Positions 1-64,000 of a stretch of 64,000 bases of DNA are shown piece by piece. The notes beneath the pieces were generated by a model, which worked only from the letters and a program-made list of their open reading frames with translations, did not search any database and was not told the origin of the DNA. The stretch covers positions 2,232,001-2,296,000 of the forward strand of contig CP079699.1 in NCBI GenBank assembly GCA_021383565.1, read 5' to 3'. A program made the translations under genes and the position numbers. The stretch comes from Levilactobacillus brevis (GTDB lineage: Bacteria; Bacillota; Bacilli; Lactobacillales; Lactobacillaceae). Numbering within the stretch: position 1 is the stretch's first letter; every line of letters begins with the position of its first letter.

Positions 1-47
1 GGACAGATGTGGTAGCGTATAGCCACCCTGAGAGGGAGGTGGTGACC

Positions 48-221
48 GTGCATTTTAAGTTTAATCCCCAATTCTATCGGACACCGTCGTTTGGCTTGGG
101 CCTGATCTGTGGCTTGGTGGAGCTAAGCCTCTGGCGAATGGACAACACGCTCTTTCGGACGATCGGGCTAGGAACAGCGGTCTTCCTGATGGTGGTGAGT
201 CTGGGATGGGATGCAAAATGA
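48..221 (+). CDS. Small hypothetical membrane protein (57 aa)
   Basis: An unrecognised small protein. I chose the GTG at 48 because GGGAGGTGG lies just upstream at 34-42; an earlier in-frame GTG at 9 has no visible ribosome binding site. Two hydrophobic stretches (about residues 15-26 and 35-52) separated by a short polar segment with Arg, Asp and Asn suggest a two-pass membrane hairpin. It ends just before a bidirectional terminator that it shares with the convergent padR gene. No function can be assigned. The upstream context is outside the window, so it may be the last gene of an operon. Confidence 0.45.
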   Translation: MHFKFNPQFYRTPSFGLGLICGLVELSLWRMDNTLFRTIGLGTAVFLMVVSLGWDAK

Positions 222-229
222 CCCGAGAA

Positions 230-277
230 AAAGACAGGTTGCCGAGAACTTTTAAGTCCTCGACAGCCTGCCTTTAT
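230..277. terminator. Bidirectional terminator between small ORF and padR
   Basis: The arms around 233-248 and 256-271 pair with a few G-U pairs (AGGTTGCCGAGAAC against GTCCTCGACAGCCT). An A-rich left flank and a T-rich right flank let it serve both convergent genes. Confidence 0.7.
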
Positions 278-283
278 TTTTGT

Positions 284-844
284 CTAGGGTTTCAGGTACT
301 GCGTGAGCCACTCGACGTAGTGGGTTTCGCGTTCGATAGCGTGGTCCAAGATTAGGTAGTGGCCGTACGCGCGGTCAATCGTGGCCTGGTCGGTGAAGAC
401 GGTCGCACGGCGTTGTTGTAAATGCTGAAGCTGCGTTTGGTGAAGCTGGTACTGTTCACGGAGCATCGGCTGGATCCGCGGATCATTGACCGATTTGATA
501 AAGTACAGTTTTAAAATAAATTCGTCCTTATTCGGGGTTAACTCCGGCGAGGGCTGGCTCACCCAAGCCACGAGCTTTTCGCGGCCGGTGGGAGTCAAGG
601 TGTAACGTTTCTTGGCTAGTTTCTCGCCGGTCACGGTATCCTCATGGGTGATCTCACCCGCCGCTTCGAGACGCTTGAGCATGGGGTAGATCTGGCTGTG
701 TTGGGCTTGCCAGAATTCACCAATCTCGTTTTCAAAGGCTTTGGCTAAATCATAACCGGTCTGCGGCTGTTGATTCAGTAAACCTAAAATAATATATTGC
801 AGTCGATTTCGCTGTCCGATGGTGATCTTCCCCTTTAGTCTCAT
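284..844 (-). CDS. padR: PadR family phenolic acid stress repressor
   Basis: Transcriptional repressor of the divergent phenolic acid decarboxylase gene. The N-terminal winged helix carries the family signature RLQYIILGLL...TGYDLAKAF and HSQIYPMLKRLE, followed by a basic wing and a C-terminal helical dimerisation region rich in Gln and His. In known PadR systems the protein sits on its operator until hydroxycinnamic acids release it. I start at the ATG at 844 (about 186 aa, close to family size). A TTG at 904 would give 206 aa but lacks a ribosome binding site and would run through the divergent promoter. Orientation next to padA and a perfect ATGT-N8-ACAT operator between them support the assignment. 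The exact start is uncertain because the ribosome binding site for 844 is weak. Confidence 0.9.
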   Translation of the reverse strand: MRLKGKITIGQRNRLQYIILGLLNQQPQTGYDLAKAFENEIGEFWQAQHSQIYPMLKRLEAAGEITHEDTVTGEKLAKKRYTLTPTGREKLVAWVSQPSPELTPNKDEFILKLYFIKSVNDPRIQPMLREQYQLHQTQLQHLQQRRATVFTDQATIDRAYGHYLILDHAIERETHYVEWLTQYLKP

Positions 845-944
845 GGTTTCACTACTTTCATTGAACCAGTTTCTCCTGTAAAGTTCAAGAAAAATTGTTG
901 ACAAAGCCGAGGGTTCTGATTACACTAATCAAGTAAATTAAAAC

Positions 945-960
945 ATGTAATTAATTACAT
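945..960. promoter_or_regulatory. PadR operator, ATGT-N8-ACAT palindrome
   Basis: ATGTAATTAATTACAT is a perfect 16-bp palindrome in the padR-padA intergenic region, 33 bp before the padA start. It matches the ATGT-8N-ACAT motif known for PadR in pediococci and lactobacilli. No clean -35/-10 pair is visible around it. Confidence 0.85.
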
Positions 961-992
961 TATTGAATGCAGAATAGAAGGAGTGCACGACC

Positions 993-1529
993 ATGACGAA
1001 AGAATTTAAAACGCTTGATGACTTTTTAGGAACCCACTTTATTTACACTTACGATAATGGGTGGGAATACGAGTGGTACGCGAAGAATGACCACACCGTT
1101 GACTACCGAATCCACGGTGGCATGGTCGCTGGTCGGTGGGTCACGGATCAAGAGGCCAACATCGTCATGCTGGTTCCCGGAATCTACAAGGTAGCCTGGA
1201 CGGAACCCACGGGGACCGATGTCGCCCTCGACTTTGTCCCTAATGAAGGCAAGCTCAACGGGACTATTTTCTTCCCTAAGTGGGTGCAGGACCATCCCGA
1301 AATCACGGTGACTTATCAAAACGACCACATCGACGTGATGGAAGCCGCCCGCGAAAAGTACGCCACTTATCCGAAGCTTGTTGTGCCCGAATTCGCCAAG
1401 ATTACCTACATGGGTGACGCCGGTCAAAATAACGAAGATGTCATCAGCGAAGCTCCTTATGCTGGCTTACCCGATGACATCCGTGCCGGTAAGTATTTCG
1501 ATGCCAACTACCAACGGCTGAAGAAATAA
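993..1529 (+). CDS. padA: Phenolic acid decarboxylase
   Basis: Cofactor-free cytosolic enzyme that decarboxylates p-coumaric, ferulic and caffeic acids to vinyl phenols, both a detoxification step and a source of volatile phenols. The 178 residues match the usual family length. The catalytic set of the Bacillus enzyme (Tyr11, Tyr13, Arg41, Glu64) appears here with a constant offset of seven as Tyr18, Tyr20, Arg48 and Glu71. The conserved opening [17 protein letters not shown] and the GRW and [12 protein letters not shown] blocks are intact. GAAGGAG at 977-983 supports the ATG at 993. It is transcribed divergently from padR across a perfect PadR operator, so induction by phenolic acids is expected. 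A miniature copy of the interspersed repeat follows the gene. Confidence 0.97.
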
Positions 1530-1537
1530 GATTCACT

Positions 1538-1668
1538 ACTGAAGGTTAAAAGCTAGGATCTGTAATGTGACGAGGATAATGCGATAGTCGCGTACTGACC
1601 GCCTTACCGTTCGCCAAATTTGGTCTGGATCGCTGGGGACTGGAACATATTCGCGAGCTTTCAACTAA
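1538..1668 (-). repeat. Miniature copy of the ~590-bp interspersed repeat
   Basis: About 130 bp. It starts with the terminal motif ACTGAAGGTTAAAAG (1538-1552), carries the block CCGCCTTACCGTTCGCC and the CAAATTTGGTCTGGATCGC segment, then jumps directly to the opposite terminus GCGAGCTTTCAAC (1653-1665). It is reverse-oriented relative to the copies at 27.8, 33.4 and 53.5 kb. The whole structured core is deleted and both termini are kept. Confidence 0.8.
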
Positions 1669-1717
1669 AAATCGACGTCTCCCGCCTGCTAACGAAGCAG
1701 AGGAGACGTCGATTTTT
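1667..1717. terminator. Strong bidirectional-type terminator
   Basis: Perfect 16-bp arms (AAAAATCGACGTCTCC and its complement at 1702-1717) around a 19-nt loop that itself contains a small stem. It abuts the end of the miniature repeat and would terminate padA transcription. Confidence 0.85.
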
Positions 1718-1804
1718 AAGAGCTAGTTGTGAGAAAGTCAGTCCCATGAGGTCACGTTTTGTGGCATACTAGAACGTAATCTAGCAGAAAGTAGGTCATG
1801 TGCA

Positions 1805-2266
1805 ATGGCAAATTACATTCAAGAGATTCGGCGCTTAGTGGGTCACCGGCCAATTATTCTCAACGCGGCGGGGGCCATTCTGGTCAACGACCAACAGGAA
1901 GTTCTGCTCAACCTACGGACGGATACCCACAACTGGAGCTTACCCGGAGGCTATCTCGAATACGGCGAAACCTTCGATCAGGCCTGTGTCCGAGAATACA
2001 AGGAGGACGCCGGGTTGGACGTTGAAATCGTTCGACCGCTGGGGATCTTCGATCAGGGCTTCACCACTTATCCGAATGGCGATAAGACTCAGGTGATCTC
2101 ACGGCTCTACCTGGTTAAGCCGGTCGGTGGTCACACGCTTGAAGACGCTACCGATGAAACGTTAGACCTGCAATACTTCCCGTTTGATCAGTTGCCACCC
2201 CTGTTGAATCAGCAGACGGCGGACATGTTGGCGGCGGGCCAGGCTTACTTTGCACAGCAACATTAA
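1805..2266 (+). CDS. Nudix hydrolase
   Basis: A 153-residue single-domain Nudix pyrophosphohydrolase. The Nudix box runs from about residue 49 to 71 (Gly49, Glu55, Arg63-Glu64, Glu67-Asp68, Gly70), with Asp replacing the last Glu of the REUXEE motif. The SLPGGYLEYGE core is typical of the ADP-ribose / MutT-like subgroup with an N-terminal strand QEIRRLVGHRPIIL, common in lactobacilli. The substrate cannot be told from sequence; nucleoside diphosphate derivatives or damaged nucleotides are both possible. A modest GTAGGT ribosome binding site precedes the ATG at 1805. It appears monocistronic, with terminators on both sides. Confidence 0.9.
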   Translation: MANYIQEIRRLVGHRPIILNAAGAILVNDQQEVLLNLRTDTHNWSLPGGYLEYGETFDQACVREYKEDAGLDVEIVRPLGIFDQGFTTYPNGDKTQVISRLYLVKPVGGHTLEDATDETLDLQYFPFDQLPPLLNQQTADMLAAGQAYFAQQH

Positions 2267-2300
2267 CTGGCTGAAAAATTGTCGATTTGGTGGTTACACT

Positions 2301-2465
2301 GGCCGTCTTACCGTTCGCCAAATTAACACGGTGGGGAGGACGGGAAAAGCCGAAGGGCGGTCTTTTCTCTCGCTTTGAGCCGCAGGTGGGGTTGATGACT
2401 CTTTTAATGGCGATAATCCCTGTCAACTGGGGATTGAAGCGTATTCGCAAACCTTCAACTTTCAG
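2301..2465 (-). repeat. Short deletion derivative of the interspersed repeat
   Basis: Carries GTCTTACCGTTCGCC, the GGTGGGGAGGACGGGAAAAGCC block and the CTCGCTTTGAGCCG block, then jumps to the other end of the element (GGGGATTGAAGCGTATTCGC) and closes with CCTTCAACTTTCAG. It is reverse-oriented. Most of the structured core is missing, and the CAAATTTGG arm is eroded to CAAATT. Confidence 0.75.
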
Positions 2466-2476
2466 TTAATTCAGCT

Positions 2477-2524
2477 AAAAATCCCCGTCACGATGCGACA
2501 GCTTTCGCGTGTGACGGGGATTTT
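2477..2524. terminator. Bidirectional terminator between repeat and GH13 gene
   Basis: Perfect arms AAAATCCCCGTCAC and GTGACGGGGATTTT around a GC-rich loop. It serves the convergent glucosidase gene and reads from the Nudix side. Confidence 0.85.
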
Positions 2525-2564
2525 GATCACTAAGTAGAGATGATAAGATTACGGTAACTTGTAA

Positions 2565-4238
2565 CTAGGCAAAACGGTAAACCTTCGTTTCGTAAGGCCG
2601 CAGCGTGGTGCCTTGATCGTCGGCATAGTTACCGATGAGCTTTTCGGTTGCCGTGGCTTGCTGGTAGTCACGAGTGACGGTCTGGTCGGTGAAGTTACTG
2701 ATGACCAGCAACGTCTGTCCTTGGTAATGGCGACGGTAGGCGAAGACCTGATCGTCGTCAGGATCGAGTTCCTCGTAAGACCCGTGAACGATGAGGTCGC
2801 TGTTGTGCCGCAGGGCAATCAGGCGTTGGTAATAGCTGAAGACGGAGTCCGGTTGGCCAATTTCGGCCGCCGCGTTAATCGTGGTGTAGTTCGGGTTCAA
2901 TGCGAACCACGGTTTAGCCTGCGAGAAGCCGGCATTGGTCGTATTGTCCCATTGCATTGGTGTCCGGGCGTTGTCTCTGGAAATGTGGGACAGGTACTTC
3001 AGCATGGTAGGACCGGAGACGATCTTTTCCTGTTCCACGAGTTGGTGGTAGGCGTTGATACTTTCTAAGTCCTCGTATTGATCCAGGCTGGTGTAGTGGA
3101 CGTTGGTTTCACCCAGTTCCTCACCTTCGTATACGTACGGTGTTCCCTGCATCATGTGGAGGGTTGTGGCCAGCATCTTAGCGGAGCGTTCACGGTATTC
3201 TGGCGAATCGTTACCGAAGCGAGAAACCACTCGGGGCTGGTCGTGGTTGTTCCAGTAGAGACTATTCCAACCGCGGCCATCTAGGGCAGTTTGCCACTGC
3301 GATAGGGAGACCTTGAGATCCGTGAGTTTAACCGGCACATCGTTCCATTTACCCAACCGCGCATCGGGGTTCGGCGTCAGAGACACGTGCTGGAACTGGA
3401 AGACCATATTGAGCTCGTGGGCATCGAAGCCCGTGTAGTTCAAGGCATCTTCGGGCATTGAACTCGGCATTTCACCCACGGTCATGACGTCATAGTGGGA
3501 GAGCACTTGTTCATTCATTTCTTTTAGGTAATCGTTAAGTTTGGGACCGTCGGCAACTAAGTCCTCGACATTGCCGTAGAGGGCACCCGGTGCTTTGGGA
3601 CCATCAGGCAATCCGGCTGGCTTGGAGATCAGGTTGATCACGTCCATCCGGAAGCCGTCGACACCCTTATCCAACCAGAACTTCATGAGGCTGTAGACTT
3701 CTTGCCGCACGGTTGGATTCTCCCAGTTGAGATCGGGTTGGCCGGGGGCAAAGAGGTGCAGATAATATTGTTGCCGCTTGGGCTCAAAGGTCCAGGCCGA
3801 GCCGCTGAAGTAGGACCCCCAGTTGTTAGGCTCATGGCCGTCGACGGGATCACGCCAGATGTAGTAGTCGGCGTACGGATTGTCCCGTGACTGCCGACTC
3901 TGTTGGAACCAGTCGTGTTGATCGGACGTGTGGTTTACCACTAAGTCCATCAGGAGTTTGAGGCCTTGTTGGTGGGCGCTTGCCAGCATGTGATCGAACT
4001 CGGCCATGGTTCCATAGACCGATTGGATATTGCGGTAATCACTGATATCGTAGCCGTTATCCTTGTCGGGTGACTTGTAGATGGGGTTGAGCCAGATGAC
4101 GTCGGCCCCCAGTTTCTTAATGTAGGGGAGTCGTTGGGTTAAGCCCGGTAAGTCACCGACCCCATCATGATTACTATCCTGAAAACTACGGGGATAGACT
4201 TGATAAACGACGGCATTTTTCCACCATTGTGTTGACAT
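2565..4238 (-). CDS. GH13 oligo-1,6-glucosidase / alpha-glucosidase
   Basis: Intracellular GH13 (subfamily 31-like) enzyme that releases glucose from isomaltose-type or maltose-type oligosaccharides. The 557 residues are full length. Conserved regions are DLVVNHTSD (about 98-106), GFRMDVI with nucleophile Asp199, VGEMPS with acid/base Glu256 and NHDQPR with Asp333. The residue after the nucleophile is Val200; Val there is associated with alpha-1,6 specificity, whereas Thr or Ala is usual in maltases, so an isomaltase-like preference is inferred. AGGAGG upstream supports the start. The gene is divergent from a LacI regulator. A cre box and two LacI-type operators lie in the spacer, pointing to glucose repression and substrate induction. 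Dextran or exopolysaccharide-derived oligosaccharides are possible substrates. Confidence 0.93.
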   Translation of the reverse strand: MSTQWWKNAVVYQVYPRSFQDSNHDGVGDLPGLTQRLPYIKKLGADVIWLNPIYKSPDKDNGYDISDYRNIQSVYGTMAEFDHMLASAHQQGLKLLMDLVVNHTSDQHDWFQQSRQSRDNPYADYYIWRDPVDGHEPNNWGSYFSGSAWTFEPKRQQYYLHLFAPGQPDLNWENPTVRQEVYSLMKFWLDKGVDGFRMDVINLISKPAGLPDGPKAPGALYGNVEDLVADGPKLNDYLKEMNEQVLSHYDVMTVGEMPSSMPEDALNYTGFDAHELNMVFQFQHVSLTPNPDARLGKWNDVPVKLTDLKVSLSQWQTALDGRGWNSLYWNNHDQPRVVSRFGNDSPEYRERSAKMLATTLHMMQGTPYVYEGEELGETNVHYTSLDQYEDLESINAYHQLVEQEKIVSGPTMLKYLSHISRDNARTPMQWDNTTNAGFSQAKPWFALNPNYTTINAAAEIGQPDSVFSYYQRLIALRHNSDLIVHGSYEELDPDDDQVFAYRRHYQGQTLLVISNFTDQTVTRDYQQATATEKLIGNYADDQGTTLRPYETKVYRFA

Positions 4239-4290
4239 AAAGATAACCTCCTGTGAGTTGGCCTAAGTAAGTGTGGCGTATTAGCAATTA

Positions 4291-4306
4291 AAGTAACCGC
4301 TTTCAA
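4291..4306 (-). promoter_or_regulatory. CcpA cre box upstream of GH13 gene
   Basis: On the minus strand the sequence reads TTGAAAGCGGTTACTT, a full match to WTGNAANCGNWNNCW. It lies about 55 bp upstream of the GH13 start codon, the right place for catabolite repression. Confidence 0.8.
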
Positions 4307-4326
4307 AATAAATGTTAACACTTCCC

Positions 4327-4370
4327 ACAAACGTTCGCAATGCTTTGATAGCAAAAAGACAAACGTTTGT
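4327..4370. promoter_or_regulatory. Pair of LacI-type operators
   Basis: ACAAACGTTTGT at 4359-4370 is a perfect 12-bp palindrome with a central CG. A degenerate copy ACAAACGTTCGC starts at 4327. Centres are 32 bp apart, three helical turns, which would suit cooperative binding by the adjacent LacI regulator. Confidence 0.65.
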
Positions 4371-4402
4371 GTAAAAGCGACCAATTACCCCAAGAATTGA
4401 CT

Positions 4403-4431
4403 TTGTTATTTTAAACCGTTAACGGTAGAAT
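4403..4431 (+). promoter_or_regulatory. Promoter of lacI-type gene with internal palindrome
   Basis: TTGTTA at 4403-4408, 17-bp spacer, TAGAAT at 4426-4431. The spacer holds ACCGTTAACGGT (4415-4426), a perfect palindrome and a candidate autoregulatory operator. Confidence 0.55.
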
Positions 4432-4470
4432 GAACGTAAGGAATTAAGCGGTGAAAGTGAGGTCAGCCAG

Positions 4471-5466
4471 ATGGCGGCAACCATTAAGGACATTGCAAGG
4501 TTAGCGGGCGTTTCACCCGGAACGGTTTCGCGGGTATTGGCTAATAAGACGGGCTTTTTTAGTAAGCAGACCGGTGAGAAGGTTCAAGCGGCCGCGGTTA
4601 AATTGGGCTACCAGAAGAATACGGCAGCGGCCGAGTTGGTCACCCATCAAAGCAACGTGATTGCGGCGATTGTCAATTCGACGAAGACCAACTTCGCCAG
4701 CCCAATTATCGAGGGCATTCAGGCGGAAGCCCATCGCCGGGACCTAAACGTGATTATTTTGTATGCCGGGGATGGTGATCCCGAGCAGCAACGGCGGGCG
4801 TTGGCCACGGTAATTGAACGGCCGGTGCGGTCAATTCTCTTGCTGTCGGTGGACTTGGCGCCGGAGAACTTACCATTGCTGCAGAATTCGCAGATCCCGT
4901 TTTGCTTTCTGTCGATTTCCTTCGATGATGTTCAGGTGCCCTACATTACCTCGGACGATTGGCAAGTGGGGTATCAGGCGGCAAAAACCTTGCTGGCGGC
5001 CGGCCATCGGCGAATCGGACTGGCCGGCGTCGACAGTGATTTTCACACCGGTCGGCAACGCGTCGCTGGGTATCAGCGGGCATTACAGGAGGCCGGGATT
5101 TCTCCCGATCCTGATTGGGTTCAATTAGGAGATTACAGCTACGCCGCGGGTCAAGCAGCCATGCGAACGTACGGTGCGCAGACGCCGTTGACGGCAATCA
5201 TCGGGGGCAGCGACATGGCAACCGTGGGCGTGCTCAATCAGGCGCGGAGTCTGGGTCTGCGGGTGCCGAATGACCTTTCACTCCTGGCGATTGACGGCAC
5301 GGACATCTGTGAGCTGGTGCAACCGGCGTTGTCGAGTGTGTCGCAGAATTTCTATGAAATGGGGGTTGCGGGTGTTCAACAGCTCAGCGCCCCGACGGCC
5401 ATGCCGCAGAAAATCACGCCAATTACGATTGTGGAGCGGGCCAGCGTCCGCCATTTACGGGCGTAA
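4471..5466 (+). CDS. LacI family transcriptional regulator
   Basis: 331 residues. The N-terminal helix-turn-helix (TIKDIARLAGVSPGTVSRVLANKTGFFS) is followed by a periplasmic-binding-like sensor domain from about residue 60 (NVIAAIVNSTK...) with the late motif SLLAIDGTDICELVQPALSSVSQ. It is divergent from the GH13 glucosidase and about 0.9 kb upstream of the GPH/GH65 operon, so it probably controls one or both in response to a glucoside or its phosphate. Position 19 reads TVSRVLANK instead of the usual TVSRVLN. The ribosome binding site is weak (GTGAGG). No clear simple terminator follows; a long repeat copy occupies the downstream gap. Confidence 0.93.
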   Translation: MAATIKDIARLAGVSPGTVSRVLANKTGFFSKQTGEKVQAAAVKLGYQKNTAAAELVTHQSNVIAAIVNSTKTNFASPIIEGIQAEAHRRDLNVIILYAGDGDPEQQRRALATVIERPVRSILLLSVDLAPENLPLLQNSQIPFCFLSISFDDVQVPYITSDDWQVGYQAAKTLLAAGHRRIGLAGVDSDFHTGRQRVAGYQRALQEAGISPDPDWVQLGDYSYAAGQAAMRTYGAQTPLTAIIGGSDMATVGVLNQARSLGLRVPNDLSLLAIDGTDICELVQPALSSVSQNFYEMGVAGVQQLSAPTAMPQKITPITIVERASVRHLRA

Positions 5467-5510
5467 CGGCTTTAAGACACGGTTTATCGGCTGAATATAG
5501 CCCGTTTTTC

Positions 5511-5997
5511 GTCTGCCTTACCGTTCGCCAAGTTTGGTCTGGATCGCGGTGGGCAGGACGGGCCAAGCCAAAGGGCGTTCTTGTTCCTCGCTTTGAGCTG
5601 AAAAATAACGTCTCAAAGCCGCCATTTTCCAAGCAGAACCCTTGGAAAATCCCACGGCTGAGGCCAAATTTGACTCACTCACGGCTACCTGAAGAATGCC
5701 CAACTAAACTGGCCGAACGTTGCCACGCCAGCGATGTCGCCGCGCATCCAGTGGTTTTCAGCCATCGTAACCGGAGGCAGTTAGAGATGGAGGTAGCCGT
5801 GACAGCAGTGTTAGCTGAGCATCAGCTTACAGCGCGGGGCGTGTTTGGAGACTGGTGAACTTTGCCAGGCTTCAAACCGAGCCGGAGGACCGTTTCTCAG
5901 GCCGCAGGCGGTCCCCCGCCGGAATCTCTGGCTGCCGCAGGTGGGACAATAAGCCTTGCCAGCTGGAGACTTGGGCGTATTTGCGAATTTTTAACCT
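5511..5997 (-). repeat. Long copy of the interspersed repeat (reverse orientation)
   Basis: About 490 bp. In reverse orientation it contains GTCTGCCTTACCGTTCGCC, the invariant hairpin CTTGGAAAAT / ATTTTCCAAG with loop ggttctg (read on the minus strand), the GGCCTGAG / CAGGCC region and a degenerate terminus (GCGAATTTTTAACC). One arm of the nested core (near GAGCTGAAAAATAACG) has decayed. It fills the gap after the LacI gene. From 6061 to 6239 I see nothing else of note. Confidence 0.8.
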
Positions 5998-6012
5998 TTA
6001 ACAATGAGAACT

Positions 6013-6060
6013 AACGCGCGACTGGAAGGGGAACTAACCCTACTCAGGTCGCGCGTTTTT
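6013..6060. terminator. Terminator after repeat copy
   Basis: AACGCGCGAC and GTCGCGCGTT arms followed by a T run. It separates the LacI/repeat region from the GPH operon. Confidence 0.8.
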
Positions 6061-6239
6061 AATTGGTGTAAGGTCAGTGAGTTAGCATGGAAAACTAATG
6101 AAGTCCCCTAATAACTGTATCCCATCATTATCGGTTATGATTGGGGCAGTTATCCAGTTGGTTTGTCAGTTTTATCCAACAAATTTGGATTTGTGGACAA
6201 GGTCGTTAGAAAAGGTAAGTGGGAAGGCAAAAAGGGGGA

Positions 6240-6288
6240 TTAACGGGGGACCAGGAGTCAAGTATGCTATGTATGTAAGCGGTTACAG
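6240..6288 (+). promoter_or_regulatory. Promoter and cre box of GPH-GH65 operon
   Basis: TTAACG at 6240-6245, 17-bp spacer, TATGCT at 6263-6268. ATGTAAGCGGTTACAG at 6273-6288 is a full cre match and covers the expected start of transcription, so CcpA should block initiation when glucose is present. Confidence 0.75.
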
Positions 6289-6324
6289 AGCAAGGCGTTT
6301 AAATGATATGGGGGAGGGTTCATC

Positions 6325-7701
6325 ATGAGTAAAATGCAATTATGGAAACAGCGATTCTTCTATGGTGCCACTGATATGGCTGGTAACCTGATTTGGCAAA
6401 TCGTCGGGCTCTACCTGCTGTTCTACTACACCACGGTTGTGGGAATCTCGCCAGCGTTTGTGGGGACGTTGTTCTTTGTTGTTCGGATTATTGATGCTTT
6501 TGATGGTGTGGTCTACGGTTTCTTGATCGACCATACGCATTCTAAATACGGGAAGGCGCGGCCATACTTCCTATGGTTTGGGATTCCACTGGGGATTCTG
6601 ACCATGTTACTGTTCTTCAATCCATCCTTTGGGGGCAACAAAGTCTTTCAACTCGCTTGGATTTCAATTGTTTACACGTTATTCAGTTTAGTTTATTCCG
6701 GAGCTAACACGCCAATCACGGCCATTCTGCCAAGCTTGACCAAGGACCCGGACGAACGGACGAACTTAGCCAGTGCCCGGATGGTGATGACCAATATCGG
6801 GACGGCGGTTATCGGGGCGGTTTCACTGCCAATGGTTGCGAAGTTAGGTGGTAAGAACGCCGAAAAAGGTTGGATGATTTGGGGCTTCTTCATCGGGTTA
6901 GCCATTATCGCGTTGTTCCTGAGTTCTTTCGCTAATCTGCGTGAAAAAGATGACATCGTTGATGACGAAGATGCGCCAGAAATCAAGGGTCATCTGTCTG
7001 TGAAAGAATCCTTGAAGGGTGCCGCTAAGAACAAGCCATGGGTGGCTTTGAGTATCAGTTTTATCCTGTTGCAAACGTTCTGGGTTATTCGGATGCAAAC
7101 GGCGGTTTACTACCTGACTTACGTCTTCCGGCGCGCAGACCTGGTTGGCGCGTTTAACGGGTTAGTCATTGTCGCCGTCATTGGGAATCTTTCCGTGCCA
7201 TTCTTGAGTAAATTCATGAAGCACCGGAACGTCATGATTCTTTCGCTGGCAACGTTTGGGATTGGTGAAGTCATCATGGCCGTGAAGAACGTGCCAATGC
7301 TCTTCATCGGAAACGTGGTCGCCTTGATTGCCATGGGGGCCGCCTTCTCAATCTCCTTCGTTATGATTGCCGATACCGTGGAATACTCACGGTCCGAGCT
7401 ACACATCGACGAACCCGGGATTCTTTCCTCAGTGCCGATGGTGGGTGCTAAGTTAGGGATGGGCTTCGGTGGCCTGGTCTCTGGTTGGTTACTCTCCTGG
7501 GGTGGTTTCCAAGCCACGGCAAAGATTCAGGGCGCCAAGGCTGTTACGGCGATTAGCACCAGTTTCGTTTGGTTACCAATTATCTTGGCGTTGTTGATTG
7601 TCGGCATTCTCTACGTCTTCTACCAGCTGGATGAAGATGAGATTACGTCAGCCAAGGTAGCTAAAGAAGCTACCGATAAATTAGACGATGAAGGTATCTA
7701 A
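6325..7701 (+). CDS. GPH family glycoside-cation symporter
   Basis: A 458-residue polytopic membrane protein of the glycoside-pentoside-hexuronide family within MFS_2. The signature DAFDGVVYGFLIDHTHSKYGKARPY lies at about residues 57-80; 12 hydrophobic segments can be followed. It has no C-terminal EIIA domain, so it is a plain symporter and not a LacS-type fusion. It is the first gene of an operon with two esterases and a GH65 phosphorylase, and its 3' end overlaps the next gene by 14 nt. It probably imports the glucoside whose degradation the operon encodes. GGGAGGG precedes the ATG. Confidence 0.9.
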   Translation: MSKMQLWKQRFFYGATDMAGNLIWQIVGLYLLFYYTTVVGISPAFVGTLFFVVRIIDAFDGVVYGFLIDHTHSKYGKARPYFLWFGIPLGILTMLLFFNPSFGGNKVFQLAWISIVYTLFSLVYSGANTPITAILPSLTKDPDERTNLASARMVMTNIGTAVIGAVSLPMVAKLGGKNAEKGWMIWGFFIGLAIIALFLSSFANLREKDDIVDDEDAPEIKGHLSVKESLKGAAKNKPWVALSISFILLQTFWVIRMQTAVYYLTYVFRRADLVGAFNGLVIVAVIGNLSVPFLSKFMKHRNVMILSLATFGIGEVIMAVKNVPMLFIGNVVALIAMGAAFSISFVMIADTVEYSRSELHIDEPGILSSVPMVGAKLGMGFGGLVSGWLLSWGGFQATAKIQGAKAVTAISTSFVWLPIILALLIVGILYVFYQLDEDEITSAKVAKEATDKLDDEGI

Positions 7702-8542
7702 GTTTACCTGCGGGCTACCAGATTATCCGGTGACCGTGACTTTCTACCAACCGGCCGCCATTGCTGACTTCCCGTCACAGCGGCGGCCCTTGGTGATTCT
7801 CTTGCCGGGCGGTGGGTATGAGTTCTATTCGGATCGCGAAGGCGAAATCATGGCGCTACAGTATTTGGCACAGGGGTTTGCGGTCGCCATAGTCGCCTAC
7901 CAGCTGCGCGATCACCCGCCGGTATTGCCCACGGCGTTGTATCAGTTAGCCGGGGTGGTCCAAGAATTTCACCAGCACGCGCTCCGCTACCGGATCAGTC
8001 CAGCCCACATCCTGCTGGTGGGGTTCTCCGCCGGCGGACACGTGGCCGCCCTATACGCCGACCTCTGGCCGTGTTTGGCACATACGTTAAAGGTGCCAGC
8101 AATGTGTCTGGCCGTTAGCGCGGTGACGTTGGGGTATCCGGTCATCGGGTTACGGCTGGGCTGGCCCCGAACTGCGGCGGACCGGCAGGCGATCACCGGG
8201 GACTGGCGGGAACATGAGGCCGATCGCCTCGTGACGCCGCAGAACCCACCGACTTTTCTGTGGACCACGGCGGACGATGAACTGATTGCGGCAGAGAACA
8301 CGCGCCGCTATGCGCAGGCCTTGCAGCGACAACGAATTTCGACTGAAGTTGTGATTTACCCGCACGGTCCGCATGGGCTGAGTCTAGCCCGGGCCGTCAC
8401 GGCGTTTCCAGTGAGTTTTGAACCGACAGATCCGGCTTTTGGGGAGCGGTTTATCCGACCGGATGTGGCGGGGTGGTTCGACCGTCAGATGCGCTGGCTC
8501 GATGATTTATGGGACTTGAAGCGTTTTTGGCGGCAACAATGA
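7688..8542 (+). CDS. Alpha/beta hydrolase, acetylesterase-like
   Basis: 284-residue serine hydrolase of the acetyl-xylan / BD-FAE esterase type. The oxyanion-hole motif LPGGGYEFYS starts at about residue 39, the nucleophile elbow GFSAGG has Ser114, the acid is probably Asp197 in TTADDELI and the base is His229 in HGPHG. No signal peptide, so it acts in the cytoplasm. It overlaps the transporter gene by 14 nt, implying translational coupling. A role in removing acyl groups from an imported glycoside is an inference from context; the acyl and sugar substrates are not known. Confidence 0.87.
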   Translation: MKVSKFTCGLPDYPVTVTFYQPAAIADFPSQRRPLVILLPGGGYEFYSDREGEIMALQYLAQGFAVAIVAYQLRDHPPVLPTALYQLAGVVQEFHQHALRYRISPAHILLVGFSAGGHVAALYADLWPCLAHTLKVPAMCLAVSAVTLGYPVIGLRLGWPRTAADRQAITGDWREHEADRLVTPQNPPTFLWTTADDELIAAENTRRYAQALQRQRISTEVVIYPHGPHGLSLARAVTAFPVSFEPTDPAFGERFIRPDVAGWFDRQMRWLDDLWDLKRFWRQQ

Positions 8543-8566
8543 TTTTCCACGAGAGGGGTAATTGAC

Positions 8567-9619
8567 ATGTTGAATGATACGACAACGAAGCAGTCCTTGG
8601 GGTATGCGGACGAGCTAAAACGATTGGCAAAGATGACGTCAACGGAGACTGTTGACGGGGTGACCAAATGGATTAAGGAACGGGACCCCGCCCACACCTA
8701 CGAGCCGTTAGTCTGGGAGACCGTGGCGGAGATTGAAGAAGATCCCCAACTGCCGACCGACCTTTTCAGTCTCCGACAAGGGACCGAGACCTCGGGACAA
8801 AAGGACTTAACTACCGTGGACATGAAGATTGAAATGCAGCAGATTGTGGCCATGAATCGCCGGGTACGAGTCATTCGGATCGCCCGGATGGACCATTTGA
8901 CCGCCGATAAGGCACTGATTTATTTCCACGGTGGCGCATATTACGGCGGGACCCCTGAGGACGTCTTACTGGCCTTGAAGTACGTGGCGGAACAGGCCAA
9001 TTGCGTGGTCTATAACGTGGACTACGCCTTGGCCCCCGAACAGCCCTATCCGGCCGGTATCTTAGACGGGTTAGCCGTGGTGGCCGCCATGACTAAGGAT
9101 TACCACCACATTTCGGTGGGCGGCGATTCCGCCGGTGGCTCGATTGCCTTAGGCGTCAGCCAACTCTGTCAGGCGATGGGGATTTGTACGATTGACTCGC
9201 ACCTGCTGTTCTATCCGACCGTGATTCAGGGCTCGGATTTGGGCGGCCAATTATGGGACGATAATCGCATTGACATTGTCCCCGAACAGCGCGATGCTTT
9301 ACACAGAAGCTATCAGCTGTTTGAACAACTCGATGAGATCATGAGCGGGTACTATGTGGCCGATCAGCGGGTGGACTTGACGGCGCCACTCCTGTCACCA
9401 TTACTGGCCGACCCGCAGACGTTTAAGAAGACCACGCTACTGGTAGGTGAATACGATCCATTCCGGCTTCAGGGCGAGGCGTTTATCGACCAGGCTGGCC
9501 GGGCCAACGGGGATGCCAACTACATCCGCTACGGTGGGATCAGCCACGCCTTTCTGAACTTTACGGGGAATGTTCCGGCCGTTCAGGATGCCTTACGTGC
9601 GGCGGCAAAATTAATCTGA
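8567..9619 (+). CDS. Alpha/beta hydrolase of the HSL family
   Basis: 350-residue carboxylesterase of the hormone-sensitive-lipase type (bacterial family IV). The HGG oxyanion motif is at 121-123 in YFHGGAYYGG, the nucleophile Ser188 in GGDSAGGS, Asp297 in GEYDPFR and His327 in GGISHAFL. The N-terminal cap of about 85 residues is helical. AGGGG upstream supports the start; the gap to the preceding esterase is 24 bp. It is unrelated in fold subgroup to the first esterase, so the operon carries two distinct deacylases next to a phosphorylase, an unusual combination. The substrate is unknown. Confidence 0.87.
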   Translation: MLNDTTTKQSLGYADELKRLAKMTSTETVDGVTKWIKERDPAHTYEPLVWETVAEIEEDPQLPTDLFSLRQGTETSGQKDLTTVDMKIEMQQIVAMNRRVRVIRIARMDHLTADKALIYFHGGAYYGGTPEDVLLALKYVAEQANCVVYNVDYALAPEQPYPAGILDGLAVVAAMTKDYHHISVGGDSAGGSIALGVSQLCQAMGICTIDSHLLFYPTVIQGSDLGGQLWDDNRIDIVPEQRDALHRSYQLFEQLDEIMSGYYVADQRVDLTAPLLSPLLADPQTFKKTTLLVGEYDPFRLQGEAFIDQAGRANGDANYIRYGGISHAFLNFTGNVPAVQDALRAAAKLI

Positions 9620-9648
9620 GGTTAACACTTCAATTGGGGGAGATTATT

Positions 9649-11853
9649 GTGACTTTACGCGAGTATCATTTGACTTTAGACGATGTTTCGGACCAACAAC
9701 CAGAATATTTGGAAACGGTCTTTTCACTGGGCAATGGGCACTTCGGCGTCCGGGCCAATGACCCCATCAGTGGTAATCCGATTACGGGAACCTTGATTAA
9801 CGGGTTTTATGAAACCGCCCCCATTACGTATGGCGAGGCCGGCGTTGGTTACGCTCAGAAACACCAAACAATTTTAAACTTACCGGATTTGCGGCACATC
9901 CACGTGTCGACCAGTAGTGGGCACCAATTTACGCATAGCAAGCGAACAGCGGCCGACTTGAATCTGGGAACCGGCGAGTTGACCGAACGCTACCTGCTCA
10001 ATACGGACCAGGGCGAGACCATCACGATGGACGTGAAGTCCGTGATGGGTCAGAAACAGACAACCCTGTGGGCGATTGGCTATACGTTTACAGCGGGTAA
10101 CTATACTGAGGGCATCTTGGTCAGCAAGTCAATCGCGGTGCCGGCCGAGGCCGAGGCAATTCTTTCTGCTGACCCGCGGAAGACGCGGATGGCCGGGCTA
10201 CCAATTTGTGAGACGGCCTTTGTGACGCAAGACCTCCAGCGGTATCATGTGAAGACGCGAATAACTAAGCAGGCGGTGACCATGTATCTGGGTATTCTTG
10301 AGACGCACGGCCAACTGCTACAACAGCCAGTGGATCTGGGCGACCAGCAACCGCACACGCTGGAATACGAAGCCTATGTGGGTGCGGTGGGTCAACACAA
10401 CACCATCGATCCAGCGGCGATGTTTATGGCCAGCTCGCTGTCAGCCTTGACGGTGGATAGCAACGAATTCTGGCAGGGCGTCTGGGACCGCAGTGAAGTG
10501 AGCGTGGGTGGTAATGACGACTTGGATTTGGCCATTCACTACAATATTTTCCAGCTGAACCAGGCGGCCGGCCGAGACGGGCGCACCAACATCGCAGCGA
10601 AGGGACTCAGTGGTTCGGGCTACGAGGGTCACTACTTCTGGGATACCGAGATGTATATGCTGCCCTACTTCACGTACACGAATCAGCAGATGGCCCGGCA
10701 ACTCTTGCTGTATCGCTATCAGATCTTGCCACAAGCTAGGGAACGGGCACGGGCCTTGGGCGTCGATCAGGGGGCGCTGTTCGCTTGGCGGACGATCAAT
10801 GGCGAAGAGGCCTCGGCCTACTACCCCGCAGGCACGGCGCAATATCACATTGACGCCGACATCGCCTACGCGGTGGGCAAGTATTTTGAAATCACGCGGG
10901 ACCTCGACTTCATCATCCAGTGTGGCTTCGAAATGGTCTTGGAAACGGCACGCTTCTGGGAAAACTTCGGGTCTTGGCGGCAGGTGGACAACGACTGTCG
11001 CTTCGAGTTCCACACGGTAACGGGGCCCGATGAGTACACGGCGCTGGTCAACAATAATTACTACACCAATCGATTAGCCAAACACAACTTTGAATTAGTG
11101 GTTGAGTTGGCCCATCAGATGATGAAACGCTCGCCGCAGTTGTTGGCTAAGTTTGGCCTGAGTGAGACGGATCTCGATGTTTACCAGAATCTGGCCGACC
11201 ACGTTTACCTGCCATACAGTCAGGATCTGCGGATCAACGAGCAGGACGATAGCTTTCTGGACAAGCCGCGCTGGCCGGCGGAAAAGTCAACGCCGGAAAA
11301 CTTCCCATTACTGTTGCACTACCACCCCTTAACGATTTATCGGTATCAGGTGGCCAAGCAGGCGGATACGTTGTTGGCGGACTACCTGTTCCCAGAGGAT
11401 ATGCCGCTGGATCAATTGAAGCGGGAGTACAACTACTATGAAGGCGTGACGACTCATGATTCCTCGTTGTCGCGGTCGATCTTCAGTATCCTGGCGGCCC
11501 GGATGAACGATCCGGAGAAGGCCTACCGCTACTTCATGGACACGGCGCGGATGGACTTAGTCAACCTGCAAAAGAACACGGCGGATGGACTGCATTTAGC
11601 CAATTTGGGTGGTAGCTGGTTAGCGCTAGTAGCCGGGTTCTCTGGCTTCTACGTGCAGGATGAGGTCGTTCATTTTGCCAATCACCTGCCGGCAGAATTG
11701 ACCCGTCTGACCTACCGCATGAAGATTGCCGAAAGTGTCCTGGAGATTGACCTAACGGCGGATAACCTGGACGTGACGGTCATTAGTGGACCGATTCCAA
11801 CGTACGGCGTTAGCGTAAACGGTGAACTGATTTCTTTAGTGAAGGTTAGCTAG
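9649..11853 (+). CDS. GH65 disaccharide phosphorylase (maltose phosphorylase-like)
   Basis: Inverting phosphorylase that cleaves an alpha-linked glucose disaccharide with phosphate to beta-glucose 1-phosphate and glucose. I start at GTG 9649, six bases after GGGGGAG; this gives 734 residues, near the 750 of known maltose phosphorylases. The N-terminal beta-sandwich (ETVFSLGNGHFGVRAND) is followed by the (alpha/alpha)6 barrel with GHYFWDTEMYMLPY (about 327-340), the general acid Glu462 in GPDEY and THDSSLSRSIFS near the C-terminus. Maltose is the default substrate; kojibiose or nigerose phosphorylase is possible because the loop residues that set linkage specificity cannot be judged by eye. 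No beta-phosphoglucomutase gene is adjacent. Last gene of the operon. Confidence 0.92.
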   Translation: MTLREYHLTLDDVSDQQPEYLETVFSLGNGHFGVRANDPISGNPITGTLINGFYETAPITYGEAGVGYAQKHQTILNLPDLRHIHVSTSSGHQFTHSKRTAADLNLGTGELTERYLLNTDQGETITMDVKSVMGQKQTTLWAIGYTFTAGNYTEGILVSKSIAVPAEAEAILSADPRKTRMAGLPICETAFVTQDLQRYHVKTRITKQAVTMYLGILETHGQLLQQPVDLGDQQPHTLEYEAYVGAVGQHNTIDPAAMFMASSLSALTVDSNEFWQGVWDRSEVSVGGNDDLDLAIHYNIFQLNQAAGRDGRTNIAAKGLSGSGYEGHYFWDTEMYMLPYFTYTNQQMARQLLLYRYQILPQARERARALGVDQGALFAWRTINGEEASAYYPAGTAQYHIDADIAYAVGKYFEITRDLDFIIQCGFEMVLETARFWENFGSWRQVDNDCRFEFHTVTGPDEYTALVNNNYYTNRLAKHNFELVVELAHQMMKRSPQLLAKFGLSETDLDVYQNLADHVYLPYSQDLRINEQDDSFLDKPRWPAEKSTPENFPLLLHYHPLTIYRYQVAKQADTLLADYLFPEDMPLDQLKREYNYYEGVTTHDSSLSRSIFSILAARMNDPEKAYRYFMDTARMDLVNLQKNTADGLHLANLGGSWLALVAGFSGFYVQDEVVHFANHLPAELTRLTYRMKIAESVLEIDLTADNLDVTVISGPIPTYGVSVNGELISLVKVS

Positions 11854-11875
11854 CGCGTGTTGGAGCTAGCTGTAA

Positions 11876-11924
11876 ATCAAAAGCACACGTCGCAATCGAT
11901 AATGGTTGTGACGTGTGCTTTTGA
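11876..11924. terminator. Terminator of GPH-GH65 operon
   Basis: Near-perfect arms ATCAAAAGCACACGTC and GACGTGTGCTTTTGAT around a loop of about 17 nt. Confidence 0.85.
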
Positions 11925-12003
11925 TCCGCGGTTCAGTCGTGCTTGTTTGCCAGAAATGGTCTATACTAAATCCCAGACCAAATCACGAAAGGAAGTCTTA
12001 AAT

Positions 12004-12504
12004 TTGTCGCTCACCATTACGCCCGCAAGACCGCAAGACCTCGATCAAATTATGGCCATCGAAAATGCCGGGTTCTCGCCAGCGGAAGCCGCAACCGAGG
12101 CCAGCATGGCCGAACGCATTCGGCTGATTGCCGATACTTTTCTGGTAGCGCGACAGGGCGCAACCATCCTGGGCTATGTGGTAGGACCAGCCTTCGCTCA
12201 CCGCTATTTGACCGATGACTTGTTTGCCCAATCCACCCCGAATGCCACCGGGGATGCTTACCAGACGGTACTCAGTCTGGCCGTTAGCCCGCAGCATCAA
12301 GGCGCAGGCATTGCCAGTCAGTTGCTGACGGCCTTGGCGCAAGTGGCCCGCGGTCAACACCGTCAGGCCATCACGTTAACCTGCCTCAAACGTCTCGTGC
12401 CGTTCTATGAACGTAATGGGTACGTCAACGAAGGGGTCTCGGCCTCGGCACATGCCGGGGAGACCTGGTACAATCTGGTCTTGCCGCTAACTGATGAACT
12501 TTAG
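12004..12504 (+). CDS. GNAT family N-acetyltransferase
   Basis: About 166 residues with a GNAT fold. The acetyl-CoA loop is LAVSPQHQGAGIASQLL and the C-terminal motif is FYERNGYVNEG. I place the start at the TTG at 12004 (product begins LSLTITPARPQD), six bases after AAAGGAAG; the open frame upstream to 11857 runs through a terminator and is not credible. The acceptor substrate is unknown. The gene overlaps the 3' end of the convergent SMR gene by 18 nt. Confidence 0.85.
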   Translation: MSLTITPARPQDLDQIMAIENAGFSPAEAATEASMAERIRLIADTFLVARQGATILGYVVGPAFAHRYLTDDLFAQSTPNATGDAYQTVLSLAVSPQHQGAGIASQLLTALAQVARGQHRQAITLTCLKRLVPFYERNGYVNEGVSASAHAGETWYNLVLPLTDEL

Positions 12505-12801
12505 GCCGATGACGGCGATAAGAATCACGCTCACCCAGAGGAGCTTGCGCCAGTTCTTGGATTCGCCGAAGAAGAGCATCCCAGTGAGGACGCCCCCTGC
12601 GGCACCAATCCCGGTCCAGACGGCGTAGGCTGTACCCATGGGAAGAGTTTGCAAGGCGAGATCGAGGAACCCAAAGCTTAGGGCGTAGCCGATGACCATG
12701 GCGGCCCACAGTGGCCAGGTGCGGCGGTGAATGGCCCAGTTCATGAAGGTGACGCCGAGCATTTCGCAGAGTCCGGCGATAATCAGAAAGATCCAAGCCA
12801 T
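12487..12801 (-). CDS. SMR family exporter subunit (guanidinium-type)
   Basis: A 104-residue four-helix small multidrug resistance protein. The start MAWIFLIIAGLCEMLGVTFMNW has the essential membrane Glu13 of the family; GTAYAVWTGIGAAGG and the FFGES loop are intact. With the adjacent SMR gene it should form a heterodimer like YkkC/YkkD. The pair is preceded by a guanidine-I riboswitch, so the likely substrate is guanidinium (Gdx function). The ATG at 12801 lies 1 base after the stop of the upstream partner, implying translational coupling. It converges on the GNAT gene with an 18-nt overlap of the coding ends. Confidence 0.9.
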   Translation of the reverse strand: MAWIFLIIAGLCEMLGVTFMNWAIHRRTWPLWAAMVIGYALSFGFLDLALQTLPMGTAYAVWTGIGAAGGVLTGMLFFGESKNWRKLLWVSVILIAVIGLKFIS

Positions 12802-12802
12802 A

Positions 12803-13132
12803 TCAGTGCGCCTCCTTGGTCGTGACGGTCTGTAACCCGCCGATGCCGATGAGTAGCAGGGCAATCAGCGCTACCTTGGCGAGGCTGACGGGTTCGCCAA
12901 ACGCGAGGATGCCGATGACGGTGGTCCCCAGCGTGCCCAATCCCACGAAGACGGCGTAGGCCGTGCCGGCAGGGAGCACTTCGCCTGCCTTAATCAGAAA
13001 GTAAAAGCTCAGATAGACGGCAAGGGCGGTCAATCCCCATTCCAAAATGGTCGTGGCGTGCTTAAACCCGACGACCCAGCCCACTTCAAAGAAGGCACCA
13101 TACACCACGCGTAACCAATGTTTTAACATCAT
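12803..13132 (-). CDS. SMR family exporter subunit (guanidinium-type), partner
   Basis: A 109-residue SMR protein. The membrane glutamate lies in helix 1 (YGAFFEVGWVVGFKHA). GTAYAVFVGLGTLG and LAFGEPVS are conserved. It is the first gene after the guanidine-I riboswitch and pairs with the downstream SMR gene. Paired SMRs are usually obligate heterodimers; with this riboswitch the pair would lower toxic guanidinium. GGAGG just upstream of the ATG at 13132 supports the start. Confidence 0.9.
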   Translation of the reverse strand: MMLKHWLRVVYGAFFEVGWVVGFKHATTILEWGLTALAVYLSFYFLIKAGEVLPAGTAYAVFVGLGTLGTTVIGILAFGEPVSLAKVALIALLLIGIGGLQTVTTKEAH

Positions 13133-13149
13133 ATTTCCTCCTATAGTCT

Positions 13150-13278
13150 CGAAAAAAGCCTGAGAAATGTTGTCGGCATGACAACATCTCCCAGGCTTTT
13201 TCCCTTCCGTGTCTACGGGTCCTCCCGTAGGTTCCCTCTCGGACCAGACCCGTGTGAACGGCGGAACCCTAGAGAACA
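13150..13278 (-). ncRNA. Guanidine-I (ykkC) riboswitch with terminator
   Basis: Read on the minus strand the leader carries the class hallmarks in order: CTAGGGTTCCG, GGTCTGGTCCGAGAG, ACGGG stems, then ACACGG-A-AGGGA. It runs into a terminator with arms AAAAAGCCTGGGAGATGTTGTC and complement (about 13151-13202) ending in a T run. In this class guanidinium binding stabilises the aptamer, prevents the terminator and turns on the exporter. Both downstream genes are SMR subunits, which fits. The aptamer covers about 13200-13275. Confidence 0.92.
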
Positions 13279-13499
13279 GAATATGCGATTGATTCGGTAG
13301 CGTTAGCTTAGCACGGATTGGTCAAAGTGGCAACCGGCAAGTGTGAAAACGGTAGGTAAAAGGTTTCACGTAAGGGGGATTTTGACCCCATAAGTGACCT
13401 TTTTCACTAAAAATCGGAATCGATTGCATTTCAGATATATCGTGATTTCGCCGCCTTTTCTGAAAATTTCCAGCGCAAAAAGAGCCTTAAATTCAGCGA

Positions 13500-13560
13500 C
13501 TGCGATGCTATACTGAAACCGATTTAAAAATGACTGGACTAGTCATTCATCGCTCAGCAA
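13500..13560 (+). promoter_or_regulatory. Promoter region of cassette 1, shared with cassette 2
   Basis: TATACT at 13509-13514 is followed by TGAAACCGATTTAA and then ATGACTGGACTAGTCAT (13530-13546), an inverted repeat. The same order recurs before cassette 2 at 16985-17026. Upstream (13390-13500) two further shared blocks stand out: ATCGATTGCATTT and TTTTCTGAAAA. No good -35 box is visible, so activation by a regulator is possible. The stretch 13279-13499 holds no gene. Confidence 0.55.
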
Positions 13561-13609
13561 TTAAGTGTCGCGGGTCACGGCCCCGCGACTAGCTATGGAG
13601 GTAGCGACT

Positions 13610-14485
13610 ATGCAACTCGGAAGTATTGAAGCGGGCGGCACAAAGTTTGTTTGTGCAATCGGTAACGAAGATTATCGTACGGACAATCGGGTCATCATCC
13701 CGACGACCACCCCGGAAGAAACGTTAAGTCAATGTATTGCTTACTTTAAACAGTATCCAGATTTAAAGGCCATCGGGATTTCATCCTTTGGGCCAATCGA
13801 ACTCCGGCGCAATGCACCCAAGTACGGGTACGTCACGGATACTCCGAAGCCCCATTGGTCCAACACGGATTTTCTGGGCCGCTTAAAGCAAGACCTGGAT
13901 GTTCCCATGGCCTGGACCACGGATGTGAACGGATCAGCTTACGGTGAATACGTGGTGTCCACACTGTTCAACGAAAAGATTGACTCACTAGTCTACTTTA
14001 CGATTGGAACTGGTGTGGGTGCAGGCGCCATCGTCAACGGAAAGTTCGTCGGCACGATGGGTCATCCCGAAATGGGCCACGTGCGGTTGAAACGCCACCC
14101 CGATGACTTGGACTTCAAGGGCATCTGCCCCTTCCATGGCGACTGCCTGGAAGGTTTGGTCAGTGGGCCAACGTTTGAAGCACGGCTCGGCAAGCACGGT
14201 CATGAAGTACCGATGACCGATCACGTTTGGGATATTATGGCCTATTACGTGGCGCAAGCGGCCCTGCAAGAAACGTTGATGCTGCGGCCCGACAAGATTG
14301 TCTTTGGTGGCGGTGTGGTCAGCGAAGCCTTCCTAGTGAAGGTACGTGCCGAATTTACCAAATTATTAAATGGTTACGTGGACGTGGGTGACGTGAAAGA
14401 TTATATCGTCATGCCATCCGTCAAAGAGAATGGATCAGCCACGCTGGGTGACTTTGCCTTAGCACTGAAAGAATACAACAAATAA
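13610..14485 (+). CDS. ROK family fructokinase, cassette 1
   Basis: A 291-residue sugar kinase of the ROK family, closest in motif to the YdhR/ScrK-type fructokinases. It has a phosphate loop GGTK near residue 9-12, catalytic Asp105 in TTDVNGSAYGE, GTGVGAG at 133-139 and a zinc site from His157, Cys173, His176 and Cys179 in GHPEMGHVRLKRHP and CPFHGDC. These features mark fructokinase (D-fructose to fructose 6-phosphate). I start at 13610, preceded by ATGGAGGTA; an upstream ATG-type start at 13565 lacks support. It heads a three-gene cassette with a polyol-type dehydrogenase and a membrane protein, so it probably phosphorylates the ketose made by the dehydrogenase. A near-identical copy lies at 17078. 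Confidence 0.9.
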   Translation: MQLGSIEAGGTKFVCAIGNEDYRTDNRVIIPTTTPEETLSQCIAYFKQYPDLKAIGISSFGPIELRRNAPKYGYVTDTPKPHWSNTDFLGRLKQDLDVPMAWTTDVNGSAYGEYVVSTLFNEKIDSLVYFTIGTGVGAGAIVNGKFVGTMGHPEMGHVRLKRHPDDLDFKGICPFHGDCLEGLVSGPTFEARLGKHGHEVPMTDHVWDIMAYYVAQAALQETLMLRPDKIVFGGGVVSEAFLVKVRAEFTKLLNGYVDVGDVKDYIVMPSVKENGSATLGDFALALKEYNK

Positions 14486-14505
14486 GAGAGGGAGAAATTT
14501 AACTT

Positions 14506-15507
14506 ATGAAAGCCTTAGTCCTAACTGGAACCAAGAAGATGGAGATTCAAGATTTACCAACGCCGGAGGTTAAGCCTAACGAAGTGTTAGTGAATACGGC
14601 CTACGCCGGTATTTGTGGGACTGACCGGGCGCTTTACGCCGGCCTCCCTGGTTCTGCCGATGCTGTGCCCCCAATCGTCTTAGGGCACGAAAACTCCGGA
14701 ATCGTTGCCGCTATCGGCAGTGACGTGACCAACGTGAAGGTGGGCGACCGCGTGACGGTTGACCCCAACATCTACTGTGGCGAATGCGAATACTGCCGGA
14801 CCGACCGTCCAGAGCTCTGTGACAACCTGTCTGCCGTTGGAGTTACCCGTGATGGTGGCTTGGAACACGCCTTCACTGCCCCAGCCTCAGTCGTTTACCC
14901 ATTGCCCGATAGCGTTTCCTTGAAGGCCGCTGCGACGACTGAACCAATCTCTTGCGCGGTCCACGGGGTGAAATTATTGGACTTAACGCCTTACCAAAAA
15001 GCTTTGGTCATCGGTGACGGCTTCATGGGACAACTCTTCGTACAATTATTGCAAGCTTACGGTGTCCACCAAGTTGATTTTGCCGGCTTAAACGATAAGA
15101 AGTTAGCCTTCAACAAGGAAAAATTTGGCGTGACGAACACCTTCAACACCAAGCGTGAAAGCATTCCCGCCGACTACGATGTGGTCATCGAAGCCGTTGG
15201 GTTACCACAAACTCAAGAACAAGCCGTTGAGGCCACGAAGAAGGGCGCCCAAGTCCTGATGTTTGGGGTTGGGAAGCCAGATCAGACGTTCTCCATGAAC
15301 ACGTACGAAGTCTACCAAAAGCAATTGAAGATTCAAGGAGCCTTCATCAACCCATACGCCTTCGAAGACGCGATCGCCTTGTTAGCTAGCGGCCAATTGG
15401 ATGTTGAATCACTCATCAGCCATGAAGTCAGCTTAGAACAAGTGGAAGATGTCTTGAACGGTAAGGTCGCAGGTGTCAGCAAGGCTGTCGTTAAAGTCAG
15501 TGACTAA
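14506..15507 (+). CDS. Zinc-dependent medium-chain dehydrogenase (polyol type), cassette 1
   Basis: 333-residue MDR-superfamily dehydrogenase. Catalytic zinc ligands are Cys37, His61 and Glu62 (GICGTD and GHENSG). The structural zinc site is Cys91, Cys94, Cys97 and Cys105. A Rossmann motif VIGDGFMG follows near residue 166. The length and zinc pattern resemble sorbitol/threonine-type dehydrogenases, and the partner fructokinase suggests oxidation of sorbitol or mannitol to fructose; another polyol is possible. It follows the kinase after 20 bp, with GAGAGGGAG as ribosome binding site. Confidence 0.88.
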   Translation: MKALVLTGTKKMEIQDLPTPEVKPNEVLVNTAYAGICGTDRALYAGLPGSADAVPPIVLGHENSGIVAAIGSDVTNVKVGDRVTVDPNIYCGECEYCRTDRPELCDNLSAVGVTRDGGLEHAFTAPASVVYPLPDSVSLKAAATTEPISCAVHGVKLLDLTPYQKALVIGDGFMGQLFVQLLQAYGVHQVDFAGLNDKKLAFNKEKFGVTNTFNTKRESIPADYDVVIEAVGLPQTQEQAVEATKKGAQVLMFGVGKPDQTFSMNTYEVYQKQLKIQGAFINPYAFEDAIALLASGQLDVESLISHEVSLEQVEDVLNGKVAGVSKAVVKVSD

Positions 15508-15526
15508 GTAAAGGTAAGGGATTATT

Positions 15527-16297
15527 GTGAAAGTAGAAGCAGCAACTGTTAACGAAGGGGCTGAGTCCGTGGAACTTGAAAGTGGTCGGACAATCTCGAT
15601 GTCTAAATCGATTGCCTACTTCGCCTTATCATTGGTGATTAACTCGGCGGGGAACGTGCTGACGCTGGTTACCAGTGCGAAGATTCACCCGTCCTTTCTC
15701 GGGGCGGCCTATTGGTCAGCGGCCGAAGCCAATCTGGGGACCGCATTTCACTGGAACCTCTTCTGGGCATTCCTGATCATGGGTTTCTTGACGGCGGTCT
15801 TAAACGCCATCTTGATTCATCATTGGGACTGGAAGCGGATCGCCGGGAACATGGTCTTCATGGTGCCGTTCTCCGCGTTGATTCAGGTCTTTGAAGACTT
15901 CTTTGATGGGAAATATCCGGCCCTGTTTGCCGGATTACCGGAGGCCCGCAGTACGGGGATGGTCATCCTCTACGTGGCGCTGAACTTCCTAGGTGTTGCC
16001 TTTATTGCCACCGCCATCTCCATTTATCAACGGGTCAATTTGGTCTTACATCCGGCCGATGATTTGATGCAGATTCTGCGGTTCCGCTACTTTAAGGGGA
16101 ACGCCGCTAAGGCCATGTGGGCATCCTACATTCCGCCGACCATTATGGCTGTTATCGCCATTGTGATTACCCGGTCATTTGTTAACTTTGGTTTGGGCAC
16201 GATTTTTGCCTTCCTGGCCCAAGGGGGTATCACCGGGATTGCGGATAAGACGATTTTTCCAAAATTAAAGCACCAAGCAGTCGATGTCGGTAAATAA
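15527..16297 (+). CDS. YczE/YyaS/YitT-like membrane protein, cassette 1
   Basis: 256-residue integral membrane protein with about five hydrophobic segments and the family-like motif VLHPADDLMQILRF near residue 180. The N-terminal 20 residues are acidic and cytosolic. The biochemical role of this family is not established. Its fixed place after a dehydrogenase and a sugar kinase in both cassettes makes uptake of the free polyol or sugar a reasonable inference. GTG start with AAGGTAAGGG upstream; 19-bp gap from the dehydrogenase. Confidence 0.7.
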   Translation: MKVEAATVNEGAESVELESGRTISMSKSIAYFALSLVINSAGNVLTLVTSAKIHPSFLGAAYWSAAEANLGTAFHWNLFWAFLIMGFLTAVLNAILIHHWDWKRIAGNMVFMVPFSALIQVFEDFFDGKYPALFAGLPEARSTGMVILYVALNFLGVAFIATAISIYQRVNLVLHPADDLMQILRFRYFKGNAAKAMWASYIPPTIMAVIAIVITRSFVNFGLGTIFAFLAQGGITGIADKTIFPKLKHQAVDVGK

Positions 16298-16325
16298 GCC
16301 GACCAGCAAAGGAGCGAAATAATTT

Positions 16326-16718
16326 ATGGCAGTTCAAGATTTTATTACGGGTATCCAACACGTTGGTATTCCATCCAGTGACTTGGATAAGACCATTGCG
16401 TTTTACAAATCAATTGGGTTTGAACAGGCGGGACTCTTTCCCAACGGCGACAATCGGTGTGCCTTCATGCGGTTAGGCAATCTAACGATTGAGACCTGGG
16501 AAGGCGACCCAACCAATCCAGAAGCCGGGGCCATCAATCATATTTCATTGAACACTACGGATATTGATCAAGCCTTCGCTGCGGCTAAGCAACAGGGATT
16601 GAACCTGGTCAACGACGAGATTCAATCCATTCCCACGTTCTGGGCCAAAGGTATTCGGTTCTTCAACATTTTAGGACCTAACCACGAAACAATCGAATTT
16701 TGCCAAATTCTGGCATAG
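16326..16718 (+). CDS. VOC / glyoxalase-fold protein
   Basis: 130-residue single VOC-domain protein (GIQHVGIPSSDLDKTIAFYKSIGFEQ ... IETWEG ... HISLNTTDIDQAFA ... GPNHETIEFCQ). His and Glu residues at the typical metal positions are present. It could be a glyoxalase-like lyase, a dioxygenase-like enzyme or a binding protein; sequence alone does not tell. It sits 28 bp after cassette 1 and has no counterpart after cassette 2. Confidence 0.82.
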   Translation: MAVQDFITGIQHVGIPSSDLDKTIAFYKSIGFEQAGLFPNGDNRCAFMRLGNLTIETWEGDPTNPEAGAINHISLNTTDIDQAFAAAKQQGLNLVNDEIQSIPTFWAKGIRFFNILGPNHETIEFCQILA

Positions 16719-16745
16719 GCTAAAGCCCGTAACTTGAGGGCGTAG

Positions 16746-16777
16746 AACGCCGCGTTAGTGATGACGCGGCGTTTTTT
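16746..16777 (+). terminator. Terminator of cassette 1 operon
   Basis: AACGCCGCG and CGCGGCGTT arms followed by TTTTTT. Confidence 0.9.
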
Positions 16778-16789
16778 GTATTCATAAAT

Positions 16790-16805
16790 GGGTAAGCGCT
16801 TACAT
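16790..16805 (-). promoter_or_regulatory. cre-like site upstream of cassette 2
   Basis: The minus strand reads ATGTAAGCGCTTACCC, 14 of 15 consensus positions, with a perfect GTAAGCGCTTAC core. It lies about 180 bp upstream of the cassette 2 promoter. No counterpart is obvious before cassette 1, so the two copies may differ in glucose repression. Confidence 0.6.
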
Positions 16806-16979
16806 AGACGGTCGTGCCTTCTGGAAACTAACCTGATTTTTTCGCGAGCGATGGTGATTGAAAGAAATTGGCCCGCTGAGAGCGAAAAATACAATCGATT
16901 ACATTTTGACTGTCACGCGGCTGGTTACAGTTTTCTGAAAAGTTTTGCCGCCGGAGGAGGGTCTAAGGGGGCGGATTCT

Positions 16980-17030
16980 GATGTTATACTGAAAGCGCTT
17001 TAAAGGTGAACCGGCTAGTCATTCACAGAA
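16980..17030 (+). promoter_or_regulatory. Promoter region of cassette 2
   Basis: TATACT at 16985-16990, overlapped by TGAAAGCGCTTTAA and followed by GTGAACCGGCTAGTCATTCAC. The layout copies that of cassette 1, including CTAGTCATTCA. The central CG palindrome is suited to a LacI/CcpA-type protein; the LacI gene at 21135 is the nearest candidate. Confidence 0.55.
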
Positions 17031-17077
17031 ATTATAAGCCGTGGGTTAGCACTCAACGGTATTGGGAGGCAGTTAAC

Positions 17078-17989
17078 ATGCAACTCGGTAGTATCGAAGC
17101 TGGGGGAACAAAATTCGTATGCGCGATCGGTAATGAAGATTACCGAGTCCAAGACGAGGTGCGGATTCCAACCACGACCCCGGAAGAAACGTTAAGTAAA
17201 ACCATCGCTTATTTCAAGAAATTTCCAGACGTGAAAGCCATCGCGATTTCGTCGTTTGGCCCGATTGAATTGCGGCACAATTCACCCAAGTACGGGTACA
17301 TCACGGATACGCCTAAGAAAGGATGGGCCAACACGGACTTCGTGGGTCGGCTCAAACAAGATTTGGACGTGCCGATGTTTTGGACCACCGACGTGAATGG
17401 CTCGGCGTACGGCGAATACGTGATGTCGACACTGTTCAACGAAAAGATCAATTCGCTGGTCTACTTTACCATTGGGACCGGCGTCGGGGCTGGGGCCATC
17501 ATCAATGGCGACTTTCTCGGTAGCCTGGGCCATCCCGAGATGGGCCACGTCCGATTAAAGCGCCATCCCGATGATCTGGACTTTCCGGGAATCTGCCCGT
17601 TTCACGGGGATTGCCTGGAAGGGCTGGTCAGTGGCCCGACGTTCGAGGCGCGTGTCGGCAAGCCCGGCAAAGACGTGCCGCTAACGGATCACGTCTGGGA
17701 TATCATGGCTTACTACGTTGCGCAGGCTGCTCTCCAGGAAACGTTGATGCTCCGTCCGGACAAGATTGTCTTCGGTGGCGGCGTGGTCAGCGAAGGCTTC
17801 CTGGTGAAAGTCCGAGCCGAGTTTGCGAAGCTGCTCAATCACTACGTTGACGTTGGAAAGCTCACGGATTATATCGTGATGCCGGCCGTGAAGAATAACG
17901 GTTCGGCCACGCTGGGGGACTTTGCCCTCGCCTTAAACGAATACAAAAAATACCCCAATTGTCAAATCAAGTGCAACACAGGACAGTAA
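17078..17989 (+). CDS. ROK family fructokinase, cassette 2, C-terminus extended by IS30
   Basis: Paralogue of the kinase at 13610 with the same start (MQLGSIEAGGTKF), catalytic Asp, GTGVGAG loop and zinc motif. Most residues are identical by eye. The first copy ends EYNK; this one reads EYKK and then continues for 12 residues of IS sequence (YPNCQIKCNTGQ) because the IS30 element entered at the stop codon, changing TAG to TAC. The catalytic parts are intact, so activity may survive. The dehydrogenase and membrane genes now lie beyond 1.2 kb of oppositely oriented IS. TTGGGAGGC supports the ATG at 17078. Confidence 0.88.
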   Translation: MQLGSIEAGGTKFVCAIGNEDYRVQDEVRIPTTTPEETLSKTIAYFKKFPDVKAIAISSFGPIELRHNSPKYGYITDTPKKGWANTDFVGRLKQDLDVPMFWTTDVNGSAYGEYVMSTLFNEKINSLVYFTIGTGVGAGAIINGDFLGSLGHPEMGHVRLKRHPDDLDFPGICPFHGDCLEGLVSGPTFEARVGKPGKDVPLTDHVWDIMAYYVAQAALQETLMLRPDKIVFGGGVVSEGFLVKVRAEFAKLLNHYVDVGKLTDYIVMPAVKNNGSATLGDFALALNEYKKYPNCQIKCNTGQ

Positions 17990-19151
17990 GGCGTAAGCAT
18001 AACCGGATGCATGTTCTTGAAGACCTGTGTTTTGAAGACCTGGGCGGCGCTAGCATAGCCCAGGGATTTACGTAAGCGATGGTTAAGTGCGTTTTGAATG
18101 GCTTGGATCGTTGGTAGATCAAAGTTCTTGAGAGAGATGCCCTTCGGAATGTACTCACGGATGAGACCGTTGAGATTCTCATTAGACCCTCGTTCAGAGG
18201 GCGTATAAGGATGAGCGAAGTAAACTTTGGTTCCTTGGACCTGATCTAGCTCGGCAAATTCACTGCCATTGTCAAATGTGATTGACTGGAAGTTCTTAGG
18301 ACCATAGGCCGTAATGACCCCTTGAAGTGCCTGGCGGCAAGTGTCAGCGTGGTAGTCAGGAATCTTAACGATGATTTCAAAACGACTGACACGCTCGGTT
18401 AATGTCATCAGTGCGGGCTCGCTAGCAACCCGCTTGCCCTTAACTAGGTCTCCTTCCCAGTCACCCACCAAGATGCGTTGGTCGACGATAGCTGGTCGCT
18501 CATCGATTGAGCTACCCAATATCTTCTTATTCTTTCGGGAGCGAGTTCGACGAGTGCTCTTTACTCGGCGACGAAGCTTGACTGGTAAATCAGCGTTACA
18601 GAGGTCGAGATAACCTAAATCAATGTACCGATAAACCGTGGGGGTCGATGGACACGGCTTGTCCGGATAAAGTTGATGGAATCGGTGGACGAAGCTATCG
18701 ACACTATCGACTCTAATCTTGGTTTTGAGTGCTTGGACTAACAGCTTGAAGAAGAGCCAGCAACGCTTTAGTAAACCCTTAGAATGGCATTTAAGGCGGT
18801 CTTTTTCATAGACAGCCTGTCCTGCTTCAGCAAAATATTGATAGTATGGCAGATAGTCGGAGTTAAGCTGGCGAACCGTGCCACGCTTGATTTCGCGTGA
18901 GATAGTACTGGGATTTCGATGAAGATTACGAGCAATTTGGCGAACAGATTGGTGGTCCTTCAAGAACGCTTCAATTTGGCCACGCTCTTCGGCAGAGAGT
19001 TGTTGGTAAGTAATGGTAGTGGTATGATTTGACTGGGTCATGGAGATACCTCTTTCTTTTTGGTTTGGTCGCTTAAAAGTATAGGTCTCCATGGCCTATT
19101 TGTTTACCCTTAATGTCTTAAGGGGTGTTGCACTTCAATTTTAAATCGGGC
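17953..19151. mobile_element. IS30 family insertion sequence, complete
   Basis: 1199 bp. The ends form imperfect 27-bp inverted repeats sharing AAGTGCAACAC. Flanks are a 13-bp direct repeat AATACAAAAAATA (17940-17952 and 19152-19164). That is long for this family, so part of it may be chance or an unusual target choice. The element carries one intact DDE transposase on the minus strand and looks recent. It separates the kinase of cassette 2 from its downstream genes. Confidence 0.9.
17962..19041 (-). CDS. IS30 family transposase
   Basis: 359 residues from ATG 19041, with GAAAGAGGTA upstream; a longer frame to 19092 lacks a ribosome binding site. The N-terminal HTH (YQQLSAEERGQIEAFLKDHQSVRQIARNL...STISREI) binds the ends. 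The rve/DDE catalytic domain shows GDWEGDLV, TFDNGSEFA and the diagnostic TPSERGSNENLNGLIREY with the catalytic Glu. No frameshift or stop, so it is probably active. Confidence 0.96.
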   Translation of the reverse strand: MTQSNHTTTITYQQLSAEERGQIEAFLKDHQSVRQIARNLHRNPSTISREIKRGTVRQLNSDYLPYYQYFAEAGQAVYEKDRLKCHSKGLLKRCWLFFKLLVQALKTKIRVDSVDSFVHRFHQLYPDKPCPSTPTVYRYIDLGYLDLCNADLPVKLRRRVKSTRRTRSRKNKKILGSSIDERPAIVDQRILVGDWEGDLVKGKRVASEPALMTLTERVSRFEIIVKIPDYHADTCRQALQGVITAYGPKNFQSITFDNGSEFAELDQVQGTKVYFAHPYTPSERGSNENLNGLIREYIPKGISLKNFDLPTIQAIQNALNHRLRKSLGYASAAQVFKTQVFKNMHPVMLTPYCPVLHLI

Positions 19152-19183
19152 AATACAAAAAATAGAAAGGGTGCGTTCGATTT

Positions 19184-20188
19184 ATGAAAGCTTTAGTCTT
19201 AACTGGAACCAAACAGATGGAAATTCAGGATGTTGCGAAGCCAGAAGTTAAGCCGAATGAGGTCTTAGTGAATACGGCCTACGCGGGAATTTGCGGGACT
19301 GACCGAGCCTTGTATGCCGGGTTACCGGGTTCTGCAAATGCCGTGCCACCCATTGTCTTGGGCCATGAAAATTCGGGAATCGTCGCCGCGGTCGGTCGCG
19401 AGGTGACCAACGTAAAGGTGGGCGATCGCGTCACGGTCGATCCCAACATCTACTGTGGGCAATGCAAGTACTGCCGGACGGATCGGCCAGAACTCTGTGA
19501 CAACCTGTCTGCCGTGGGGGTCACCCGTGACGGTGGCTTGGAGGAAGCCTTTACCGCCCCAGCTTCCGTTGTGTACCCGATTCCTGAAAGCGTTTCCTTA
19601 AAGGACGCGGCCACCACGGAACCTATCTCCTGCGCGGTTCACGGCATGAGCCTGATTGACGTCAAGCCTTATCAAAAGGCACTGGTCATCGGGGATGGCT
19701 TCATGGGTCAACTATTTGTTCAATTACTCCGGGCCTATGGCGTTCATCAAGTCGATTTCGCCGGGATTATTGACGAAAGATTAGCCTTTAACCAGGAAAA
19801 GTTTGGTGTTACCAACACCTACAATACGCAGCGTGATCAGATTCCGGCCGATTACGACGTGGTCATTGAAGCCGTGGGATTACCTGAAACACAGGAAGAA
19901 GCCGTTGAGGCCACGAAGAAGGGTGCTCAAGTCCTGATGTTTGGGGTCGGCAAGCCTAACCAGACCTTCTCAATGAACACGTACGAGGTCTACCAGAAGC
20001 AATTGAAGATTCAAGGCGCCTTCATCAATCCGTACGCCTTTGAAGATGCCATTGCCTTACTGGCCAGCGGCGAACTGGACGTAGATTCGCTGATCAGTCA
20101 TGAAGTCAGTTTGGAACAAGTTGAAGACGTCTTAAATGGTAAGGTTAAGGGCGTCAGCAAGGCGGTTGTCAAAGTCGGCAATCAGTAA
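19184..20188 (+). CDS. Zinc-dependent medium-chain dehydrogenase (polyol type), cassette 2
   Basis: 334-residue paralogue of the gene at 14506 with all zinc ligands conserved (Cys37, His61-Glu62, and four Cys in CGQCKYCRTDRPELC). It has the same VIGDGFMGQLFVQLL Rossmann loop. Its leader retains AGAAAGGGTG before the ATG, continuous with the end of the interrupted kinase gene on the far side of the IS30 element. Transcription now depends on read-through of the IS or on a new promoter at the IS end. Confidence 0.88.
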   Translation: MKALVLTGTKQMEIQDVAKPEVKPNEVLVNTAYAGICGTDRALYAGLPGSANAVPPIVLGHENSGIVAAVGREVTNVKVGDRVTVDPNIYCGQCKYCRTDRPELCDNLSAVGVTRDGGLEEAFTAPASVVYPIPESVSLKDAATTEPISCAVHGMSLIDVKPYQKALVIGDGFMGQLFVQLLRAYGVHQVDFAGIIDERLAFNQEKFGVTNTYNTQRDQIPADYDVVIEAVGLPETQEEAVEATKKGAQVLMFGVGKPNQTFSMNTYEVYQKQLKIQGAFINPYAFEDAIALLASGELDVDSLISHEVSLEQVEDVLNGKVKGVSKAVVKVGNQ

Positions 20189-20203
20189 AGGTGAGGGATA
20201 AAC

Positions 20204-20977
20204 ATGAGAGCTGAAGCAGTCAGTCATTTTAACGGCAACGCACATACCACGGATTTAGACAATACGGGACGGACCCTGTCGATGGCCCAGTCCATCGGGT
20301 TCTTTGCCTTATCAATTGTCGTCAATTCGGCTGGCAACGTCTTAACGTTGGTCACCAGTGCGAAGATTCACCCATCCTTTCTGGGGGCGGCGTACTGGTC
20401 GGCGGCGGAGGCTAATTTCGGTACGGCCTTTCATTGGAACCTGTTCTGGGCCTTCCTGATTCTGGGGTTCTTGACGGCGGCGTTGAATGCCGCTCTGATC
20501 CATCACTGGGATTGGAAACGGATTGCCGGTAACATGGCGTTCATGGTGCCATTCTCTGCGTTGATTCAAGTGTTTGCGGATTTCTTTAATGGCAAATACG
20601 CGCTGTTCGCTGGTCTCCCCGAAGCGCACGGCGCTGGCATGGTGACGCTCTACGTGGCGTTAAACTTTCTGGGAGTGGCCTTGATTGGGACGGCTATCTC
20701 AATCTATCAGCGGGTCAATCTGGTCTTACACCCGGCCGATGATCTCATGCAAATCCTGCGTTTTCGCTACTTCAAGGGTAATGCCGCCAAGGCCATGTGG
20801 GCATCATATATTCCACCGACAATCATGGCGATTATCGCCCTGCTCATCACCCATTCGTTCGTCAACTTTGGTCTGGGCACGGTCTTCGCTTTTCTCGCGC
20901 AAGGCGGGATTACGGGGATTGCTGACAAGATGGTCTTTCCCCACTTACACCATCAGAAGGTGGACGTGGGTCAATGA
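20204..20977 (+). CDS. YczE/YyaS/YitT-like membrane protein, cassette 2
   Basis: 257-residue paralogue of the protein at 15527. Transmembrane segments and the VLHPADDLMQILRFRYFKGNAAKAMWASYIPP region are nearly unchanged, while the first 25 residues differ. The strong conservation of the hydrophobic part across the duplication argues that the function is retained. AAGGTGAGGG precedes the ATG. It is the last gene of cassette 2 and is followed by a terminator. Confidence 0.7.
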   Translation: MRAEAVSHFNGNAHTTDLDNTGRTLSMAQSIGFFALSIVVNSAGNVLTLVTSAKIHPSFLGAAYWSAAEANFGTAFHWNLFWAFLILGFLTAALNAALIHHWDWKRIAGNMAFMVPFSALIQVFADFFNGKYALFAGLPEAHGAGMVTLYVALNFLGVALIGTAISIYQRVNLVLHPADDLMQILRFRYFKGNAAKAMWASYIPPTIMAIIALLITHSFVNFGLGTVFAFLAQGGITGIADKMVFPHLHHQKVDVGQ

Positions 20978-21007
20978 TTGGTCCGGTTTATATCGAAAAG
21001 CGCAAAC

Positions 21008-21037
21008 AAAATCCTCGTCGAAAATGGCGAGGATTTT
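21008..21037 (+). terminator. Terminator of cassette 2
   Basis: AAATCCTCG and CGAGGATTT arms with a short AAAATGG-containing loop and a T run. Confidence 0.9.
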
Positions 21038-21134
21038 TGGGTGGTTTGAGAGGTCTTAGTATACAGGTTACATCGGCAAAAGCCTAGGAGAGATGGCTGG
21101 TAACAGTCATTGGTTAAGGTCATTTAGCACTTGG

Positions 21135-22124
21135 CTAAGGGGTAGCTGGGCGAGGAATGAGGGTCGCCGCGAGTCGACATTCCTGGGTGGGGAGTTGGTC
21201 ATCGTCAATGCGGGCTAACAGGCGTTCGACGGCGATTCGTCCGAGGTCGCTAATCGGTTGCTTAGCCGTCACGATGGGTTGCGGGAGAAAGTCAAACCAG
21301 TCGTTGTCGTCGAAGGCCCCCAGCTGAAAGGCAGACAGGTCTAACTCGGGGAGCTTACGTAAGACGCCGGTCATGATGGTATTATCAGCGGCAAAGAGGG
21401 CATCACACTTTTGATTAACTAATAATTGACGAGCCATCTGTGGAACGTTGCTGCCGTCGGTTCGGGCAGTGGCTTCGATAGCTGTGTCCGGCGTTAGGTG
21501 AGCAGCAGCGAGGGCCTGATGATAGCCCCGGAGCCGTTCGGTCGCGGTGGTAGAGACGGCACTATTGATAATACCAATGCGTTGCGCACCGCGATTAATC
21601 AGGCAATTGATAATATCTTGGGTTCCCTGAACGTTGTCGACCAGGACACGATCATACCGTGAGACCACGTCGGCAGGGGGCATACGGTCCACGAAAACGG
21701 CGGGGGTGGTGCCCAGCATTTTAGGGTAGTCGGTTGAGGCCCCAGCACTGGTGATGATGAGGCCATCGACTTGCTTTTCCAGCATCAGGTTGATGGCCTT
21801 GGCTTCTTTTTCAAGGTGTTCATCCGTGTTGACGATCAGAACGTCATAGCCGGCTTGGCTGGCGGCGTCTTCGATGGCCCGGCTGAGTTGGGTGAAGAAA
21901 CCGTTGAGAATGTCGGGGATGATCATCCCCAATGTGTGGCTCTTTTGAACGCGAATGCTCCGCGCTAAGCCGTTGGGACGGTAGCCGAGGTTACGGGCAA
22001 TTGTCTGAATTTTTTCGCGCGTGTCACGCTTGACCTGCGGGCTGTCGTTGAGTGCCCGCGAAACGGTGGCTTCCGAGACGCCGGCTTGTTTAGCCACGTC
22101 TTTAATGGTGATGTTAGTTGACAT
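21135..22124 (-). CDS. LacI family transcriptional regulator
   Basis: 329 residues from ATG 22124 (a GTG nine bases earlier is possible). HTH: NITIKDVAKQAGVSEATVSRALNDSPQVK. The sensor domain begins at about residue 60 (HTLGMIIPDILNGFF) and has the RbsR/ScrR-like ending AFDDNDWFDFLPQPIVTAKQP, a C-terminal motif typical of sugar repressors. It converges on cassette 2 and is the closest candidate regulator of both cassettes, whose promoters carry central-CG palindromes. A cre-like site is seen upstream (about 22235-22249, one mismatch). The effector is unknown; fructose, sucrose or a polyol phosphate would fit the context. Confidence 0.92.
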   Translation of the reverse strand: MSTNITIKDVAKQAGVSEATVSRALNDSPQVKRDTREKIQTIARNLGYRPNGLARSIRVQKSHTLGMIIPDILNGFFTQLSRAIEDAASQAGYDVLIVNTDEHLEKEAKAINLMLEKQVDGLIITSAGASTDYPKMLGTTPAVFVDRMPPADVVSRYDRVLVDNVQGTQDIINCLINRGAQRIGIINSAVSTTATERLRGYHQALAAAHLTPDTAIEATARTDGSNVPQMARQLLVNQKCDALFAADNTIMTGVLRKLPELDLSAFQLGAFDDNDWFDFLPQPIVTAKQPISDLGRIAVERLLARIDDDQLPTQECRLAATLIPRPATP

Positions 22125-22302
22125 GAAGTTCACTTCTTTATTATTAATAATTTAATTATTGATTAAATAAGATACTTATTAGTAGCTGAACGACCAGACA
22201 ATCTGGGTGAAGACTACTCATAAGGTTATGTTTATCGTAGCGGTTACAATGGGGCCTCGTCAACCATTTCTATCGGACGAGTAAAAAATTATCAAAAAAA
22301 GG

Positions 22303-22332
22303 TTGCATTTACCTAGGGGAAGATGCTAAAAT
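22303..22332 (+). promoter_or_regulatory. Promoter of tRNA-Gln
   Basis: TTGCAT at 22303-22308, 18-bp spacer, TAAAAT at 22327-22332, 34 bp before the tRNA. It is the only strong promoter in this gap. Confidence 0.7.
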
Positions 22333-22366
22333 TATTATCTGTTGGGGTCAGTATTGACCAACTTAT

Positions 22367-22438
22367 TGGGCTATAGCCAAGTGGTAAGGCAACGGGTTTT
22401 GATCCCGTGATGCGCTGGTTCGAACCCAGCTAGCCCAA
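22367..22438 (+). tRNA. tRNA-Gln(UUG)
   Basis: A 72-nt cloverleaf. Acceptor arms TGGGCTA (22367-22373) and TAGCCCA (22431-22437) pair perfectly. The anticodon stem ACGGG/CCCGT encloses the loop TTTTGAT with anticodon TTG at 22399-22401. The T arm contains GGTTCGAACCC. CCA is not encoded (ATT follows). It stands alone, between the LacI gene and the nucleoside hydrolase. Confidence 0.97.
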
Positions 22439-22540
22439 TTGAAGAGTTTAGATAGCCGTTATAGAAGCCTTGGAGGTGGATGTGGCGGTTTTTTTGTGAT
22501 TAGGGTTGGTATTAGGTGGAAAAAACCTGGTTAGTTGCTA

Positions 22541-22555
22541 TTGTAAGCGCAGTCA
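22541..22555 (+). promoter_or_regulatory. cre box upstream of nucleoside hydrolase
   Basis: TTGTAAGCGCAGTCA fits WTGNAANCGNWNNCW at every position and lies 50 bp before the start codon, so CcpA repression of ribonucleoside use is likely. Confidence 0.8.
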
Positions 22556-22604
22556 TCGTAGCATAAAATAAGTATTAACTAAGACTGAATAGGAGCCCTA
22601 CCTC

Positions 22605-23537
22605 ATGAAAAAAATAATTATGGACTGTGATCCCGGTCACGATGACGCGCTGGCTATGATGCTGGCGTTGGCCAGTCCGGAGATTGACCTGTTAGCGGTC
22701 ACTTCTTCTGCCGGGAATCAGACGCCGGAGAAGACCCTCAACAATGCTATGCGGCTACTGACGCTCATGCACCATCAAGAAATTCCCGTCGCTGGTGGGA
22801 ACCGAACCCCCTTGATGAAGCCATTGGAAACGGCCGGCAACGTACACGGTAAATCCGGATTGGATGGTGCCGATCTTCCTGAGCCCGACTTTGCCGTTCA
22901 AGACATGACCGCTATCGAGCTGATTGCGCAGACTTTACGGGCAAGTACCGACCCGGTTACGCTCGTAGTCACTGGGCCAATGACCAACATCGCCCTGTTT
23001 TTGCGGGTTTACCCCGAGCTCAAGTCCAAGATTGACCGCATCGTCTTCATGGGTGGGGCCATGGGTCTGGGCAACTGGACGCCTTCCGTTGAATTTAACA
23101 TCTACGTTGATCCCGAAGCCGCCAAAATTGTTCTCAACGCCGGTATTCCGCTGACCATGGCGCCGCTGAATGTCACCCACAAAGCACAGATCCTTAAGCC
23201 GGAGATTGCGGCCATTGGGGATATTAACAATCCCGTGGCCCACGCCTTCGAAGGTCTCCTGAACTTCTTTGAAGTCTACCACGAGAATCCCAAGTGGGGC
23301 TTCAAGGGTGCGCCACTCCACGATCCGTGCACGATCGCTTGGCTCCTTCATCCCGAAATGTTTAAGAGTGAACTGATGAACGTCGATGTTGAAACGCAGG
23401 GCGAATTAGTTCGCGGCGAGACGGTTTGCGATTACTACGAATTGACCGGGAAACCGAAGAACACCGACGTCCTATTAGACATTGACCGACCAGCATTTAT
23501 TCAGCTCATCACGGATTCTTTAAAGACTTTTAACTAA
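22605..23537 (+). CDS. Ribonucleoside hydrolase (IUNH family)
   Basis: 310-residue nucleoside N-ribohydrolase that splits nucleosides into base and ribose in the cytosol. The calcium-binding signature DCDPGHDDA (residues 7-15) and the late HDP motif ([14 protein letters not shown]) are present, as is [11 protein letters not shown]. The motif set matches the RihA/B/C group; whether purine or pyrimidine nucleosides are preferred cannot be read by eye. AGGAG precedes the ATG and a cre box lies upstream. Monocistronic, ending at a good terminator. Confidence 0.93.
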
Positions 23538-23550
23538 CTGGGTTAAGCTA

Positions 23551-23590
23551 GCCACAGCAGCAACGTTTCGCGTTGCCGCTGTGGTTTTTT
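23551..23590 (+). terminator. Terminator of nucleoside hydrolase
   Basis: GCCACAGCAGCAACG and CGTTGCCGCTGTGG arms with a TTTCG loop and a T run. Confidence 0.9.
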
Positions 23591-23621
23591 GTCTGACTTA
23601 AACAAAACGCAAGCATTTTAC

Positions 23622-25101
23622 GGCTCTTTGTCAACTGTTGTTGGTAATCGGCTGTCTGAGGTTGCCTAATCGTATTATGATTAGGCAGCCTTTTTAATTC
23701 CGAATACTAGATGAATCCTTAATCTAAAGCTACTAAAACAACCGAATCCGTAGCTGACTCGCTTGATTACTTTGATTTTATTATTGATACCTTCCATTGG
23801 TCCATTAGAATAATTGTATTTTAGCGCATTGTACACAGATTCTTGGTGTTCTCTCAACGTATTTAACGGTGTTTCAAGCTCTTCGGAGTAATCATTCTTC
23901 TTGTCTAGAATGGTTACTAGTTTGGACGTGTGACGATACTTGACGGCTCGCCGAACGGTCTGTAAAAGCTCATACGCTTGGCGTAATTCATCATTGAAGC
24001 TGAGAATGTAATCGACCGTACTATTCTCAGTATTAATTCCTGAGAGATGAGTGAAATTATGATAGACGTTGAAGTTCAGCTTTTCGTTAGGTTTTAAGAG
24101 TAGTTTCCAGTATCGTTTTAAGATCTTATGTTTGATATTTGAATTGGCATAGGACTTCATTATACGAACTCTCACACGATTGAAACCACGCATTATAGAA
24201 CTCACGATGTGGAACCTATCGGTTACCACAATCGCGTTTGGAAAAACGGTTTCTGTCAATTGCGGATACGTGTAATTCATATCTGTCACAATGATTTTCA
24301 CGCCTTCTCGCGCAGCCTTAGTATATCGATTGAAGTATTTTTCGAGATCATACAGGGTTCGTGATTCAAGGATATCGATAAATTCGTTTCGCATACCGTC
24401 CATAAAGACAAAGCTCATTGCACCTTTGGCATCTTTGGTAGACTTGACTTCATCCATATTAATAACTGCTGGCAACCAGCTGTAATTTGTCTTAATATCC
24501 GGTTGGTAGCTACGCATGATTCGTAAAACACTCGTACTCGAAATGTTTAATTCGTTTGCGATATGCCGCATTGAAACCGTCTCACTGAGCTTTACTAAAC
24601 ACGAGATCCGGCTGACGTTAGAGATGGTGTGGTTTCGCTGAACCAACGACGTTTCTGCCAGAAAGTATTGATGGCATTGCTTACACTTGAAATTACGTTT
24701 TTTAAGGTGAAGTTTAACGTCTCGTTCAACGGCTTGTGGGAGTTTAACCGTGGTCCAACGCCAACCGTATTTGATAATGCTCTTCTGGTTCAAAACGCCA
24801 CATTTAGGACAAGCTTTTGGACGGTAGTCTAAAAGTGCCTGTACCTTGAGTGGTCCCTTTACTTCTAAGGGATTCATTATTTTCAGTTTTTTGATATTAG
24901 GGTCTTTTATCCCCAGAATAATTTTAGTATCATTGGACATAGGATATAGTCACTTTCTTTCTCTTGAAATGTGGTAGTGGATGGACATAGATCTGCGACT
25001 ATATCCCTTTTTTGTACCCATTTTTACTCTATACAGTATACAAAAATATCCGCTGCCAGTAACCAATTAAGTTGATTACCAACAACAGATATTTTAGAAC
25101 C
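23622..25101. mobile_element. ISL3 family insertion sequence, complete
   Basis: 1480 bp. The ends are imperfect inverted repeats of about 28 bp; the inner 15 bases CTGTTGTTGGTAATC are identical. It is flanked by an exact 8-bp duplication CATTTTAC (23614-23621 and 25102-25109), the usual size for ISL3. It encodes one intact transposase on the minus strand. Its base composition is clearly more AT-rich than its neighbours, a sign of foreign origin. Confidence 0.95.
23681..24940 (-). CDS. ISL3 family transposase
   Basis: 419 residues. The N-terminal zinc finger CPKCG...CKQCHQYF is followed by an HTH (SVSMRHIANELNISSTSVLRIM), then the DDE core with INMDEVKS, VTDMNYTYPQL and the C-terminal SNGPMEGINNKIKVIKR motif with the catalytic Glu. 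Length and motifs match ISL3 transposases (DDE_Tnp_ISL3). Codon use is AT-rich. No disruption is visible. Confidence 0.96.
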   Translation of the reverse strand: MSNDTKIILGIKDPNIKKLKIMNPLEVKGPLKVQALLDYRPKACPKCGVLNQKSIIKYGWRWTTVKLPQAVERDVKLHLKKRNFKCKQCHQYFLAETSLVQRNHTISNVSRISCLVKLSETVSMRHIANELNISSTSVLRIMRSYQPDIKTNYSWLPAVINMDEVKSTKDAKGAMSFVFMDGMRNEFIDILESRTLYDLEKYFNRYTKAAREGVKIIVTDMNYTYPQLTETVFPNAIVVTDRFHIVSSIMRGFNRVRVRIMKSYANSNIKHKILKRYWKLLLKPNEKLNFNVYHNFTHLSGINTENSTVDYILSFNDELRQAYELLQTVRRAVKYRHTSKLVTILDKKNDYSEELETPLNTLREHQESVYNALKYNYSNGPMEGINNKIKVIKRVSYGFGCFSSFRLRIHLVFGIKKAA

Positions 25102-25152
25102 CATTTTACGCTACACTAGCTGAACGCAGAACGTTCAGAGAGGGGAATTGTA

Positions 25153-25827
25153 TTGAGACAGACAACTTATCCCGCCCATGAGCAGCTGTTCTTTGGGTGC
25201 GGTTTAACCATGCTGGCAGGGGCCTTGGACGCCTATTCCTATCTGGAACACGGCGCCGTCTTTGCTGGACTCCAAACGGGTAATCTCATCTTGCTGGGGG
25301 TTAGTCTGGGGCATTTTCAACTGAGTACCGTTGGTCGTTATCTAGCGTCGTTACTGGCGTTCGTAGTGGGGACGCTCGTCGTTCGGTGGCTCCAACGCAT
25401 CTTGGAAAAGTCGCGGGCAAACGCACAACTGATTGTGTTAGGGTACATGCTGGTGTTACTCCTGGCGGTCTTAGGCCTTCACCACCTCCCCAGCTACGTG
25501 TTAGTGGCGTTGCTGTCACTGATTGCCGCGGCTGAACTACAAGAATTTCGACAGGTTAAAGGACGGCCGTTTACGCCCCTCATGACGGGGGATAGTCGCC
25601 ATATTTTCACGGCAGTTGGCGCGGGTCTGCGCGACCGCAGTCGGGAGACCCGTGCGACGGCTAGCGATACCGGCATTCTCACGCTTAGCTTCATTGGCGG
25701 GGCACTATTGGTTGCCGCGGGAACGACCGTGATGGCCGACTATGCCATCCTGTTGCCTATTCTACTAGTGGTGACTTTACTGATATGGCTGTACCAGCAG
25801 ACCCATCGGCGAAAATGGAAACACTAA
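25153..25827 (+). CDS. YoaK-like (DUF1275) membrane protein
   Basis: 224-residue membrane protein with about six hydrophobic segments. The early motif MLAGALDAYSYLEHGAVFAGLQTGNLILLG is the mark of the DUF1275/YoaK family, whose function is unknown. TTG start, with AGGGG upstream. An inverted repeat CTGAACG/CGTTCAG at about 25119-25137 lies just before the ribosome binding site and could be an operator. The ISL3 element ends 43 bp upstream, so part of the original promoter may have been displaced. Confidence 0.85.
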   Translation: MRQTTYPAHEQLFFGCGLTMLAGALDAYSYLEHGAVFAGLQTGNLILLGVSLGHFQLSTVGRYLASLLAFVVGTLVVRWLQRILEKSRANAQLIVLGYMLVLLLAVLGLHHLPSYVLVALLSLIAAAELQEFRQVKGRPFTPLMTGDSRHIFTAVGAGLRDRSRETRATASDTGILTLSFIGGALLVAAGTTVMADYAILLPILLVVTLLIWLYQQTHRRKWKH

Positions 25828-25859
25828 AAAATGCGATCCCAATACGGGGTCGCATTTTA
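25827..25859. terminator. Shared terminator of YoaK and ASST genes
   Basis: AAAATGCGATCCC and GGGGTCGCATTTT arms. It works for both convergent genes. Confidence 0.85.
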
Positions 25860-25870
25860 AATTACCCAAA

Positions 25871-27562
25871 TTACTTCGTCGCATCGAAAACATACGCGGA
25901 ACTGTAGAACGGTACGCGGTAGGCGCGATAAGCGTAAGCCTTGGATGAGGCGTTCTTCATCGTGGCGTTAAAGACTTGTTGCCCACTCTTTGTGACTTCG
26001 ATGATGTTACTCTGTTGGCCACCAGCCTTGAAACCAAAGTCGATCAGGACGTTGCCGTTCGATTGCTTTTCGGCGTAACCAATTACACTGGTAAAGTTAC
26101 CGGCACCCAGGGTCTTGCCATAAGACCAGGTCGAGGTGATGGTCATCTTCTTGGCGTTGACGTGGTATTCGACAGCTTGCGAATACTTGCCGGACGTCTT
26201 CTTGTTTCCGTTAGTGACGTCGATATTGTTGTCGTACAACAGGAAGTTTTCACTATTGGCGGCGTTTTGACCACCGTTATTTAGCAGGTAAAGGCCATGT
26301 TGACCACCCGTGGTAATCGTGCCCTTGGTTGGCGTCAGCACGTATTTCTGGTAAGCCTTAGGCCAGCTCGACTTCTTCTTGCCACTGTAGAGCCATTTGA
26401 TATGGTCAGTCTTGTAGTCCAACTTCATAATCAGATCTTGATTCCGACTGGACAAGACGATCGAGTGGTCATTCTGGTCGTAATCCACGGCATTGTTGTG
26501 TAGCCAATCAATCTTGCCGTCAGTGCCCTTCTTGTACTTCGCCCACATGGACTTCGGCAGAATCTTCTTGAGGTCGATGACCTTGACGATCTTCCCGGTC
26601 TTGTGCGACACCTCAATTAGCGTATCTTCCTTGTACTTCGAGCCGTCCGAAACGGTCGCTAAGAAATTGTGATTAGGCAACTCGACCAGATCGTGGTGAA
26701 TGACGGTCGTTTCCACGCCACCATCGGTACTGCTGGTTTTGTTGGCAAAGCCGTATTCTTGGTAAACGCGGCCGAGATAATCTGTCTCGATTAAGTCATT
26801 GTAAACATCGGAACTCTGATTCTTCTTGGACAGAATCATGATGTGGCCGTTGGACCACTGCTCAATGGTGTGTTGGGAATAGTTGGTGTCGTACCACCGC
26901 ACGGCACCGTCCGCGTCAATCGCAAAGGGCTGTTTGGTCGTCCGGTTGATGACGGTCAACTTGTTTTTGCCAATGCTCATCTTGGACTTGTCCACGTTTT
27001 TCGTCGTGATGGTGGCGTTCTTAATGTACTTTGGTAGCGCGCCCGTCTTCATCTTCAACGTCTTGGTCTGCGTCTCACCGTTCTTGGTCGTCGCGGTAAT
27101 CTTGACCGTGTTGTTGGTGTCCGCATATAGGCCAACGACGGGCACCTGATGACGCTTGGTATAGCCACCCTTGACCGTATTGGTGATGGACGTCTTATCC
27201 GACTTGCCAACCACGGTATACGTGATCTTTTCGGCGGTACTGGATTTAAACGTCACCAGTGCGGAGAGGGGCGATGTGCCGTAGGGATTGACCTTGACGT
27301 AAGGATTATCCAGCGTGTATTGACTGCTTTCGGCCGCGGCCTTGTACTTAGCGGTCGCGGACTTTTGTGCATCCTGACGGGTCGTAATGATTTTGGTATC
27401 CAGATTTTTCTTAATCTGGGCATCGGTCAACGCGACCTTGTTGTTCTTAATTTTATAGCTGGAACTGCTACTTTTGCTGGTTGAACAGCCGGCCAGACCG
27501 ACCGTCAGTACGGCCAGGGAGGCGATTGCTAGAACCGCCATCCGGGGGTGTTTAAATTGCAA
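25871..27562 (-). CDS. Arylsulfate sulfotransferase-like lipoprotein
   Basis: A lipoprotein of about 563 residues (signal segment ending LAGC) with an Ig-like N-terminal domain and a six-bladed beta-propeller of the arylsulfotransferase family (PF05935). Family enzymes move sulfate from one phenol to another through a sulfo-histidine. Corresponding His-containing motifs are visible: HHDLVELPNHNF, DWLHNNAVDYDQ...SSRNQDLI with an Arg, and GQHGLYLLNNGG. Start TTG 27562, nine bases after AAGGAG; the ATG at 27583 overlaps that site. The protein would act outside the membrane on phenolic sulfates, perhaps of plant or host origin. SsuABC-like genes are encoded within 10 kb. The activity is inferred from family only. 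Confidence 0.85.
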   Translation of the reverse strand: MQFKHPRMAVLAIASLAVLTVGLAGCSTSKSSSSSYKIKNNKVALTDAQIKKNLDTKIITTRQDAQKSATAKYKAAAESSQYTLDNPYVKVNPYGTSPLSALVTFKSSTAEKITYTVVGKSDKTSITNTVKGGYTKRHQVPVVGLYADTNNTVKITATTKNGETQTKTLKMKTGALPKYIKNATITTKNVDKSKMSIGKNKLTVINRTTKQPFAIDADGAVRWYDTNYSQHTIEQWSNGHIMILSKKNQSSDVYNDLIETDYLGRVYQEYGFANKTSSTDGGVETTVIHHDLVELPNHNFLATVSDGSKYKEDTLIEVSHKTGKIVKVIDLKKILPKSMWAKYKKGTDGKIDWLHNNAVDYDQNDHSIVLSSRNQDLIMKLDYKTDHIKWLYSGKKKSSWPKAYQKYVLTPTKGTITTGGQHGLYLLNNGGQNAANSENFLLYDNNIDVTNGNKKTSGKYSQAVEYHVNAKKMTITSTWSYGKTLGAGNFTSVIGYAEKQSNGNVLIDFGFKAGGQQSNIIEVTKSGQQVFNATMKNASSKAYAYRAYRVPFYSSAYVFDATK

Positions 27563-27782
27563 ATGGGACATCTCCTTCATCAATTATGAAAAAAAGGGAG
27601 CACTAACCGCCAAGTTAGTTCCCACATATGTAACATCCCTAATATAGCACTGCTATAAAACAATCACGTTACCGGGGCGTGATACTTTTTTGAAAAAAAT
27701 ATGATCATCTTGTGAAGTTGACCGCTTGGTTTAGACGCGAAGCAGGGGGCCGTGACGATCGCCTTTCAACTTTTAGTCAAAC

Positions 27783-28385
27783 ATCTAAGGGTTGAAGGTT
27801 CGCAAACATGCTCCAATCCCTAGCTGACAAAGTTTATCGCCATTAAACTAGTCATCAATACCACCTGCGGCTGCCAGAGATTCCGACGCTGTGGGGATCG
27901 CCTGCGGCCTGAGAAGCGGTCCTCCGGCTCGGTTTGAAGCCTGACAAGAATCGCCAGTCTCCAAACACGTCCCGCGGTGTAAGCTGACTCAGAACGTCAG
28001 CTAACACCGCTGTCACGGCTACCTCCATCTCTGGCTGCCTCCGGTTACGATGGCTGACAACCACTAAACGCGCGGTGCCATCGCTGGCGTGGCCACGTTT
28101 GGCCAGCTTAATTGGGTATCCCTCACGTAGCCGTGAGTGCGTCAAATTTGGTCTCAGCCGTGGGATTTTCCAAGTGGGTTACTTGGAAAATGGCGTCTTT
28201 GAGACGCGGGCTGCCGGCTCAAAGCGAGGGACAAGACCGTCCTTTGGCTTGGCCCGTCCTCCCCACCGCGATCCAGACCAAATTTGGCGAACGGTAAGGC
28301 GGCCAGTGCGCGATTAGCCTATTATCATGGATGGTATCCATGTCATACTACAGATTCTAGCCGCTTTCTAGCTTTCAACTTTCAG
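27783..28385 (+). repeat. Full-length copy of the interspersed repeat
   Basis: About 600 bp. Ends are ATCTAAGGGTTGAAG and CTTTCAACTTTCAGT. It contains a long hairpin GCGGTGTAAGCTGAC / GTCAGCTAACACCGC (27974-28010), the pair CAAATTTGGTCT and AGACCAAATTTG (28143-28154 and 28271-28282), and between them the hairpin ATTTTCCAAG-tgggtta-CTTGGAAAAT. AGTCAAACAT occurs on both sides. The rest of the gap 27563-28511 holds the ASST promoter region and, at 28463-28478, the inverted repeat ATGTTGTTTGCAACAT before the next operon. Confidence 0.85.
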
Positions 28386-28511
28386 TCAAACATAAGAAAA
28401 TCACAAGAAATGTTTAATTTAGCGTAAGGACGTTGCCGCGAGGTGGATGCTATAACTAGACTATGTTGTTTGCAACATCACACGATTTATTGAAAACAGG
28501 GAGGTGAGACC

Positions 28512-29732
28512 GTGGCCGAACGGAAAAAACGGCGGTATTTACACGAGGTCGATCTTATGCGAGTCATCTTTATCGGTGGGGTTTTGCTCAACCACACCAC
28601 GACCGCATTTGAATCGCGCCTAGTCGATACCTCGCATAGTCAATTGATTTTAGAAGCAACGCATTTAGCCTTACATTTTACGCGGATGGGGTTCATGTTC
28701 ATGACCGGGCTAGTCTTGGTCCTGAACTACTATCATCGCGATCATCAGTGGCTCAGGTTTTGGCGGAAACGCTACCTAGGTTCTGGGATTCCGTATATTG
28801 CCTGGAATGCCATCATCATGGTCGTTGCGACCCTGATTGCCAGTGGGGGGATCGATTCGTCCCAATACTGGCCGCATCTGGGCAACGCGCTACTTTACGG
28901 GAATGAATACTACATGTACTACATTGTCGTGACGTTCCAACTGTACCTCTTGTTTCCACTGATCGTTTATCTTTTTAAACGGTTACCAGATAAACATCTG
29001 GTCGTCATGGGCATCAGCGCCGTGATTCAGTTCTTCTTGTTGGTTGGGATCAAGTATTGGTTGCCGCATGTGGACACCAGTCACTGGTGGTATTTATTCA
29101 AAGCCTATGGCACCAACGTGTTGGTTTATCAATTCTACTTCCTGGCAGGTGGAGCCGTCGCGATTCACTACGACACCTGCGTCGCCTGGGTGGAACGTCA
29201 CCACCGGTTCATCGGCTGGTCGACGGCCATCTTGGCGCTGGGTACGATCTTCCTCTATTTTGGGGACAAAAATGTACTGAAGCTGAGTCGTAGCGGAATT
29301 TTCTCCGTTCATCAGCCGTACATCTTCATCTATGACGTCTGCATGTTGGCCTTTGTCTTCTGGCTAGGACTCCAGTACGCCAAGGCCCGTCAACACGGCC
29401 TGCCGCAGTGGATCGACCGTCTCATTCGGGCCTTCTCCACGGTGTCGTTTGGCGTCTACCTGACCCAAAGTCTACCGTTATTCGCCTTGGGAGGGATTCT
29501 TAGCCTCCTGAAGTTACCAGCTTGGGCGGTTTTAGCGCTCTTGCCCGTGGGCTACCTATTTGTGTTTGGTGGCGCCCTTGCTATTTCTTGGTTCTGTTAC
29601 CGCGTGCCACCGTTTGGCGTCCTGATTGGGCGTCCACAGTGGCATCTCTTGAAAGGAGTACATTCCTATGTCAAAAATAACCTTAAAACTCACGCAACAA
29701 CTGAAACAGGCGTCTCATCAGAACGTCATTAA
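28512..29732 (+). CDS. Acyltransferase 3 family membrane protein
   Basis: 406-residue polytopic membrane O-acyltransferase (AT3/OafA-like) with about ten hydrophobic segments. The early motif LHEVDLMRVIFIGGVLLNHTT carries the family His, and RMGFMFMTGLVLVLNYYHRD the Arg. These proteins acylate cell-surface polysaccharide, peptidoglycan or small molecules at the membrane. GTG start after GGGAGGTGAG. Its last 65 nt overlap the downstream acyl-CoA ligase gene in another frame, so the two are probably translated together and may share an acyl substrate. Confidence 0.88.
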   Translation: MAERKKRRYLHEVDLMRVIFIGGVLLNHTTTAFESRLVDTSHSQLILEATHLALHFTRMGFMFMTGLVLVLNYYHRDHQWLRFWRKRYLGSGIPYIAWNAIIMVVATLIASGGIDSSQYWPHLGNALLYGNEYYMYYIVVTFQLYLLFPLIVYLFKRLPDKHLVVMGISAVIQFFLLVGIKYWLPHVDTSHWWYLFKAYGTNVLVYQFYFLAGGAVAIHYDTCVAWVERHHRFIGWSTAILALGTIFLYFGDKNVLKLSRSGIFSVHQPYIFIYDVCMLAFVFWLGLQYAKARQHGLPQWIDRLIRAFSTVSFGVYLTQSLPLFALGGILSLLKLPAWAVLALLPVGYLFVFGGALAISWFCYRVPPFGVLIGRPQWHLLKGVHSYVKNNLKTHATTETGVSSERH

Positions 29733-31185
29733 GGACGAGGCCCGCGATCGGTGGTTTACCGGCGCCGAACTGGCCGCCGATGTCGACCAACTCGAGGATC
29801 AACTTCGCGGTCTGAAAGTGGGGCATGGCGATCTCGTTTACGTTTGCCTGCCTAACTCGGCCCTGTATCCCGTCTTGACGCAGGCTATCTGGGCTATCGG
29901 TGCGGTCATGCATCCGGTGGCGCCCAAGACGCCAGCCGCCGAAATGCAGGCCGAGCTAGCCGCCCACGCCTACGCGGCCATTATCGTTGGGCCGCAACTA
30001 TTACCTGCCGCTCAAACCGACCGGAACACCACAGCGGCCACGCTCCAGTTGGCGACTGCCCCGACAGTAACGTTACTGCGAGACGTGGCGGTTACGGGCC
30101 ATGCGGCCGCCACGCCAACCGAAGAAGATTTGGCAGTGATCCTGAATACCTCGGGCACCACGGGTAAGCCGAAGCGTGTGGGGTTGACGCATAAACTTCT
30201 CCGCAACGGCGCCCAACACGATATTGATAGTCACCGGATGACTTCCGCCGATACCACACTGATTGTCATGCCACTCTTCCACATTAACGCGCAGGTTATG
30301 TCGCTACTGTCCACGCGTCTCTCCGGTGGTCGGGTGGTGATTACCCCGAAGTTCAGTGCCAGCCATTTCTGGCCGCAAGTGCAGGACAACGCCGTGACGT
30401 GGGTATCCGTGGTGCCCACCATCATTAACATCTTGTTGTTAAATGCCCACTCGCGGGCCGCGTACGATCAGAGTCGCAGCCGGCTTCGTTTCGTGCGGTG
30501 CTCCTCATTCTCCTTACCGCTGGATAAATTAACCCAATTTCAAGACACGTACCATACCCAGATCATGGAAGGCTATGGCATGACTGAGACGGCCAGCCAG
30601 TGCACGCTGAACCCCTACGATGCGCCTAAGGTTGGCTCGGTCGGTAAGCCGGTAGGTACGGAGGTCGCCATTGTGGTCGATGGCCAATTCGTCCCGAACA
30701 GTCAGGAGACTGGTGAGATTGCCGTTCGTGGTGACCACGTCATTCACGACTACCTCGATCCCCATCCCGATTCCTTTCAGGATGGCTGGTTTCTGACTGG
30801 AGACCTGGGCTACTTTGACGCTGAAGGTTATCTCTTCGTGAGCGGCCGTAAGAAGGATATCATTAGTGTGGGTGGTGAAAAGGTTGCCCCGGCATACGTT
30901 GAAAATGAACTGAGTGAATTGCCCTTTATCAAGGAAGTCACGGTAATCGGTACGCCCGATGACCTGTATGGCGAGGCGGTGACGGCCGTTATTATTTCCC
31001 AACCCGGTGACCAGCGGGTGCAGCGCCAAGCGGTTCTCGACCAAGCGCAACGGACGCTGGCGCCGTATGAGCAACCGAAGCGAATTCTGTTCGTTCAGGA
31101 CTATCCGCGAAATGCCACGGGTAAGGTGGTTCGACCGAAACTCCGTCAACAGTTGTTGGCCCAAGGGATTGGTGAGGGCGCATGA
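29668..31185 (+). CDS. AMP-binding acyl-CoA synthetase-like ligase
   Basis: 505-residue ANL-superfamily adenylate-forming enzyme. The P-loop is LNTSGTTGKPKRVGLTH, the A5 motif MEGYGMTETAS, the A7 region GWFLTGDLGYFDAEGYLFVSGRKKDII and the catalytic Lys is in the final NATGKVVRPKL. Similar to MenE- or oxalyl-CoA-type ligases; the acid substrate is not deducible. AAAGGAG precedes the ATG. It lies within a three-gene run, overlapping the acyltransferase by 65 nt upstream and the SsuA-like gene by 4 nt (ATGA) downstream. Confidence 0.88.
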   Translation: MSKITLKLTQQLKQASHQNVIKDEARDRWFTGAELAADVDQLEDQLRGLKVGHGDLVYVCLPNSALYPVLTQAIWAIGAVMHPVAPKTPAAEMQAELAAHAYAAIIVGPQLLPAAQTDRNTTAATLQLATAPTVTLLRDVAVTGHAAATPTEEDLAVILNTSGTTGKPKRVGLTHKLLRNGAQHDIDSHRMTSADTTLIVMPLFHINAQVMSLLSTRLSGGRVVITPKFSASHFWPQVQDNAVTWVSVVPTIINILLLNAHSRAAYDQSRSRLRFVRCSSFSLPLDKLTQFQDTYHTQIMEGYGMTETASQCTLNPYDAPKVGSVGKPVGTEVAIVVDGQFVPNSQETGEIAVRGDHVIHDYLDPHPDSFQDGWFLTGDLGYFDAEGYLFVSGRKKDIISVGGEKVAPAYVENELSELPFIKEVTVIGTPDDLYGEAVTAVIISQPGDQRVQRQAVLDQAQRTLAPYEQPKRILFVQDYPRNATGKVVRPKLRQQLLAQGIGEGA

Positions 31186-32165
31186 GTCAAACCAAACGGC
31201 GTTTTCTTAAATGGCTCGTGGGCCTCATCGTGATTCTGTGGGCGGGCGTAGCCTTCTACGGTTATCGGCAGACCGATGCCAGTAGTCAATCCAGCGGGCT
31301 CACAACCGTGACGGTAGGCTACCAGAAGGGCGATCCGGTCGATATAGCCCGGCAACGGGGTGAATTGGTGAAGGAGATGAAGGCCAAGGGTTATAAAGTT
31401 GTTTATAAACAGTTCCAAGATGGAACCTCGCTCCTCCAAGCCTTAAAGTCCGGCAGTATTGATTACGCCAGAACTGGCGACACCCCACCCGTGACCGCAC
31501 AGGCAGCCGGGACGAAGTTAACTTACATTGGTGCGGGGTCCGCCAAACCCCAAGGATCCGGCATCGTGGTGAAGAAGGGTAGCGGTATTTCCTCGATTAA
31601 GGATCTGAAAGGCAAGAAGGTCGCCTACACCAAGGGGACCAGTTCACAGTATCTTCTGTTGCAAGCGCTAAAGAAGGCCGGTATGTCTTCTTCCGACGTG
31701 ACGTGGGTCAACATGGACCAGTCCTCGGCCAGCGTCGCATTTGCCAAGGGTAAGGTGGCTGCTTGGGTCACTTGGGACCCGTATACCGCCCAAGCTCAGG
31801 TTAACCAGAATGCGAAACTGCTGACGAACGGCGTCGGTTTGAGCAACAACCGGGACTTCCTGATTTCGACACAGAGCTACGCCAAGGCGCATACCACAAC
31901 GTCGAAGTACCTGGTAAAGTACCTCGGTGAGGACATGCAGTGGGCCAATACCCATAAATCGAAGCTGATTAAGATGATGAGTAAGTCGTTGAAGTTATCC
32001 TCAGCCGTCGTCAAGAAGATGGTCATGCGTCGAAGCTACACGTTTGGCAAGATGACCAAGACGATTACGCAAGAACAACAAAAAATTGCGGACGCCTTCT
32101 ATCAGGCGGGGCTCCTGAAGACGGATGTGACGGTGGATAAGATCGTGACGTACTTGAAAGAATAA
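31182..32165 (+). CDS. ssuA: SsuA-like sulfonate ABC substrate-binding protein
   Basis: 327-residue solute-binding protein of the SsuA/NMT1 type (VTVGYQKGDPVDIARQRGELVKEMK...YARTGDTPPVTAQAAG...KGKKVAYTKGTSSQYLLLQALKKAG...WVTWDPYTAQA). The N-terminus has a hydrophobic segment at 10-28 without a lipobox Cys, so it is membrane-anchored. Sulfonates such as taurine or alkanesulfonates are the family substrates. Its cognate-looking ATPase and permease genes lie 1.7 kb away on the other strand. Here it is coupled by an ATGA overlap to an acyl-CoA ligase gene instead. Confidence 0.87.
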   Translation: MSQTKRRFLKWLVGLIVILWAGVAFYGYRQTDASSQSSGLTTVTVGYQKGDPVDIARQRGELVKEMKAKGYKVVYKQFQDGTSLLQALKSGSIDYARTGDTPPVTAQAAGTKLTYIGAGSAKPQGSGIVVKKGSGISSIKDLKGKKVAYTKGTSSQYLLLQALKKAGMSSSDVTWVNMDQSSASVAFAKGKVAAWVTWDPYTAQAQVNQNAKLLTNGVGLSNNRDFLISTQSYAKAHTTTSKYLVKYLGEDMQWANTHKSKLIKMMSKSLKLSSAVVKKMVMRRSYTFGKMTKTITQEQQKIADAFYQAGLLKTDVTVDKIVTYLKE

Positions 32166-32172
32166 CCCATTT

Positions 32173-32207
32173 AGCAAGCTTTCCGAGTCTGGGAGGCTTG
32201 CTTTTTT
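32173..32207 (+). terminator. Terminator after ssuA
   Basis: AGCAAGC...GCTTGCT arms with a T run. Confidence 0.85.
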
Positions 32208-32404
32208 ACGCACGGTAATCAGAAATACGCTACAATTGAGAAAATAACCCGGAAAATGAGGCGGTTCATGCTGATGGAGGCGTGTGTCAGGTAACGTCAC
32301 TGGGAAGTAGGGTAATATTTCCCCGGAAATAATTAGAAAAAGCGGCTAACCGCTTGCTCGTCACGCGACGTCATCGGGTATAACGAAGGTAGGAGGTGAC
32401 AACC

Positions 32405-33136
32405 ATGTCAAAACTAACGACCGGGGAATTAGCCAAACAGGCAAACGTATCGGTACGCACGCTTCAGTACTATGATCAGCGGGGGCTTTTACGGCCGACC
32501 GAACTGAGTACGGGTGGCCGACGACTGTACACAACGACAGACTTGAAGCGATTGAAATTAATCCTGCTACTCAAGGGGATGGGGCTTTCGCTGACCGCTA
32601 TTCAGGAAGTATTGGACAGCGACCAGTCGAACCACGTTCTCGCCTTGCTCCTGGACCAACAGAAACAGAAACTTCAGGATGAGCAGGCTGCGACCACCGA
32701 AAAATTACGAACGGTAAGGCAGGTGCGTGCCGGTTTGGCCGACTTTGCGATGGTCCCGATCCAATCAATCGAAGACATGGCGCGCATTATGGAAAATAAA
32801 AAAGGATTACGCAGGGTTCATTTGAACCTCGTGGGGTGGGGGCTCTTAATGGATGCAATTGAACTGGCTGCCCTGATTTACAGCATCGTCGTGGGCAACT
32901 GGTGGGTCTTCGCAGTAGCCATGGTGGTGGCCGTGATCTTTGCGACCGTGGCGGTTCGTCGTTATTTCAACGCGGTAGACTTCATCTGTCCGGCCTGTGG
33001 TAGCCAGTTTCGTCCTCGCTTCAAGCAGGCATTCTGGTCGGGACACACGCCGAAGACGCGGAAGCTAACCTGCCCGGTCTGTGGACAGACCAATTTCTGT
33101 GTGGAAGTATTGCGGCGCTCGGCAGCTAAGCGGTAG
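32405..33136 (+). CDS. MerR family regulator with membrane segments and zinc ribbon
   Basis: 243 residues. The N-terminal MerR winged helix (KLTTGELAKQANVSVRTLQYYDQRGLL) and coiled coil are followed by two hydrophobic helices (about 145-185) and a C-terminal zinc ribbon with CPACG and CPVCG. This layout suggests a membrane-tethered regulator that may sense membrane or redox state; the inducer is unknown. I start at ATG 32405, seven bases after GTAGGAGG; a GTG at 32396 overlaps that site. It is isolated between the ssuA terminator and a repeat copy. Confidence 0.82.
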   Translation: MSKLTTGELAKQANVSVRTLQYYDQRGLLRPTELSTGGRRLYTTTDLKRLKLILLLKGMGLSLTAIQEVLDSDQSNHVLALLLDQQKQKLQDEQAATTEKLRTVRQVRAGLADFAMVPIQSIEDMARIMENKKGLRRVHLNLVGWGLLMDAIELAALIYSIVVGNWWVFAVAMVVAVIFATVAVRRYFNAVDFICPACGSQFRPRFKQAFWSGHTPKTRKLTCPVCGQTNFCVEVLRRSAAKR

Positions 33137-33382
33137 GAAATCGAGCAAAACATCGGCTAAATGGTCTGATCGTGCCCCGTCATTTATTACTAATGTAAAA
33201 AATGGCGATTTGGTTGCACAAATGGCCGAAATAATTGTCAAATTCGTTTTAATCATCTAATAGTTTGATGTGTTTATCGAAAGGCCCTGAAGAGAAATGC
33301 GTGTCGCTTGGCGTTTTTGGCTTGTAGGATCGAGCCATGACGGAGTGTGACGAGTGTTTCGACCTATGAATAATTTTGTATC

Positions 33383-33720
33383 TAAAGGTTGAAAATTCGT
33401 GGACACGCGGTGACACCGCTGGCGTGGCCACGTTCAGTCAGTTTAATTGGACACCCTTCATGTAGCTGTGAGTGAGTCAAATTTGGTCTCAGCCGTGGGA
33501 TTTTCCAAGGGTTCTGCTTGGAAAATGGCGTCTTTGAGACGTGGGCTGACGGCTCAAAGCGAGGGAAAAGACCGTTCTTTGGCTTTTCCCGATCCTTCCC
33601 ACAGCGATCCAGACCAAATTTGGCGAACGGTAAGGCGATTAGCGCGCGACTATCATAATTATGATGGATGTTATCCTTGTCACACTGCGGATCCTAGCTA
33701 ATTTCTAGCTTTCAACCTTC
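33383..33720 (+). repeat. Interspersed repeat copy with internal deletion
   Basis: About 340 bp. The left terminus ATCTAAAGGTTGAAAA is joined directly to GGTGACACCGCTGGCGTGGCC, losing about 280 bp of the left half. The right half is complete, with hairpin ATTTTCCAAG-ggttctg-CTTGGAAAAT and the CAAATTTGGTCT/AGACCAAATTTG pair, and ends CTTTCAACCTTCAT. TTTTGT occurs on both sides and may be a target duplication. The stretch 33137-33382 holds nothing else recognisable. Confidence 0.85.
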
Positions 33721-33742
33721 ATTTTTGTAGCCAATACCATGC

Positions 33743-33782
33743 AAAAGGCCCTAGTCGGCGGGGAAACCGACTAGAGCCTTTT
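33743..33782. terminator. Terminator of ssuCB operon
   Basis: AAAAGGCCCTAGTCGG and CCGACTAGAGCCTTTT arms around CGGGGAAA. It lies just beyond ssuB on the minus strand. Confidence 0.85.
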
Positions 33783-33834
33783 GACGTTTAGAGGAGGAGT
33801 GGTGCTTTCAAAATAGTGAGGGGAGAGTTGGAGG

Positions 33835-34557
33835 CTAAGCTGTTTGCGGTTGGTCGTGGAGGATGGCGTCGAGGACGTCTTCGGCCACGGCCCCAACTTG
33901 CCGACCGTCTTGATGATCGGTGGGGCCCGCCATTTCAGCGTGATTAGTCGCGTGTTTCATCACGACGATTCGATCGGCCATCCGTGCGGCCTCGGTGACA
34001 TCGTGAGTGACCAGAATCGTGGTGAGTTGTTGCTGGGCGCAGACCTTGAGGATGAGGTCCTGCATTTTCCGCCGGGTTAGGGCGTCTAAGGCTCCCAGCG
34101 GTTCATCGAGGAGTAGGACTTGGGGATGGGACATCAGTGCCCGCGCCAAGGCCACCCGTTGTTTTTGCCCACCGGACAGCTGATTGGGATAGTGGTTGGC
34201 GTAATCACCGAGTTCGACCAAGCCGAGGAGTTGCTTGGCGTCCGCTTGGGTCTGGGCGTCACGACTGTTAAACGAGAGATTTTCCAAGACGGTCATCCAG
34301 GGGAGGAGGCGATCTTCTTGGAACATGATGCGAATGACGGTGTGGTCACGGTCGTGCTGGTCAAAACGAACATCGCCGCCAGTCGGAGCTTCCAGACCAG
34401 CAATGAGGCGTAGCAGGGTACTTTTACCACCCCCGCTCATACCGACGAGCGCTAGAAACTCGCCACTACGAACGGTGAGATTGACATCGTGTAGTGCGGT
34501 GAGGGAGCCGTACTGCTTTTCTAGGGAACGAATTGAGATTTCCGGTGCATCAGTCAT
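33835..34557 (-). CDS. ssuB: SsuB-like sulfonate ABC transporter ATPase
   Basis: 240-residue ABC ATPase. Walker A GMSGGGKST, signature LSGGQKQRVALARAL, Walker B VLLLDEPLGALD and the switch His in TILVTHDVTEA. Start at ATG 34557, about eight bases after GGAAGGAG. It overlaps the permease gene by 8 nt. It should energise the SsuC permease. The binding protein gene is not in this operon but at 31182 on the other strand. Confidence 0.9.
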   Translation of the reverse strand: MTDAPEISIRSLEKQYGSLTALHDVNLTVRSGEFLALVGMSGGGKSTLLRLIAGLEAPTGGDVRFDQHDRDHTVIRIMFQEDRLLPWMTVLENLSFNSRDAQTQADAKQLLGLVELGDYANHYPNQLSGGQKQRVALARALMSHPQVLLLDEPLGALDALTRRKMQDLILKVCAQQQLTTILVTHDVTEAARMADRIVVMKHATNHAEMAGPTDHQDGRQVGAVAEDVLDAILHDQPQTA

Positions 34558-35377
34558 TGACAGCACTCCTTCCAGTCGTTTGCCAGTCTAAGAGTAGACT
34601 TTCCAGCCCCTTGGCCACGAGATCGGAGACCTTGCCGAGCAGAGCGTAGATGACGATACACAAGATCACGGTCTGCATATCGACAAAGTCCTCGGCATTA
34701 GTAGCCATGTAGCCAATCCCCGAACTGGCGGAGATGGTCTCGGCCACGATGAGTGTGGTCCACATGACCCCTAAGGCGTAGCGAATCCCCACGAGGATCT
34801 GGGGTAGCGCGGCGGGAAAGATAATCTTTCGAAAAAGCTGGCTATTCGATAGATTGTAGGACCGGCCCATTTCAATCAAATCGGGATCAACGGAACGAAT
34901 GCCGTTGTAGGTGTTGATGTAGACCGGAAAGAGCGTCCCAATGGCGACCAGTGAGATTTTTGCGGATTCGCCAATCCCCAGCCAGAGAATGATGAGGGGA
35001 ATCAAGGCCAGGTGAGGAATATTCCGAAACATCTGAATGGATGAATCGAAGAGTAGCCGGCAGGTCTTGGACATTCCGTTGGTAAAGCCGAGAATAAATC
35101 CTAGACCGCCCCCAATCAGTAAGCCCATCGTCGCGCGATAGAGGCTGATACTGAGATTCTTGGGCAACTCGCCGGATTGGGTTAGCGTAATCCCGTCTTG
35201 GAAGACCGCCCACGGTGAGGGGAGCACCGAGCTGGGTAGCCAACCGGCACTACTACTGAATTGCCAGCCGATAACCAGCACTACCGGAATGACGAAGGGA
35301 AGGAGTTGCCTGACGGGGGGTGACCACCGTAAGTTTCGCGGTGGCGTGGTCGGCGTGAGGGCAATAGATTTTTGCAT
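34550..35377 (-). CDS. ssuC: SsuC-like sulfonate ABC transporter permease
   Basis: 275-residue inner-membrane permease with six predicted helices and the EAA-loop region YNLSNSQLFRKIIFPAALPQILVGIRYALG. The motif WTTLIVAETISASSGIGYM is typical of SsuC/TauC/NitT permeases. AAGGAGG seven bases before ATG 35377 fixes the start. First gene of a two-gene operon with ssuB. Confidence 0.9.
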   Translation of the reverse strand: MQKSIALTPTTPPRNLRWSPPVRQLLPFVIPVVLVIGWQFSSSAGWLPSSVLPSPWAVFQDGITLTQSGELPKNLSISLYRATMGLLIGGGLGFILGFTNGMSKTCRLLFDSSIQMFRNIPHLALIPLIILWLGIGESAKISLVAIGTLFPVYINTYNGIRSVDPDLIEMGRSYNLSNSQLFRKIIFPAALPQILVGIRYALGVMWTTLIVAETISASSGIGYMATNAEDFVDMQTVILCIVIYALLGKVSDLVAKGLESLLLDWQTTGRSAVND

Positions 35378-35648
35378 GGCTTCAACCTCCTTGGGTAAAG
35401 GGTAAGTGGCGATTGATGCCAAACTAAGGGGAGCAATCAATCGGTGTCCAATGGCGGAGCGTCTATGTAAGCGATAAGGTACAGATGCCCACGGCCATTC
35501 AACAAGCCCTAGTTTACAAGTGATTGTGAGGAAAAACTATCGGGTTACGGTAAGTGTTTGGTAAGAAATTCTTAGAAAAAAGGGGGCCTGAGCGCGTTTC
35601 GACTAGCGAAAATTAGGGAACAGCGCCCAAGTCAGGCAATTGGCCAGC
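35378..35648. other. Intergenic region with ssuC promoter
   Basis: No gene is seen. On the minus strand it must hold the ssuCB promoter. ATGTAAGCGATAAGG at 35465-35479 resembles a cre box with two mismatches. Nothing else is recognisable. Confidence 0.35.
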
Positions 35649-35684
35649 AAAAAAGCACTACTCAACGGTCTTGAGCAGTGCTTT
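35649..35684 (-). terminator. Terminator of NlpC/P60 gene
   Basis: AAAGCACTACTCAA and TTGAGCAGTGCTTT arms with loop CGGTC. Confidence 0.85.
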
Positions 35685-35698
35685 CATCATCACAATAT

Positions 35699-36736
35699 CT
35701 AATTAAATACCCGTGCAATTCCGGCAACATTAGACCGCTGACCGTTCTTGATGGGTTGAACCATAATCCGTGGTGGCCAGCTTTCGATGACCTTACCTTT
35801 GCCTAAGTAGATGGCCACGTGCCAGATGGTGTGTGTCCCTGGTTGGTAGTAGAAGACCAGGTCACCACGTTGCTTGTGGCTGTAAGCGACGTGTTTGAAT
35901 TTCTTGCTGGCCCATAAGTTACGTGAGTTCCATTCGTTACCAGGGTAAGCGTGGTGAATAGCGCTGATTGGCTTAGGGTTAATCCCACCAGCGTAGAGTG
36001 CCTGCATCACCAGTCCGGAGCAGTCCGTACCATAACTTGGCTTAGATGAAGATCCTACGAGGTAAGGATTGCCCTTGTACTTGTAAGCTTGCTTAATCAT
36101 GGCTTCGATGTGTGCAGAACGACCATTCCAAGCGTGGGCACCCAGTGGCGCTACGTAAGAATCGATGCTAGTCCAGCTAGACTTAGAGAAGCCCAACTTG
36201 ACCCAGGTCTTTTCGTTCACGTTCCCCGTCACCTTTAAGTGGTGTTTACTTTGAAAACGCCGAACCGCGTAATAGGTGGCCGAATTGTACTTGTTATAGC
36301 CGTTGGCCGTTCCCAACCGCTTCATGATTTTCCAAGTCTTGATGCCTTCGTAACCCCGTTTAACCGTGTAGCCAACCTTACCGTAAGGCTTGATTTGCTT
36401 GTAGTTAACTTGGTAGTACTTCTTAGGGTTCTGGTAGCCCTTGGTCTTAGCGACAAAGGCTTTGTTAGCCGTGACGTACTTCCCCGTATTGGTCTTCAGT
36501 ACAGGTGCATGTCCCTTGACGGTCACAACCTTGGAGATCTTTGCGTAGTGATTCTTATGAACCGTGGCAGCATGTTTAGTCTTAGCGGCATCTTTATAGT
36601 AAGCCACCGTCTTCTTGACCCGAATGATGCCCGGATTTGACGTGTAGTAACTGCTCTTAGCTTGGGCCGTGGTGGTTAATCCCACGCTAGCAAGGCCAGT
36701 CATAACCAATAAACCAATTAACCAATGTTTTTTCAA
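35699..36736 (-). CDS. Secreted NlpC/P60 peptidoglycan endopeptidase
   Basis: 345 residues. A signal peptide (about 1-26, ending AQA) is followed by an SH3-like region, a peptidoglycan-binding domain 1 (AVRRFQSKHHLKVTGNVNEKTW at about 157-178) and a C-terminal NlpC/P60 domain with Cys239 in GTDCSGLV and His306 in WHVAIYLG. It probably cleaves stem peptides during wall turnover. TTG start with AGGGGAG upstream. The next gene upstream on this strand is another secreted cysteine peptidase-like gene in the same orientation. Confidence 0.92.
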   Translation of the reverse strand: MKKHWLIGLLVMTGLASVGLTTTAQAKSSYYTSNPGIIRVKKTVAYYKDAAKTKHAATVHKNHYAKISKVVTVKGHAPVLKTNTGKYVTANKAFVAKTKGYQNPKKYYQVNYKQIKPYGKVGYTVKRGYEGIKTWKIMKRLGTANGYNKYNSATYYAVRRFQSKHHLKVTGNVNEKTWVKLGFSKSSWTSIDSYVAPLGAHAWNGRSAHIEAMIKQAYKYKGNPYLVGSSSKPSYGTDCSGLVMQALYAGGINPKPISAIHHAYPGNEWNSRNLWASKKFKHVAYSHKQRGDLVFYYQPGTHTIWHVAIYLGKGKVIESWPPRIMVQPIKNGQRSNVAGIARVFN

Positions 36737-36809
36737 GATGTTCTCCCCTTTTCAAAATAATTAGATATCGAGTAGGCCGGTCATTGGTTAACTGGTCTGC
36801 TCTCAGTGG

Positions 36810-37778
36810 TTAATAACTTAATGCGCGATAGGCATCGTGCTTGCGGTGATTGTGCAGATTGGCCAGTGTCATACTGGTCTTTTTCTTGGTCCAAGGGTCG
36901 TTGTAGTAGGCCCGAGTGTTGCTGTAACCGGAAAGCGTAATGGCATGGTTGACGAAGCCATCAACGCCGGCAACCCAGATCACCACGGGGTGCCCCTTGT
37001 TGATTTGCTTCTTCATTTTTTTGAAAGAAGCACCGGTCATATTTTTAGCCGATCCCACGTGCTTTTTGACAATTGGCATGAGTCCTTTGGGATAGATCCA
37101 CCAACCGGATTTAGAATAAGGACTGCCCACAAACCCCTTGTTGGGATTGGAACTGCGGGGCATTTCCTTGGCCAGTGACATCTTGCTAACCTTCGCCCCC
37201 GCGAACTTCAGCATCATGGTCGTTGCGGTCACCTCACAACCAGTTGGTAACTGTGGTCGTTGGGCAATGAGTGGGACACTCAGCCAGCGATAACTTTTGA
37301 CCGTTCCGTTCCGATGAATCCAGCCCGTTTGGGTGTGGTTATACGTGAACTTGAGCCAAGTGCCGTCCGCCATCTTTTCTTCACGGGTGATGTGGACCTT
37401 CTTTTTGGCAAAATGCCGCCCGGTTGAGATAGCCTTCATATTGGCCGCAGAAGATTTGGCACCACCGGATTGATACACCTTGTAATTATGTTTTTTGTTG
37501 GCATTAATCTTGGTGTAATAGCTCACCTTTTTCAGACTCATGACCTGCCGATAGACCACTGGCTTGGGCTTCGGCTTAGAAACTGAGCTAGAGCTAGTGT
37601 TGGAGGATGAAGAGGATGAGCTTTCTGAATCAGTCGCTGTTGTCGTTGATTCTGAAGTCGTTGTGGAAGACGTGGTCGTTGCCGAGGACGTTGCCGCGTG
37701 AACGTTTGCTGGTTGGCCAACGCCCAGCAGAAGGCCGCAGCAAAGCGCGAAGAGCGCTCCAGAGAGTTGTTTCATCAT
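36810..37778 (-). CDS. Secreted C39-like cysteine peptidase
   Basis: 322 residues. Signal peptide (about 1-28), then a Ser/Thr-rich linker (29-68), a GW/SH3-like segment with TWLKFTYNHTQTGWIHRNG, and a Peptidase_C39_2-type domain with Cys181 in PTGCEVTA, His278 in VNHAITLSGY and Asp294 in YNDPW. Probably a cell-wall-associated peptidase or amidase; the substrate is unknown. AAGGTGG precedes the ATG at 37778. The low-complexity linker is typical of exported lactobacillar proteins. Confidence 0.85.
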   Translation of the reverse strand: MMKQLSGALFALCCGLLLGVGQPANVHAATSSATTTSSTTTSESTTTATDSESSSSSSSNTSSSSVSKPKPKPVVYRQVMSLKKVSYYTKINANKKHNYKVYQSGGAKSSAANMKAISTGRHFAKKKVHITREEKMADGTWLKFTYNHTQTGWIHRNGTVKSYRWLSVPLIAQRPQLPTGCEVTATTMMLKFAGAKVSKMSLAKEMPRSSNPNKGFVGSPYSKSGWWIYPKGLMPIVKKHVGSAKNMTGASFKKMKKQINKGHPVVIWVAGVDGFVNHAITLSGYSNTRAYYNDPWTKKKTSMTLANLHNHRKHDAYRALSY

Positions 37779-37895
37779 TGAATTGCCACCTTAACTATGT
37801 ATTCGTGTAGATAATCCGCCTAAATAAGGGATGAATCACACATTAATTATACACCTTAATCGTCTTAGCGTGAGACACTATTTTACTGAGATTAT

Positions 37896-38402
37896 TCAGC
37901 GCAACTTAGCCAGCAAGCGTTTCACATCAACCTGTCGTCGGGCCGCGCGAGCAACGATGGCCGCGTGGTGCTGGCGAACTAGGTGTTTAAGCCAAGTCGG
38001 ATAGGTCAGGTAGCGTAGCCTGACTTCATGATCAAACGACTGTAGTGCCAGATTATTTTCGATATTGTTCAGAGTGCTGAAACCCATGCCTAAGATGAAG
38101 GCCGCTTCGCGTAACGTCAGACCCAGTGCCTGTCGGGCAGCTTTAATCTCCGTAGGTTGGAGAAAATTAAAGCGCTCGCGGTAGGCTATCCAGTCCTGGC
38201 GCGTATTGTAGGTCGAGTCGTTCAGGGGGAGTCGGTAAACCGTGGGGTCATTGTGATCTTCAGTGGGGAGAACCCAGTAGTGATGCTGACTGGTCACCTG
38301 AGTCGCGGCAATGGTCACCGTTTCAGTAACGGCGATCACGTCGTAGCGAGTCGCGACGCTGGCTACAACGTACGTCACTTGGGCGAGTATCTCTGGCATC
38401 AT
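37896..38402 (-). CDS. Helix-turn-helix protein, MqsA-antitoxin-like
   Basis: 168 residues from ATG 38402 (an ATG three bases later is equally good), preceded by AAAGGAG. The central Xre-type HTH reads FLQPTEIKAARQALGLTLREAAFILGMGFSTLNNIEN, resembling the DNA-binding half of MqsA/YgiT-type antitoxins. The N-terminal half is not a recognisable zinc domain. No toxin gene is adjacent, so a stand-alone regulator is more likely. The ribosome binding site lies directly after a terminator-like hairpin. Confidence 0.65.
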   Translation of the reverse strand: MMPEILAQVTYVVASVATRYDVIAVTETVTIAATQVTSQHHYWVLPTEDHNDPTVYRLPLNDSTYNTRQDWIAYRERFNFLQPTEIKAARQALGLTLREAAFILGMGFSTLNNIENNLALQSFDHEVRLRYLTYPTWLKHLVRQHHAAIVARAARRQVDVKRLLAKLR

Positions 38403-38412
38403 GACGTCTCCT

Positions 38413-38457
38413 TTCAAAAACCACCGGGCACACTTATGCGGTGCGACCGGTGGTTGG
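38413..38457 (-). terminator. Terminator/attenuator between pncA and HTH gene
   Basis: On the minus strand AACCACCGG...CCGGTGGTT is followed by TTTTT and then at once by GAAAGGAG, the ribosome binding site of the HTH gene. It ends pncA transcripts or acts as an attenuator. Confidence 0.7.
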
Positions 38458-38572
38458 AATAAATAGTCTGCAGATAAATGATTACTTTGAGTTTACATCA
38501 AGACTATTTAGTATCGTAATGTTTTATAGAAGGAGAGTTGCACGTCGATATGCAGGTAATACTTCCTTAGGT

Positions 38573-39130
38573 CTAAGGTACAATCGTTGCTCCCAGCGCC
38601 GTTTCGAAATGGTTCAACGCCCAATCGTGGCCAGCAGGGTTGAAGCTGGCCACGGCATCACGGTGAATAACCAACTGGTAGCCCAGATTGTAGGCGTCGA
38701 CGGCCGTATGGAGGACGCAGATGTCCGTGCAGACCCCCGTCAGGTGAAGCGTCGTTACGTGGCGTTCGCGTAGTCGTAGATCGAGATCGGTCCCGGCAAA
38801 GGCGCTGTAACGAGTCTTGTCAAACAGCCAGACCTTAGGATTGGCCGCGTGCTGGTCGTACCAGCCCTTGACTGGTCCGAATAGTTCTCGTCCCCAGGTA
38901 CCACGAACATTGTGGGGTGGGAAGAGTTTACTCTCGGGGTGATAGGGGTCGTGCGGCGTGTGCACGTCCGTTGGGAAGAGTACCCAGTCGCCAGCTTGCT
39001 GAAAGTTATCAGCGAGGGTGACGATGGTGGGGGCTAGAATCTGTCCGGGTTGCCCGCACGTCAACGCGCCATTGTCCGCCACGAAGTCGTTGGTATAGTC
39101 GATGATGAGTAGTGCTTCTTGTTTGGCCAT
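38573..39130 (-). CDS. pncA: Nicotinamidase / isochorismatase family hydrolase
   Basis: 185 residues of the cysteine hydrolase fold. Asp11 (IIDYTNDF), Lys105 (FDKTRYSAF) and Cys138 (TGVCTDICV) form the catalytic triad; His residues near 57-63 (DVHTPHDPYHP) match the metal site of PncA. It converts nicotinamide to nicotinate for NAD salvage. AAGGAGCG precedes the ATG. Confidence 0.92.
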   Translation of the reverse strand: MAKQEALLIIDYTNDFVADNGALTCGQPGQILAPTIVTLADNFQQAGDWVLFPTDVHTPHDPYHPESKLFPPHNVRGTWGRELFGPVKGWYDQHAANPKVWLFDKTRYSAFAGTDLDLRLRERHVTTLHLTGVCTDICVLHTAVDAYNLGYQLVIHRDAVASFNPAGHDWALNHFETALGATIVP

Positions 39131-39311
39131 CGTAATCCGCTCCTTACCTTGTTTGAGCTAGTATGCGGGGAGTTGGTGGGGATGTCAACGAAAGTGACTA
39201 TTAAAACATTAATAATAAAGGTGGCTTTCATTAATAATTGTTTCGGCGAATCCGCATAGTTTAAGGTGGCCGGGAAAGTTGCTGATTTATAAAAGTGGTC
39301 GCGAAAAAAGA

Positions 39312-39373
39312 TTGACAGTCGCGGCGGCGTTTCGTATACTATTGGTGAATTCATATTATATCGCATATAATAT
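39312..39373 (+). promoter_or_regulatory. Promoter and operator of PadR-HAAS-DUF4097 operon
   Basis: TTGACA (39312-39317), 17-bp spacer, TATACT (39335-39340): a near-consensus promoter. Directly downstream lies ATATTATAT-CGC-ATATAATAT (39353-39373), a perfect 9-3-9 palindrome, likely the operator of the first gene product. Confidence 0.85.
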
Positions 39374-39390
39374 TGTGAGGAGGAAAGGAT

Positions 39391-39708
39391 ATGGCCATTC
39401 AGGTACCGACCGAACTCCTTGATGGCAGTGTGCTGGGCTTGTTGACCCAGCAAGATTACTACGGGTACACCTTGACCCAGGAAGTTCGGCAACTCTTGCC
39501 GATTTCGGAATCAACCCTGTATCCCGTGTTGCGTCGACTCAAGAAAAATGGGTGGTTGGAAACTTATGACGAGCCGTTTCAGGGACGGAATCGTCGCTAT
39601 TATAAGCTGACCGCCAGTGGGCGCACACGACTAAAGGAGATTCAGGGGGATTGGCAGAACTTCAGTCAAGCCATTGCCCAACTATTGGAGGGAAACACGC
39701 ATGAATGA
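39391..39708 (+). CDS. PadR family regulator (short form)
   Basis: 105-residue PadR winged-helix protein (ELLDGSVLGLLTQQDYYGYTLTQEVRQLLPISESTLYPVLRRLKKNGWLETY...RRYYKLTASGRTRL) without the long C-terminal domain of the PadR at 284. It probably represses its own operon through the perfect palindrome just upstream. GAGGAGG precedes the ATG. It overlaps the next gene by 8 nt. Confidence 0.92.
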   Translation: MAIQVPTELLDGSVLGLLTQQDYYGYTLTQEVRQLLPISESTLYPVLRRLKKNGWLETYDEPFQGRNRRYYKLTASGRTRLKEIQGDWQNFSQAIAQLLEGNTHE

Positions 39709-40336
39709 TTACATCAAGGAAGTGGAACGGCTGATCGGGCAGCTGACCACGGGTGAGCAACAGGACGTGGTGGAGTACTACCGCGAGTATTTATTGGATG
39801 CGGGCATCGAGACGTACCAGCAAGCTGTCGACGAACTGGGAACGCCTCGCTCACTGGCACGGAAGGTGTTGGCAGATTATTCCATCAGACTGAGTGAGCA
39901 GAGTCAACAAGCGTCAGGTCCGTCACGGACGGCGGCCCAAGCGGCGAAAGGCAACGTCAAAACCGTCTGGCTGATTATCTTGGCATTATTGTCAACGCCA
40001 GTCACCATTCCGATCCTTATTGTTGTGGTGGCCCTACTGTTTGCAATGGTGGCTGTGTTGGGAAGCCTGATTGTGGCGGCCTTTGCCATCTTTTTGAGCA
40101 TCGTGGCACTGGGCGTGGTGGCCGTGGTAATCGGGTTATGGGTCATTTGGCAGACACCATGGACCGGGTTATTTTATCTGGGCATGGGCTTGCTGGCTCT
40201 TGGCGGTAGCCTTCTCGCCTGGTTAATCTTGAAATGGATTGGGAGTAAAGTGGTCTGGGCCTTATCGTGGGCGGCACAGGGGATTTATCGCCGCTTCATT
40301 CCACGTAGTCGGGCAGAACGGGGGCGGAAACTATGA
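39701..40336 (+). CDS. HAAS-domain (DUF1700) membrane protein
   Basis: 211 residues from ATG 39701 (TTGGAGGG upstream). The N-terminal 70 residues form the HAAS signalling-type domain (MNDYIKEVERLIGQLTTGEQQDVVEYYREYLLDAG...ELGTPRSLARKVL), followed by three or four transmembrane helices and a basic tail. Proteins of this type usually follow a small PadR regulator and are thought to relay envelope stress. Translation is coupled to both neighbours by overlaps. Confidence 0.87.
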   Translation: MNDYIKEVERLIGQLTTGEQQDVVEYYREYLLDAGIETYQQAVDELGTPRSLARKVLADYSIRLSEQSQQASGPSRTAAQAAKGNVKTVWLIILALLSTPVTIPILIVVVALLFAMVAVLGSLIVAAFAIFLSIVALGVVAVVIGLWVIWQTPWTGLFYLGMGLLALGGSLLAWLILKWIGSKVVWALSWAAQGIYRRFIPRSRAERGRKL

Positions 40337-41301
40337 AACGTAGTGTGAAGATTGGGTTAATCTTGATGATTCTGGGAGCCATCTTATTGGGGATTGGCTG
40401 GTTGAATCACGGGGATAAGTCCGTCGTTTGGGATAAACAGACGCGAAGCTTTAGGACGGTGCATCAGCTAAAGCGCAGTTATCGACCGGCCGATTATCGG
40501 CGAATCGTGGTGACTTCTAAGGCGCCCGTGACGATTAAGGCCGGAAATACCAGTCGGGTGACGGTCAGCTACATCGATGGTTATCGGGAGTTGCCACAAA
40601 CGCGGGTGTCAAAGGGGGCCCTCATCATTGAGGGGGGTCGACCGGCAGATCGGTTGGATATCTCCATCTTTGGAATTTCCGATCATGCCACCACGAATGG
40701 CGGTGTGTTGGTGACGGTACCGCGTGGTAAACAATTAACGAATTTAGAGGTCAAGCAGGGGAGTGGGCACGTTTCTTTACGTGCCCTACGCGCTCAGCAA
40801 ATGACGTTGAAAAGCAGTGACGATTTAAGCCTCATGGATTTACGAGTCAAACGCGCGGTAACGATTCGCTCCAGCGATGGGGACATCTGGGCCGATCAGA
40901 TTCGGGCGAATAAGCTAGATATCAATACAGACGACGGCGATATTGGGATTTCGAACAGCCAATTAGCCGCGACGGCTAATCAATTTGTGACGGCTGATGG
41001 CGATATTCGGGTGTCCAACAGTCGGCTAGGGGGTGGCCGGGCCAGCTCTGGTGATGGTGACATTAATATAGAAGAAAATCACTTGGAGCAGACGTTTAAG
41101 GCCGATACTAATGATGGCGATATTCACGCTTACATCGGTAAGACGGCCGGTGCGCGGGTCAGTGCTCGGGACGCCGATGCGGGCGATATCACGGTTCAGG
41201 GGAAGGACCGGCAGAGTGGTTACTGGCTGCGGCGTACGGCTAAGGCTCAGTACCAGCTACACACGAATGATGGGAGCATTCGGGTGGCAAACCGGCCATA
41301 A
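40333..41301 (+). CDS. DUF4097 family putative adhesin-like protein
   Basis: 322 residues with one N-terminal transmembrane helix (about 7-24) and an extracytoplasmic beta-repeat domain. Short repeats SSDGDI, TDDGDI, TADGDI, SGDGDI and TNDGDI recur about every 20 residues, the pattern of the DUF4097/DUF4098 beta-solenoid. The start overlaps the HAAS gene by ATGA. Function is unknown; the operon suggests an envelope-stress output. Followed by a terminator. Confidence 0.87.
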   Translation: MKRSVKIGLILMILGAILLGIGWLNHGDKSVVWDKQTRSFRTVHQLKRSYRPADYRRIVVTSKAPVTIKAGNTSRVTVSYIDGYRELPQTRVSKGALIIEGGRPADRLDISIFGISDHATTNGGVLVTVPRGKQLTNLEVKQGSGHVSLRALRAQQMTLKSSDDLSLMDLRVKRAVTIRSSDGDIWADQIRANKLDINTDDGDIGISNSQLAATANQFVTADGDIRVSNSRLGGGRASSGDGDINIEENHLEQTFKADTNDGDIHAYIGKTAGARVSARDADAGDITVQGKDRQSGYWLRRTAKAQYQLHTNDGSIRVANRP

Positions 41302-41313
41302 ATAGGGGAAATG

Positions 41314-41344
41314 AAGGGTGGTGCATAGTGCACAACCCTTTTTT
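41314..41344 (+). terminator. Terminator of DUF4097 operon
   Basis: AAGGGTGGTGCA-TAG-TGCACAACCCTT with a T run. Confidence 0.9.
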
Positions 41345-41433
41345 GCTGGCTTCTCGCAGGAAACGTGGTAGAATGTAATGACTGCTTTAAACCGGAATAA
41401 ACATCAAATACAAGTATTAGAGGAGATTTTATC

Positions 41434-42432
41434 GTGTCTGATTCATCAGCTTACTGGCAAACTATTGCGCAACACGCGCAGGCCGAAAACCGGCCTTTCT
41501 TCAGTCTGGCGCCCATGGAGGCGGTGACCAACGCCATCTTTCGGCGGGTCGTGGCTCGGGCTACGGCACCCGACGTCTTTTTCACCGAATTTACCAATGC
41601 GATTAGTGTCACCCACCCGAAAGCCAAGTTCACCGTTCAGGGCCGGCTCTACGTGGCGCCCGAAGAAGCGCATATGCCGGTGGCCCAACTGTGGGGTAAC
41701 GATGGGGATGCCTTTGCGCGAGCGGCCGTCAACGTCAAGGAGCGCGGGTATGAAGCCATCGATATTAACATGGGGTGTCCAGATTCCACGGTCATCAAGA
41801 ATCATGGTGGTAGCGACCTTATTCGGAATTTTGACAGCGCAGCCGCAGTGATTGCCGGGGCCAAGACGGCCGGGTTGCCGGTGAGCGTGAAGACGCGACT
41901 GGGGTACAGCCGGTTGGATGAATGGCGCGACTGGTTGACGTTTTTGTTCCAACAAGATATTCCCTTGTTAACCATTCATCTGCGGACAAAAAAAGAAATG
42001 AGTCGCGTGCCGGCTCACTATGAGTTGATCGATGACATCGTGAAGCTACGCGATGAGCTTGCCCCGGAGACGTTGCTCCAGCTAAATGGCGACATCGAGA
42101 ATTATCAAGAAGGTGTCGCGCTGGCTCAGGCCCATCCTGGCGTGGATGGCATCATGATTGGTCGGGGTATCTTCACCAGTCCCTTTGCCTTCGAGCAGAC
42201 GCCCCGCCATCACGACGTCAAGGAGCTACTGAGCCTGTTGAACTATCAGCTTGATCTCTATGATGACTTCGAGAAACGCTTCGACATGTCCCGCTTCGCC
42301 TCACTCAAGCGCTTCTTCAAAATTTACGTGCGTAGCGAATCCAATGCGGCCAGCCTGCGGAACGCCATGATGGAGACCCACACCACGGATGAGGTTCGGC
42401 AACTCTTGGCGGATTCTGAATTTACGAAATAA
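41434..42432 (+). CDS. dus: tRNA-dihydrouridine synthase
   Basis: 332-residue FMN enzyme that reduces uridines in tRNA to dihydrouridine. The TIM barrel begins with FFSLAPMEAVTN; the catalytic Cys lies in INMGCPDSTVIKNHGGSDLI; VKTRLGYS, QLNGDI and GRGIF complete the FMN site. The motif TVIKNHGGSDLIRNF is DusC-like rather than DusB-like. GTG start after AGAGGAG. Confidence 0.93.
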   Translation: MSDSSAYWQTIAQHAQAENRPFFSLAPMEAVTNAIFRRVVARATAPDVFFTEFTNAISVTHPKAKFTVQGRLYVAPEEAHMPVAQLWGNDGDAFARAAVNVKERGYEAIDINMGCPDSTVIKNHGGSDLIRNFDSAAAVIAGAKTAGLPVSVKTRLGYSRLDEWRDWLTFLFQQDIPLLTIHLRTKKEMSRVPAHYELIDDIVKLRDELAPETLLQLNGDIENYQEGVALAQAHPGVDGIMIGRGIFTSPFAFEQTPRHHDVKELLSLLNYQLDLYDDFEKRFDMSRFASLKRFFKIYVRSESNAASLRNAMMETHTTDEVRQLLADSEFTK

Positions 42433-42465
42433 TCCGGGTAGCGAATAATTTTACCGGAAATGACT

Positions 42466-42501
42466 AAAGGGCACTAACTCATCGCGAGTTAGTGCCCTTT
42501 G
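42466..42501. terminator. Terminator of dus
   Basis: AAAGGGCACTAACTC and GAGTTAGTGCCCTTT arms with loop ATCGC. Confidence 0.9.
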
Positions 42502-42519
42502 TTTAAGTGAAATGTTGAC

Positions 42520-42798
42520 TTAGCGTGCCCGGTAGATACTGCTGGTGAAGCCGGTCGAGGCCGCAGCCTCATCATTAGCGGCTTGCACCAATTTCTTTTG
42601 CGTATCGGTCATCCGGTGGTTGTGCCAGTCACGAACGGCGGCATCCTTGGCGGTGGCTGATGGGTAAGTCTTACCGTTAAAGGTATAATCACCGGCGGCC
42701 TGAACGTTATTAGCACCGATGATGGTTGGAATGGCGATGGCCACGATGACCACCACAATTAAGGCCAGAATAGTTTTGGCACGTCTACTCTTGAACAT
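42520..42798 (-). CDS. Small exported/anchored protein, paralogue 1
   Basis: 92 residues from ATG 42798 (AAGGAG upstream). It has a basic start MFKSRRAK, a hydrophobic helix (about 9-28) ending GANNVQA, and a mature part with the motif TDTQKKLVQAANDEAAASTG. It is clearly related to the protein at 43001. It could be secreted (possible AXA cleavage site) or membrane-anchored. I recognise no family. Confidence 0.7.
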   Translation of the reverse strand: MFKSRRAKTILALIVVVIVAIAIPTIIGANNVQAAGDYTFNGKTYPSATAKDAAVRDWHNHRMTDTQKKLVQAANDEAAASTGFTSSIYRAR

Positions 42799-42953
42799 AT
42801 TTGAATTCTCCTTGGTTACTGATGTTTTGCGAGGTCCAATCAGCATGTCGTAGGTTAGCTATTAGAAGCTTAACTAGTCTGGGCACCCGCTGACAGCCGA
42901 ATTATCGCCATCATAACGGCGGTATTACTTCCGGCCAGTGATGAGAAATACCG

Positions 42954-42992
42954 AAAAAACGCAGCGAAGCCACTCAGGCAGTCACTGCGTTC
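42954..42992 (-). terminator. Terminator of small protein paralogue 2
   Basis: On the minus strand AACGCAG...CTGCGTT followed by TTTTTT. Confidence 0.8.
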
Positions 42993-43000
42993 GATAAGTC

Positions 43001-43240
43001 TTAATAGTTAGGCGTTACGGATAATTGACCGGTAGCGGCCGCTGCTTCGTCGTTGGCAGCCTTGACCAGCTTCCGTTGTGCGGCGGAAAGCTTGTCATTC
43101 TGTCGTTGGGTAGCCGTTGTGGCTTGTTCGTCAGAAGCTTGGGCGTTGTTGGCACCTAAAGCGGCTGGAACAGCGATGGCCACGATGACCACGGCGATTA
43201 ATGCGATCAGTGTCTTTGCGAGTTTGCTCTTAAACATCAT
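43001..43240 (-). CDS. Small exported/anchored protein, paralogue 2
   Basis: 79 residues (ATGATG start; GGGAG upstream). MFKSKLAK, a hydrophobic helix ending GANNAQA, and LSAAQRKLVKAANDEAAAATG mirror the protein at 42520, but the central YTFNGKTYPSATAKDAAVRDW segment of paralogue 1 is replaced by a short Gln/Thr stretch. The two genes have separate terminators, so they are a tandem duplication with independent expression. Function unknown. Confidence 0.7.
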   Translation of the reverse strand: MMFKSKLAKTLIALIAVVIVAIAVPAALGANNAQASDEQATTATQRQNDKLSAAQRKLVKAANDEAAAATGQLSVTPNY

Positions 43241-43431
43241 GTAATTTCTCCCTTATCTATGCCGAATATGTGACGCAACTTATCCATCATACCGAAGTTG
43301 GTTTAGAGAAACAACTATTAATTTCGGCCCGTTAACTAGGCGTCTTGCGCCAAATACCGGTGGTGTGATGAAGGTATCGCTTCCAAAAGAAAAGTGATAA
43401 ATTAGAGAAAAACAGAAAGTGCGGTGACGTC

Positions 43432-44622
43432 ATGCAGTTGGCAGAAAAAATTACAGGAAATGTCTCTCGGTCGGTAAATCCCCATGGCTTGGAACGGCGG
43501 CTGGAACAACAAATCGAGGGGGTTCGGTCGCGCGGCCACTATGCGGGAGCAAAGTGCGCGTTGATTCTTGGCGGATCGGCCAGTTACGGGCTGGGTAGCC
43601 GGATCACCGCGGCGTTTGGGCAGGGCGCGACCACCATTTCCGTCGGCTATGCGCGGCCACCTCAGGATGATTTTCTCGGGGCAGCCGGTTGGTGGAATCA
43701 GGTTTACTTCAAGCAGGCCGCAGAACGCGCGGGACTGACGGCACAGAACTTCAATGCCAACGCCTTTTTAGCCAGTACGAAGCGGCTCGTGATTGACTAC
43801 GTGCGCCAGGAGCTGACGACCCCCATTGACTTGTTGGTCTATTCCATCGCAGCGCCCAAGCGGGTGAATCCCGCCAATCCGGATGAGGTTTGGCGTTCCG
43901 TGATCAAGCCCATTGGCCGTTCCGTCACGGACTTTTCACTCGACTTGGAACGTGAAAAATTGCTGGAACAGACGGTGCTGCCGGCTACGCCCACCGAGAT
44001 CGCCGCAACGACGCACGTGATGGGCGGTGAGGACTGGGAACTCTGGGTCAAGACGCTCCGGGAGGCGGGGGTGCTGGCGCCAGACTGCAAGACCGTCCTC
44101 TTTTCCTACGAGGGTCCGGCAGCCACAGCGGCCATTTATCACGACGGGACCTTGGGCCAGGCGAAACGCGCGGCCGAGACCAGTGCGCGACGGCTCAATC
44201 AGTGGCTGGCACCCAGTGGCGGTGAAGCCTTGATCAGCGTCAATCGGTCGGCTGTAACCAAGGCGTCCGCCGTGATTCCGGGATTTTCTCGCTACATGTT
44301 GGCGTTGTTGGCGGCGGAACAGGCACAGGGCATCCATGAAACCGTGCTGGAACACCAAGATCGGCTGTTTCGCGAAATGGTCTATGGGCCGCATCGCCAG
44401 GTGGATAATCAGGGGCGATTGCGGCCGGACGCCAGAGAGCTCGCGGCGACGACGCAACAGGCCGTGGCCCGGTTATTACCGACGATTACGCCAGCAACGT
44501 TTACGCCCACGATGCCGGGGTACCAAATCTATCGCCGTGAATTTCGACAATTAAGTGGATTTGCTGTCCCCGGGGTGGCGGCCGAATTTGACCCGTCGGA
44601 GCTAACCAAGCTGGATTATTAG
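43432..44622 (+). CDS. fabV: FabV-type trans-2-enoyl reductase
   Basis: 396-residue NADH-dependent enoyl-ACP/CoA reductase of the FabV/TER family. The cofactor motif is GGSASYGLGSR (about 47-57) and the active-site Tyr236-x8-Lys245 lies in IYHDGTLGQAK, matching the Y-x8-K of FabV. It would reduce trans-2-enoyl thioesters in fatty acid synthesis, as a triclosan-resistant alternative to FabI/FabK, or serve crotonyl-CoA reduction. The stand-alone position outside a fab cluster is notable. Possible horizontal acquisition is an inference. Confidence 0.92.
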   Translation: MQLAEKITGNVSRSVNPHGLERRLEQQIEGVRSRGHYAGAKCALILGGSASYGLGSRITAAFGQGATTISVGYARPPQDDFLGAAGWWNQVYFKQAAERAGLTAQNFNANAFLASTKRLVIDYVRQELTTPIDLLVYSIAAPKRVNPANPDEVWRSVIKPIGRSVTDFSLDLEREKLLEQTVLPATPTEIAATTHVMGGEDWELWVKTLREAGVLAPDCKTVLFSYEGPAATAAIYHDGTLGQAKRAAETSARRLNQWLAPSGGEALISVNRSAVTKASAVIPGFSRYMLALLAAEQAQGIHETVLEHQDRLFREMVYGPHRQVDNQGRLRPDARELAATTQQAVARLLPTITPATFTPTMPGYQIYRREFRQLSGFAVPGVAAEFDPSELTKLDY

Positions 44623-44941
44623 AATCTGGCGTTAATGGTTTGGCTATTCGCCTTATTTATAGGGTGTGAAGTGGCTATAAGCCGTCAGTGATGCCTTTTG
44701 ACGACTATACTTATGTAAGCGGGGTCAATTAAAAGTTCCTGAGAGTCACGTCTTTTTGCTAGGGAATCGGCGAAAAAAGGTCTATAATACTCAGCAGTCT
44801 ATGGCGACCAGCAAGGCATAAAAGTTGTTGTCGCGAAAGAAGCTGGGCAGAACCTAACCGCGCGATGTGTCGTTAACCGTTGCGCATCTTGGTCGATGAC
44901 CACTAATTAAACATTTAAAGCTTAAGGAGAACATGGAACTT
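44623..44941 (+). promoter_or_regulatory. Intergenic leader of flavodoxin gene
   Basis: TATAAT at 44783-44788 without a well-spaced -35 box. The transcript would have a leader of about 145 nt with a weak hairpin around GATGTG...CGCATC (44863-44891). No known riboswitch motif is seen. Confidence 0.4.
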
Positions 44942-45385
44942 ATGACACCCAATATTCAGATTATTTTTGCCAGCATGTCTGGACGTAACCAGGCCATTGC
45001 TGGGCATTTACAGGCACAACTCGCCTCGCAAGCCCAAACGGTAGTGACTGAGATCTCACAAGCCGACGCCTTTGACTTGGCTCAGGCCGATGCCGTGATT
45101 GTAGTGAGCTACACCTACCATGATGGGGATTTACCCGATGAAGCGCAGGATTTCTTCGAGGACTTAAAGGAAGTCGATCTGGAACGGACAAAATTTGCCG
45201 TGGTAGGCTCGAGTTCTAAGAAGCACCTGCACTTTGGCCGCGCCGTGGATTACTTCACGATGCAGTTAAACTCAAGCAACGGGGAACAAGTCGCCGATTC
45301 CGTCAAGATCGATCAGGATCCGGATGACGCTGACTGGGCGCGTGTGGATCAACTGGCCCAACGCGTTTTAAAGAGTTTTGAGTAA
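44942..45385 (+). CDS. Flavodoxin
   Basis: 147 residues. The FMN phosphate-binding loop is IIFASMSGRNQAIAG; the later loops SYTYHDGDLPDEAQDF and VGSSSKKHLHFGRAVD complete the flavin site. A small acidic electron carrier. AAGGAG lies 12 bases before this ATG and 3 bases before an alternative ATG at 44933, so the start is uncertain by three residues. The next gene (GNAT) follows after 28 bp and may be co-transcribed. Confidence 0.9.
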   Translation: MTPNIQIIFASMSGRNQAIAGHLQAQLASQAQTVVTEISQADAFDLAQADAVIVVSYTYHDGDLPDEAQDFFEDLKEVDLERTKFAVVGSSSKKHLHFGRAVDYFTMQLNSSNGEQVADSVKIDQDPDDADWARVDQLAQRVLKSFE

Positions 45386-45413
45386 TCGGAAAATTTAACG
45401 AGGTGAAACGAGT

Positions 45414-45932
45414 ATGTATTTACGCAAAGCAAAACCAGAAGAAATTGACTTAGTTTGTGACATTATTGAAGACGGCAAGAAGCAGTTGGCCGACGCTGGT
45501 ATCGACCAATGGCAAAACAATTACCCCAACCGCGCCGTTATCGAAGGCGATATCGAGGATGGCCGCGCCGTCATCTATAATAGTGACGACCACGAAACGT
45601 TGGGCGTTGCGGCGGTGATTGAATCACCGGACCACGCCTACGATACCATGAAGGGGGACTGGCTGAAGGATACGTCCAAGTACGTCACGGTCCACCGGGT
45701 CGCCATCTTCTCCCATCATCAGGGGAACGGCTACGCGTCACAACTGTTCCGGGATCTCTTCACTTACATCGATGAACACCATCCGGAGGCCGAGAGCATT
45801 CGGATCGATACCCACCGGGACAATCTCAAGATGCAACATCTGATCGAAAAGTTCGGCTTCAAGAAGGTCGGCCAGATCGATGGGGTCTATCATCCGGATG
45901 ATGTCTGCTTCGTCTACGAAAAGTTGATTTAA
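45414..45932 (+). CDS. GNAT family N-acetyltransferase
   Basis: 172-residue GNAT protein. The acetyl-CoA motif is VHRVAIFSHHQGNGYASQLF, and IRIDTHRDNLKMQHLIEKFGF is the RimI-like C-terminal motif. It belongs to the group with an N-terminal GIDQWQNNYP segment common in lactobacilli. Substrate unknown. GAGGTG precedes the ATG. Confidence 0.88.
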   Translation: MYLRKAKPEEIDLVCDIIEDGKKQLADAGIDQWQNNYPNRAVIEGDIEDGRAVIYNSDDHETLGVAAVIESPDHAYDTMKGDWLKDTSKYVTVHRVAIFSHHQGNGYASQLFRDLFTYIDEHHPEAESIRIDTHRDNLKMQHLIEKFGFKKVGQIDGVYHPDDVCFVYEKLI

Positions 45933-45991
45933 AGCGGTACTGGTCGATCGACCAGTGGAGAAGCCCGCGGTACAGTGAAAATAAATTTGGT

Positions 45992-46035
45992 AAGAAGCCG
46001 TTACCGGCCTGACGCTGGCGGCGGCTTCTTTTTTT
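45992..46035 (+). terminator. Terminator of flavodoxin-GNAT pair
   Basis: AAGAAGCCG...CGGCTTCTT arms with a long T run. Confidence 0.85.
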
Positions 46036-46046
46036 ATACATCGAAT

Positions 46047-46075
46047 TTGAATAAACGCCGCCGTTGCGGCATAAT
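46047..46075 (+). promoter_or_regulatory. Candidate promoter of amino acid permease
   Basis: TTGAAT, 17-bp spacer, CATAAT. It would give a 5' leader of about 200 nt before the TTG start at 46285, in which I recognise no known riboswitch. Confidence 0.5.
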
Positions 46076-46284
46076 TGTGTATGGAATTTACGGCTAACTT
46101 GGCAAAAGCGTAAAAAGAAGTTGCTTATTTAACTGGAACCAGGTAGCATATTCTCATACACTTTTAATCTGATGACGGTCAGCTAGCGCAATCATTGTGG
46201 GCGCGATGGGGTGGCTGTCGTCGAGTCGAAGTTGAACTTATTGATGAAATAATCCTTAAACAGGGATAGAAAGAAGGAATTAGA

Positions 46285-47655
46285 TTGCAGAGAAGACTAA
46301 GCGCTCGCCAAATGCAGATGATTGCGTTAGGCGGTACGATCGGCGTTGGATTATTTATGGGGTCTGGTTCCACAATCAAGTGGACGGGACCTTCCGTCCT
46401 CATCGCCTATATTATTTCTGGTATTTTTCTCTACTTAATTATGCGTGCGCTGGGAGAAATGTTGTACGTTCACCCCACAACCGGTTCATTCTCCACGTTT
46501 GCTTCTGAATACATGCACCCCGTGTTCGGGTACCTTACCGCCTGGAGTAACATCTTCCAATTCATCGTGGTGGGGATGAGTGAAATGATTGCCCTAGGTG
46601 GTTATTTTCGCTTCTGGTGGCCGAACCTGCCGGACTGGATTCCCGGTTTGGTGGCGATTACCTTCCTGTGTATTGCCAACCTTATCTCGGTGAAAATGTT
46701 CGGGGAGCTGGAATTCTGGTTTGCGCTCATCAAGGTGGTTACCATCGTACTGATGATTATCGCCGGTTTGGGGGTCATCCTCTTTGGCTTTGGTAATCAT
46801 GGGGTGGCCGTCGGGATCAGTAACCTCTGGACACACGGCGGCTTCTTCACCGGGGGCGTCAAGGGCTTCATCTTCGCCCTCGCGATTGTGCTGGCCTCCT
46901 ATCAGGGAATCGAATTGATTGGGGTCACGGCCGGCGAAGCGGAGAATCCCCAACACACGCTGGTGACGGCGATTCGGTCGACCGTTGCGCGGATCTTGAT
47001 TTTCTACGTGGGGGCAATCTTCGTAATTGTCAGCATCTACCCGTGGGACCAACTGAACCAGATTGGCTCACCGTTCGTCCAAACCTTTGCTAAGATTGGA
47101 ATTACCGCCGCGGCCTCCATCATTAACTTCGTGGTAATTACGGCCGCACTGTCCGGCTCCAACTCGGGGATTTACAGTGCCAGTCGGATGGCCTTCACCT
47201 TGGCGGAAAAGAAGCAGTTGCCACGGAAGGTGACGCTGCTGAACCGGCATGGGGTGCCGGTCTACGCCGTGATTGCAATTTCCATTGGGATTGGCATCGG
47301 GGTCGTCTTAAACGTCGTCTTACCGATGTACTTCAAGGACGCCAGTCAAATCTTCGTTATGGTCTACAGCTCCAGTGTGTTACCCGGCATGGTGCCGTGG
47401 TTCGTGATTCTGATTAGTGAAATTGAATTTCGTAAGCAGAATCCACACGAGATGGCGGAGCATCCGTTCAAGATGCCGTTTGCACCTTGGTCAAACTATA
47501 TTACACTGGTATTCCTTGCCATTACGCTACTCTTTATGTTCCTGAATCCCGAGACGCGGGTCTCCATTCTGGTAGGGGTCGTCTTCCTCGCAGTGATGAC
47601 GCTCATTTACTTCAGGAAGTACCGTCCACGTGAAAAGGAAGAAAAGACGCTTTAA
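46285..47655 (+). CDS. APC-superfamily amino acid permease (AAT family)
   Basis: 456-residue transporter with 12 predicted helices. The opening LSARQMQMIALGGTIGVGLFMGSGSTI is diagnostic of the AAT family, followed by TGSFSTFASEYMHPVFGYLTAWS. Amino acid specificity cannot be read from sequence; close motifs occur in D-serine/alanine/glycine and aromatic amino acid permeases. TTG start with GAAGGAA upstream; monocistronic. Confidence 0.9.
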   Translation: MQRRLSARQMQMIALGGTIGVGLFMGSGSTIKWTGPSVLIAYIISGIFLYLIMRALGEMLYVHPTTGSFSTFASEYMHPVFGYLTAWSNIFQFIVVGMSEMIALGGYFRFWWPNLPDWIPGLVAITFLCIANLISVKMFGELEFWFALIKVVTIVLMIIAGLGVILFGFGNHGVAVGISNLWTHGGFFTGGVKGFIFALAIVLASYQGIELIGVTAGEAENPQHTLVTAIRSTVARILIFYVGAIFVIVSIYPWDQLNQIGSPFVQTFAKIGITAAASIINFVVITAALSGSNSGIYSASRMAFTLAEKKQLPRKVTLLNRHGVPVYAVIAISIGIGIGVVLNVVLPMYFKDASQIFVMVYSSSVLPGMVPWFVILISEIEFRKQNPHEMAEHPFKMPFAPWSNYITLVFLAITLLFMFLNPETRVSILVGVVFLAVMTLIYFRKYRPREKEEKTL

Positions 47656-47665
47656 TTGTGACAAC

Positions 47666-47713
47666 AGCAGTCGGTTGAGTCTCTCTAAAAGAGGCTGAAC
47701 CGACTGCTTTTTT
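47666..47713 (+). terminator. Terminator of amino acid permease
   Basis: AGCAGTCGGTT...AACCGACTGCT arms with an inner CTCTAAAAGAG stem and T run. Confidence 0.9.
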
Positions 47714-47719
47714 GCTGGT

Positions 47720-48240
47720 ATCTAAAGGTTGAAAGTTCGTGAGCTCCCGTCCCCAGCTGGCAAGGCCTATTACTATTAAACAAGCCATCAACACCACCTG
47801 CGGCAGCCAGAGATTCCGGCGCTGTGGGGACCGCCTGCGGCCTGAGGAACGGTCCTCCGGCTCGGTTTGAAGCCTAGCAAAATTCGCCAGTCTCCAAACA
47901 CGTCCCGCGCTGTAAGCTGACTCAGGACATCAGCTAACACCGCCGTCACGGTTACCTCCATCTCTGGCTGCCTCCGATTACGCTGGTTGAAAGCCATTAA
48001 ACACATGGTGACAGCGCTGGCGTGGCGACGTTTGGCCAACTTAATTGGATACCCTCATGTAGCCGTGAGTGAGTCAAATTTGGTCTCAGCCGTGGGATTT
48101 TCCAAGTGAATTTCTTGGAAAATGGCGTCTTTGAGACGCGAGCTTTCGGCTCAAAGCGAGGGACAAGACCGCTCTTTGGCTTGGCCCGTCCTCCCCACCG
48201 CGATCCAGACCAAATTTGGCGAACGGCAAGGCGGCCAATA
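47720..48240 (+). repeat. Interspersed repeat copy lacking the right terminus
   Basis: About 520 bp. The left end ATCTAAAGGTTGAAAG follows the terminator directly. It contains the hairpin with loop tgaattt and the full CAAATTTGGTCT/AGACCAAATTTG pair, but stops after GCAAGGCGGCCAATACG; no CTTTCAAC terminus is found. 48241-48336 holds nothing recognisable. Confidence 0.85.
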
Positions 48241-48336
48241 CGATCGGGGATAATGGTGAAGACTATTGGTACGTACCTTACAGGCCCTATGAACTAGTAG
48301 TCAGCAGATGAAGCAAACTTTTGGTGGCCAATCTGC

Positions 48337-48468
48337 TATAATGTAAGGAGCATTTTTCGAAGGATTAGCGGTTAGAAATGCGAGACTTTTAACCGAACAA
48401 TCGACAGACTTAACAACTGCCTACCGAAAAGGTAGTTGGCGAGTGAATTAAACAAAGGAGGGACGTGC
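48337..48468 (+). promoter_or_regulatory. Promoter and structured leader of unknown gene
   Basis: TATAAT at 48337-48342, then a leader of about 120 nt with two hairpins: CGGTTA...TAACCG (48369-48395) and AACTGCCTACC-gaaa-AGGTAGTT (48415-48436). The ribosome binding site AAAGGAGGG follows. No known riboswitch class is recognised. Confidence 0.5.
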
Positions 48469-49131
48469 ATGAGTCGTCCAGGAAACTATGGTAAATCGAG
48501 TCGTCTCAAGCAGTTACGGCAAATTCGGCGGCGTAAGCAACAGCAGGCGAGCCGGACCATTGGCTGGGATCAAATTGAGGACTTTCTACTCGGACGCTAC
48601 CACTTGGTTCAAGGTAATAAGCTACCGCCGGTGGTGGATGCGACGATTCAGCGGTTCTTTAGTGAGTGGCTACAGACGGCGCTGGCTCAGGGTGAAACGC
48701 AGATTCAGTGGGACGTGACCGCCTTGACCACGACCACGCTTCGGCGGATTGGTAATCAAGTGCCGTGGCAGTTCTATGGCCTCTTAGCCGGTCAGGCCGA
48801 GCATTGGCAACGATTCTTGCGGCGTGAGGGTCCCGTTCTACCATTAGCTACCCCGCGACAGGTGATCAATCCCTTGAGTACCGCGGCTTGGCAGCAGGTT
48901 ATTGCTGACCAATTGGCGGTGAACTTATTAACCGTTAGTGCGGTCCCGGTCACTGACCAACAGCGGACACAGCTCGCGGCTAGTTTCCTAGGGGATGGCC
49001 AGTTCCGCTGGTCGGCCGTTGCGGCGTTGTTCGCACCCCTGGGCTTTCAGATTACGCCTGGTACTGATCAACAAACGTCCCAGTGGCTGAATCATTTAAT
49101 GGGCTTAACGGTGGGCGATTTTCATCACTAA
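48469..49131 (+). CDS. Hypothetical protein, basic N-terminus (220 aa)
   Basis: I do not recognise this protein. The first 40 residues are strongly basic (MSRPGNYGKSSRLKQLRQIRRRKQQQ), suggesting nucleic acid or ribosome contact. The rest is a soluble, Gln-, Trp- and Leu-rich helical domain without Cys, signal or membrane segments. AAAGGAGGG precedes the ATG at 48469. The gene stands alone between a repeat copy and a terminator, behind a structured leader. Confidence 0.75.
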   Translation: MSRPGNYGKSSRLKQLRQIRRRKQQQASRTIGWDQIEDFLLGRYHLVQGNKLPPVVDATIQRFFSEWLQTALAQGETQIQWDVTALTTTTLRRIGNQVPWQFYGLLAGQAEHWQRFLRREGPVLPLATPRQVINPLSTAAWQQVIADQLAVNLLTVSAVPVTDQQRTQLAASFLGDGQFRWSAVAALFAPLGFQITPGTDQQTSQWLNHLMGLTVGDFHH

Positions 49132-49144
49132 ATGACTAGATACG

Positions 49145-49171
49145 AAAGGTCAGCGAAAAGCTGGCCTTTTT
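49145..49171 (+). terminator. Terminator of hypothetical gene
   Basis: AAAGGTCAGC-GAAAA-GCTGGCCTTT with T-rich tail. Confidence 0.85.
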
Positions 49172-49382
49172 ATTTACCATCAGGTATCATCATCCAGTGA
49201 ATCAAGCATGTGAGATTAAGCAGACACGATTTTGGCTAGACGGCTGGCGAACAAGGTGGCCAGCATGGAATTATTTTGTCTGTAACGTTGACGGGTGGCT
49301 TAGCCATTACCGGGGCCATCCATGTTTGCTAAAACGGGTAATCAGGAGGTATGGATTTAGCAAATATGAGGAGTTGAGTATC

Positions 49383-50018
49383 ATGACTCGAAAGTTAAAG
49401 AGGGCTGCGTTAGTCAGTGGCGTCGCAGCCTTAGCACTGGGATTGGGGATCGCCCCCGTTTACGCGGCCACAACCGATGCCTCATCATCCAGCAGTGCAA
49501 GTAGTGCGGGGCCAACCTCGCAGACCACGACCACATCAGCTGATTTTGATATGAACCCTAATGCCGCAATTGAATTGGATTCAGCACCAAACATCGCCTT
49601 TGGGACTAACATTACACCTAACGGGAAGATCGATATGTCGTATTCCGCAACCAGCGTGGACAATCCAGTTGAAGTCGCCAACCCAGGCTTAGGCAGTGGG
49701 TGGAGCGTTCAAGTGAAGAATTCAGCCTTTACGGATACGACAGGCGACACCCTGAAAGGTGCGGTGCTGTCATTAGGCGAACCTGATGTTGCGGCGGCCA
49801 ATGCCGACAACCCTTCAACAGCACCAACTGCGGCTGCAGTCAAGCTGGATGGGACGGGCAACAACGTTGAAGCCTTCAATGCCGCTGCTAAAGGTGGCTT
49901 AGGTGTTTGGAATTCCGAATACGGTGTCGCGGAGATTGTTCTGGCCGTACCAGCTGGGCAAATGCCGGGCACTTACACCTCAAACATGACCTGGCAGCTT
50001 AACGACACGCCGCAATAA
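49383..50018 (+). CDS. WxL domain cell-surface protein
   Basis: 211 residues from ATG 49383 (GAGGAG upstream); the longer frame from 49197 is not credible. Signal peptide about 1-30 (ending VYA), a Ser/Thr linker, and a C-terminal WxL domain with the paired motifs GSGWSVQV and MTWQLNDTP. WxL domains hold proteins non-covalently to peptidoglycan. First gene of a three-gene surface cluster with a DUF916 protein and a lectin-WxL protein. Confidence 0.92.
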   Translation: MTRKLKRAALVSGVAALALGLGIAPVYAATTDASSSSSASSAGPTSQTTTTSADFDMNPNAAIELDSAPNIAFGTNITPNGKIDMSYSATSVDNPVEVANPGLGSGWSVQVKNSAFTDTTGDTLKGAVLSLGEPDVAAANADNPSTAPTAAAVKLDGTGNNVEAFNAAAKGGLGVWNSEYGVAEIVLAVPAGQMPGTYTSNMTWQLNDTPQ

Positions 50019-50069
50019 GGCGTCCGGTGATGGGGAACATGGTAGTGTTGCGTGAGGGGGGCGTCAGTA

Positions 50070-51107
50070 ATGAAACGAGGATGGCAAATCCTACTGACCG
50101 TGAGTTTGGCGTTAATGGCAATGATTTGGAGTCTGCCAACGGCGCGTGCCGCCAAGACGACGGCGAACAATGTTGGATATTCCGTGCGGCCGATTCTACC
50201 CGCCAATCAGATGAGCAAGCGAATCTCGTACTTTGACTTACGGGCTAAGCCGGGTCAAACGCAACGACTGCAGGTAGTGGTCGACAACACGAGTAATCGT
50301 TCACAGAAATTCCGAGTCAGTGTCAATCAGGCGGTCACGAATGACAACGGGGTCATTGATTATAGCCAACTAAAGCCGCAGCGGGATTCATCGCTTAAGG
50401 TCGGGATTACCGATATTTTCGGCAAACACGCCACCCAAACGATTACGATTCCAGCGAATGCGCAGAAACGGGTCACGGTGAGCTATACGCTACCGGCCAA
50501 GAAATTTCGGGGCATTATTTTAGGTGGCGTCTATGTGGCTCAGTTACAGCCCAAGAGCGCCCAATCGACCAGTAAGATTATGATCAGAAACATGTTTGCG
50601 TATGCCATTGGCGTGTCGATCCAAGAAGGGGCGACCGTTAAGCCGGATTTGAAATTAAATCAGGTGACGGCCACGCAAATCAACGCGCGAAACTTTGTAG
50701 CGGCCAATCTGCAAAACTTCCAACCTGGGCTTTTGCAGCATTTGACCGTCAACGCTCGCGTGACGCAGGTTGGCAATGACCAGACGGTGATTTCCCAGAA
50801 GCAAGCGCAGATGGGGATGGCACCGAACAGCAATTTTGATTTTGGCATTCCGTGGGGGAATCAGCAGCTAAAGGCGGGAACGTATACGCTGTATTTGACG
50901 GCCAAGTCCGGTGATCAACAGTGGCGGTTCGTCCGCAACTTTACGATCAACGCGCCGACGATCAAACGGCTAAACCGCCATGCGCTGACCCCAACGCGGC
51001 CCAATTACCTCCTGTATCTGGCATTGTTGCTCCTGATCGCGATTCTCTTGGCCATTATTGGCTACCTCATTTATCGTAACCGACACCCACAAGACGACTC
51101 GAAGTAA
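50070..51107 (+). CDS. WxL-interacting protein (DUF916/DUF3324)
   Basis: 345 residues. Signal peptide (to about 28), DUF916 domain (VGYSVRPILPANQMSKRISYFDLRAKPGQTQRLQVVV), DUF3324 region with FRGIILGGVYV, and a C-terminal transmembrane helix plus basic tail (LLYLALLLLIAILLAIIGYLIYRNR). In other Firmicutes such proteins bind WxL partners and peptidoglycan. GAGGGGG precedes the ATG at 50070. Confidence 0.92.
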   Translation: MKRGWQILLTVSLALMAMIWSLPTARAAKTTANNVGYSVRPILPANQMSKRISYFDLRAKPGQTQRLQVVVDNTSNRSQKFRVSVNQAVTNDNGVIDYSQLKPQRDSSLKVGITDIFGKHATQTITIPANAQKRVTVSYTLPAKKFRGIILGGVYVAQLQPKSAQSTSKIMIRNMFAYAIGVSIQEGATVKPDLKLNQVTATQINARNFVAANLQNFQPGLLQHLTVNARVTQVGNDQTVISQKQAQMGMAPNSNFDFGIPWGNQQLKAGTYTLYLTAKSGDQQWRFVRNFTINAPTIKRLNRHALTPTRPNYLLYLALLLLIAILLAIIGYLIYRNRHPQDDSK

Positions 51108-51128
51108 GGAAGTAAGGAGGAATTGACG

Positions 51129-53276
51129 TTGTTCAAACGGTGGTTGAGCGCCGGCTTGATTCTGCTGGCAATGGCCCTGATGAGTCATGACATCGTCGCC
51201 CATGCTGATAATGATTATACCCATGCGCTAGAAAATGCACCGCAGGGAATCCTATTGGATAAGGCGGATGCCACGATGACCTTGGGGACAGCTAGCATGA
51301 GCTCGACTGCTATTGTTGGGACAATGAATCCTGATACCCCCAATACGCAGGTCGCTTTGCTCACGCATGGTCCCAATCAATTTGGGTCAATTTGGTCGAC
51401 GGATAATAATTACTTTAATTTGAAAAAGGATGAAACAGTCTCAATGTGGATGTACTTTGGTGATCAAGGGACCGCGGGCGGTGGCGGAATGGCCTTCGTT
51501 CTACAAAACGACGATCGCGGAACCGCTGCGATACCGCAGTTCGGCAAATCTGGTCCCTTAGCGGAAACGCTAGGCGTCTGGGGTGTCGACAATAATCCCC
51601 GACAAAAACAAAGTGAAGGCATAGCGAAGACGGCGATCCAAAACAGTTGGGCGCTGGAATTCGATACGGAGACCAACGCAAAATTTGGCGAACACGCCGC
51701 TGGTCAAGCCAATTCATTTGATCTTGGCTATCCAGGCAACCACATTGCATCGGCGTATCCGGGGTTAGCAACCACCTACCACCAGTACGTGGACCAGGGT
51801 TCCTGGCTGATGCTGACTCGGGACAATTACTACTATGGCCTTAAACACAACGGCGAGATTGCCAATACGCAAGATCCCGGTTTCTTATCAAACGGGCAGT
51901 GGCACCACGTCAGCGTTCACTGGAACGCTCTGGCGGAGAACATCACCTATACGATTAATGACAAGAATCCGCAGACGGGTAAGTCACAAATAGGTATCAG
52001 TCATACGGTACGACTGGATCCCAGAGTGCTTAATCCGGGGGATCGGTATCACGGCAAGGTGCGGTGGGGCATCACCAGCGCCGCCGGCAACAAGCGGAGT
52101 AACAACATGGTCATCTTCGAAGATATGCCGGGAACCATCAACGCGGAAACCAGCTCCACGCTGACGGATCTCACGTTGAAACGGGAGATCAAGCATCAGG
52201 GGGAAACGGTCGCACGTGACCGGGTTCGTCTGGACTACCACTTGGATTACCATGACGGGCGACAGCCGTGGTCGGACATTGTGGCCGACCTTAACCTTCC
52301 CAAGTTCATCGACTTCGCGGACGCGAAAATCACGTACAGTGGCGATCGTGCACCGCAAACGTTGGACATTAAGGACATGACGGCTAATCAGCTACGGGCC
52401 AAGTTAGGTCATGCGATGGATAGCGCCTACCCCTCCGCTACCATCAGCCTAACTGGGCGCGTGGCAGCCGTGCCCCAGACGACCGAGGTTGCCCGTGAAA
52501 CGAGTACCTTCTCGTCTAACGCCTTGATTAGAACGGCTGAGACGCCGGCATTTACGATTAATCCGGGTGTCGACTTATCTTTAGCCGTTACCAGTGGGCA
52601 GACGGTAGACCTGAAGCCGCAAGCGGGAACCACGGTTAAGGGTAAGGTGACCGCAACACCAGCGACCACTAAGCCGGTCGTTAAGGTTCAACCGACGTTA
52701 AATGACTTGGCACTGCCCGCAGTTGCGGTGCGTGCCGATGGGACGTTTGAATTAGCGGTGGCGCACGACATGTTGCGGGCGGGGGCCAATACCCTGACGC
52801 TCCGAGCTGTGACAGCGGATGGCAGTAAATCCAATCTGGTGACGGTGACCATCACCGTCACGGGAGAATTGAAGTTTAGTTATATTTCGCCAAATGAGAG
52901 TTTTCAAACGAGTGAGCTGACTGGTCAAAGCCAGTTGGTTCACCGAGATAGTGATTGGCGATTGGTTGTTCAAGATACGCGTGGGAGTGGGTCACAGTGG
53001 ACACTTATGGCGCAAGCCTCCCCCTTTGTAGCCAGCAATGGGCTTAAGCTAAATGGTGGCCCCGTCTACGTGACAGCGGATGGGATTACGCCGATTGGCG
53101 CGACGCCCACCCCGGTACTGACGCACACCACTAATGCGATGAATCTCGACGGTAAGTTCAACGTGGCCGCGCACTGGTCCCAGAAGACGGGTGTATTGCT
53201 CGGTGTGGGGCAGGGTACGGTTCCTGGAAATTATTCAGGACAAATCACCTGGACACTGGCGGATGCACCGGAGTAG
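51129..53276 (+). CDS. L-type lectin / WxL surface protein
   Basis: 715 residues from TTG 51129 (AAGGAGG eight bases upstream). A signal peptide is followed by an L-type (legume-like) lectin domain at about 60-330 (FNLKKDETVSMWMYFGDQG...GGGGMAFVLQNDDRG...WALEFDTETNAKFGE...WHHVSVHWNA). A DUF11-like/Ig-like middle region and a C-terminal WxL domain (WRLVVQD...WTLMAQASPF and ITWTLADAPE) follow. Probably binds a polysaccharide or glycoprotein at the cell surface; the ligand is unknown. Last gene of the cluster. Confidence 0.9.
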   Translation: MFKRWLSAGLILLAMALMSHDIVAHADNDYTHALENAPQGILLDKADATMTLGTASMSSTAIVGTMNPDTPNTQVALLTHGPNQFGSIWSTDNNYFNLKKDETVSMWMYFGDQGTAGGGGMAFVLQNDDRGTAAIPQFGKSGPLAETLGVWGVDNNPRQKQSEGIAKTAIQNSWALEFDTETNAKFGEHAAGQANSFDLGYPGNHIASAYPGLATTYHQYVDQGSWLMLTRDNYYYGLKHNGEIANTQDPGFLSNGQWHHVSVHWNALAENITYTINDKNPQTGKSQIGISHTVRLDPRVLNPGDRYHGKVRWGITSAAGNKRSNNMVIFEDMPGTINAETSSTLTDLTLKREIKHQGETVARDRVRLDYHLDYHDGRQPWSDIVADLNLPKFIDFADAKITYSGDRAPQTLDIKDMTANQLRAKLGHAMDSAYPSATISLTGRVAAVPQTTEVARETSTFSSNALIRTAETPAFTINPGVDLSLAVTSGQTVDLKPQAGTTVKGKVTATPATTKPVVKVQPTLNDLALPAVAVRADGTFELAVAHDMLRAGANTLTLRAVTADGSKSNLVTVTITVTGELKFSYISPNESFQTSELTGQSQLVHRDSDWRLVVQDTRGSGSQWTLMAQASPFVASNGLKLNGGPVYVTADGITPIGATPTPVLTHTTNAMNLDGKFNVAAHWSQKTGVLLGVGQGTVPGNYSGQITWTLADAPE

Positions 53277-53420
53277 GGTGTGTTGGCATGGACGCTACCC
53301 ATGCGTTCGGCGATCAGCTATCGTTAATCAATTTGGATGATCAACTTAAATCATCCTACCAAGGAAGCAACTATTGGCATAAACGGCCAACAAAAATTCC
53401 AAGTTTCATCAAAGCCATGA

Positions 53421-53457
53421 GGTGGCGTCTGGGTTTGACCCGGGCGCCATTTTATTT
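53421..53457 (+). terminator. Terminator of WxL cluster
   Basis: TGGCGTCTGGG-TTTGA-CCCGGGCGCCA with T-rich tail, 145 bp after the lectin gene. The space 53277-53420 holds no credible gene. Confidence 0.75.
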
Positions 53458-53537
53458 GGTAAAATTTTGCGAAAAGCTGCAACAAATTCCACTGAATTTA
53501 CATTAGTAGTAAGTAGGGGGAGGTTTTGGGGGAAATA

Positions 53538-54123
53538 ACTGAAGGTTGAAAGCTTGCGAACACGCTCCAGTCCCAGTTGGCAGGGCTTATCGCCATTAAA
53601 CTAGGTATCAACACCATCTGCGGCTGCCAGAGATTCCGGCGCTGTGGGGACCGTTTGCGGCCTGAGAAGCGGTCCTACGATTCGGTTTGAAGCCTAGCAA
53701 AAGTCGCCGGTCTCCAAACACATTTCGCGCTGTAAGCTGACTCGGAACGTCAGCTAACACCGCTGTCACGGCTGCCTCCGGTTACGAAAGATGAAAGCTA
53801 CCAAGTAGGTGATTACATCGCTGTAATGGCAACGTTCGGCCGATTTAATTGGACACATCTCATGTAGCCGTGAGTGAGTCAAATTTGGTCTCAGCCGTGG
53901 GATTTTCCAAGTGTTTTGCTTGGAAAATGGCGTCTTTGAGACGCGGGCTGACGGCTCAAAGCGAGGGACAAGACCGCCCTTTGGCTTGGCTCGTCCTAAC
54001 CACAGCGATCCAGACCAAATTTGGCGCACGGTAAGGCTGCCAGCACGCGACTATCATATTATAATAGACGTCATCCTTGTCATAATGAGGATTCTATCTA
54101 TTTTCTAGCTGTCAACCTTCAGT
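53538..54123 (+). repeat. Full-length interspersed repeat with clear terminal inverted repeats
   Basis: 586 bp, the best-preserved ends: ACTGAAGGTTGAAAG (53538-53552) and CTGTCAACCTTCAGT (54109-54123), 14 of 15 bases complementary. AAATA stands on both sides and may be a target duplication. Core: CAAATTTGGTCT 53880-53891 pairs AGACCAAATTTG 54012-54023; AGCCGT 53893-53898 pairs ACGGCT 53951-53956; between these lie hairpins ATTTTCCAAG-tgttttg-CTTGGAAAAT and CGTCT-TTG-AGACG. No convincing reading frame. Confidence 0.88.
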
Positions 54124-54127
54124 AAAT

Positions 54128-54157
54128 AAAATGACCGCGACAAAGAACGTCGCGGTC
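54128..54157 (-). terminator. Terminator of M20 peptidase gene
   Basis: GACCGCGAC...GTCGCGGTC arms; T-rich tail on the minus strand. Confidence 0.8.
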
Positions 54158-54198
54158 TGGATGTAACGGGCTAAAATCGTTTGAGGCAGTGAGTTGTG

Positions 54199-54226
54199 AG
54201 CTGGCTGCCTGGTCGTTCGCCAAATG
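54199..54226 (-). repeat. Fragment of the interspersed repeat
   Basis: CTGGCTGCCTGGTCGTTCGCC followed by AAAT resembles the CTGGCCGCCTTACCGTTCGCC block of the family. It ends next to the peptidase stop codon. Confidence 0.5.
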
Positions 54227-54232
54227 AAACGG

Positions 54233-55468
54233 CTACTTCAACAGTTCAGTAATCATTTGTTCGTAAATCGTGATGAACCGGTGGTACATGTCCAGGTCGA
54301 CGTACTCGTTGACTTGGTGTGCCGTGATGTTTCCCGGGCCGAAGATGACCACGTCAATGTTCGGATTGACGGCCAGGAAGGAGGAGGCATCGGTGCCACC
54401 AGGAACGCCGATCAGTGGGAGCTTTTGATCCAGGTTGGCTTCCCCCACCGTCTTGGCAATCTTGACCAGTGGCGCGTCTTCCATGGTGTGCATGGGCCGT
54501 AAGTCGCTGAGCACGTCTAACGAGAGGTTGGCGCCGGCAGCGTTTAAGTCGGCAATGATTTCCTTGATGGCGACCAGCATGTCGGCATTCGGCAACTCGG
54601 GGATGGTCCGAATCTTGACGGACAGGTCGGCGCTGGCTGGGACCGTGTTAATCTGTTCACCACCACGTACCATCGTCACGACGGGAGTTACGGGTCCCAA
54701 TACCGGATTACGGTAGTTCTTGACGGAAGCGAAGTATTCCTCTTCCTTTTGGTAAAAGGCCATCAGGGGAGTAATCGCATTTTTGCCAATTTCTGGCATC
54801 GAGCTGTGGGCGGCGACCCCGTTAGAATGAACGGTGTAGGTTAGTGATCCCTTGTGAGCCAATTCGATGAAATGCTGCTCATTAGTGTGGTTGGCATCGG
54901 CCAATTTCTGAGCGCCGGCTTGGTCAATCTGGAGCATGTACTGAATTTGCTTTTGCATCAACAGTTGCTTAGCGGCACCGCTGGGTTCACCCACGATTAA
55001 TGTCTGGAGATCCTGCGCGTAGCCGGCCTCGCCTAGTTGCTTAGCGCCGTATTGGCCGTATTCTTCACCCACTGTAGCCATCAGCCGCAGGGTACCGTGT
55101 AAGGGCACGTTTTGGTCTTTCAAATGAATCATGGCCCAGACGCCAGCCATTAACCCGGACTTCATGTCGGAAGTTCCCCGGCCAATCATCAGGTTGTCCT
55201 TGATGGTAGCGGAGAGCGCGTCAACTTTCCATTTGGCTGCATCACCCAACGCCACGATATCGGCGTGGCCGTCGAAGCCGACGACGGGGCCGTGACCGTC
55301 ACCAATCTCGGCGACGAGACTGGCCCGTCCGGGGGCGTATTCGATTAATTTACTTTCAATATTGTGCTTGGCCAGTAACGCGGCAATGTAGTCGGTTACT
55401 TGCTTCTCAGCACCATTAACGGTATTCATTTTAACGATATCGCGCAGTGCTTGAACAACTTCATCCAT
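54233..55468 (-). CDS. M20 family metallopeptidase (ArgE/DapE-like)
   Basis: 411 residues from ATG 55468 (GAGGTGG upstream). Zinc-binding motifs GFDGHADIVALG, GRGTSDMKSG, GEEYGQYG and GEPSG occur in order, with a dimerisation domain from about residue 180 that includes HSNGVAAHSSMPEIGKNA. It probably deacylates N-acyl amino acids or succinyl-diaminopimelate (DapE) or acts as a dipeptidase; the exact substrate is open. The MerR gene at 55601 is the next gene upstream on the same strand. Confidence 0.9.
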   Translation of the reverse strand: MDEVVQALRDIVKMNTVNGAEKQVTDYIAALLAKHNIESKLIEYAPGRASLVAEIGDGHGPVVGFDGHADIVALGDAAKWKVDALSATIKDNLMIGRGTSDMKSGLMAGVWAMIHLKDQNVPLHGTLRLMATVGEEYGQYGAKQLGEAGYAQDLQTLIVGEPSGAAKQLLMQKQIQYMLQIDQAGAQKLADANHTNEQHFIELAHKGSLTYTVHSNGVAAHSSMPEIGKNAITPLMAFYQKEEEYFASVKNYRNPVLGPVTPVVTMVRGGEQINTVPASADLSVKIRTIPELPNADMLVAIKEIIADLNAAGANLSLDVLSDLRPMHTMEDAPLVKIAKTVGEANLDQKLPLIGVPGGTDASSFLAVNPNIDVVIFGPGNITAHQVNEYVDLDMYHRFITIYEQMITELLK

Positions 55469-55600
55469 GTTCTTCCACCTCATTTTAGAAATAACCACCT
55501 GTATGTAAACTGTCAGGGTGATAACTAACTTGATTACAGCACTTTTTGCGAAGGTGGTCAAGAAACTGGCGCAAGGAAGTGCCGATGAACTGGTGGCGGA

Positions 55601-56410
55601 TTAGTGAAGCTGGTACTGTAGCCGAACCAGTGGCGAGGACCCCTTACTGGTGAAGCGTTCCCCCAGATTCATCTGCCATAGCTGGTCATTAATGCTGAGC
55701 TGATGTTGGTCAATGTAGTCGGCGAGAATCTTGAGGGCAATGCAGATACTCTTGGTATCATTGGTGGCGTCGATGGTGATGTAGTTGCCAGCTGGTTTCT
55801 CCAGGCGAGGCAAATCGGCCGTGGCCGTCTGTTCCGTAATCTCCTTAAGAATGCAAAATGAGGCTGTGGGATAGCGACTGGCCGAGCTTTCGGGCAACTG
55901 GGTGAGAAAGCCCGAATCCTGTTGGTTGACGAGCTGGAGTTTGCCCAGCTGATCGTAAAAGTCGGCGTAAATCGCCGCAATCTCGGCTTCCGTACAGCCC
56001 ACGGACTGGCGGGACCGGCAGAAGCGTGTCGGCTGATGGTCGACGCTAATGAACGGTCGATTCTTGGTGACTGGCGTGCTAGCTTCGGGTTGATTGAACC
56101 GCGTATTGAGGGTGGCCCGTAGCAACATGAGGTCATCCACCTGTTTGTCGATGCGCGTAAGTAGGCGCTTCAAGTCGGTATTTAACGACGCGTGACTGTC
56201 GGCGGCATTCAGCGCTTTAATCGCCGCAATGGATAGGCCCAAACGCCGCAGTTCAAGGATAAAACTCACTGCATAGAGTTGGTCATAATCGTAGTAGCGG
56301 TAGCCGTTGGCCGCGACGGTCTTGGGTTTGAAAAGGTCCTGTTGGTCGTAAAAGATTAGCGTGCGGCGGGTGGTACCGGCAAGAGTCGCAAACTTTTGAA
56401 TCGTTAACAT
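55601..56410 (-). CDS. MerR family regulator with effector-binding domain
   Basis: 269 residues from ATG 56410 (AAAGGAG upstream). MerR winged helix (MLTIQKFATLAGTTRRTLIFYDQQDLF, RYYDYDQLYAV), coiled coil, and a C-terminal GyrI-like domain (SVDHQPTRFC...FYDQLGKL...CILKEIT...GNYITIDA) that would bind a drug-like effector. It is divergent from an oxidoreductase gene with a MerR-type 19-bp-spacer promoter between them, so it is likely the activator of that gene. Confidence 0.9.
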   Translation of the reverse strand: MLTIQKFATLAGTTRRTLIFYDQQDLFKPKTVAANGYRYYDYDQLYAVSFILELRRLGLSIAAIKALNAADSHASLNTDLKRLLTRIDKQVDDLMLLRATLNTRFNQPEASTPVTKNRPFISVDHQPTRFCRSRQSVGCTEAEIAAIYADFYDQLGKLQLVNQQDSGFLTQLPESSASRYPTASFCILKEITEQTATADLPRLEKPAGNYITIDATNDTKSICIALKILADYIDQHQLSINDQLWQMNLGERFTSKGSSPLVRLQYQLH

Positions 56411-56431
56411 GAAAAATCTCCTTTTCGGCAC

Positions 56432-56462
56432 TTGACTGTAACGTGACGTTACACCTTACTAT
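56432..56462 (+). promoter_or_regulatory. MerR-type promoter with 19-bp spacer
   Basis: TTGACT (56432-56437) and TACTAT (56457-56462) are 19 bp apart, too far for normal use. TGTAACGTGACGTTACA (56437-56453), a perfect 7-3-7 palindrome, fills the spacer. This is the classic MerR activation layout. Confidence 0.9.
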
Positions 56463-56507
56463 AAGGTCAGCGATTCAGAAAATCAAAAAAGAATGGAGCG
56501 AATCAGT

Positions 56508-57452
56508 ATGCGGGCAATTGTCATTGATCAACCTGGAGATGCGAGTGTTATGAAAATGGTAGAACGGCCGATTCAAAAGGCTACGGCCCATCAATCGGTG
56601 ATGCGGATTCATGCGTTTGGTGTGCACCGGTATGAGGTGTTGACGCGGGCCGGGGGCTCGCCATCGGTTCATTTTCCGCGGGTCATCGGGGTCGAAGCTG
56701 TCGGGGAGATTTATGAGCCATCGACGACGAGTGCGTTGCCGGTCGGACAAAAAGTGATCACGATGATGGGCGGTTTGGGTCGCGAGATAGACGGTAGTTA
56801 TCAGGATTACGCGTTAGTTGACGATGACCACCTGTTTCCGGTTGACTTTGCTGGCGATTGGATCACGCTGGCACAGTATCCGGAGAATTTCTACACCGCC
56901 ATCGGAGCGCTCAAGTCGTTGGCCTTAAAGGCTGGTCAATCCTTACTGGTACGCGGTGGCACGAGTGTCGTGGGCTTGGCCATTACGCAACTGGCGAAAG
57001 CCCTGGGTCTCACCGTAACGGCGACGACGCGGCGGCAAGAGATGTTAGCGGCGTTGAAACAACAGGGTGCCGATCATGCCGTCTTGGACACGGACAATCA
57101 GTTACAGACGGATGACACCTTTGATGGTGTGATTGACATGGTCGGGACGGTGACGTTGGCCGATTCAATCGCACACCTGAATCTGGGCGGCACCGTCTGT
57201 GTCATCGGTCTCTTAGCAGGGGAATGGGTGGCGAAGAACTTCGATCCATTCACGCTGGCTGGCAAATATCTGACCGTGTTCGACTCCACCAATGTTGATC
57301 AAAAATTGGTGGATGAGATGTTCCACCTGATCAAGCAGCACCACCTCACCGTACCGATTGCTCGGGTCTTCAAGCTCGACGATATTCAGGCGGCCCACGA
57401 TTACGTGATGGCGAGCCGGGAGATGGGGCAAGTGATTATTGACAACGACTAA
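56508..57452 (+). CDS. Zinc-independent MDR oxidoreductase (quinone reductase-like)
   Basis: 314-residue medium-chain reductase of the quinone oxidoreductase/enoyl reductase group. The N-terminal GroES-like domain (VHRYEVLTRAGGSPSVHFPRVIGVEAVGEI) lacks the zinc Cys/His set; the Rossmann motif is LLVRGGTSVVGLAITQLAKALG. It would use NAD(P)H to reduce quinones or enals. Start at ATG 56508 (ATGGAGCG upstream). Expression should follow the divergent MerR regulator. Confidence 0.9.
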   Translation: MRAIVIDQPGDASVMKMVERPIQKATAHQSVMRIHAFGVHRYEVLTRAGGSPSVHFPRVIGVEAVGEIYEPSTTSALPVGQKVITMMGGLGREIDGSYQDYALVDDDHLFPVDFAGDWITLAQYPENFYTAIGALKSLALKAGQSLLVRGGTSVVGLAITQLAKALGLTVTATTRRQEMLAALKQQGADHAVLDTDNQLQTDDTFDGVIDMVGTVTLADSIAHLNLGGTVCVIGLLAGEWVAKNFDPFTLAGKYLTVFDSTNVDQKLVDEMFHLIKQHHLTVPIARVFKLDDIQAAHDYVMASREMGQVIIDND

Positions 57453-57483
57453 GCGGCAGGCCGCTGGTTAGCTTAGGCAGTAG

Positions 57484-57521
57484 AAAATGACACAACCAAG
57501 CCAATGGTCGTGCCATTTTCG
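57484..57521 (+). terminator. Terminator of oxidoreductase gene
   Basis: Imperfect arms AAAATGACACAACC and GGTCGTGCCATTTT. Confidence 0.6.
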
Positions 57522-57623
57522 TTTGTAGGGCTGTGGTTTAGGTGAACGTGGTGAGCGGCGTTATTGTTGTGGATGATGGCCTAACGATTTTAAAACAAGG
57601 GGATGGGGTTGGAACTAATCGTG

Positions 57624-57655
57624 GCCTAGATTTCGCGAACGGCAAGGCAGCCAGC
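57624..57655 (+). repeat. Small fragment related to the interspersed repeat
   Basis: CCTAGATTTCGCGAACGGCAAGGC followed by AGCCAGCA. It has an inverted match at 62322-62354, closer to it than to the main family. Confidence 0.5.
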
Positions 57656-57690
57656 ACCATCAAACTGCAACGTCACCAACCACAATCGTG

Positions 57691-58110
57691 CTAAATCAGT
57701 TCATCGATCACGTCAAGCACCTTATAAGTCGCCACATCACCGAGGGCCAGGAGAAAGTCATTCAGGTCGCGCCGCGAATGAAACGCGCCTTCGATCAAGT
57801 ATGGCATATCCCCAGAAACGCGGTAGTGGTGCCGGATGGCGTTACGATAAGTCTTAATCAACTGGCGGTATGCCGTACGCTGACTGGCGTTCTTGACGGC
57901 CGCACGGATGAAGATTTGTCGGTCGTAGCCGAGCTTTTCGGTATCGACCTCAATCGTATAATGCTTAATGACACCAGTGTCCTCCAACCGGTTGATCCGC
58001 GCGGTGACGGCTGGAGCGGTCAGGTGAACGCGTTGAGCGAGATGGTTGACCTTGATACGACAATTATGGGTGAGTTCCTTGAGAATTTGTAAGTCAGTTT
58101 GATCGAGCAC
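57691..58110 (-). CDS. Lrp/AsnC family regulator
   Basis: 139 residues. HTH (LDQTDLQILKELTHNCRIKVNHLAQRVHLTAPAVTARINRLEDTGVI) followed by the RAM/AsnC ligand-binding ferredoxin-like domain (VSGDMPYLIEGAFHSRRDLNDFLLAL). Amino acid responsive regulator; target unknown. GTG start with AAGGTG upstream. Divergent from the osmoprotectant transporter genes. Confidence 0.9.
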   Translation of the reverse strand: MLDQTDLQILKELTHNCRIKVNHLAQRVHLTAPAVTARINRLEDTGVIKHYTIEVDTEKLGYDRQIFIRAAVKNASQRTAYRQLIKTYRNAIRHHYRVSGDMPYLIEGAFHSRRDLNDFLLALGDVATYKVLDVIDELI

Positions 58111-58324
58111 GAGACAACACCTTACTTTATAAGTTTTTTAGGACGAAACGCTTTACTTTTAATCTTAACAGGTCCGTCAAAAAACGGTAGAGTATAACCT
58201 ATTGCGATGGCGAAGTGCTGAGGCGTTTTTCTAGGTAATCTGACGAAGATTAGTATAATTAGACATTACAGGGTAACTGAGCAAGCAAGAATTGACGGTA
58301 ACATCGATAGACATGGAGGTTGGC

Positions 58325-59257
58325 ATGATACAGTTTAAAAATGTGAGCAAGCAGTATGACGGAAATTTGGCGTTGGATCGGCTGAATCTGACGATCCCCA
58401 GTCGGGACTTCTTTGTCTTGGTCGGGCCAAGTGGGAGTGGGAAGACCACCACGCTTAAAATGCTCAACCGGCTGATCGAACCAACCGACGGCAACATTTA
58501 TTTTGACGATAAACGCATCATTGATTACGACTTGAAACAGTTACGGCTCCAAATGGGATACGTGCTTCAAAATATTGCGCTATTTCCTAATCTCAACATT
58601 CAAGAAAACATAGCTATTCAAGCCGAATCACTGGGTTGGCCGCGTAAGGAACGCATTGCGCGGGCACGGCAACTGTTGGCTCAAGTTGACCTTGATCCCG
58701 ACCAGTACGCCACGCGGATGCCCAGCGAGCTTTCCGGTGGGGAACAGCAACGGGTGGGGATCATTCGGGCACTGGCGATTAAGCCTAAGGTGGTCCTGAT
58801 GGATGAACCTTTCAGCGCGTTGGACCCCATCTCGCGTAAGCAGTTGCAAGACCTCGTGTTGCGGTTGCACCGGGAGTTGAAGATGACGTTCGTCTTCGTG
58901 ACGCACGACATGCACGAGGCACTCCGGTTGGGTCAGCACATTGCCGTGATGCGATTGGGCCATATCCAGCAGATTGGGACGGGCGACGAGATCATGCAGC
59001 ACCCGGCCAATGATTTCGTGCGCGGCTTTTTCCAGAATGAACACGCCCCGCAACCGGCGACGATTCAGCAATTATTAAATGAGGGTTATGGTCAGGCCAC
59101 AACGACACCGGCCACGTTAGCCGCTACGGCACCGGTGAGTGAACTCGCGGCCGCGCTACAACAGGCACCAATGGTCGTGGTAGCCACGGACCACGGTGGC
59201 CGGTCGCTGGAGACGGCGGATCTCTTAGATTATTTAGCCACAAAGGAGGCGGACTAG
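58325..59257 (+). CDS. Osmoprotectant ABC transporter ATPase (OpuCA-like, no CBS)
   Basis: 310 residues from ATG 58325 (GGAGG upstream). Walker A GPSGSGKTT, signature LSGGEQQRVGIIRAL, Walker B VVLMDEPFSALDP and the His switch in VFVTHDMHEA. The family usually carries two C-terminal CBS domains for osmosensing (about 380 aa); here only about 60 residues follow the ATPase domain and a clear CBS pair is absent. It is directly followed by a fused permease/binding protein. Confidence 0.88.
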   Translation: MIQFKNVSKQYDGNLALDRLNLTIPSRDFFVLVGPSGSGKTTTLKMLNRLIEPTDGNIYFDDKRIIDYDLKQLRLQMGYVLQNIALFPNLNIQENIAIQAESLGWPRKERIARARQLLAQVDLDPDQYATRMPSELSGGEQQRVGIIRALAIKPKVVLMDEPFSALDPISRKQLQDLVLRLHRELKMTFVFVTHDMHEALRLGQHIAVMRLGHIQQIGTGDEIMQHPANDFVRGFFQNEHAPQPATIQQLLNEGYGQATTTPATLAATAPVSELAAALQQAPMVVVATDHGGRSLETADLLDYLATKEAD

Positions 59258-59258
59258 C

Positions 59259-60779
59259 TTGCAAGCCATTTGGCATATTTTGACGACGCAGGGCGACGAC
59301 ATTGTCCGCGCCATTGGGCAGCATATTGGGTTGTCGCTGATCTCACTGCTGATTGCGGCGGTGATCGCGATTCCCCTAGCTATTATTTTGATGAATCATC
59401 AACGTTCCGCCAAGGTCATGCTCCAGATTACCAGTGTGCTTCAGACGATTCCCAGTCTGGCACTGTTGGGGATTCTGATTCCTATCGTGGGGATTGGGAC
59501 GATTCCGTCGATCATCGCGTTGGTCATTTACGCGGTGATGCCGATCTTTCAGAACACGTATTCTGGCTTGACCACGATTGACCCGAACTTAGAAGAGGCG
59601 GCCACGGCCTTTGGACTGTCGCGGCGAATGAAACTATTTCGGATTGAGCTACCATTAGCGATGCCGATGATTATTTCTGGAATTCGGATTGCTACGGTCA
59701 TGATTATTGGGACCGCCACGTTGGCCGCATTGATTGGGGCCGGTGGTTTGGGGACCTATATCCTGTTGGGAATTGAAACCAACAACAATGCTCTCCTGAT
59801 TATCGGGGCGGTGCTGTCTGCCATCTTGGCGCTGGTCTTTGGTGCCGGGATCGACTGGTTGGGCAAGCTGTCCTTCAAGAAAGCTGGAATTGTGTTGGCG
59901 ACATTGGTCGTCCTGATTGGGGGCTTTGCGGGGTATCGCAAGGTCGCCAATCCGCAAACGACTCTGACCGTTGCCGGAAAATTGGGTAGTGAGCCGGAAA
60001 TCTTGATTAACATGTATAAAGATTTAATTCAGCACGACCACCCGAACATTAAGGTGACGACGAAGGCTAACTTTGGGGCCACATCCTTCCTGTTCAAGGC
60101 GTTGCAGTCGGGGTCGATCGACATTTACCCCGAATTCACCGGAACGGTGCTGGAGTCGCTGGTGACGGGAGAGAAGTCGGCCAGTCATGATCCGGCGAAG
60201 ACTTATCAGGTCGCGAAGACGGCGTTGAAGACGCAACACCAGATGGCCTATTTGAAGCCGATGAAGTATCAAAACGGGTATGACTTGGCCGTGACCCAGC
60301 AGTTTGCCAAGAAGTACCACCTTAAAAATGTGTCGGACTTAGTCGCCGTTGAAGACAAGGTCCATGCAGGCTTTGATCCCGACTTCCACCAGTTGAAGGA
60401 TGGCTATCCCGGACTGAGCAAGGCGTACGGCCTGAAGTTTGCGAGTGTGAAGACCATGGAGCCGTCCATTCGCTATAAGGCGATTGCCAATGGCAAGGTC
60501 AACTTGGTCGACGGCTACACCACGGATCCCGAGGTGCAGGAGTATCATTTGGTCGTCTTAAAGGATGACAAGCAGTTCTTCCCACCATATCAAGGCGCGC
60601 CCCTGATGACGGAGAAGTTGTTGACGCAACACCCGGAATTACGGGCGACATTGAACAAGTTAGCCGGTAAGGTCACGACGACGGACATGCAGAAGATGAA
60701 TTACCGTGTCTCGGTCAAGCATGAGAAGGCAGTTGTGGTGGCGCGAGAATATTTGAAGAGTCACGGATTGTTAGATTAG
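59259..60779 (+). CDS. Fused osmoprotectant ABC permease and substrate-binding protein
   Basis: 506 residues. Residues 1-205 are the permease (QTIPSLALLGILIPIVGIGTIP...EAATAFGLSRRMKLFRIELPLAMPMIISGIRIATV...GAGGLGTYI). After a final membrane helix, 230-506 form an OpuAC/OpuCC-like binding domain (LTVAGKLGSEPEILINMYKDLIQ...FGATSFLFKALQSGSIDIYPEFTGT...VDGYTTDPEVQEYHL). Fused systems of this type import glycine betaine, carnitine or choline. TTG start with AAAGGAGG; one base after the ATPase stop codon. Confidence 0.9.
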   Translation: MQAIWHILTTQGDDIVRAIGQHIGLSLISLLIAAVIAIPLAIILMNHQRSAKVMLQITSVLQTIPSLALLGILIPIVGIGTIPSIIALVIYAVMPIFQNTYSGLTTIDPNLEEAATAFGLSRRMKLFRIELPLAMPMIISGIRIATVMIIGTATLAALIGAGGLGTYILLGIETNNNALLIIGAVLSAILALVFGAGIDWLGKLSFKKAGIVLATLVVLIGGFAGYRKVANPQTTLTVAGKLGSEPEILINMYKDLIQHDHPNIKVTTKANFGATSFLFKALQSGSIDIYPEFTGTVLESLVTGEKSASHDPAKTYQVAKTALKTQHQMAYLKPMKYQNGYDLAVTQQFAKKYHLKNVSDLVAVEDKVHAGFDPDFHQLKDGYPGLSKAYGLKFASVKTMEPSIRYKAIANGKVNLVDGYTTDPEVQEYHLVVLKDDKQFFPPYQGAPLMTEKLLTQHPELRATLNKLAGKVTTTDMQKMNYRVSVKHEKAVVVAREYLKSHGLLD

Positions 60780-60862
60780 GGCGAGGCTTTTGTGAAACTA
60801 ACCTTGACAGGCCGATTCAGGAAGACTAAACTATCTTTAATTTCTAATCGATTTGTCATAAA

Positions 60863-61120
60863 AGGCTAGGAGAAGAGTAGTGGCGTCGGCGTTGTTCAGT
60901 GAGCCCGGTAAGTGAGAACGGGTCAATGGCTAACCATGAAGATGAGCTCCCAATAGCTATCAGGCGGTTCACGCTGCCTGGTCGGTAGGAACCGTTAACT
61001 TTCCGGGTATCAACAGGTACCGTTGAGGCAAGTTCTGTGAGGAGCTTGTAAACTAGGGTGGTAAAACGACGCGTTCGTCCCTTGAACTAAGCAATTAGTT
61101 CAGGGACGGGCGCTTTTTTT
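60863..61120 (+). ncRNA. T-box leader, probably methionine-specific
   Basis: The T-box sequence AGGGTGGTAAAACGACGCG lies at 61055-61073. It is followed by a terminator (GTCCCTTGAACTAA...TTAGTTCAGGGAC, T run 61113-61120). An ATG at 60936-60938 in AACCATGAAG is a candidate specifier codon; a second ATG is at 60942. The downstream gene is MetE-like, consistent with the Met-T-boxes known in Lactobacillales. Uncharged tRNA-Met would promote antitermination. Confidence 0.85.
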
Positions 61121-61162
61121 ATGGCCGATGACGAATCACTAAAATCTAGGAGGAATTTAACC

Positions 61163-62287
61163 ATGACAACAACGACTTTGAAAGCTTATCCTTACCGTTA
61201 TGATGTTGTAGGCAGTCTCTTACGGCCGGCTGATTTAAAAGCGGCCCGGGCAAAATTTGCGGCGGGTGAAATTTCCGCGGATGACTTGAAGACAGTGCAA
61301 CGGGCCGAGACCAAGCGTGTGGTTCAAGAACAAGTTGATTTGGGATTGAAGGCCGTGACCGACGGCGAGTTTAACCGCAGCTGGTGGCATCTGGACTTTC
61401 TGTGGGGCCTGAACGGCGTGGGGCACTATGACTACAAGCAAAGTTATAAGTTCCATGGGAGCAAGACCCGGACCGATAACGCCGATTTGGTCGGTAAGAT
61501 TGCCTTTAACCCAGACCATCCGTTCTTCGAAAGCTTCCAGTATCTTCAGAGTCTGGTGCCAGATGGTGTGGTTGTGAAGCAAACGATTCCATCACCGACC
61601 ATGTTGTTCCGGGACAACCGGAGTGATAACTGGCCCCAATTCTATGAGACCTGGGACGCGTACTTAGATGATTTAGCCAAGGCTTACCATGAAACGATCG
61701 AACATTTCTACGATCTGGGTTGCCGGTACTTACAGTTGGACGATACGACGTGGGCATTCTTAATCAGTAAGCTGAATGAAACGGCTGCTGACGCCACCGC
61801 CCACCAAAAGTATGTGGGCTTGGCCGAAGATGCCGTTCGGGTCATCAATCAGTTATTAGCGGGGTTACCAGCGGACTTGACGGTCACGACCCATATTTGT
61901 CGGGGAAACTTTAAGTCGACCTACCTCTTCTCCGGCGGCTACGACGACGTTGCCGACTACCTGGGACAACTGCACTATGACGGCTTATTCTTGGAATACG
62001 ACAGCGATCGGGCCGGTTCGTTTGCACCGCTGAAGAAGATTTGGAACGGCGATACCGGTAAGCGGCTGGTCCTTGGACTGGTGACGTCTAAGTTCCCTGA
62101 ATTGGAAGATGAAGCCGACGTGAAGGCCCGGATTGCCGAGGCAGCTAAACAAGTTCCGCTGGCTAATCTGGCCTTGTCCACGCAGTGTGGCTTTGCGTCT
62201 ACCGAAGAAGGCAATCAATTGACCGAGGACCAGCAGTGGGCCAAGCTCAAGCTGGTTAAACACATCGCCGACAGCGTTTGGGGTTAA
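61163..62287 (+). CDS. MetE-like cobalamin-independent methyltransferase
   Basis: 374 residues from ATG 61163 (TAGGAGG upstream). It is a single C-terminal-type MetE barrel as in YxjG/YxjH (about 375 aa), not the two-domain 750-aa MetE. Opening YRYDVVGSLLRPADLKAAR, then RYLQLDDTTWAF, VTTHICRGNFKS (His-x-Cys zinc ligands) and LSTQCGFAST (last zinc Cys). It methylates homocysteine or a related thiol; the methyl donor is uncertain. It is controlled by the T-box leader. Confidence 0.92.
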   Translation: MTTTTLKAYPYRYDVVGSLLRPADLKAARAKFAAGEISADDLKTVQRAETKRVVQEQVDLGLKAVTDGEFNRSWWHLDFLWGLNGVGHYDYKQSYKFHGSKTRTDNADLVGKIAFNPDHPFFESFQYLQSLVPDGVVVKQTIPSPTMLFRDNRSDNWPQFYETWDAYLDDLAKAYHETIEHFYDLGCRYLQLDDTTWAFLISKLNETAADATAHQKYVGLAEDAVRVINQLLAGLPADLTVTTHICRGNFKSTYLFSGGYDDVADYLGQLHYDGLFLEYDSDRAGSFAPLKKIWNGDTGKRLVLGLVTSKFPELEDEADVKARIAEAAKQVPLANLALSTQCGFASTEEGNQLTEDQQWAKLKLVKHIADSVWG

Positions 62288-62321
62288 ACGGAACTGGTAG
62301 TTGACGCGGTGCCGGTGTGCG

Positions 62322-62354
62322 TGCTGGCCGCCTTACCGTTCGCGAACTCTAGGC
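62322..62354 (-). repeat. Small fragment related to the interspersed repeat
   Basis: TGCTGGCCGCCTTACCGTTC followed by GCGAACTCTAGGC, the inverted partner of the fragment at 57624. Confidence 0.5.
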
Positions 62355-62470
62355 TACGAAGTCGACTGATAGGTCAAATAGCGTTCGTGTTTGACCCAAA
62401 GGATGTTGCCTTACGCTACTTTTTCAGTTGGCCGCAAGCGGTAGGTTGTTTCAACCCCAATTGGTTAAAT

Positions 62471-62512
62471 AAGGCGGTTCATTAGCGATAGTTTGCTGGT
62501 GAACCGCCTTTT
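62471..62512. terminator. Terminator downstream of MetE-like gene
   Basis: AAGGCGGTTCA and TGAACCGCCTT arms, T run after. Confidence 0.8.
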
Positions 62513-62544
62513 GACGTGGGGCGACTGGGAAGTTTACACGAATT

Positions 62545-62573
62545 TTACCGAAAATCCAGCCGTTCTTTACAAT
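62545..62573 (+). promoter_or_regulatory. Promoter of GDPD gene
   Basis: TTACCG, 17-bp spacer, TACAAT; 70 bp before the ATG. Confidence 0.55.
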
Positions 62574-62642
62574 CGTCGGGTAGACTGGAAAGTAACCTAG
62601 GGATAGTGGGTGAAGGACGACAATAAGGAGTGAGCTGTAACG

Positions 62643-63329
62643 ATGACAACCACCGTATTTGGTCACCGGGGTTACCCGGCACGATTTCCGGAAAATTCGT
62701 TAGCCGGATTCCGGTATGCATTGGATCATGGCATTGAAGGCTTGGAGTTTGACGTTCATCTGACGGCGGATCAGGTCCCCGTTATCATGCACGATGAACG
62801 GATTGATCGTACCACCGATGGTAGCGGCTGCATCGACAGCTACACTTTCGACCAGCTACGTCATTTTCACTTAACCAACGGCGAGCCAGTTCCCTCGCTG
62901 GCAGAATTTTTAAAATTGGTAACGGATCGGGATGTGCAATTAAATCTGGAATTGAAGACGGATAAGATTCAGTACCCGGGAATTGAGGCCATTGTCATGC
63001 GGATGGTGCACGCCACCTCGTTGCGCCGACCGGTTATCTTCTCGTCCTTTCACTTACCCACTCTTAAGACGTGTCAGCAGATTGCGCCTAATGAAAGTTA
63101 CTGCTGGCTGACTGATAAGCCGGTGGCGCAACCCGCAACCCTGGTGGCTAAAGAGCACTTGAGTGGCCTACATTTGAGTCACTTTCAGTCCGGCTTGCCG
63201 GTAGCGGAGCGTATCTGGACCGTGGATAATCCCACGGTGGCCGCTGATCTCATGCGCCAGCAGGTGGCCGGAATCTTTACCGATGATTTTGTGACGATGA
63301 TGCAGGTTAAACAGCGAATGGCGAATTGA
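62643..63329 (+). CDS. Glycerophosphodiester phosphodiesterase
   Basis: 228-residue GDPD TIM-barrel protein. Catalytic His and metal ligands are visible in FGHRGYPARFPENS, GLEFDVHLTADQVPVIMHDERIDRTTDG and LNLELKTD. It hydrolyses glycerophosphodiesters to glycerol 3-phosphate and an alcohol. No signal peptide or membrane segment, so cytosolic, like UgpQ. AAGGAG lies ten bases before the ATG. Confidence 0.92.
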   Translation: MTTTVFGHRGYPARFPENSLAGFRYALDHGIEGLEFDVHLTADQVPVIMHDERIDRTTDGSGCIDSYTFDQLRHFHLTNGEPVPSLAEFLKLVTDRDVQLNLELKTDKIQYPGIEAIVMRMVHATSLRRPVIFSSFHLPTLKTCQQIAPNESYCWLTDKPVAQPATLVAKEHLSGLHLSHFQSGLPVAERIWTVDNPTVAADLMRQQVAGIFTDDFVTMMQVKQRMAN

Positions 63330-63384
63330 GTTCTCCAATAGTGGTCTTCGTAGTTGAGGCCGCGGGAGATGCGGTGGATAGCTC

Positions 63385-63427
63385 AAAAAACGACCACCTT
63401 TCCCCAACTGAGGAAGGGTGGTCGTTG
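63385..63427. terminator. Terminator between GDPD and FMN reductase genes
   Basis: AACGACCACC...GGTGGTCGTT arms, shared by the convergent genes. Confidence 0.85.
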
Positions 63428-63436
63428 TCAGAAAGG

Positions 63437-63991
63437 TTAGGCATTAAGTAAGTGACTGAATTCAGCCCCCATTTGTTGGGCATTGAACACGTAGGGTGCC
63501 AGTGCCTGATCGGTTTCAATGAAGTGGCCTTGGTCATTTAAGTCCGCACTACGCAAAGTAATCTGGAGATTATTGGTCAGCAACCGCATCTTTAAGCCGC
63601 GGACCACGAGATTCATGCCCTGCGCCGCTTGAAAGCCACCGTGCCCGCCGTAGGATACCAGACTGACTGGCTTGTGCGCCCATTCCTGATAGAGGTAGTC
63701 CAGCGCATTTTTAAGCGGTGCTGGGTAGCCCCAGTTGTACTGGGGGAAGAGCAAGACGAAACCGTCGTAACCCTGAATCAGCTGACTCCACTGTTGGGTA
63801 TGCGCTTCGTGATAGATGCCGGAAGAGGGTTGTGCCACCTCATCAAGTAACGGTAGATTAATGGCGGCGAGGTCGATAAGGTCGATACTGAGATCGGGTT
63901 GCGCTAAGTTTCGTTGTAGCCAAGCGGCAATCTCCGGGCTGATTCGGGAAGGCCGGGTGGAGCCGAGAATGAGACCAATTTTATGGGTCAT
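63437..63991 (-). CDS. NAD(P)H-dependent FMN reductase
   Basis: 184-residue flavodoxin-fold reductase. The phosphate-binding loop is LILGSTRPSRIS, and FPQYNWGYPAPLKNALDYLY is the family signature. It reduces FMN, quinones or azo compounds with NAD(P)H. The start ATG is 9 bases from the window edge, so its promoter is not visible. Confidence 0.92.
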   Translation of the reverse strand: MTHKIGLILGSTRPSRISPEIAAWLQRNLAQPDLSIDLIDLAAINLPLLDEVAQPSSGIYHEAHTQQWSQLIQGYDGFVLLFPQYNWGYPAPLKNALDYLYQEWAHKPVSLVSYGGHGGFQAAQGMNLVVRGLKMRLLTNNLQITLRSADLNDQGHFIETDQALAPYVFNAQQMGAEFSHLLNA

Positions 63992-64000
63992 GTGTGAAAA

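Follow-up and report, generated by a model that had tools for sequence, protein, structure and literature searches.

A MITE-like repeat of Levilactobacillus brevis carrying twin structured modules in divergent orientation

Copies and boundaries of the element

The window, the whole 64-kb stretch of Levilactobacillus brevis DNA analysed here, contains five long copies and two small remnants of a gene-free, interspersed repeat of ~600 bp, located by BLAST with the 586-bp copy at 53538. Relatives of a protein encoded nearby agree with the genus, as 15 of their 18 loci carry the name Levilactobacillus, 2 'Lactobacillus sp.' and 1 Lactiplantibacillus. The host genome (2.68 Mb) carries whole or partial copies in at least 40 places; the 40 best of 158 candidate places were scored, and the 50 matches obtained correspond to these 40 places, the other ten being second pieces of copies already counted. 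A sequence-only reading of the window had listed five long copies and two short ones (1538 and 2301). BLAST and a 603-position profile made from 30 aligned copies recover all five near the positions given there, and the short ones are remnants of the same element at ~1539–1665 and 2299–2466. The features are as follows, with bit scores for the two module models (R1 and R2) described below.

53538..54123, +: best copy, both ends present, 586 bp (BLAST, profile)
53539–53552 (+) and 54109–54122 (−): terminal inverted repeats (TIRs) of the 53538 copy (motif positions), with AAATAA near both ends
53623..53786, −: module A (left) of the 53538 copy, − being the folded strand (R1 144.2 bits, R2 123.1)
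53874..54028, +: module B (right) of the 53538 copy, + being the folded strand (R1 40.5 bits, R2 85.0)
27785..28385, +: full-length copy with an exact 8-bp duplication, TCAAACAT (27777–27784 and 28386–28393)
27870..28039, −: module A of the 27785 copy (R1 184.1 bits, R2 163.5)
28137..28291, +: module B of the 27785 copy (R1 43.1 bits, R2 88.5)
27763..27776, −: solo element end, CTAAAAGTTGAAAG, adjoining the duplication of the 27785 copy on the outside
33382..33722, +: internal-deletion derivative, left end fused to the centre and right half kept (profile)
33374–33381 and 33723–33730: duplication of the 33382 copy, TTTTGTAT/TTTTGTAG, 7 of 8 matching
33472..33627, +: module B of the 33382 copy (R1 50.5 bits, R2 93.0)
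47722..48267, +: copy with its left end (47722–47735), right end gone (profile)
47803..47972, −: module A of the 47722 copy (R1 181 bits, R2 161.5)
48069..48223, +: module B of the 47722 copy (R1 47.7 bits, R2 95.4)
5511..6001, −: reversed copy, one end degenerate (5988–6001) and the other truncated (profile)
5776..5935, +: module A of the 5511 copy (R1 142.5 bits, R2 128.7)
5524..5678, −: module B of the 5511 copy (R1 25.4 bits, R2 70.3)
1539..1665, −: small remnant, bits of both element ends joined (BLAST, profile)
2299..2466, −: remnant, left tip with TIR (2452–2465) plus part of module B (BLAST, profile)

The ends proposed from the sequence to be inverted are 14-bp TIRs, CTRAAGGTTGAAAG, common to the copies. 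The end motif CTNAAGGTTGAAAG, with at most one mismatch, occurs at 78 sites in the host genome, against 3 for a reversed control pattern. Profile matches begin at position 2 and finish at position 602 of 603 in many copies, which defines a sharp common boundary. The solo end at 27763..27776 is probably a remnant of an older insertion; an element remnant also lies at the corresponding sister-species site (L135).

Exact 7–8 bp or 7-of-8 duplications abut the ends of 11 of 23 host-genome copies, a count for which a few ends were positioned manually; the other 12 show no duplication or a shorter match only. Examples besides the 27785 copy are TTATTTAT (L011), CTACATAA (L012) and TTATTAGC (L027), and 8-bp duplications also flank copies in the sister species G017 (TGCCACGA and ATAGATAG) and a copy in G003 (TTGTTTAA). 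An AAATA target duplication had been suggested for the 53538 copy: a short repeat is indeed there, in the form of a 6-bp AAATAA with a one-base offset on one side. Similarly, the TTTTGT flanks reported at 33383 correspond to the 7-of-8 pair listed above.

Several host-genome copies have an internal deletion that removes profile positions ~90 to 240, which is most of module A, and copy L031 is without most of module B. At least the copies that have lost module A are therefore dispensable as pairs. The 586-bp copy has no match among plasmid and phage records, and a 45-nt end consensus gave only seven chance-like matches among plasmids; an origin from a plasmid or phage was rejected on the failure of the 586-bp copy to match either record set.

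The window holds some other repeated or structured sequences. A second short repeat (TTACATTAGTARTAAGTAGGG) lies beside several copies (window 53480–53530 and the flanks of L009 and L025), and the L009-flank stretch holding it (query ~1584–1639) has about a dozen further places in G017. Another short repeat, ATAGCCGAAACGTGCGCCAA, is found near element ends in the right flank of L011 (query 690–741) and at L135, and in more than 10 places in G017. A 39-bp inverted pair at 57619–57657 and 62321–62359 is 90% identical; part of it matches element positions ~482–511, making these tiny element fragments. A Guanidine-I riboswitch is present at 13186–13283 (−; 84.5 bits, Rfam), and two pairs of direct repeats (13504–14484 with 16980–17952, 75%; 14472–16260 with 19152–20940, 78%) look like a duplicated gene block.

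Fold, arrangement and distribution of the twin modules

Full copies hold two homologous, branched modules of ~150 nt on opposite strands, with their 5′ ends facing each other and their 3′ ends directed outward. The modules make up the two parts of the conserved interior (profile positions ~77–262 for A and ~344–524 for B), and they share a fold composed of a long closing stem and three hairpins. What had been described as a long and highly structured interior is thus two copies of one conserved structured module, which reaches far beyond the species. Homology of A and B is indicated by both models. R1, built from 29 A (left) modules only, finds four of the window B modules at full length on the opposite strand with 40–50 bits; the fifth scores 25 bits, not above the opposite-strand ghost of an A module (25.6). 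R2, trained from an alignment (A2) in which B modules are included, scores all five window B modules at 70–95 bits, against 20 for the best ghost.

Covariation supports both the predicted fold and the strand assigned to it. RNAalifold identifies many covarying pairs on either strand among 86 A and 79 B sequences. Among pairs common to both strand predictions and read on the + strand, G–T and A–C mismatches number 83 and 204 in A, and 109 and 54 in B; the corresponding counts for host-genome copies alone are 30 and 79 (A), and 57 and 38 (B). This opposite bias argues against a general mutation bias and indicates that A folds on the − strand and B on the + strand. In the 29 sequences of alignment A1, which were aligned without a structure model, 33 of 48 pairs have two-sided changes. 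Alignments A2 (67 modules) and A3 (54 modules from other genera) were fitted to the model and so lean toward its structure; in each, 44 of 48 pairs are changed on both sides. For A2, which includes many R1 training sequences, 96.2% of cells are paired, two-sided changes occupy 718 cells (184.1 when shuffled), and the covariation score is 0.598, compared with 0.179 for shuffled and at most 0.092 for slid controls. For A3, in which one entry is an opposite-strand ghost (L211 16876–17038 −) and three modules are also in A2, leaving 50 new ones, the values are 678 cells versus 175.8 shuffled and a score of 0.695 versus 0.182 shuffled and at most 0.099 slid. G–U pairs outnumber A–C mismatches on the folded strand of A3 (85 and 37). 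At loci in G118 and G125 (L118, L119, L123, L124, L127, L144 and L145) we observed a shorter module in which the third hairpin is absent.

A known RNA family was considered and rejected: with Rfam 15 at gathering scores, no match was found in the elements of the window and of 12 loci, and in three elements scanned at permissive thresholds the matches were all weak, far below the gathering scores. The modules also lack a conserved coding frame, as their lengths are scattered modulo 3 (17/20/30 of the 67 A2 modules and 15/23/16 of the 54 in A3); no frame stays open in more than 22 of the 67 or 10 of the 54. The earlier statement that the element encodes no transposase agrees with this. Many A modules have a ribosome-binding-like GGAGG followed by GTG at the 5′ end. 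A coding origin was nonetheless rejected, because the GTG frame reaches the module end without a stop in just 28 of 64 cases in A2 and 6 of 50 in A3, and also because of the scattered lengths.

The divergent layout predominates among closely spaced modules. Among neighbouring modules no more than 500 bp apart (a chosen limit), counted manually with duplicate loci and ghosts left out, 40 of 46 pairs diverge and none converge; many of these pairs are not independent, since they represent the same element in several copies. One set of loci, the window included, contributes 24 divergent, 5 same-strand and 0 convergent pairs, and a second set contributes 17 divergent (one of them, L138, already counted), 1 same-strand and 0 convergent. 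Same-strand neighbours are confined to groups of three or four modules, in which the order is still − then +. Clusters of the type − − + + or similar are seen at L048 (6309–7055), L092, L093, L139 and L221 (17038–17914), and such clusters suggest that modules were duplicated locally with the outward orientation preserved. Convergent neighbours that belong to separate elements are found at distances above 1 kb (L016, L111), and single modules exist as well.

The 586-bp copy matches 18 of 40 genomes when searched across relatives: the host, 16 of 23 relatives of the same genus, and one marginal case outside it (E 2e-4). Model R1 is positive in 5 of 198 genomes of the order, host included, and one of these, G158 (E 2.3e-4, 28 bits), is from a different family. 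With R2 the module is found in 92 of 301 Lactobacillaceae genomes, host included, and in 13 of 40 genera; 65 of these 92 genomes have at least nine places each, and Lactiplantibacillus mudanjiangensis (L052) is among the carriers. Across the class, R2 is positive in 1 of 398 genomes, which is the host genome. Nine modules lie in the 64 kb of the window, which, extrapolated as if the window were typical, would amount to hundreds of modules per genome. In genus g82, two of six pairs (the first pair of L207, and L225) have CTAAAGGT/CTGAA-type ends by eye, one of them with an 8-of-9 duplication; ends of this type were not found in the other four g82 pairs or in seven g22 pairs. In G187, from another genus, a repeated unit ends near the 3′ ends of the modules.

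In the species examined, the modules are much better conserved than the DNA separating them. Pairwise diversity among 57 copies from the host and G017 is 0.099 in each module, 0.22–0.25 in the tips and centre, and 0.15–0.18 in the TIRs. Module identity in G023 copies is 0.943 and 0.888, compared with 0.635 for the centre, and the tips are nearly unalignable; in G019, G011, G003 and G010 the modules are 0.87–0.96 identical and the centre 0.45–0.75, with a G003 left tip still at 0.88. These five-species values come from 3–5 copies each, selected for their similarity to the window copy, a choice biased toward well-preserved modules. The pattern suggests that the modules are under constraint. Private changes per base are 0.007–0.018 both in and outside the modules in the 57-copy set (0.026 in the right TIR), and ~3–4 times rarer in modules than in tips in a 15-copy G017 set. 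We set aside neutrality after insertion as a conclusion from private changes, as the tips are probably saturated.

Relative to genes, 19 of 40 host-genome copies lie between convergent genes, 17 between tandem and 4 between divergent genes, as judged with a simple ORF caller; window intergenic spaces of more than 50 bp, including those with copies, number 8 convergent, 15 tandem and 11 divergent. In other genera, the 34 placed units divide into 11 convergent, 19 tandem and 4 divergent (one further unit is unplaced), compared with 27, 95 and 40 for 162 module-free intergenic spaces. Terminator-like hairpins occur in the flanks of 9 of 40 copies versus 30 of 336 intergenic windows; among controls, they occur in 13 of 52 windows placed directly behind stop codons and in 1 of 40 flanks after shuffling. 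Targeting of terminators was rejected, since flank hairpins are as common as after any stop codon, and their presence is accounted for by the location past gene ends. The promoter signal of the sequence separating the modules (8.0 and 7.9) is not above that of shuffled sequence (7.7), so a transcript of the element's own is unsupported.

Empty sites and candidate IS4-family helpers

Insertion sites were compared between the host and the sister species G017, using the flanks of seven G017 copies against the host genome and those of seven host copies against G017; ten of these 14 sites were also aligned. A one-piece match across the junction is found at four of the 14: L063 and L059 are empty in the host, and L012 and L004 are empty in G017. 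Two sites (L011, L057) have no element-sized insert and a gapped match, three (L062, the 27785 copy and L007) hold element remnants at the partner site, and the other five (L009, L019, L060, L061 and L066) gave no call. Empty sites therefore exist in both directions between the two species. Of 15 G017 copies retrieved, five occupy the same site as a host-genome copy, as judged by flank similarity, and L056/L112 may be a sixth shared site in which the module type differs. Within the five site-sharing pairs, copies are no closer to their counterpart than to other copies, as could result from bursts or gene conversion rather than from selection acting on every copy.

The transposase family PF01609 was sought in 24 genomes of the genus as a possible source of mobility, and 16 were positive. 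The 30 loci taken from them were scanned for the element end motif with up to three mismatches. The scan returned many single, chance-like sites, and inward pairs around the transposase at three loci. The 1562-bp insertion sequence at L161 (G010) has CTGAAACTTGAAAG at both ends, L177 (G019) has the same ends with one change in one of them, and a decayed insertion sequence at L172 (G009) ends in CTAAGGGTTGAAAG/CTAACCGTTGAAAG; a duplication was sought at these three chromosomal loci and none was found. The L161 protein belongs to NCBIfam NF049925, an IS4 family (E 2e-139). Its relatives occur in 7 of the 24 genomes of the genus, with no match in the host genome at E ≤ 1e-20, and in 195 plasmid records, of which 178 have less than 60% identity.

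Twelve plasmid relatives were searched for any ends with an exact 7–9 bp duplication, without assuming the motif. Four have exactly CTGAAACTTGAAAG at both ends with 8–9 bp duplications, and in a fifth, one end departs from CTGAAACTTGAAAG at one position and the duplication measures 7 bp; the duplications are TCAATATT, ATTAAAAG, TAAGACAA, ACATAACAA and TTACTAA. L191 ends in CTAAACCGTGAAAG/CTAAGTCGTGAAAG and L192 has yet other ends. In five of the 12, no ends with an exact duplication were found, a result compatible with the same ends lacking a duplication. NF049925-type transposases are thus found on insertion sequences in both the genomes and the plasmids of lactobacilli.

The element ends are the same as CTGAAACTTGAAAG at 12 of 14 positions, the two internal letters that differ being GG versus AC, and the same as one end of the G009 copy at 13 of 14. 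The duplication size is also that of NF049925-type insertion sequences (7–8 bp), and one IS4 subgroup is described with 7–8 bp duplications. Based on these nearly matching ends and the duplication size, we infer that the element has been moved in trans by NF049925-type IS4-family transposases. Two observations count against a precise assignment of the helper: the absence of this transposase from the host genome, and the GG/AC difference in the ends. A search for full-length transposons with the element's ends had been suggested from the sequence; the insertion sequences found have ends that are nearly, not fully, the same. No end pairs spanning an intact insertion sequence were seen in the site lists of the host genome, G017 and G003, where G017 consists of about 120 contigs with several sites near contig ends, so that an autonomous copy could be missed there. 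One autonomous-element candidate (L096) was rejected as two partial elements.

Taken together, common inverted ends, 7–8 bp duplications, empty sites and near-matching IS4-type ends make a MITE mobilised in trans the best reading, and the sequence-only reading of a non-autonomous, MITE-like element holds. The shared boundary and the empty orthologous sites are the opposite of the two outcomes it had named as damaging. Of its two proposals for spread, mobilisation in trans fits these results, and recombination is unneeded for these insertions.

Models for the module pair and comparison with known systems

The element has CTRAAGGTTGAAAG ends, no gene, and a payload of two homologous ~150-nt modules; we propose that it is a MITE carried in trans by an NF049925-type IS4 transposase and that the modules work as RNA. 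Because the element lies mostly just past gene ends, read-through from either neighbour into a full copy would meet exactly one module in sense. Once in a transcript, the module might form a compact 3′ structure, for example one that shields the upstream message from 3′ decay; alternatively, it could be excised as a small RNA. With the modules paired as mirror images, any such effect would not depend on the orientation in which the element inserted. We put the probability of this explanation as a whole at roughly 0.55. Movement by an IS4-type transposase is the proposed step with the most support. A role of the modules as RNA in transcripts past gene ends is suggested by their position, arrangement and strand, although the mismatch strand preference could also come from folded single-stranded DNA.

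In the main rival, which we consider unlikely, the modules would be folded single-stranded DNA, serving as strand-specific extended ends for the transposition machinery. In a variant, the pair represents the two ends of an older transposon. On either view, the modules would be conserved since source copies need them for movement. The pair is symmetric relative to the element ends, the repeated unit in G187 ends near the 3′ ends of the modules, and Narunsky et al. (2024) note for one repeated motif, MRSC-65-2, that the structure may matter as DNA (PMC11109978). The similar rates of private changes in and outside the modules of the 57 copies would be expected if only source copies were constrained. 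However, the IS4-type element is 1562 bp long with a 1455-bp reading frame and has no room for modules, so the transposase needs none on its own element. The modules also persist in species whose element tips are largely degraded, and the rarity of private changes in modules relative to tips in the 15 G017 copies is at odds with constraint on source copies alone.

The remaining alternatives concern whether the fold has a function and how it would be expressed. A plain MITE with a palindromic interior, in which the fold is a functionless by-product of inverted duplication followed by recent spread and gene conversion, would account for A and B being homologous inverted copies, for site-sharing copies in sister species being no more alike than others, and for the frequent internal deletions. 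We regard it as very improbable, because each module folds by itself and, across divergent genera, shows covariation well beyond that of the shuffled and slid controls; moreover, conservation drops at the module borders and the centre has decayed, which gene conversion alone would not predict. It is scarcely less doubtful that the modules are independently expressed, trans-acting small RNAs that run outward from the centre and end in the neighbours' terminators. The divergent layout with facing 5′ ends, the gaps between model matches of down to ~50 bp in g82 and g22, and the location of copies close to the 3′ ends of genes, a setting rich in terminator-like hairpins, fit this reading, but the centre has no promoter signal and is poorly conserved (pi 0.24, versus 0.10 in the modules).

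A more specific form of the RNA reading is that the modules are an unnamed Lactobacillaceae RNA class, very numerous in each genome and forming divergent twins when adjacent, which was spread by IS4-type MITEs, is retained by selection on many single copies and would even out the 3′ transcript ends of the two neighbouring genes at any landing site; we offer this only tentatively, as possible and somewhat short of probable. If the proposal is correct, a structured sequence that is very common in a large group of food and gut bacteria is still without a name, and a transposon family is tied to a fold that is strongly conserved and whose mirror-image layout is fixed. Natural insertions are plentiful, and at some of them the sister site is empty; they provide a setting in which to gauge the effect on neighbouring transcripts, and they raise the question of why the fold comes as outward-facing twins.

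Within titles and the openings of abstracts, a literature sample of incomplete coverage, we found no description of this repeat or fold in lactobacilli. A study of 104 RNAs reports structured motifs restricted to Lactobacillales, such as Lacto-int, which is listed for Lactobacillales and phages and has no Rfam number, so that Rfam scans may miss it (PMC2864571). Lactobacillales motifs with an Rfam number are covered by our Rfam scans; Lacto-int is compared here through its published description alone, and it is recorded in phages, in contrast to the 586-bp copy, which is unmatched in phage records. Lac-1, a structured family in L. johnsonii, is likewise represented here by its description alone (PMC2267715). 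MRSC motifs such as MRSC-65-2 are structured, present in many copies per genome, judged to be mobile and found in diverse phyla (PMC11109978). The element resembles them, by description, in being structured, multicopy and mobile; the term 'Lactobac' is absent from the main text of that study (PMC11109978).

The interspersed intergenic repeats bcr1–bcr18 of the Bacillus cereus group include three (bcr1–3) described as MITE-like; bcr1 is rated as structured, the folds of bcr10 and bcr18 are conserved, and copies are seen in transcripts (84 of 165 and 62 of 155), according to the portions of these reports that describe them (PMC3446304, PMC2267715). The likeness is again one of description, and there are differences: bcr1 is ~147–167 bp, and a divergent branched pair is unmentioned in those portions. 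BIMEs consist of REP units in inverted pairs, and BOX, RUP and SPRITE are far shorter than the element; we know of no inverted pair of branched modules in these last three. REP repeats are described as structured extragenic palindromes of 20–40 bp with suggested roles in termination and mRNA stabilisation (PMC3733652), and BOX, RUP and SPRITE of Streptococcus pneumoniae as small interspersed repeats, some with RNA-like motifs (PMC10969869, PMC3049150). The element differs from REP and BIME repeats, which are RAYT-associated, in having ~150-nt branched modules within a MITE with 7–8 bp duplications. In a casual comparison with the IS4-type insertion sequence, no common sequence was noticed beyond the ends. 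With IS4-derived MITEs the element shares inverted ends, 7–8 bp duplications, lack of coding capacity and many copies; it differs from them in carrying a structured pair, whose module occurs in 13 of the 40 genera sampled.
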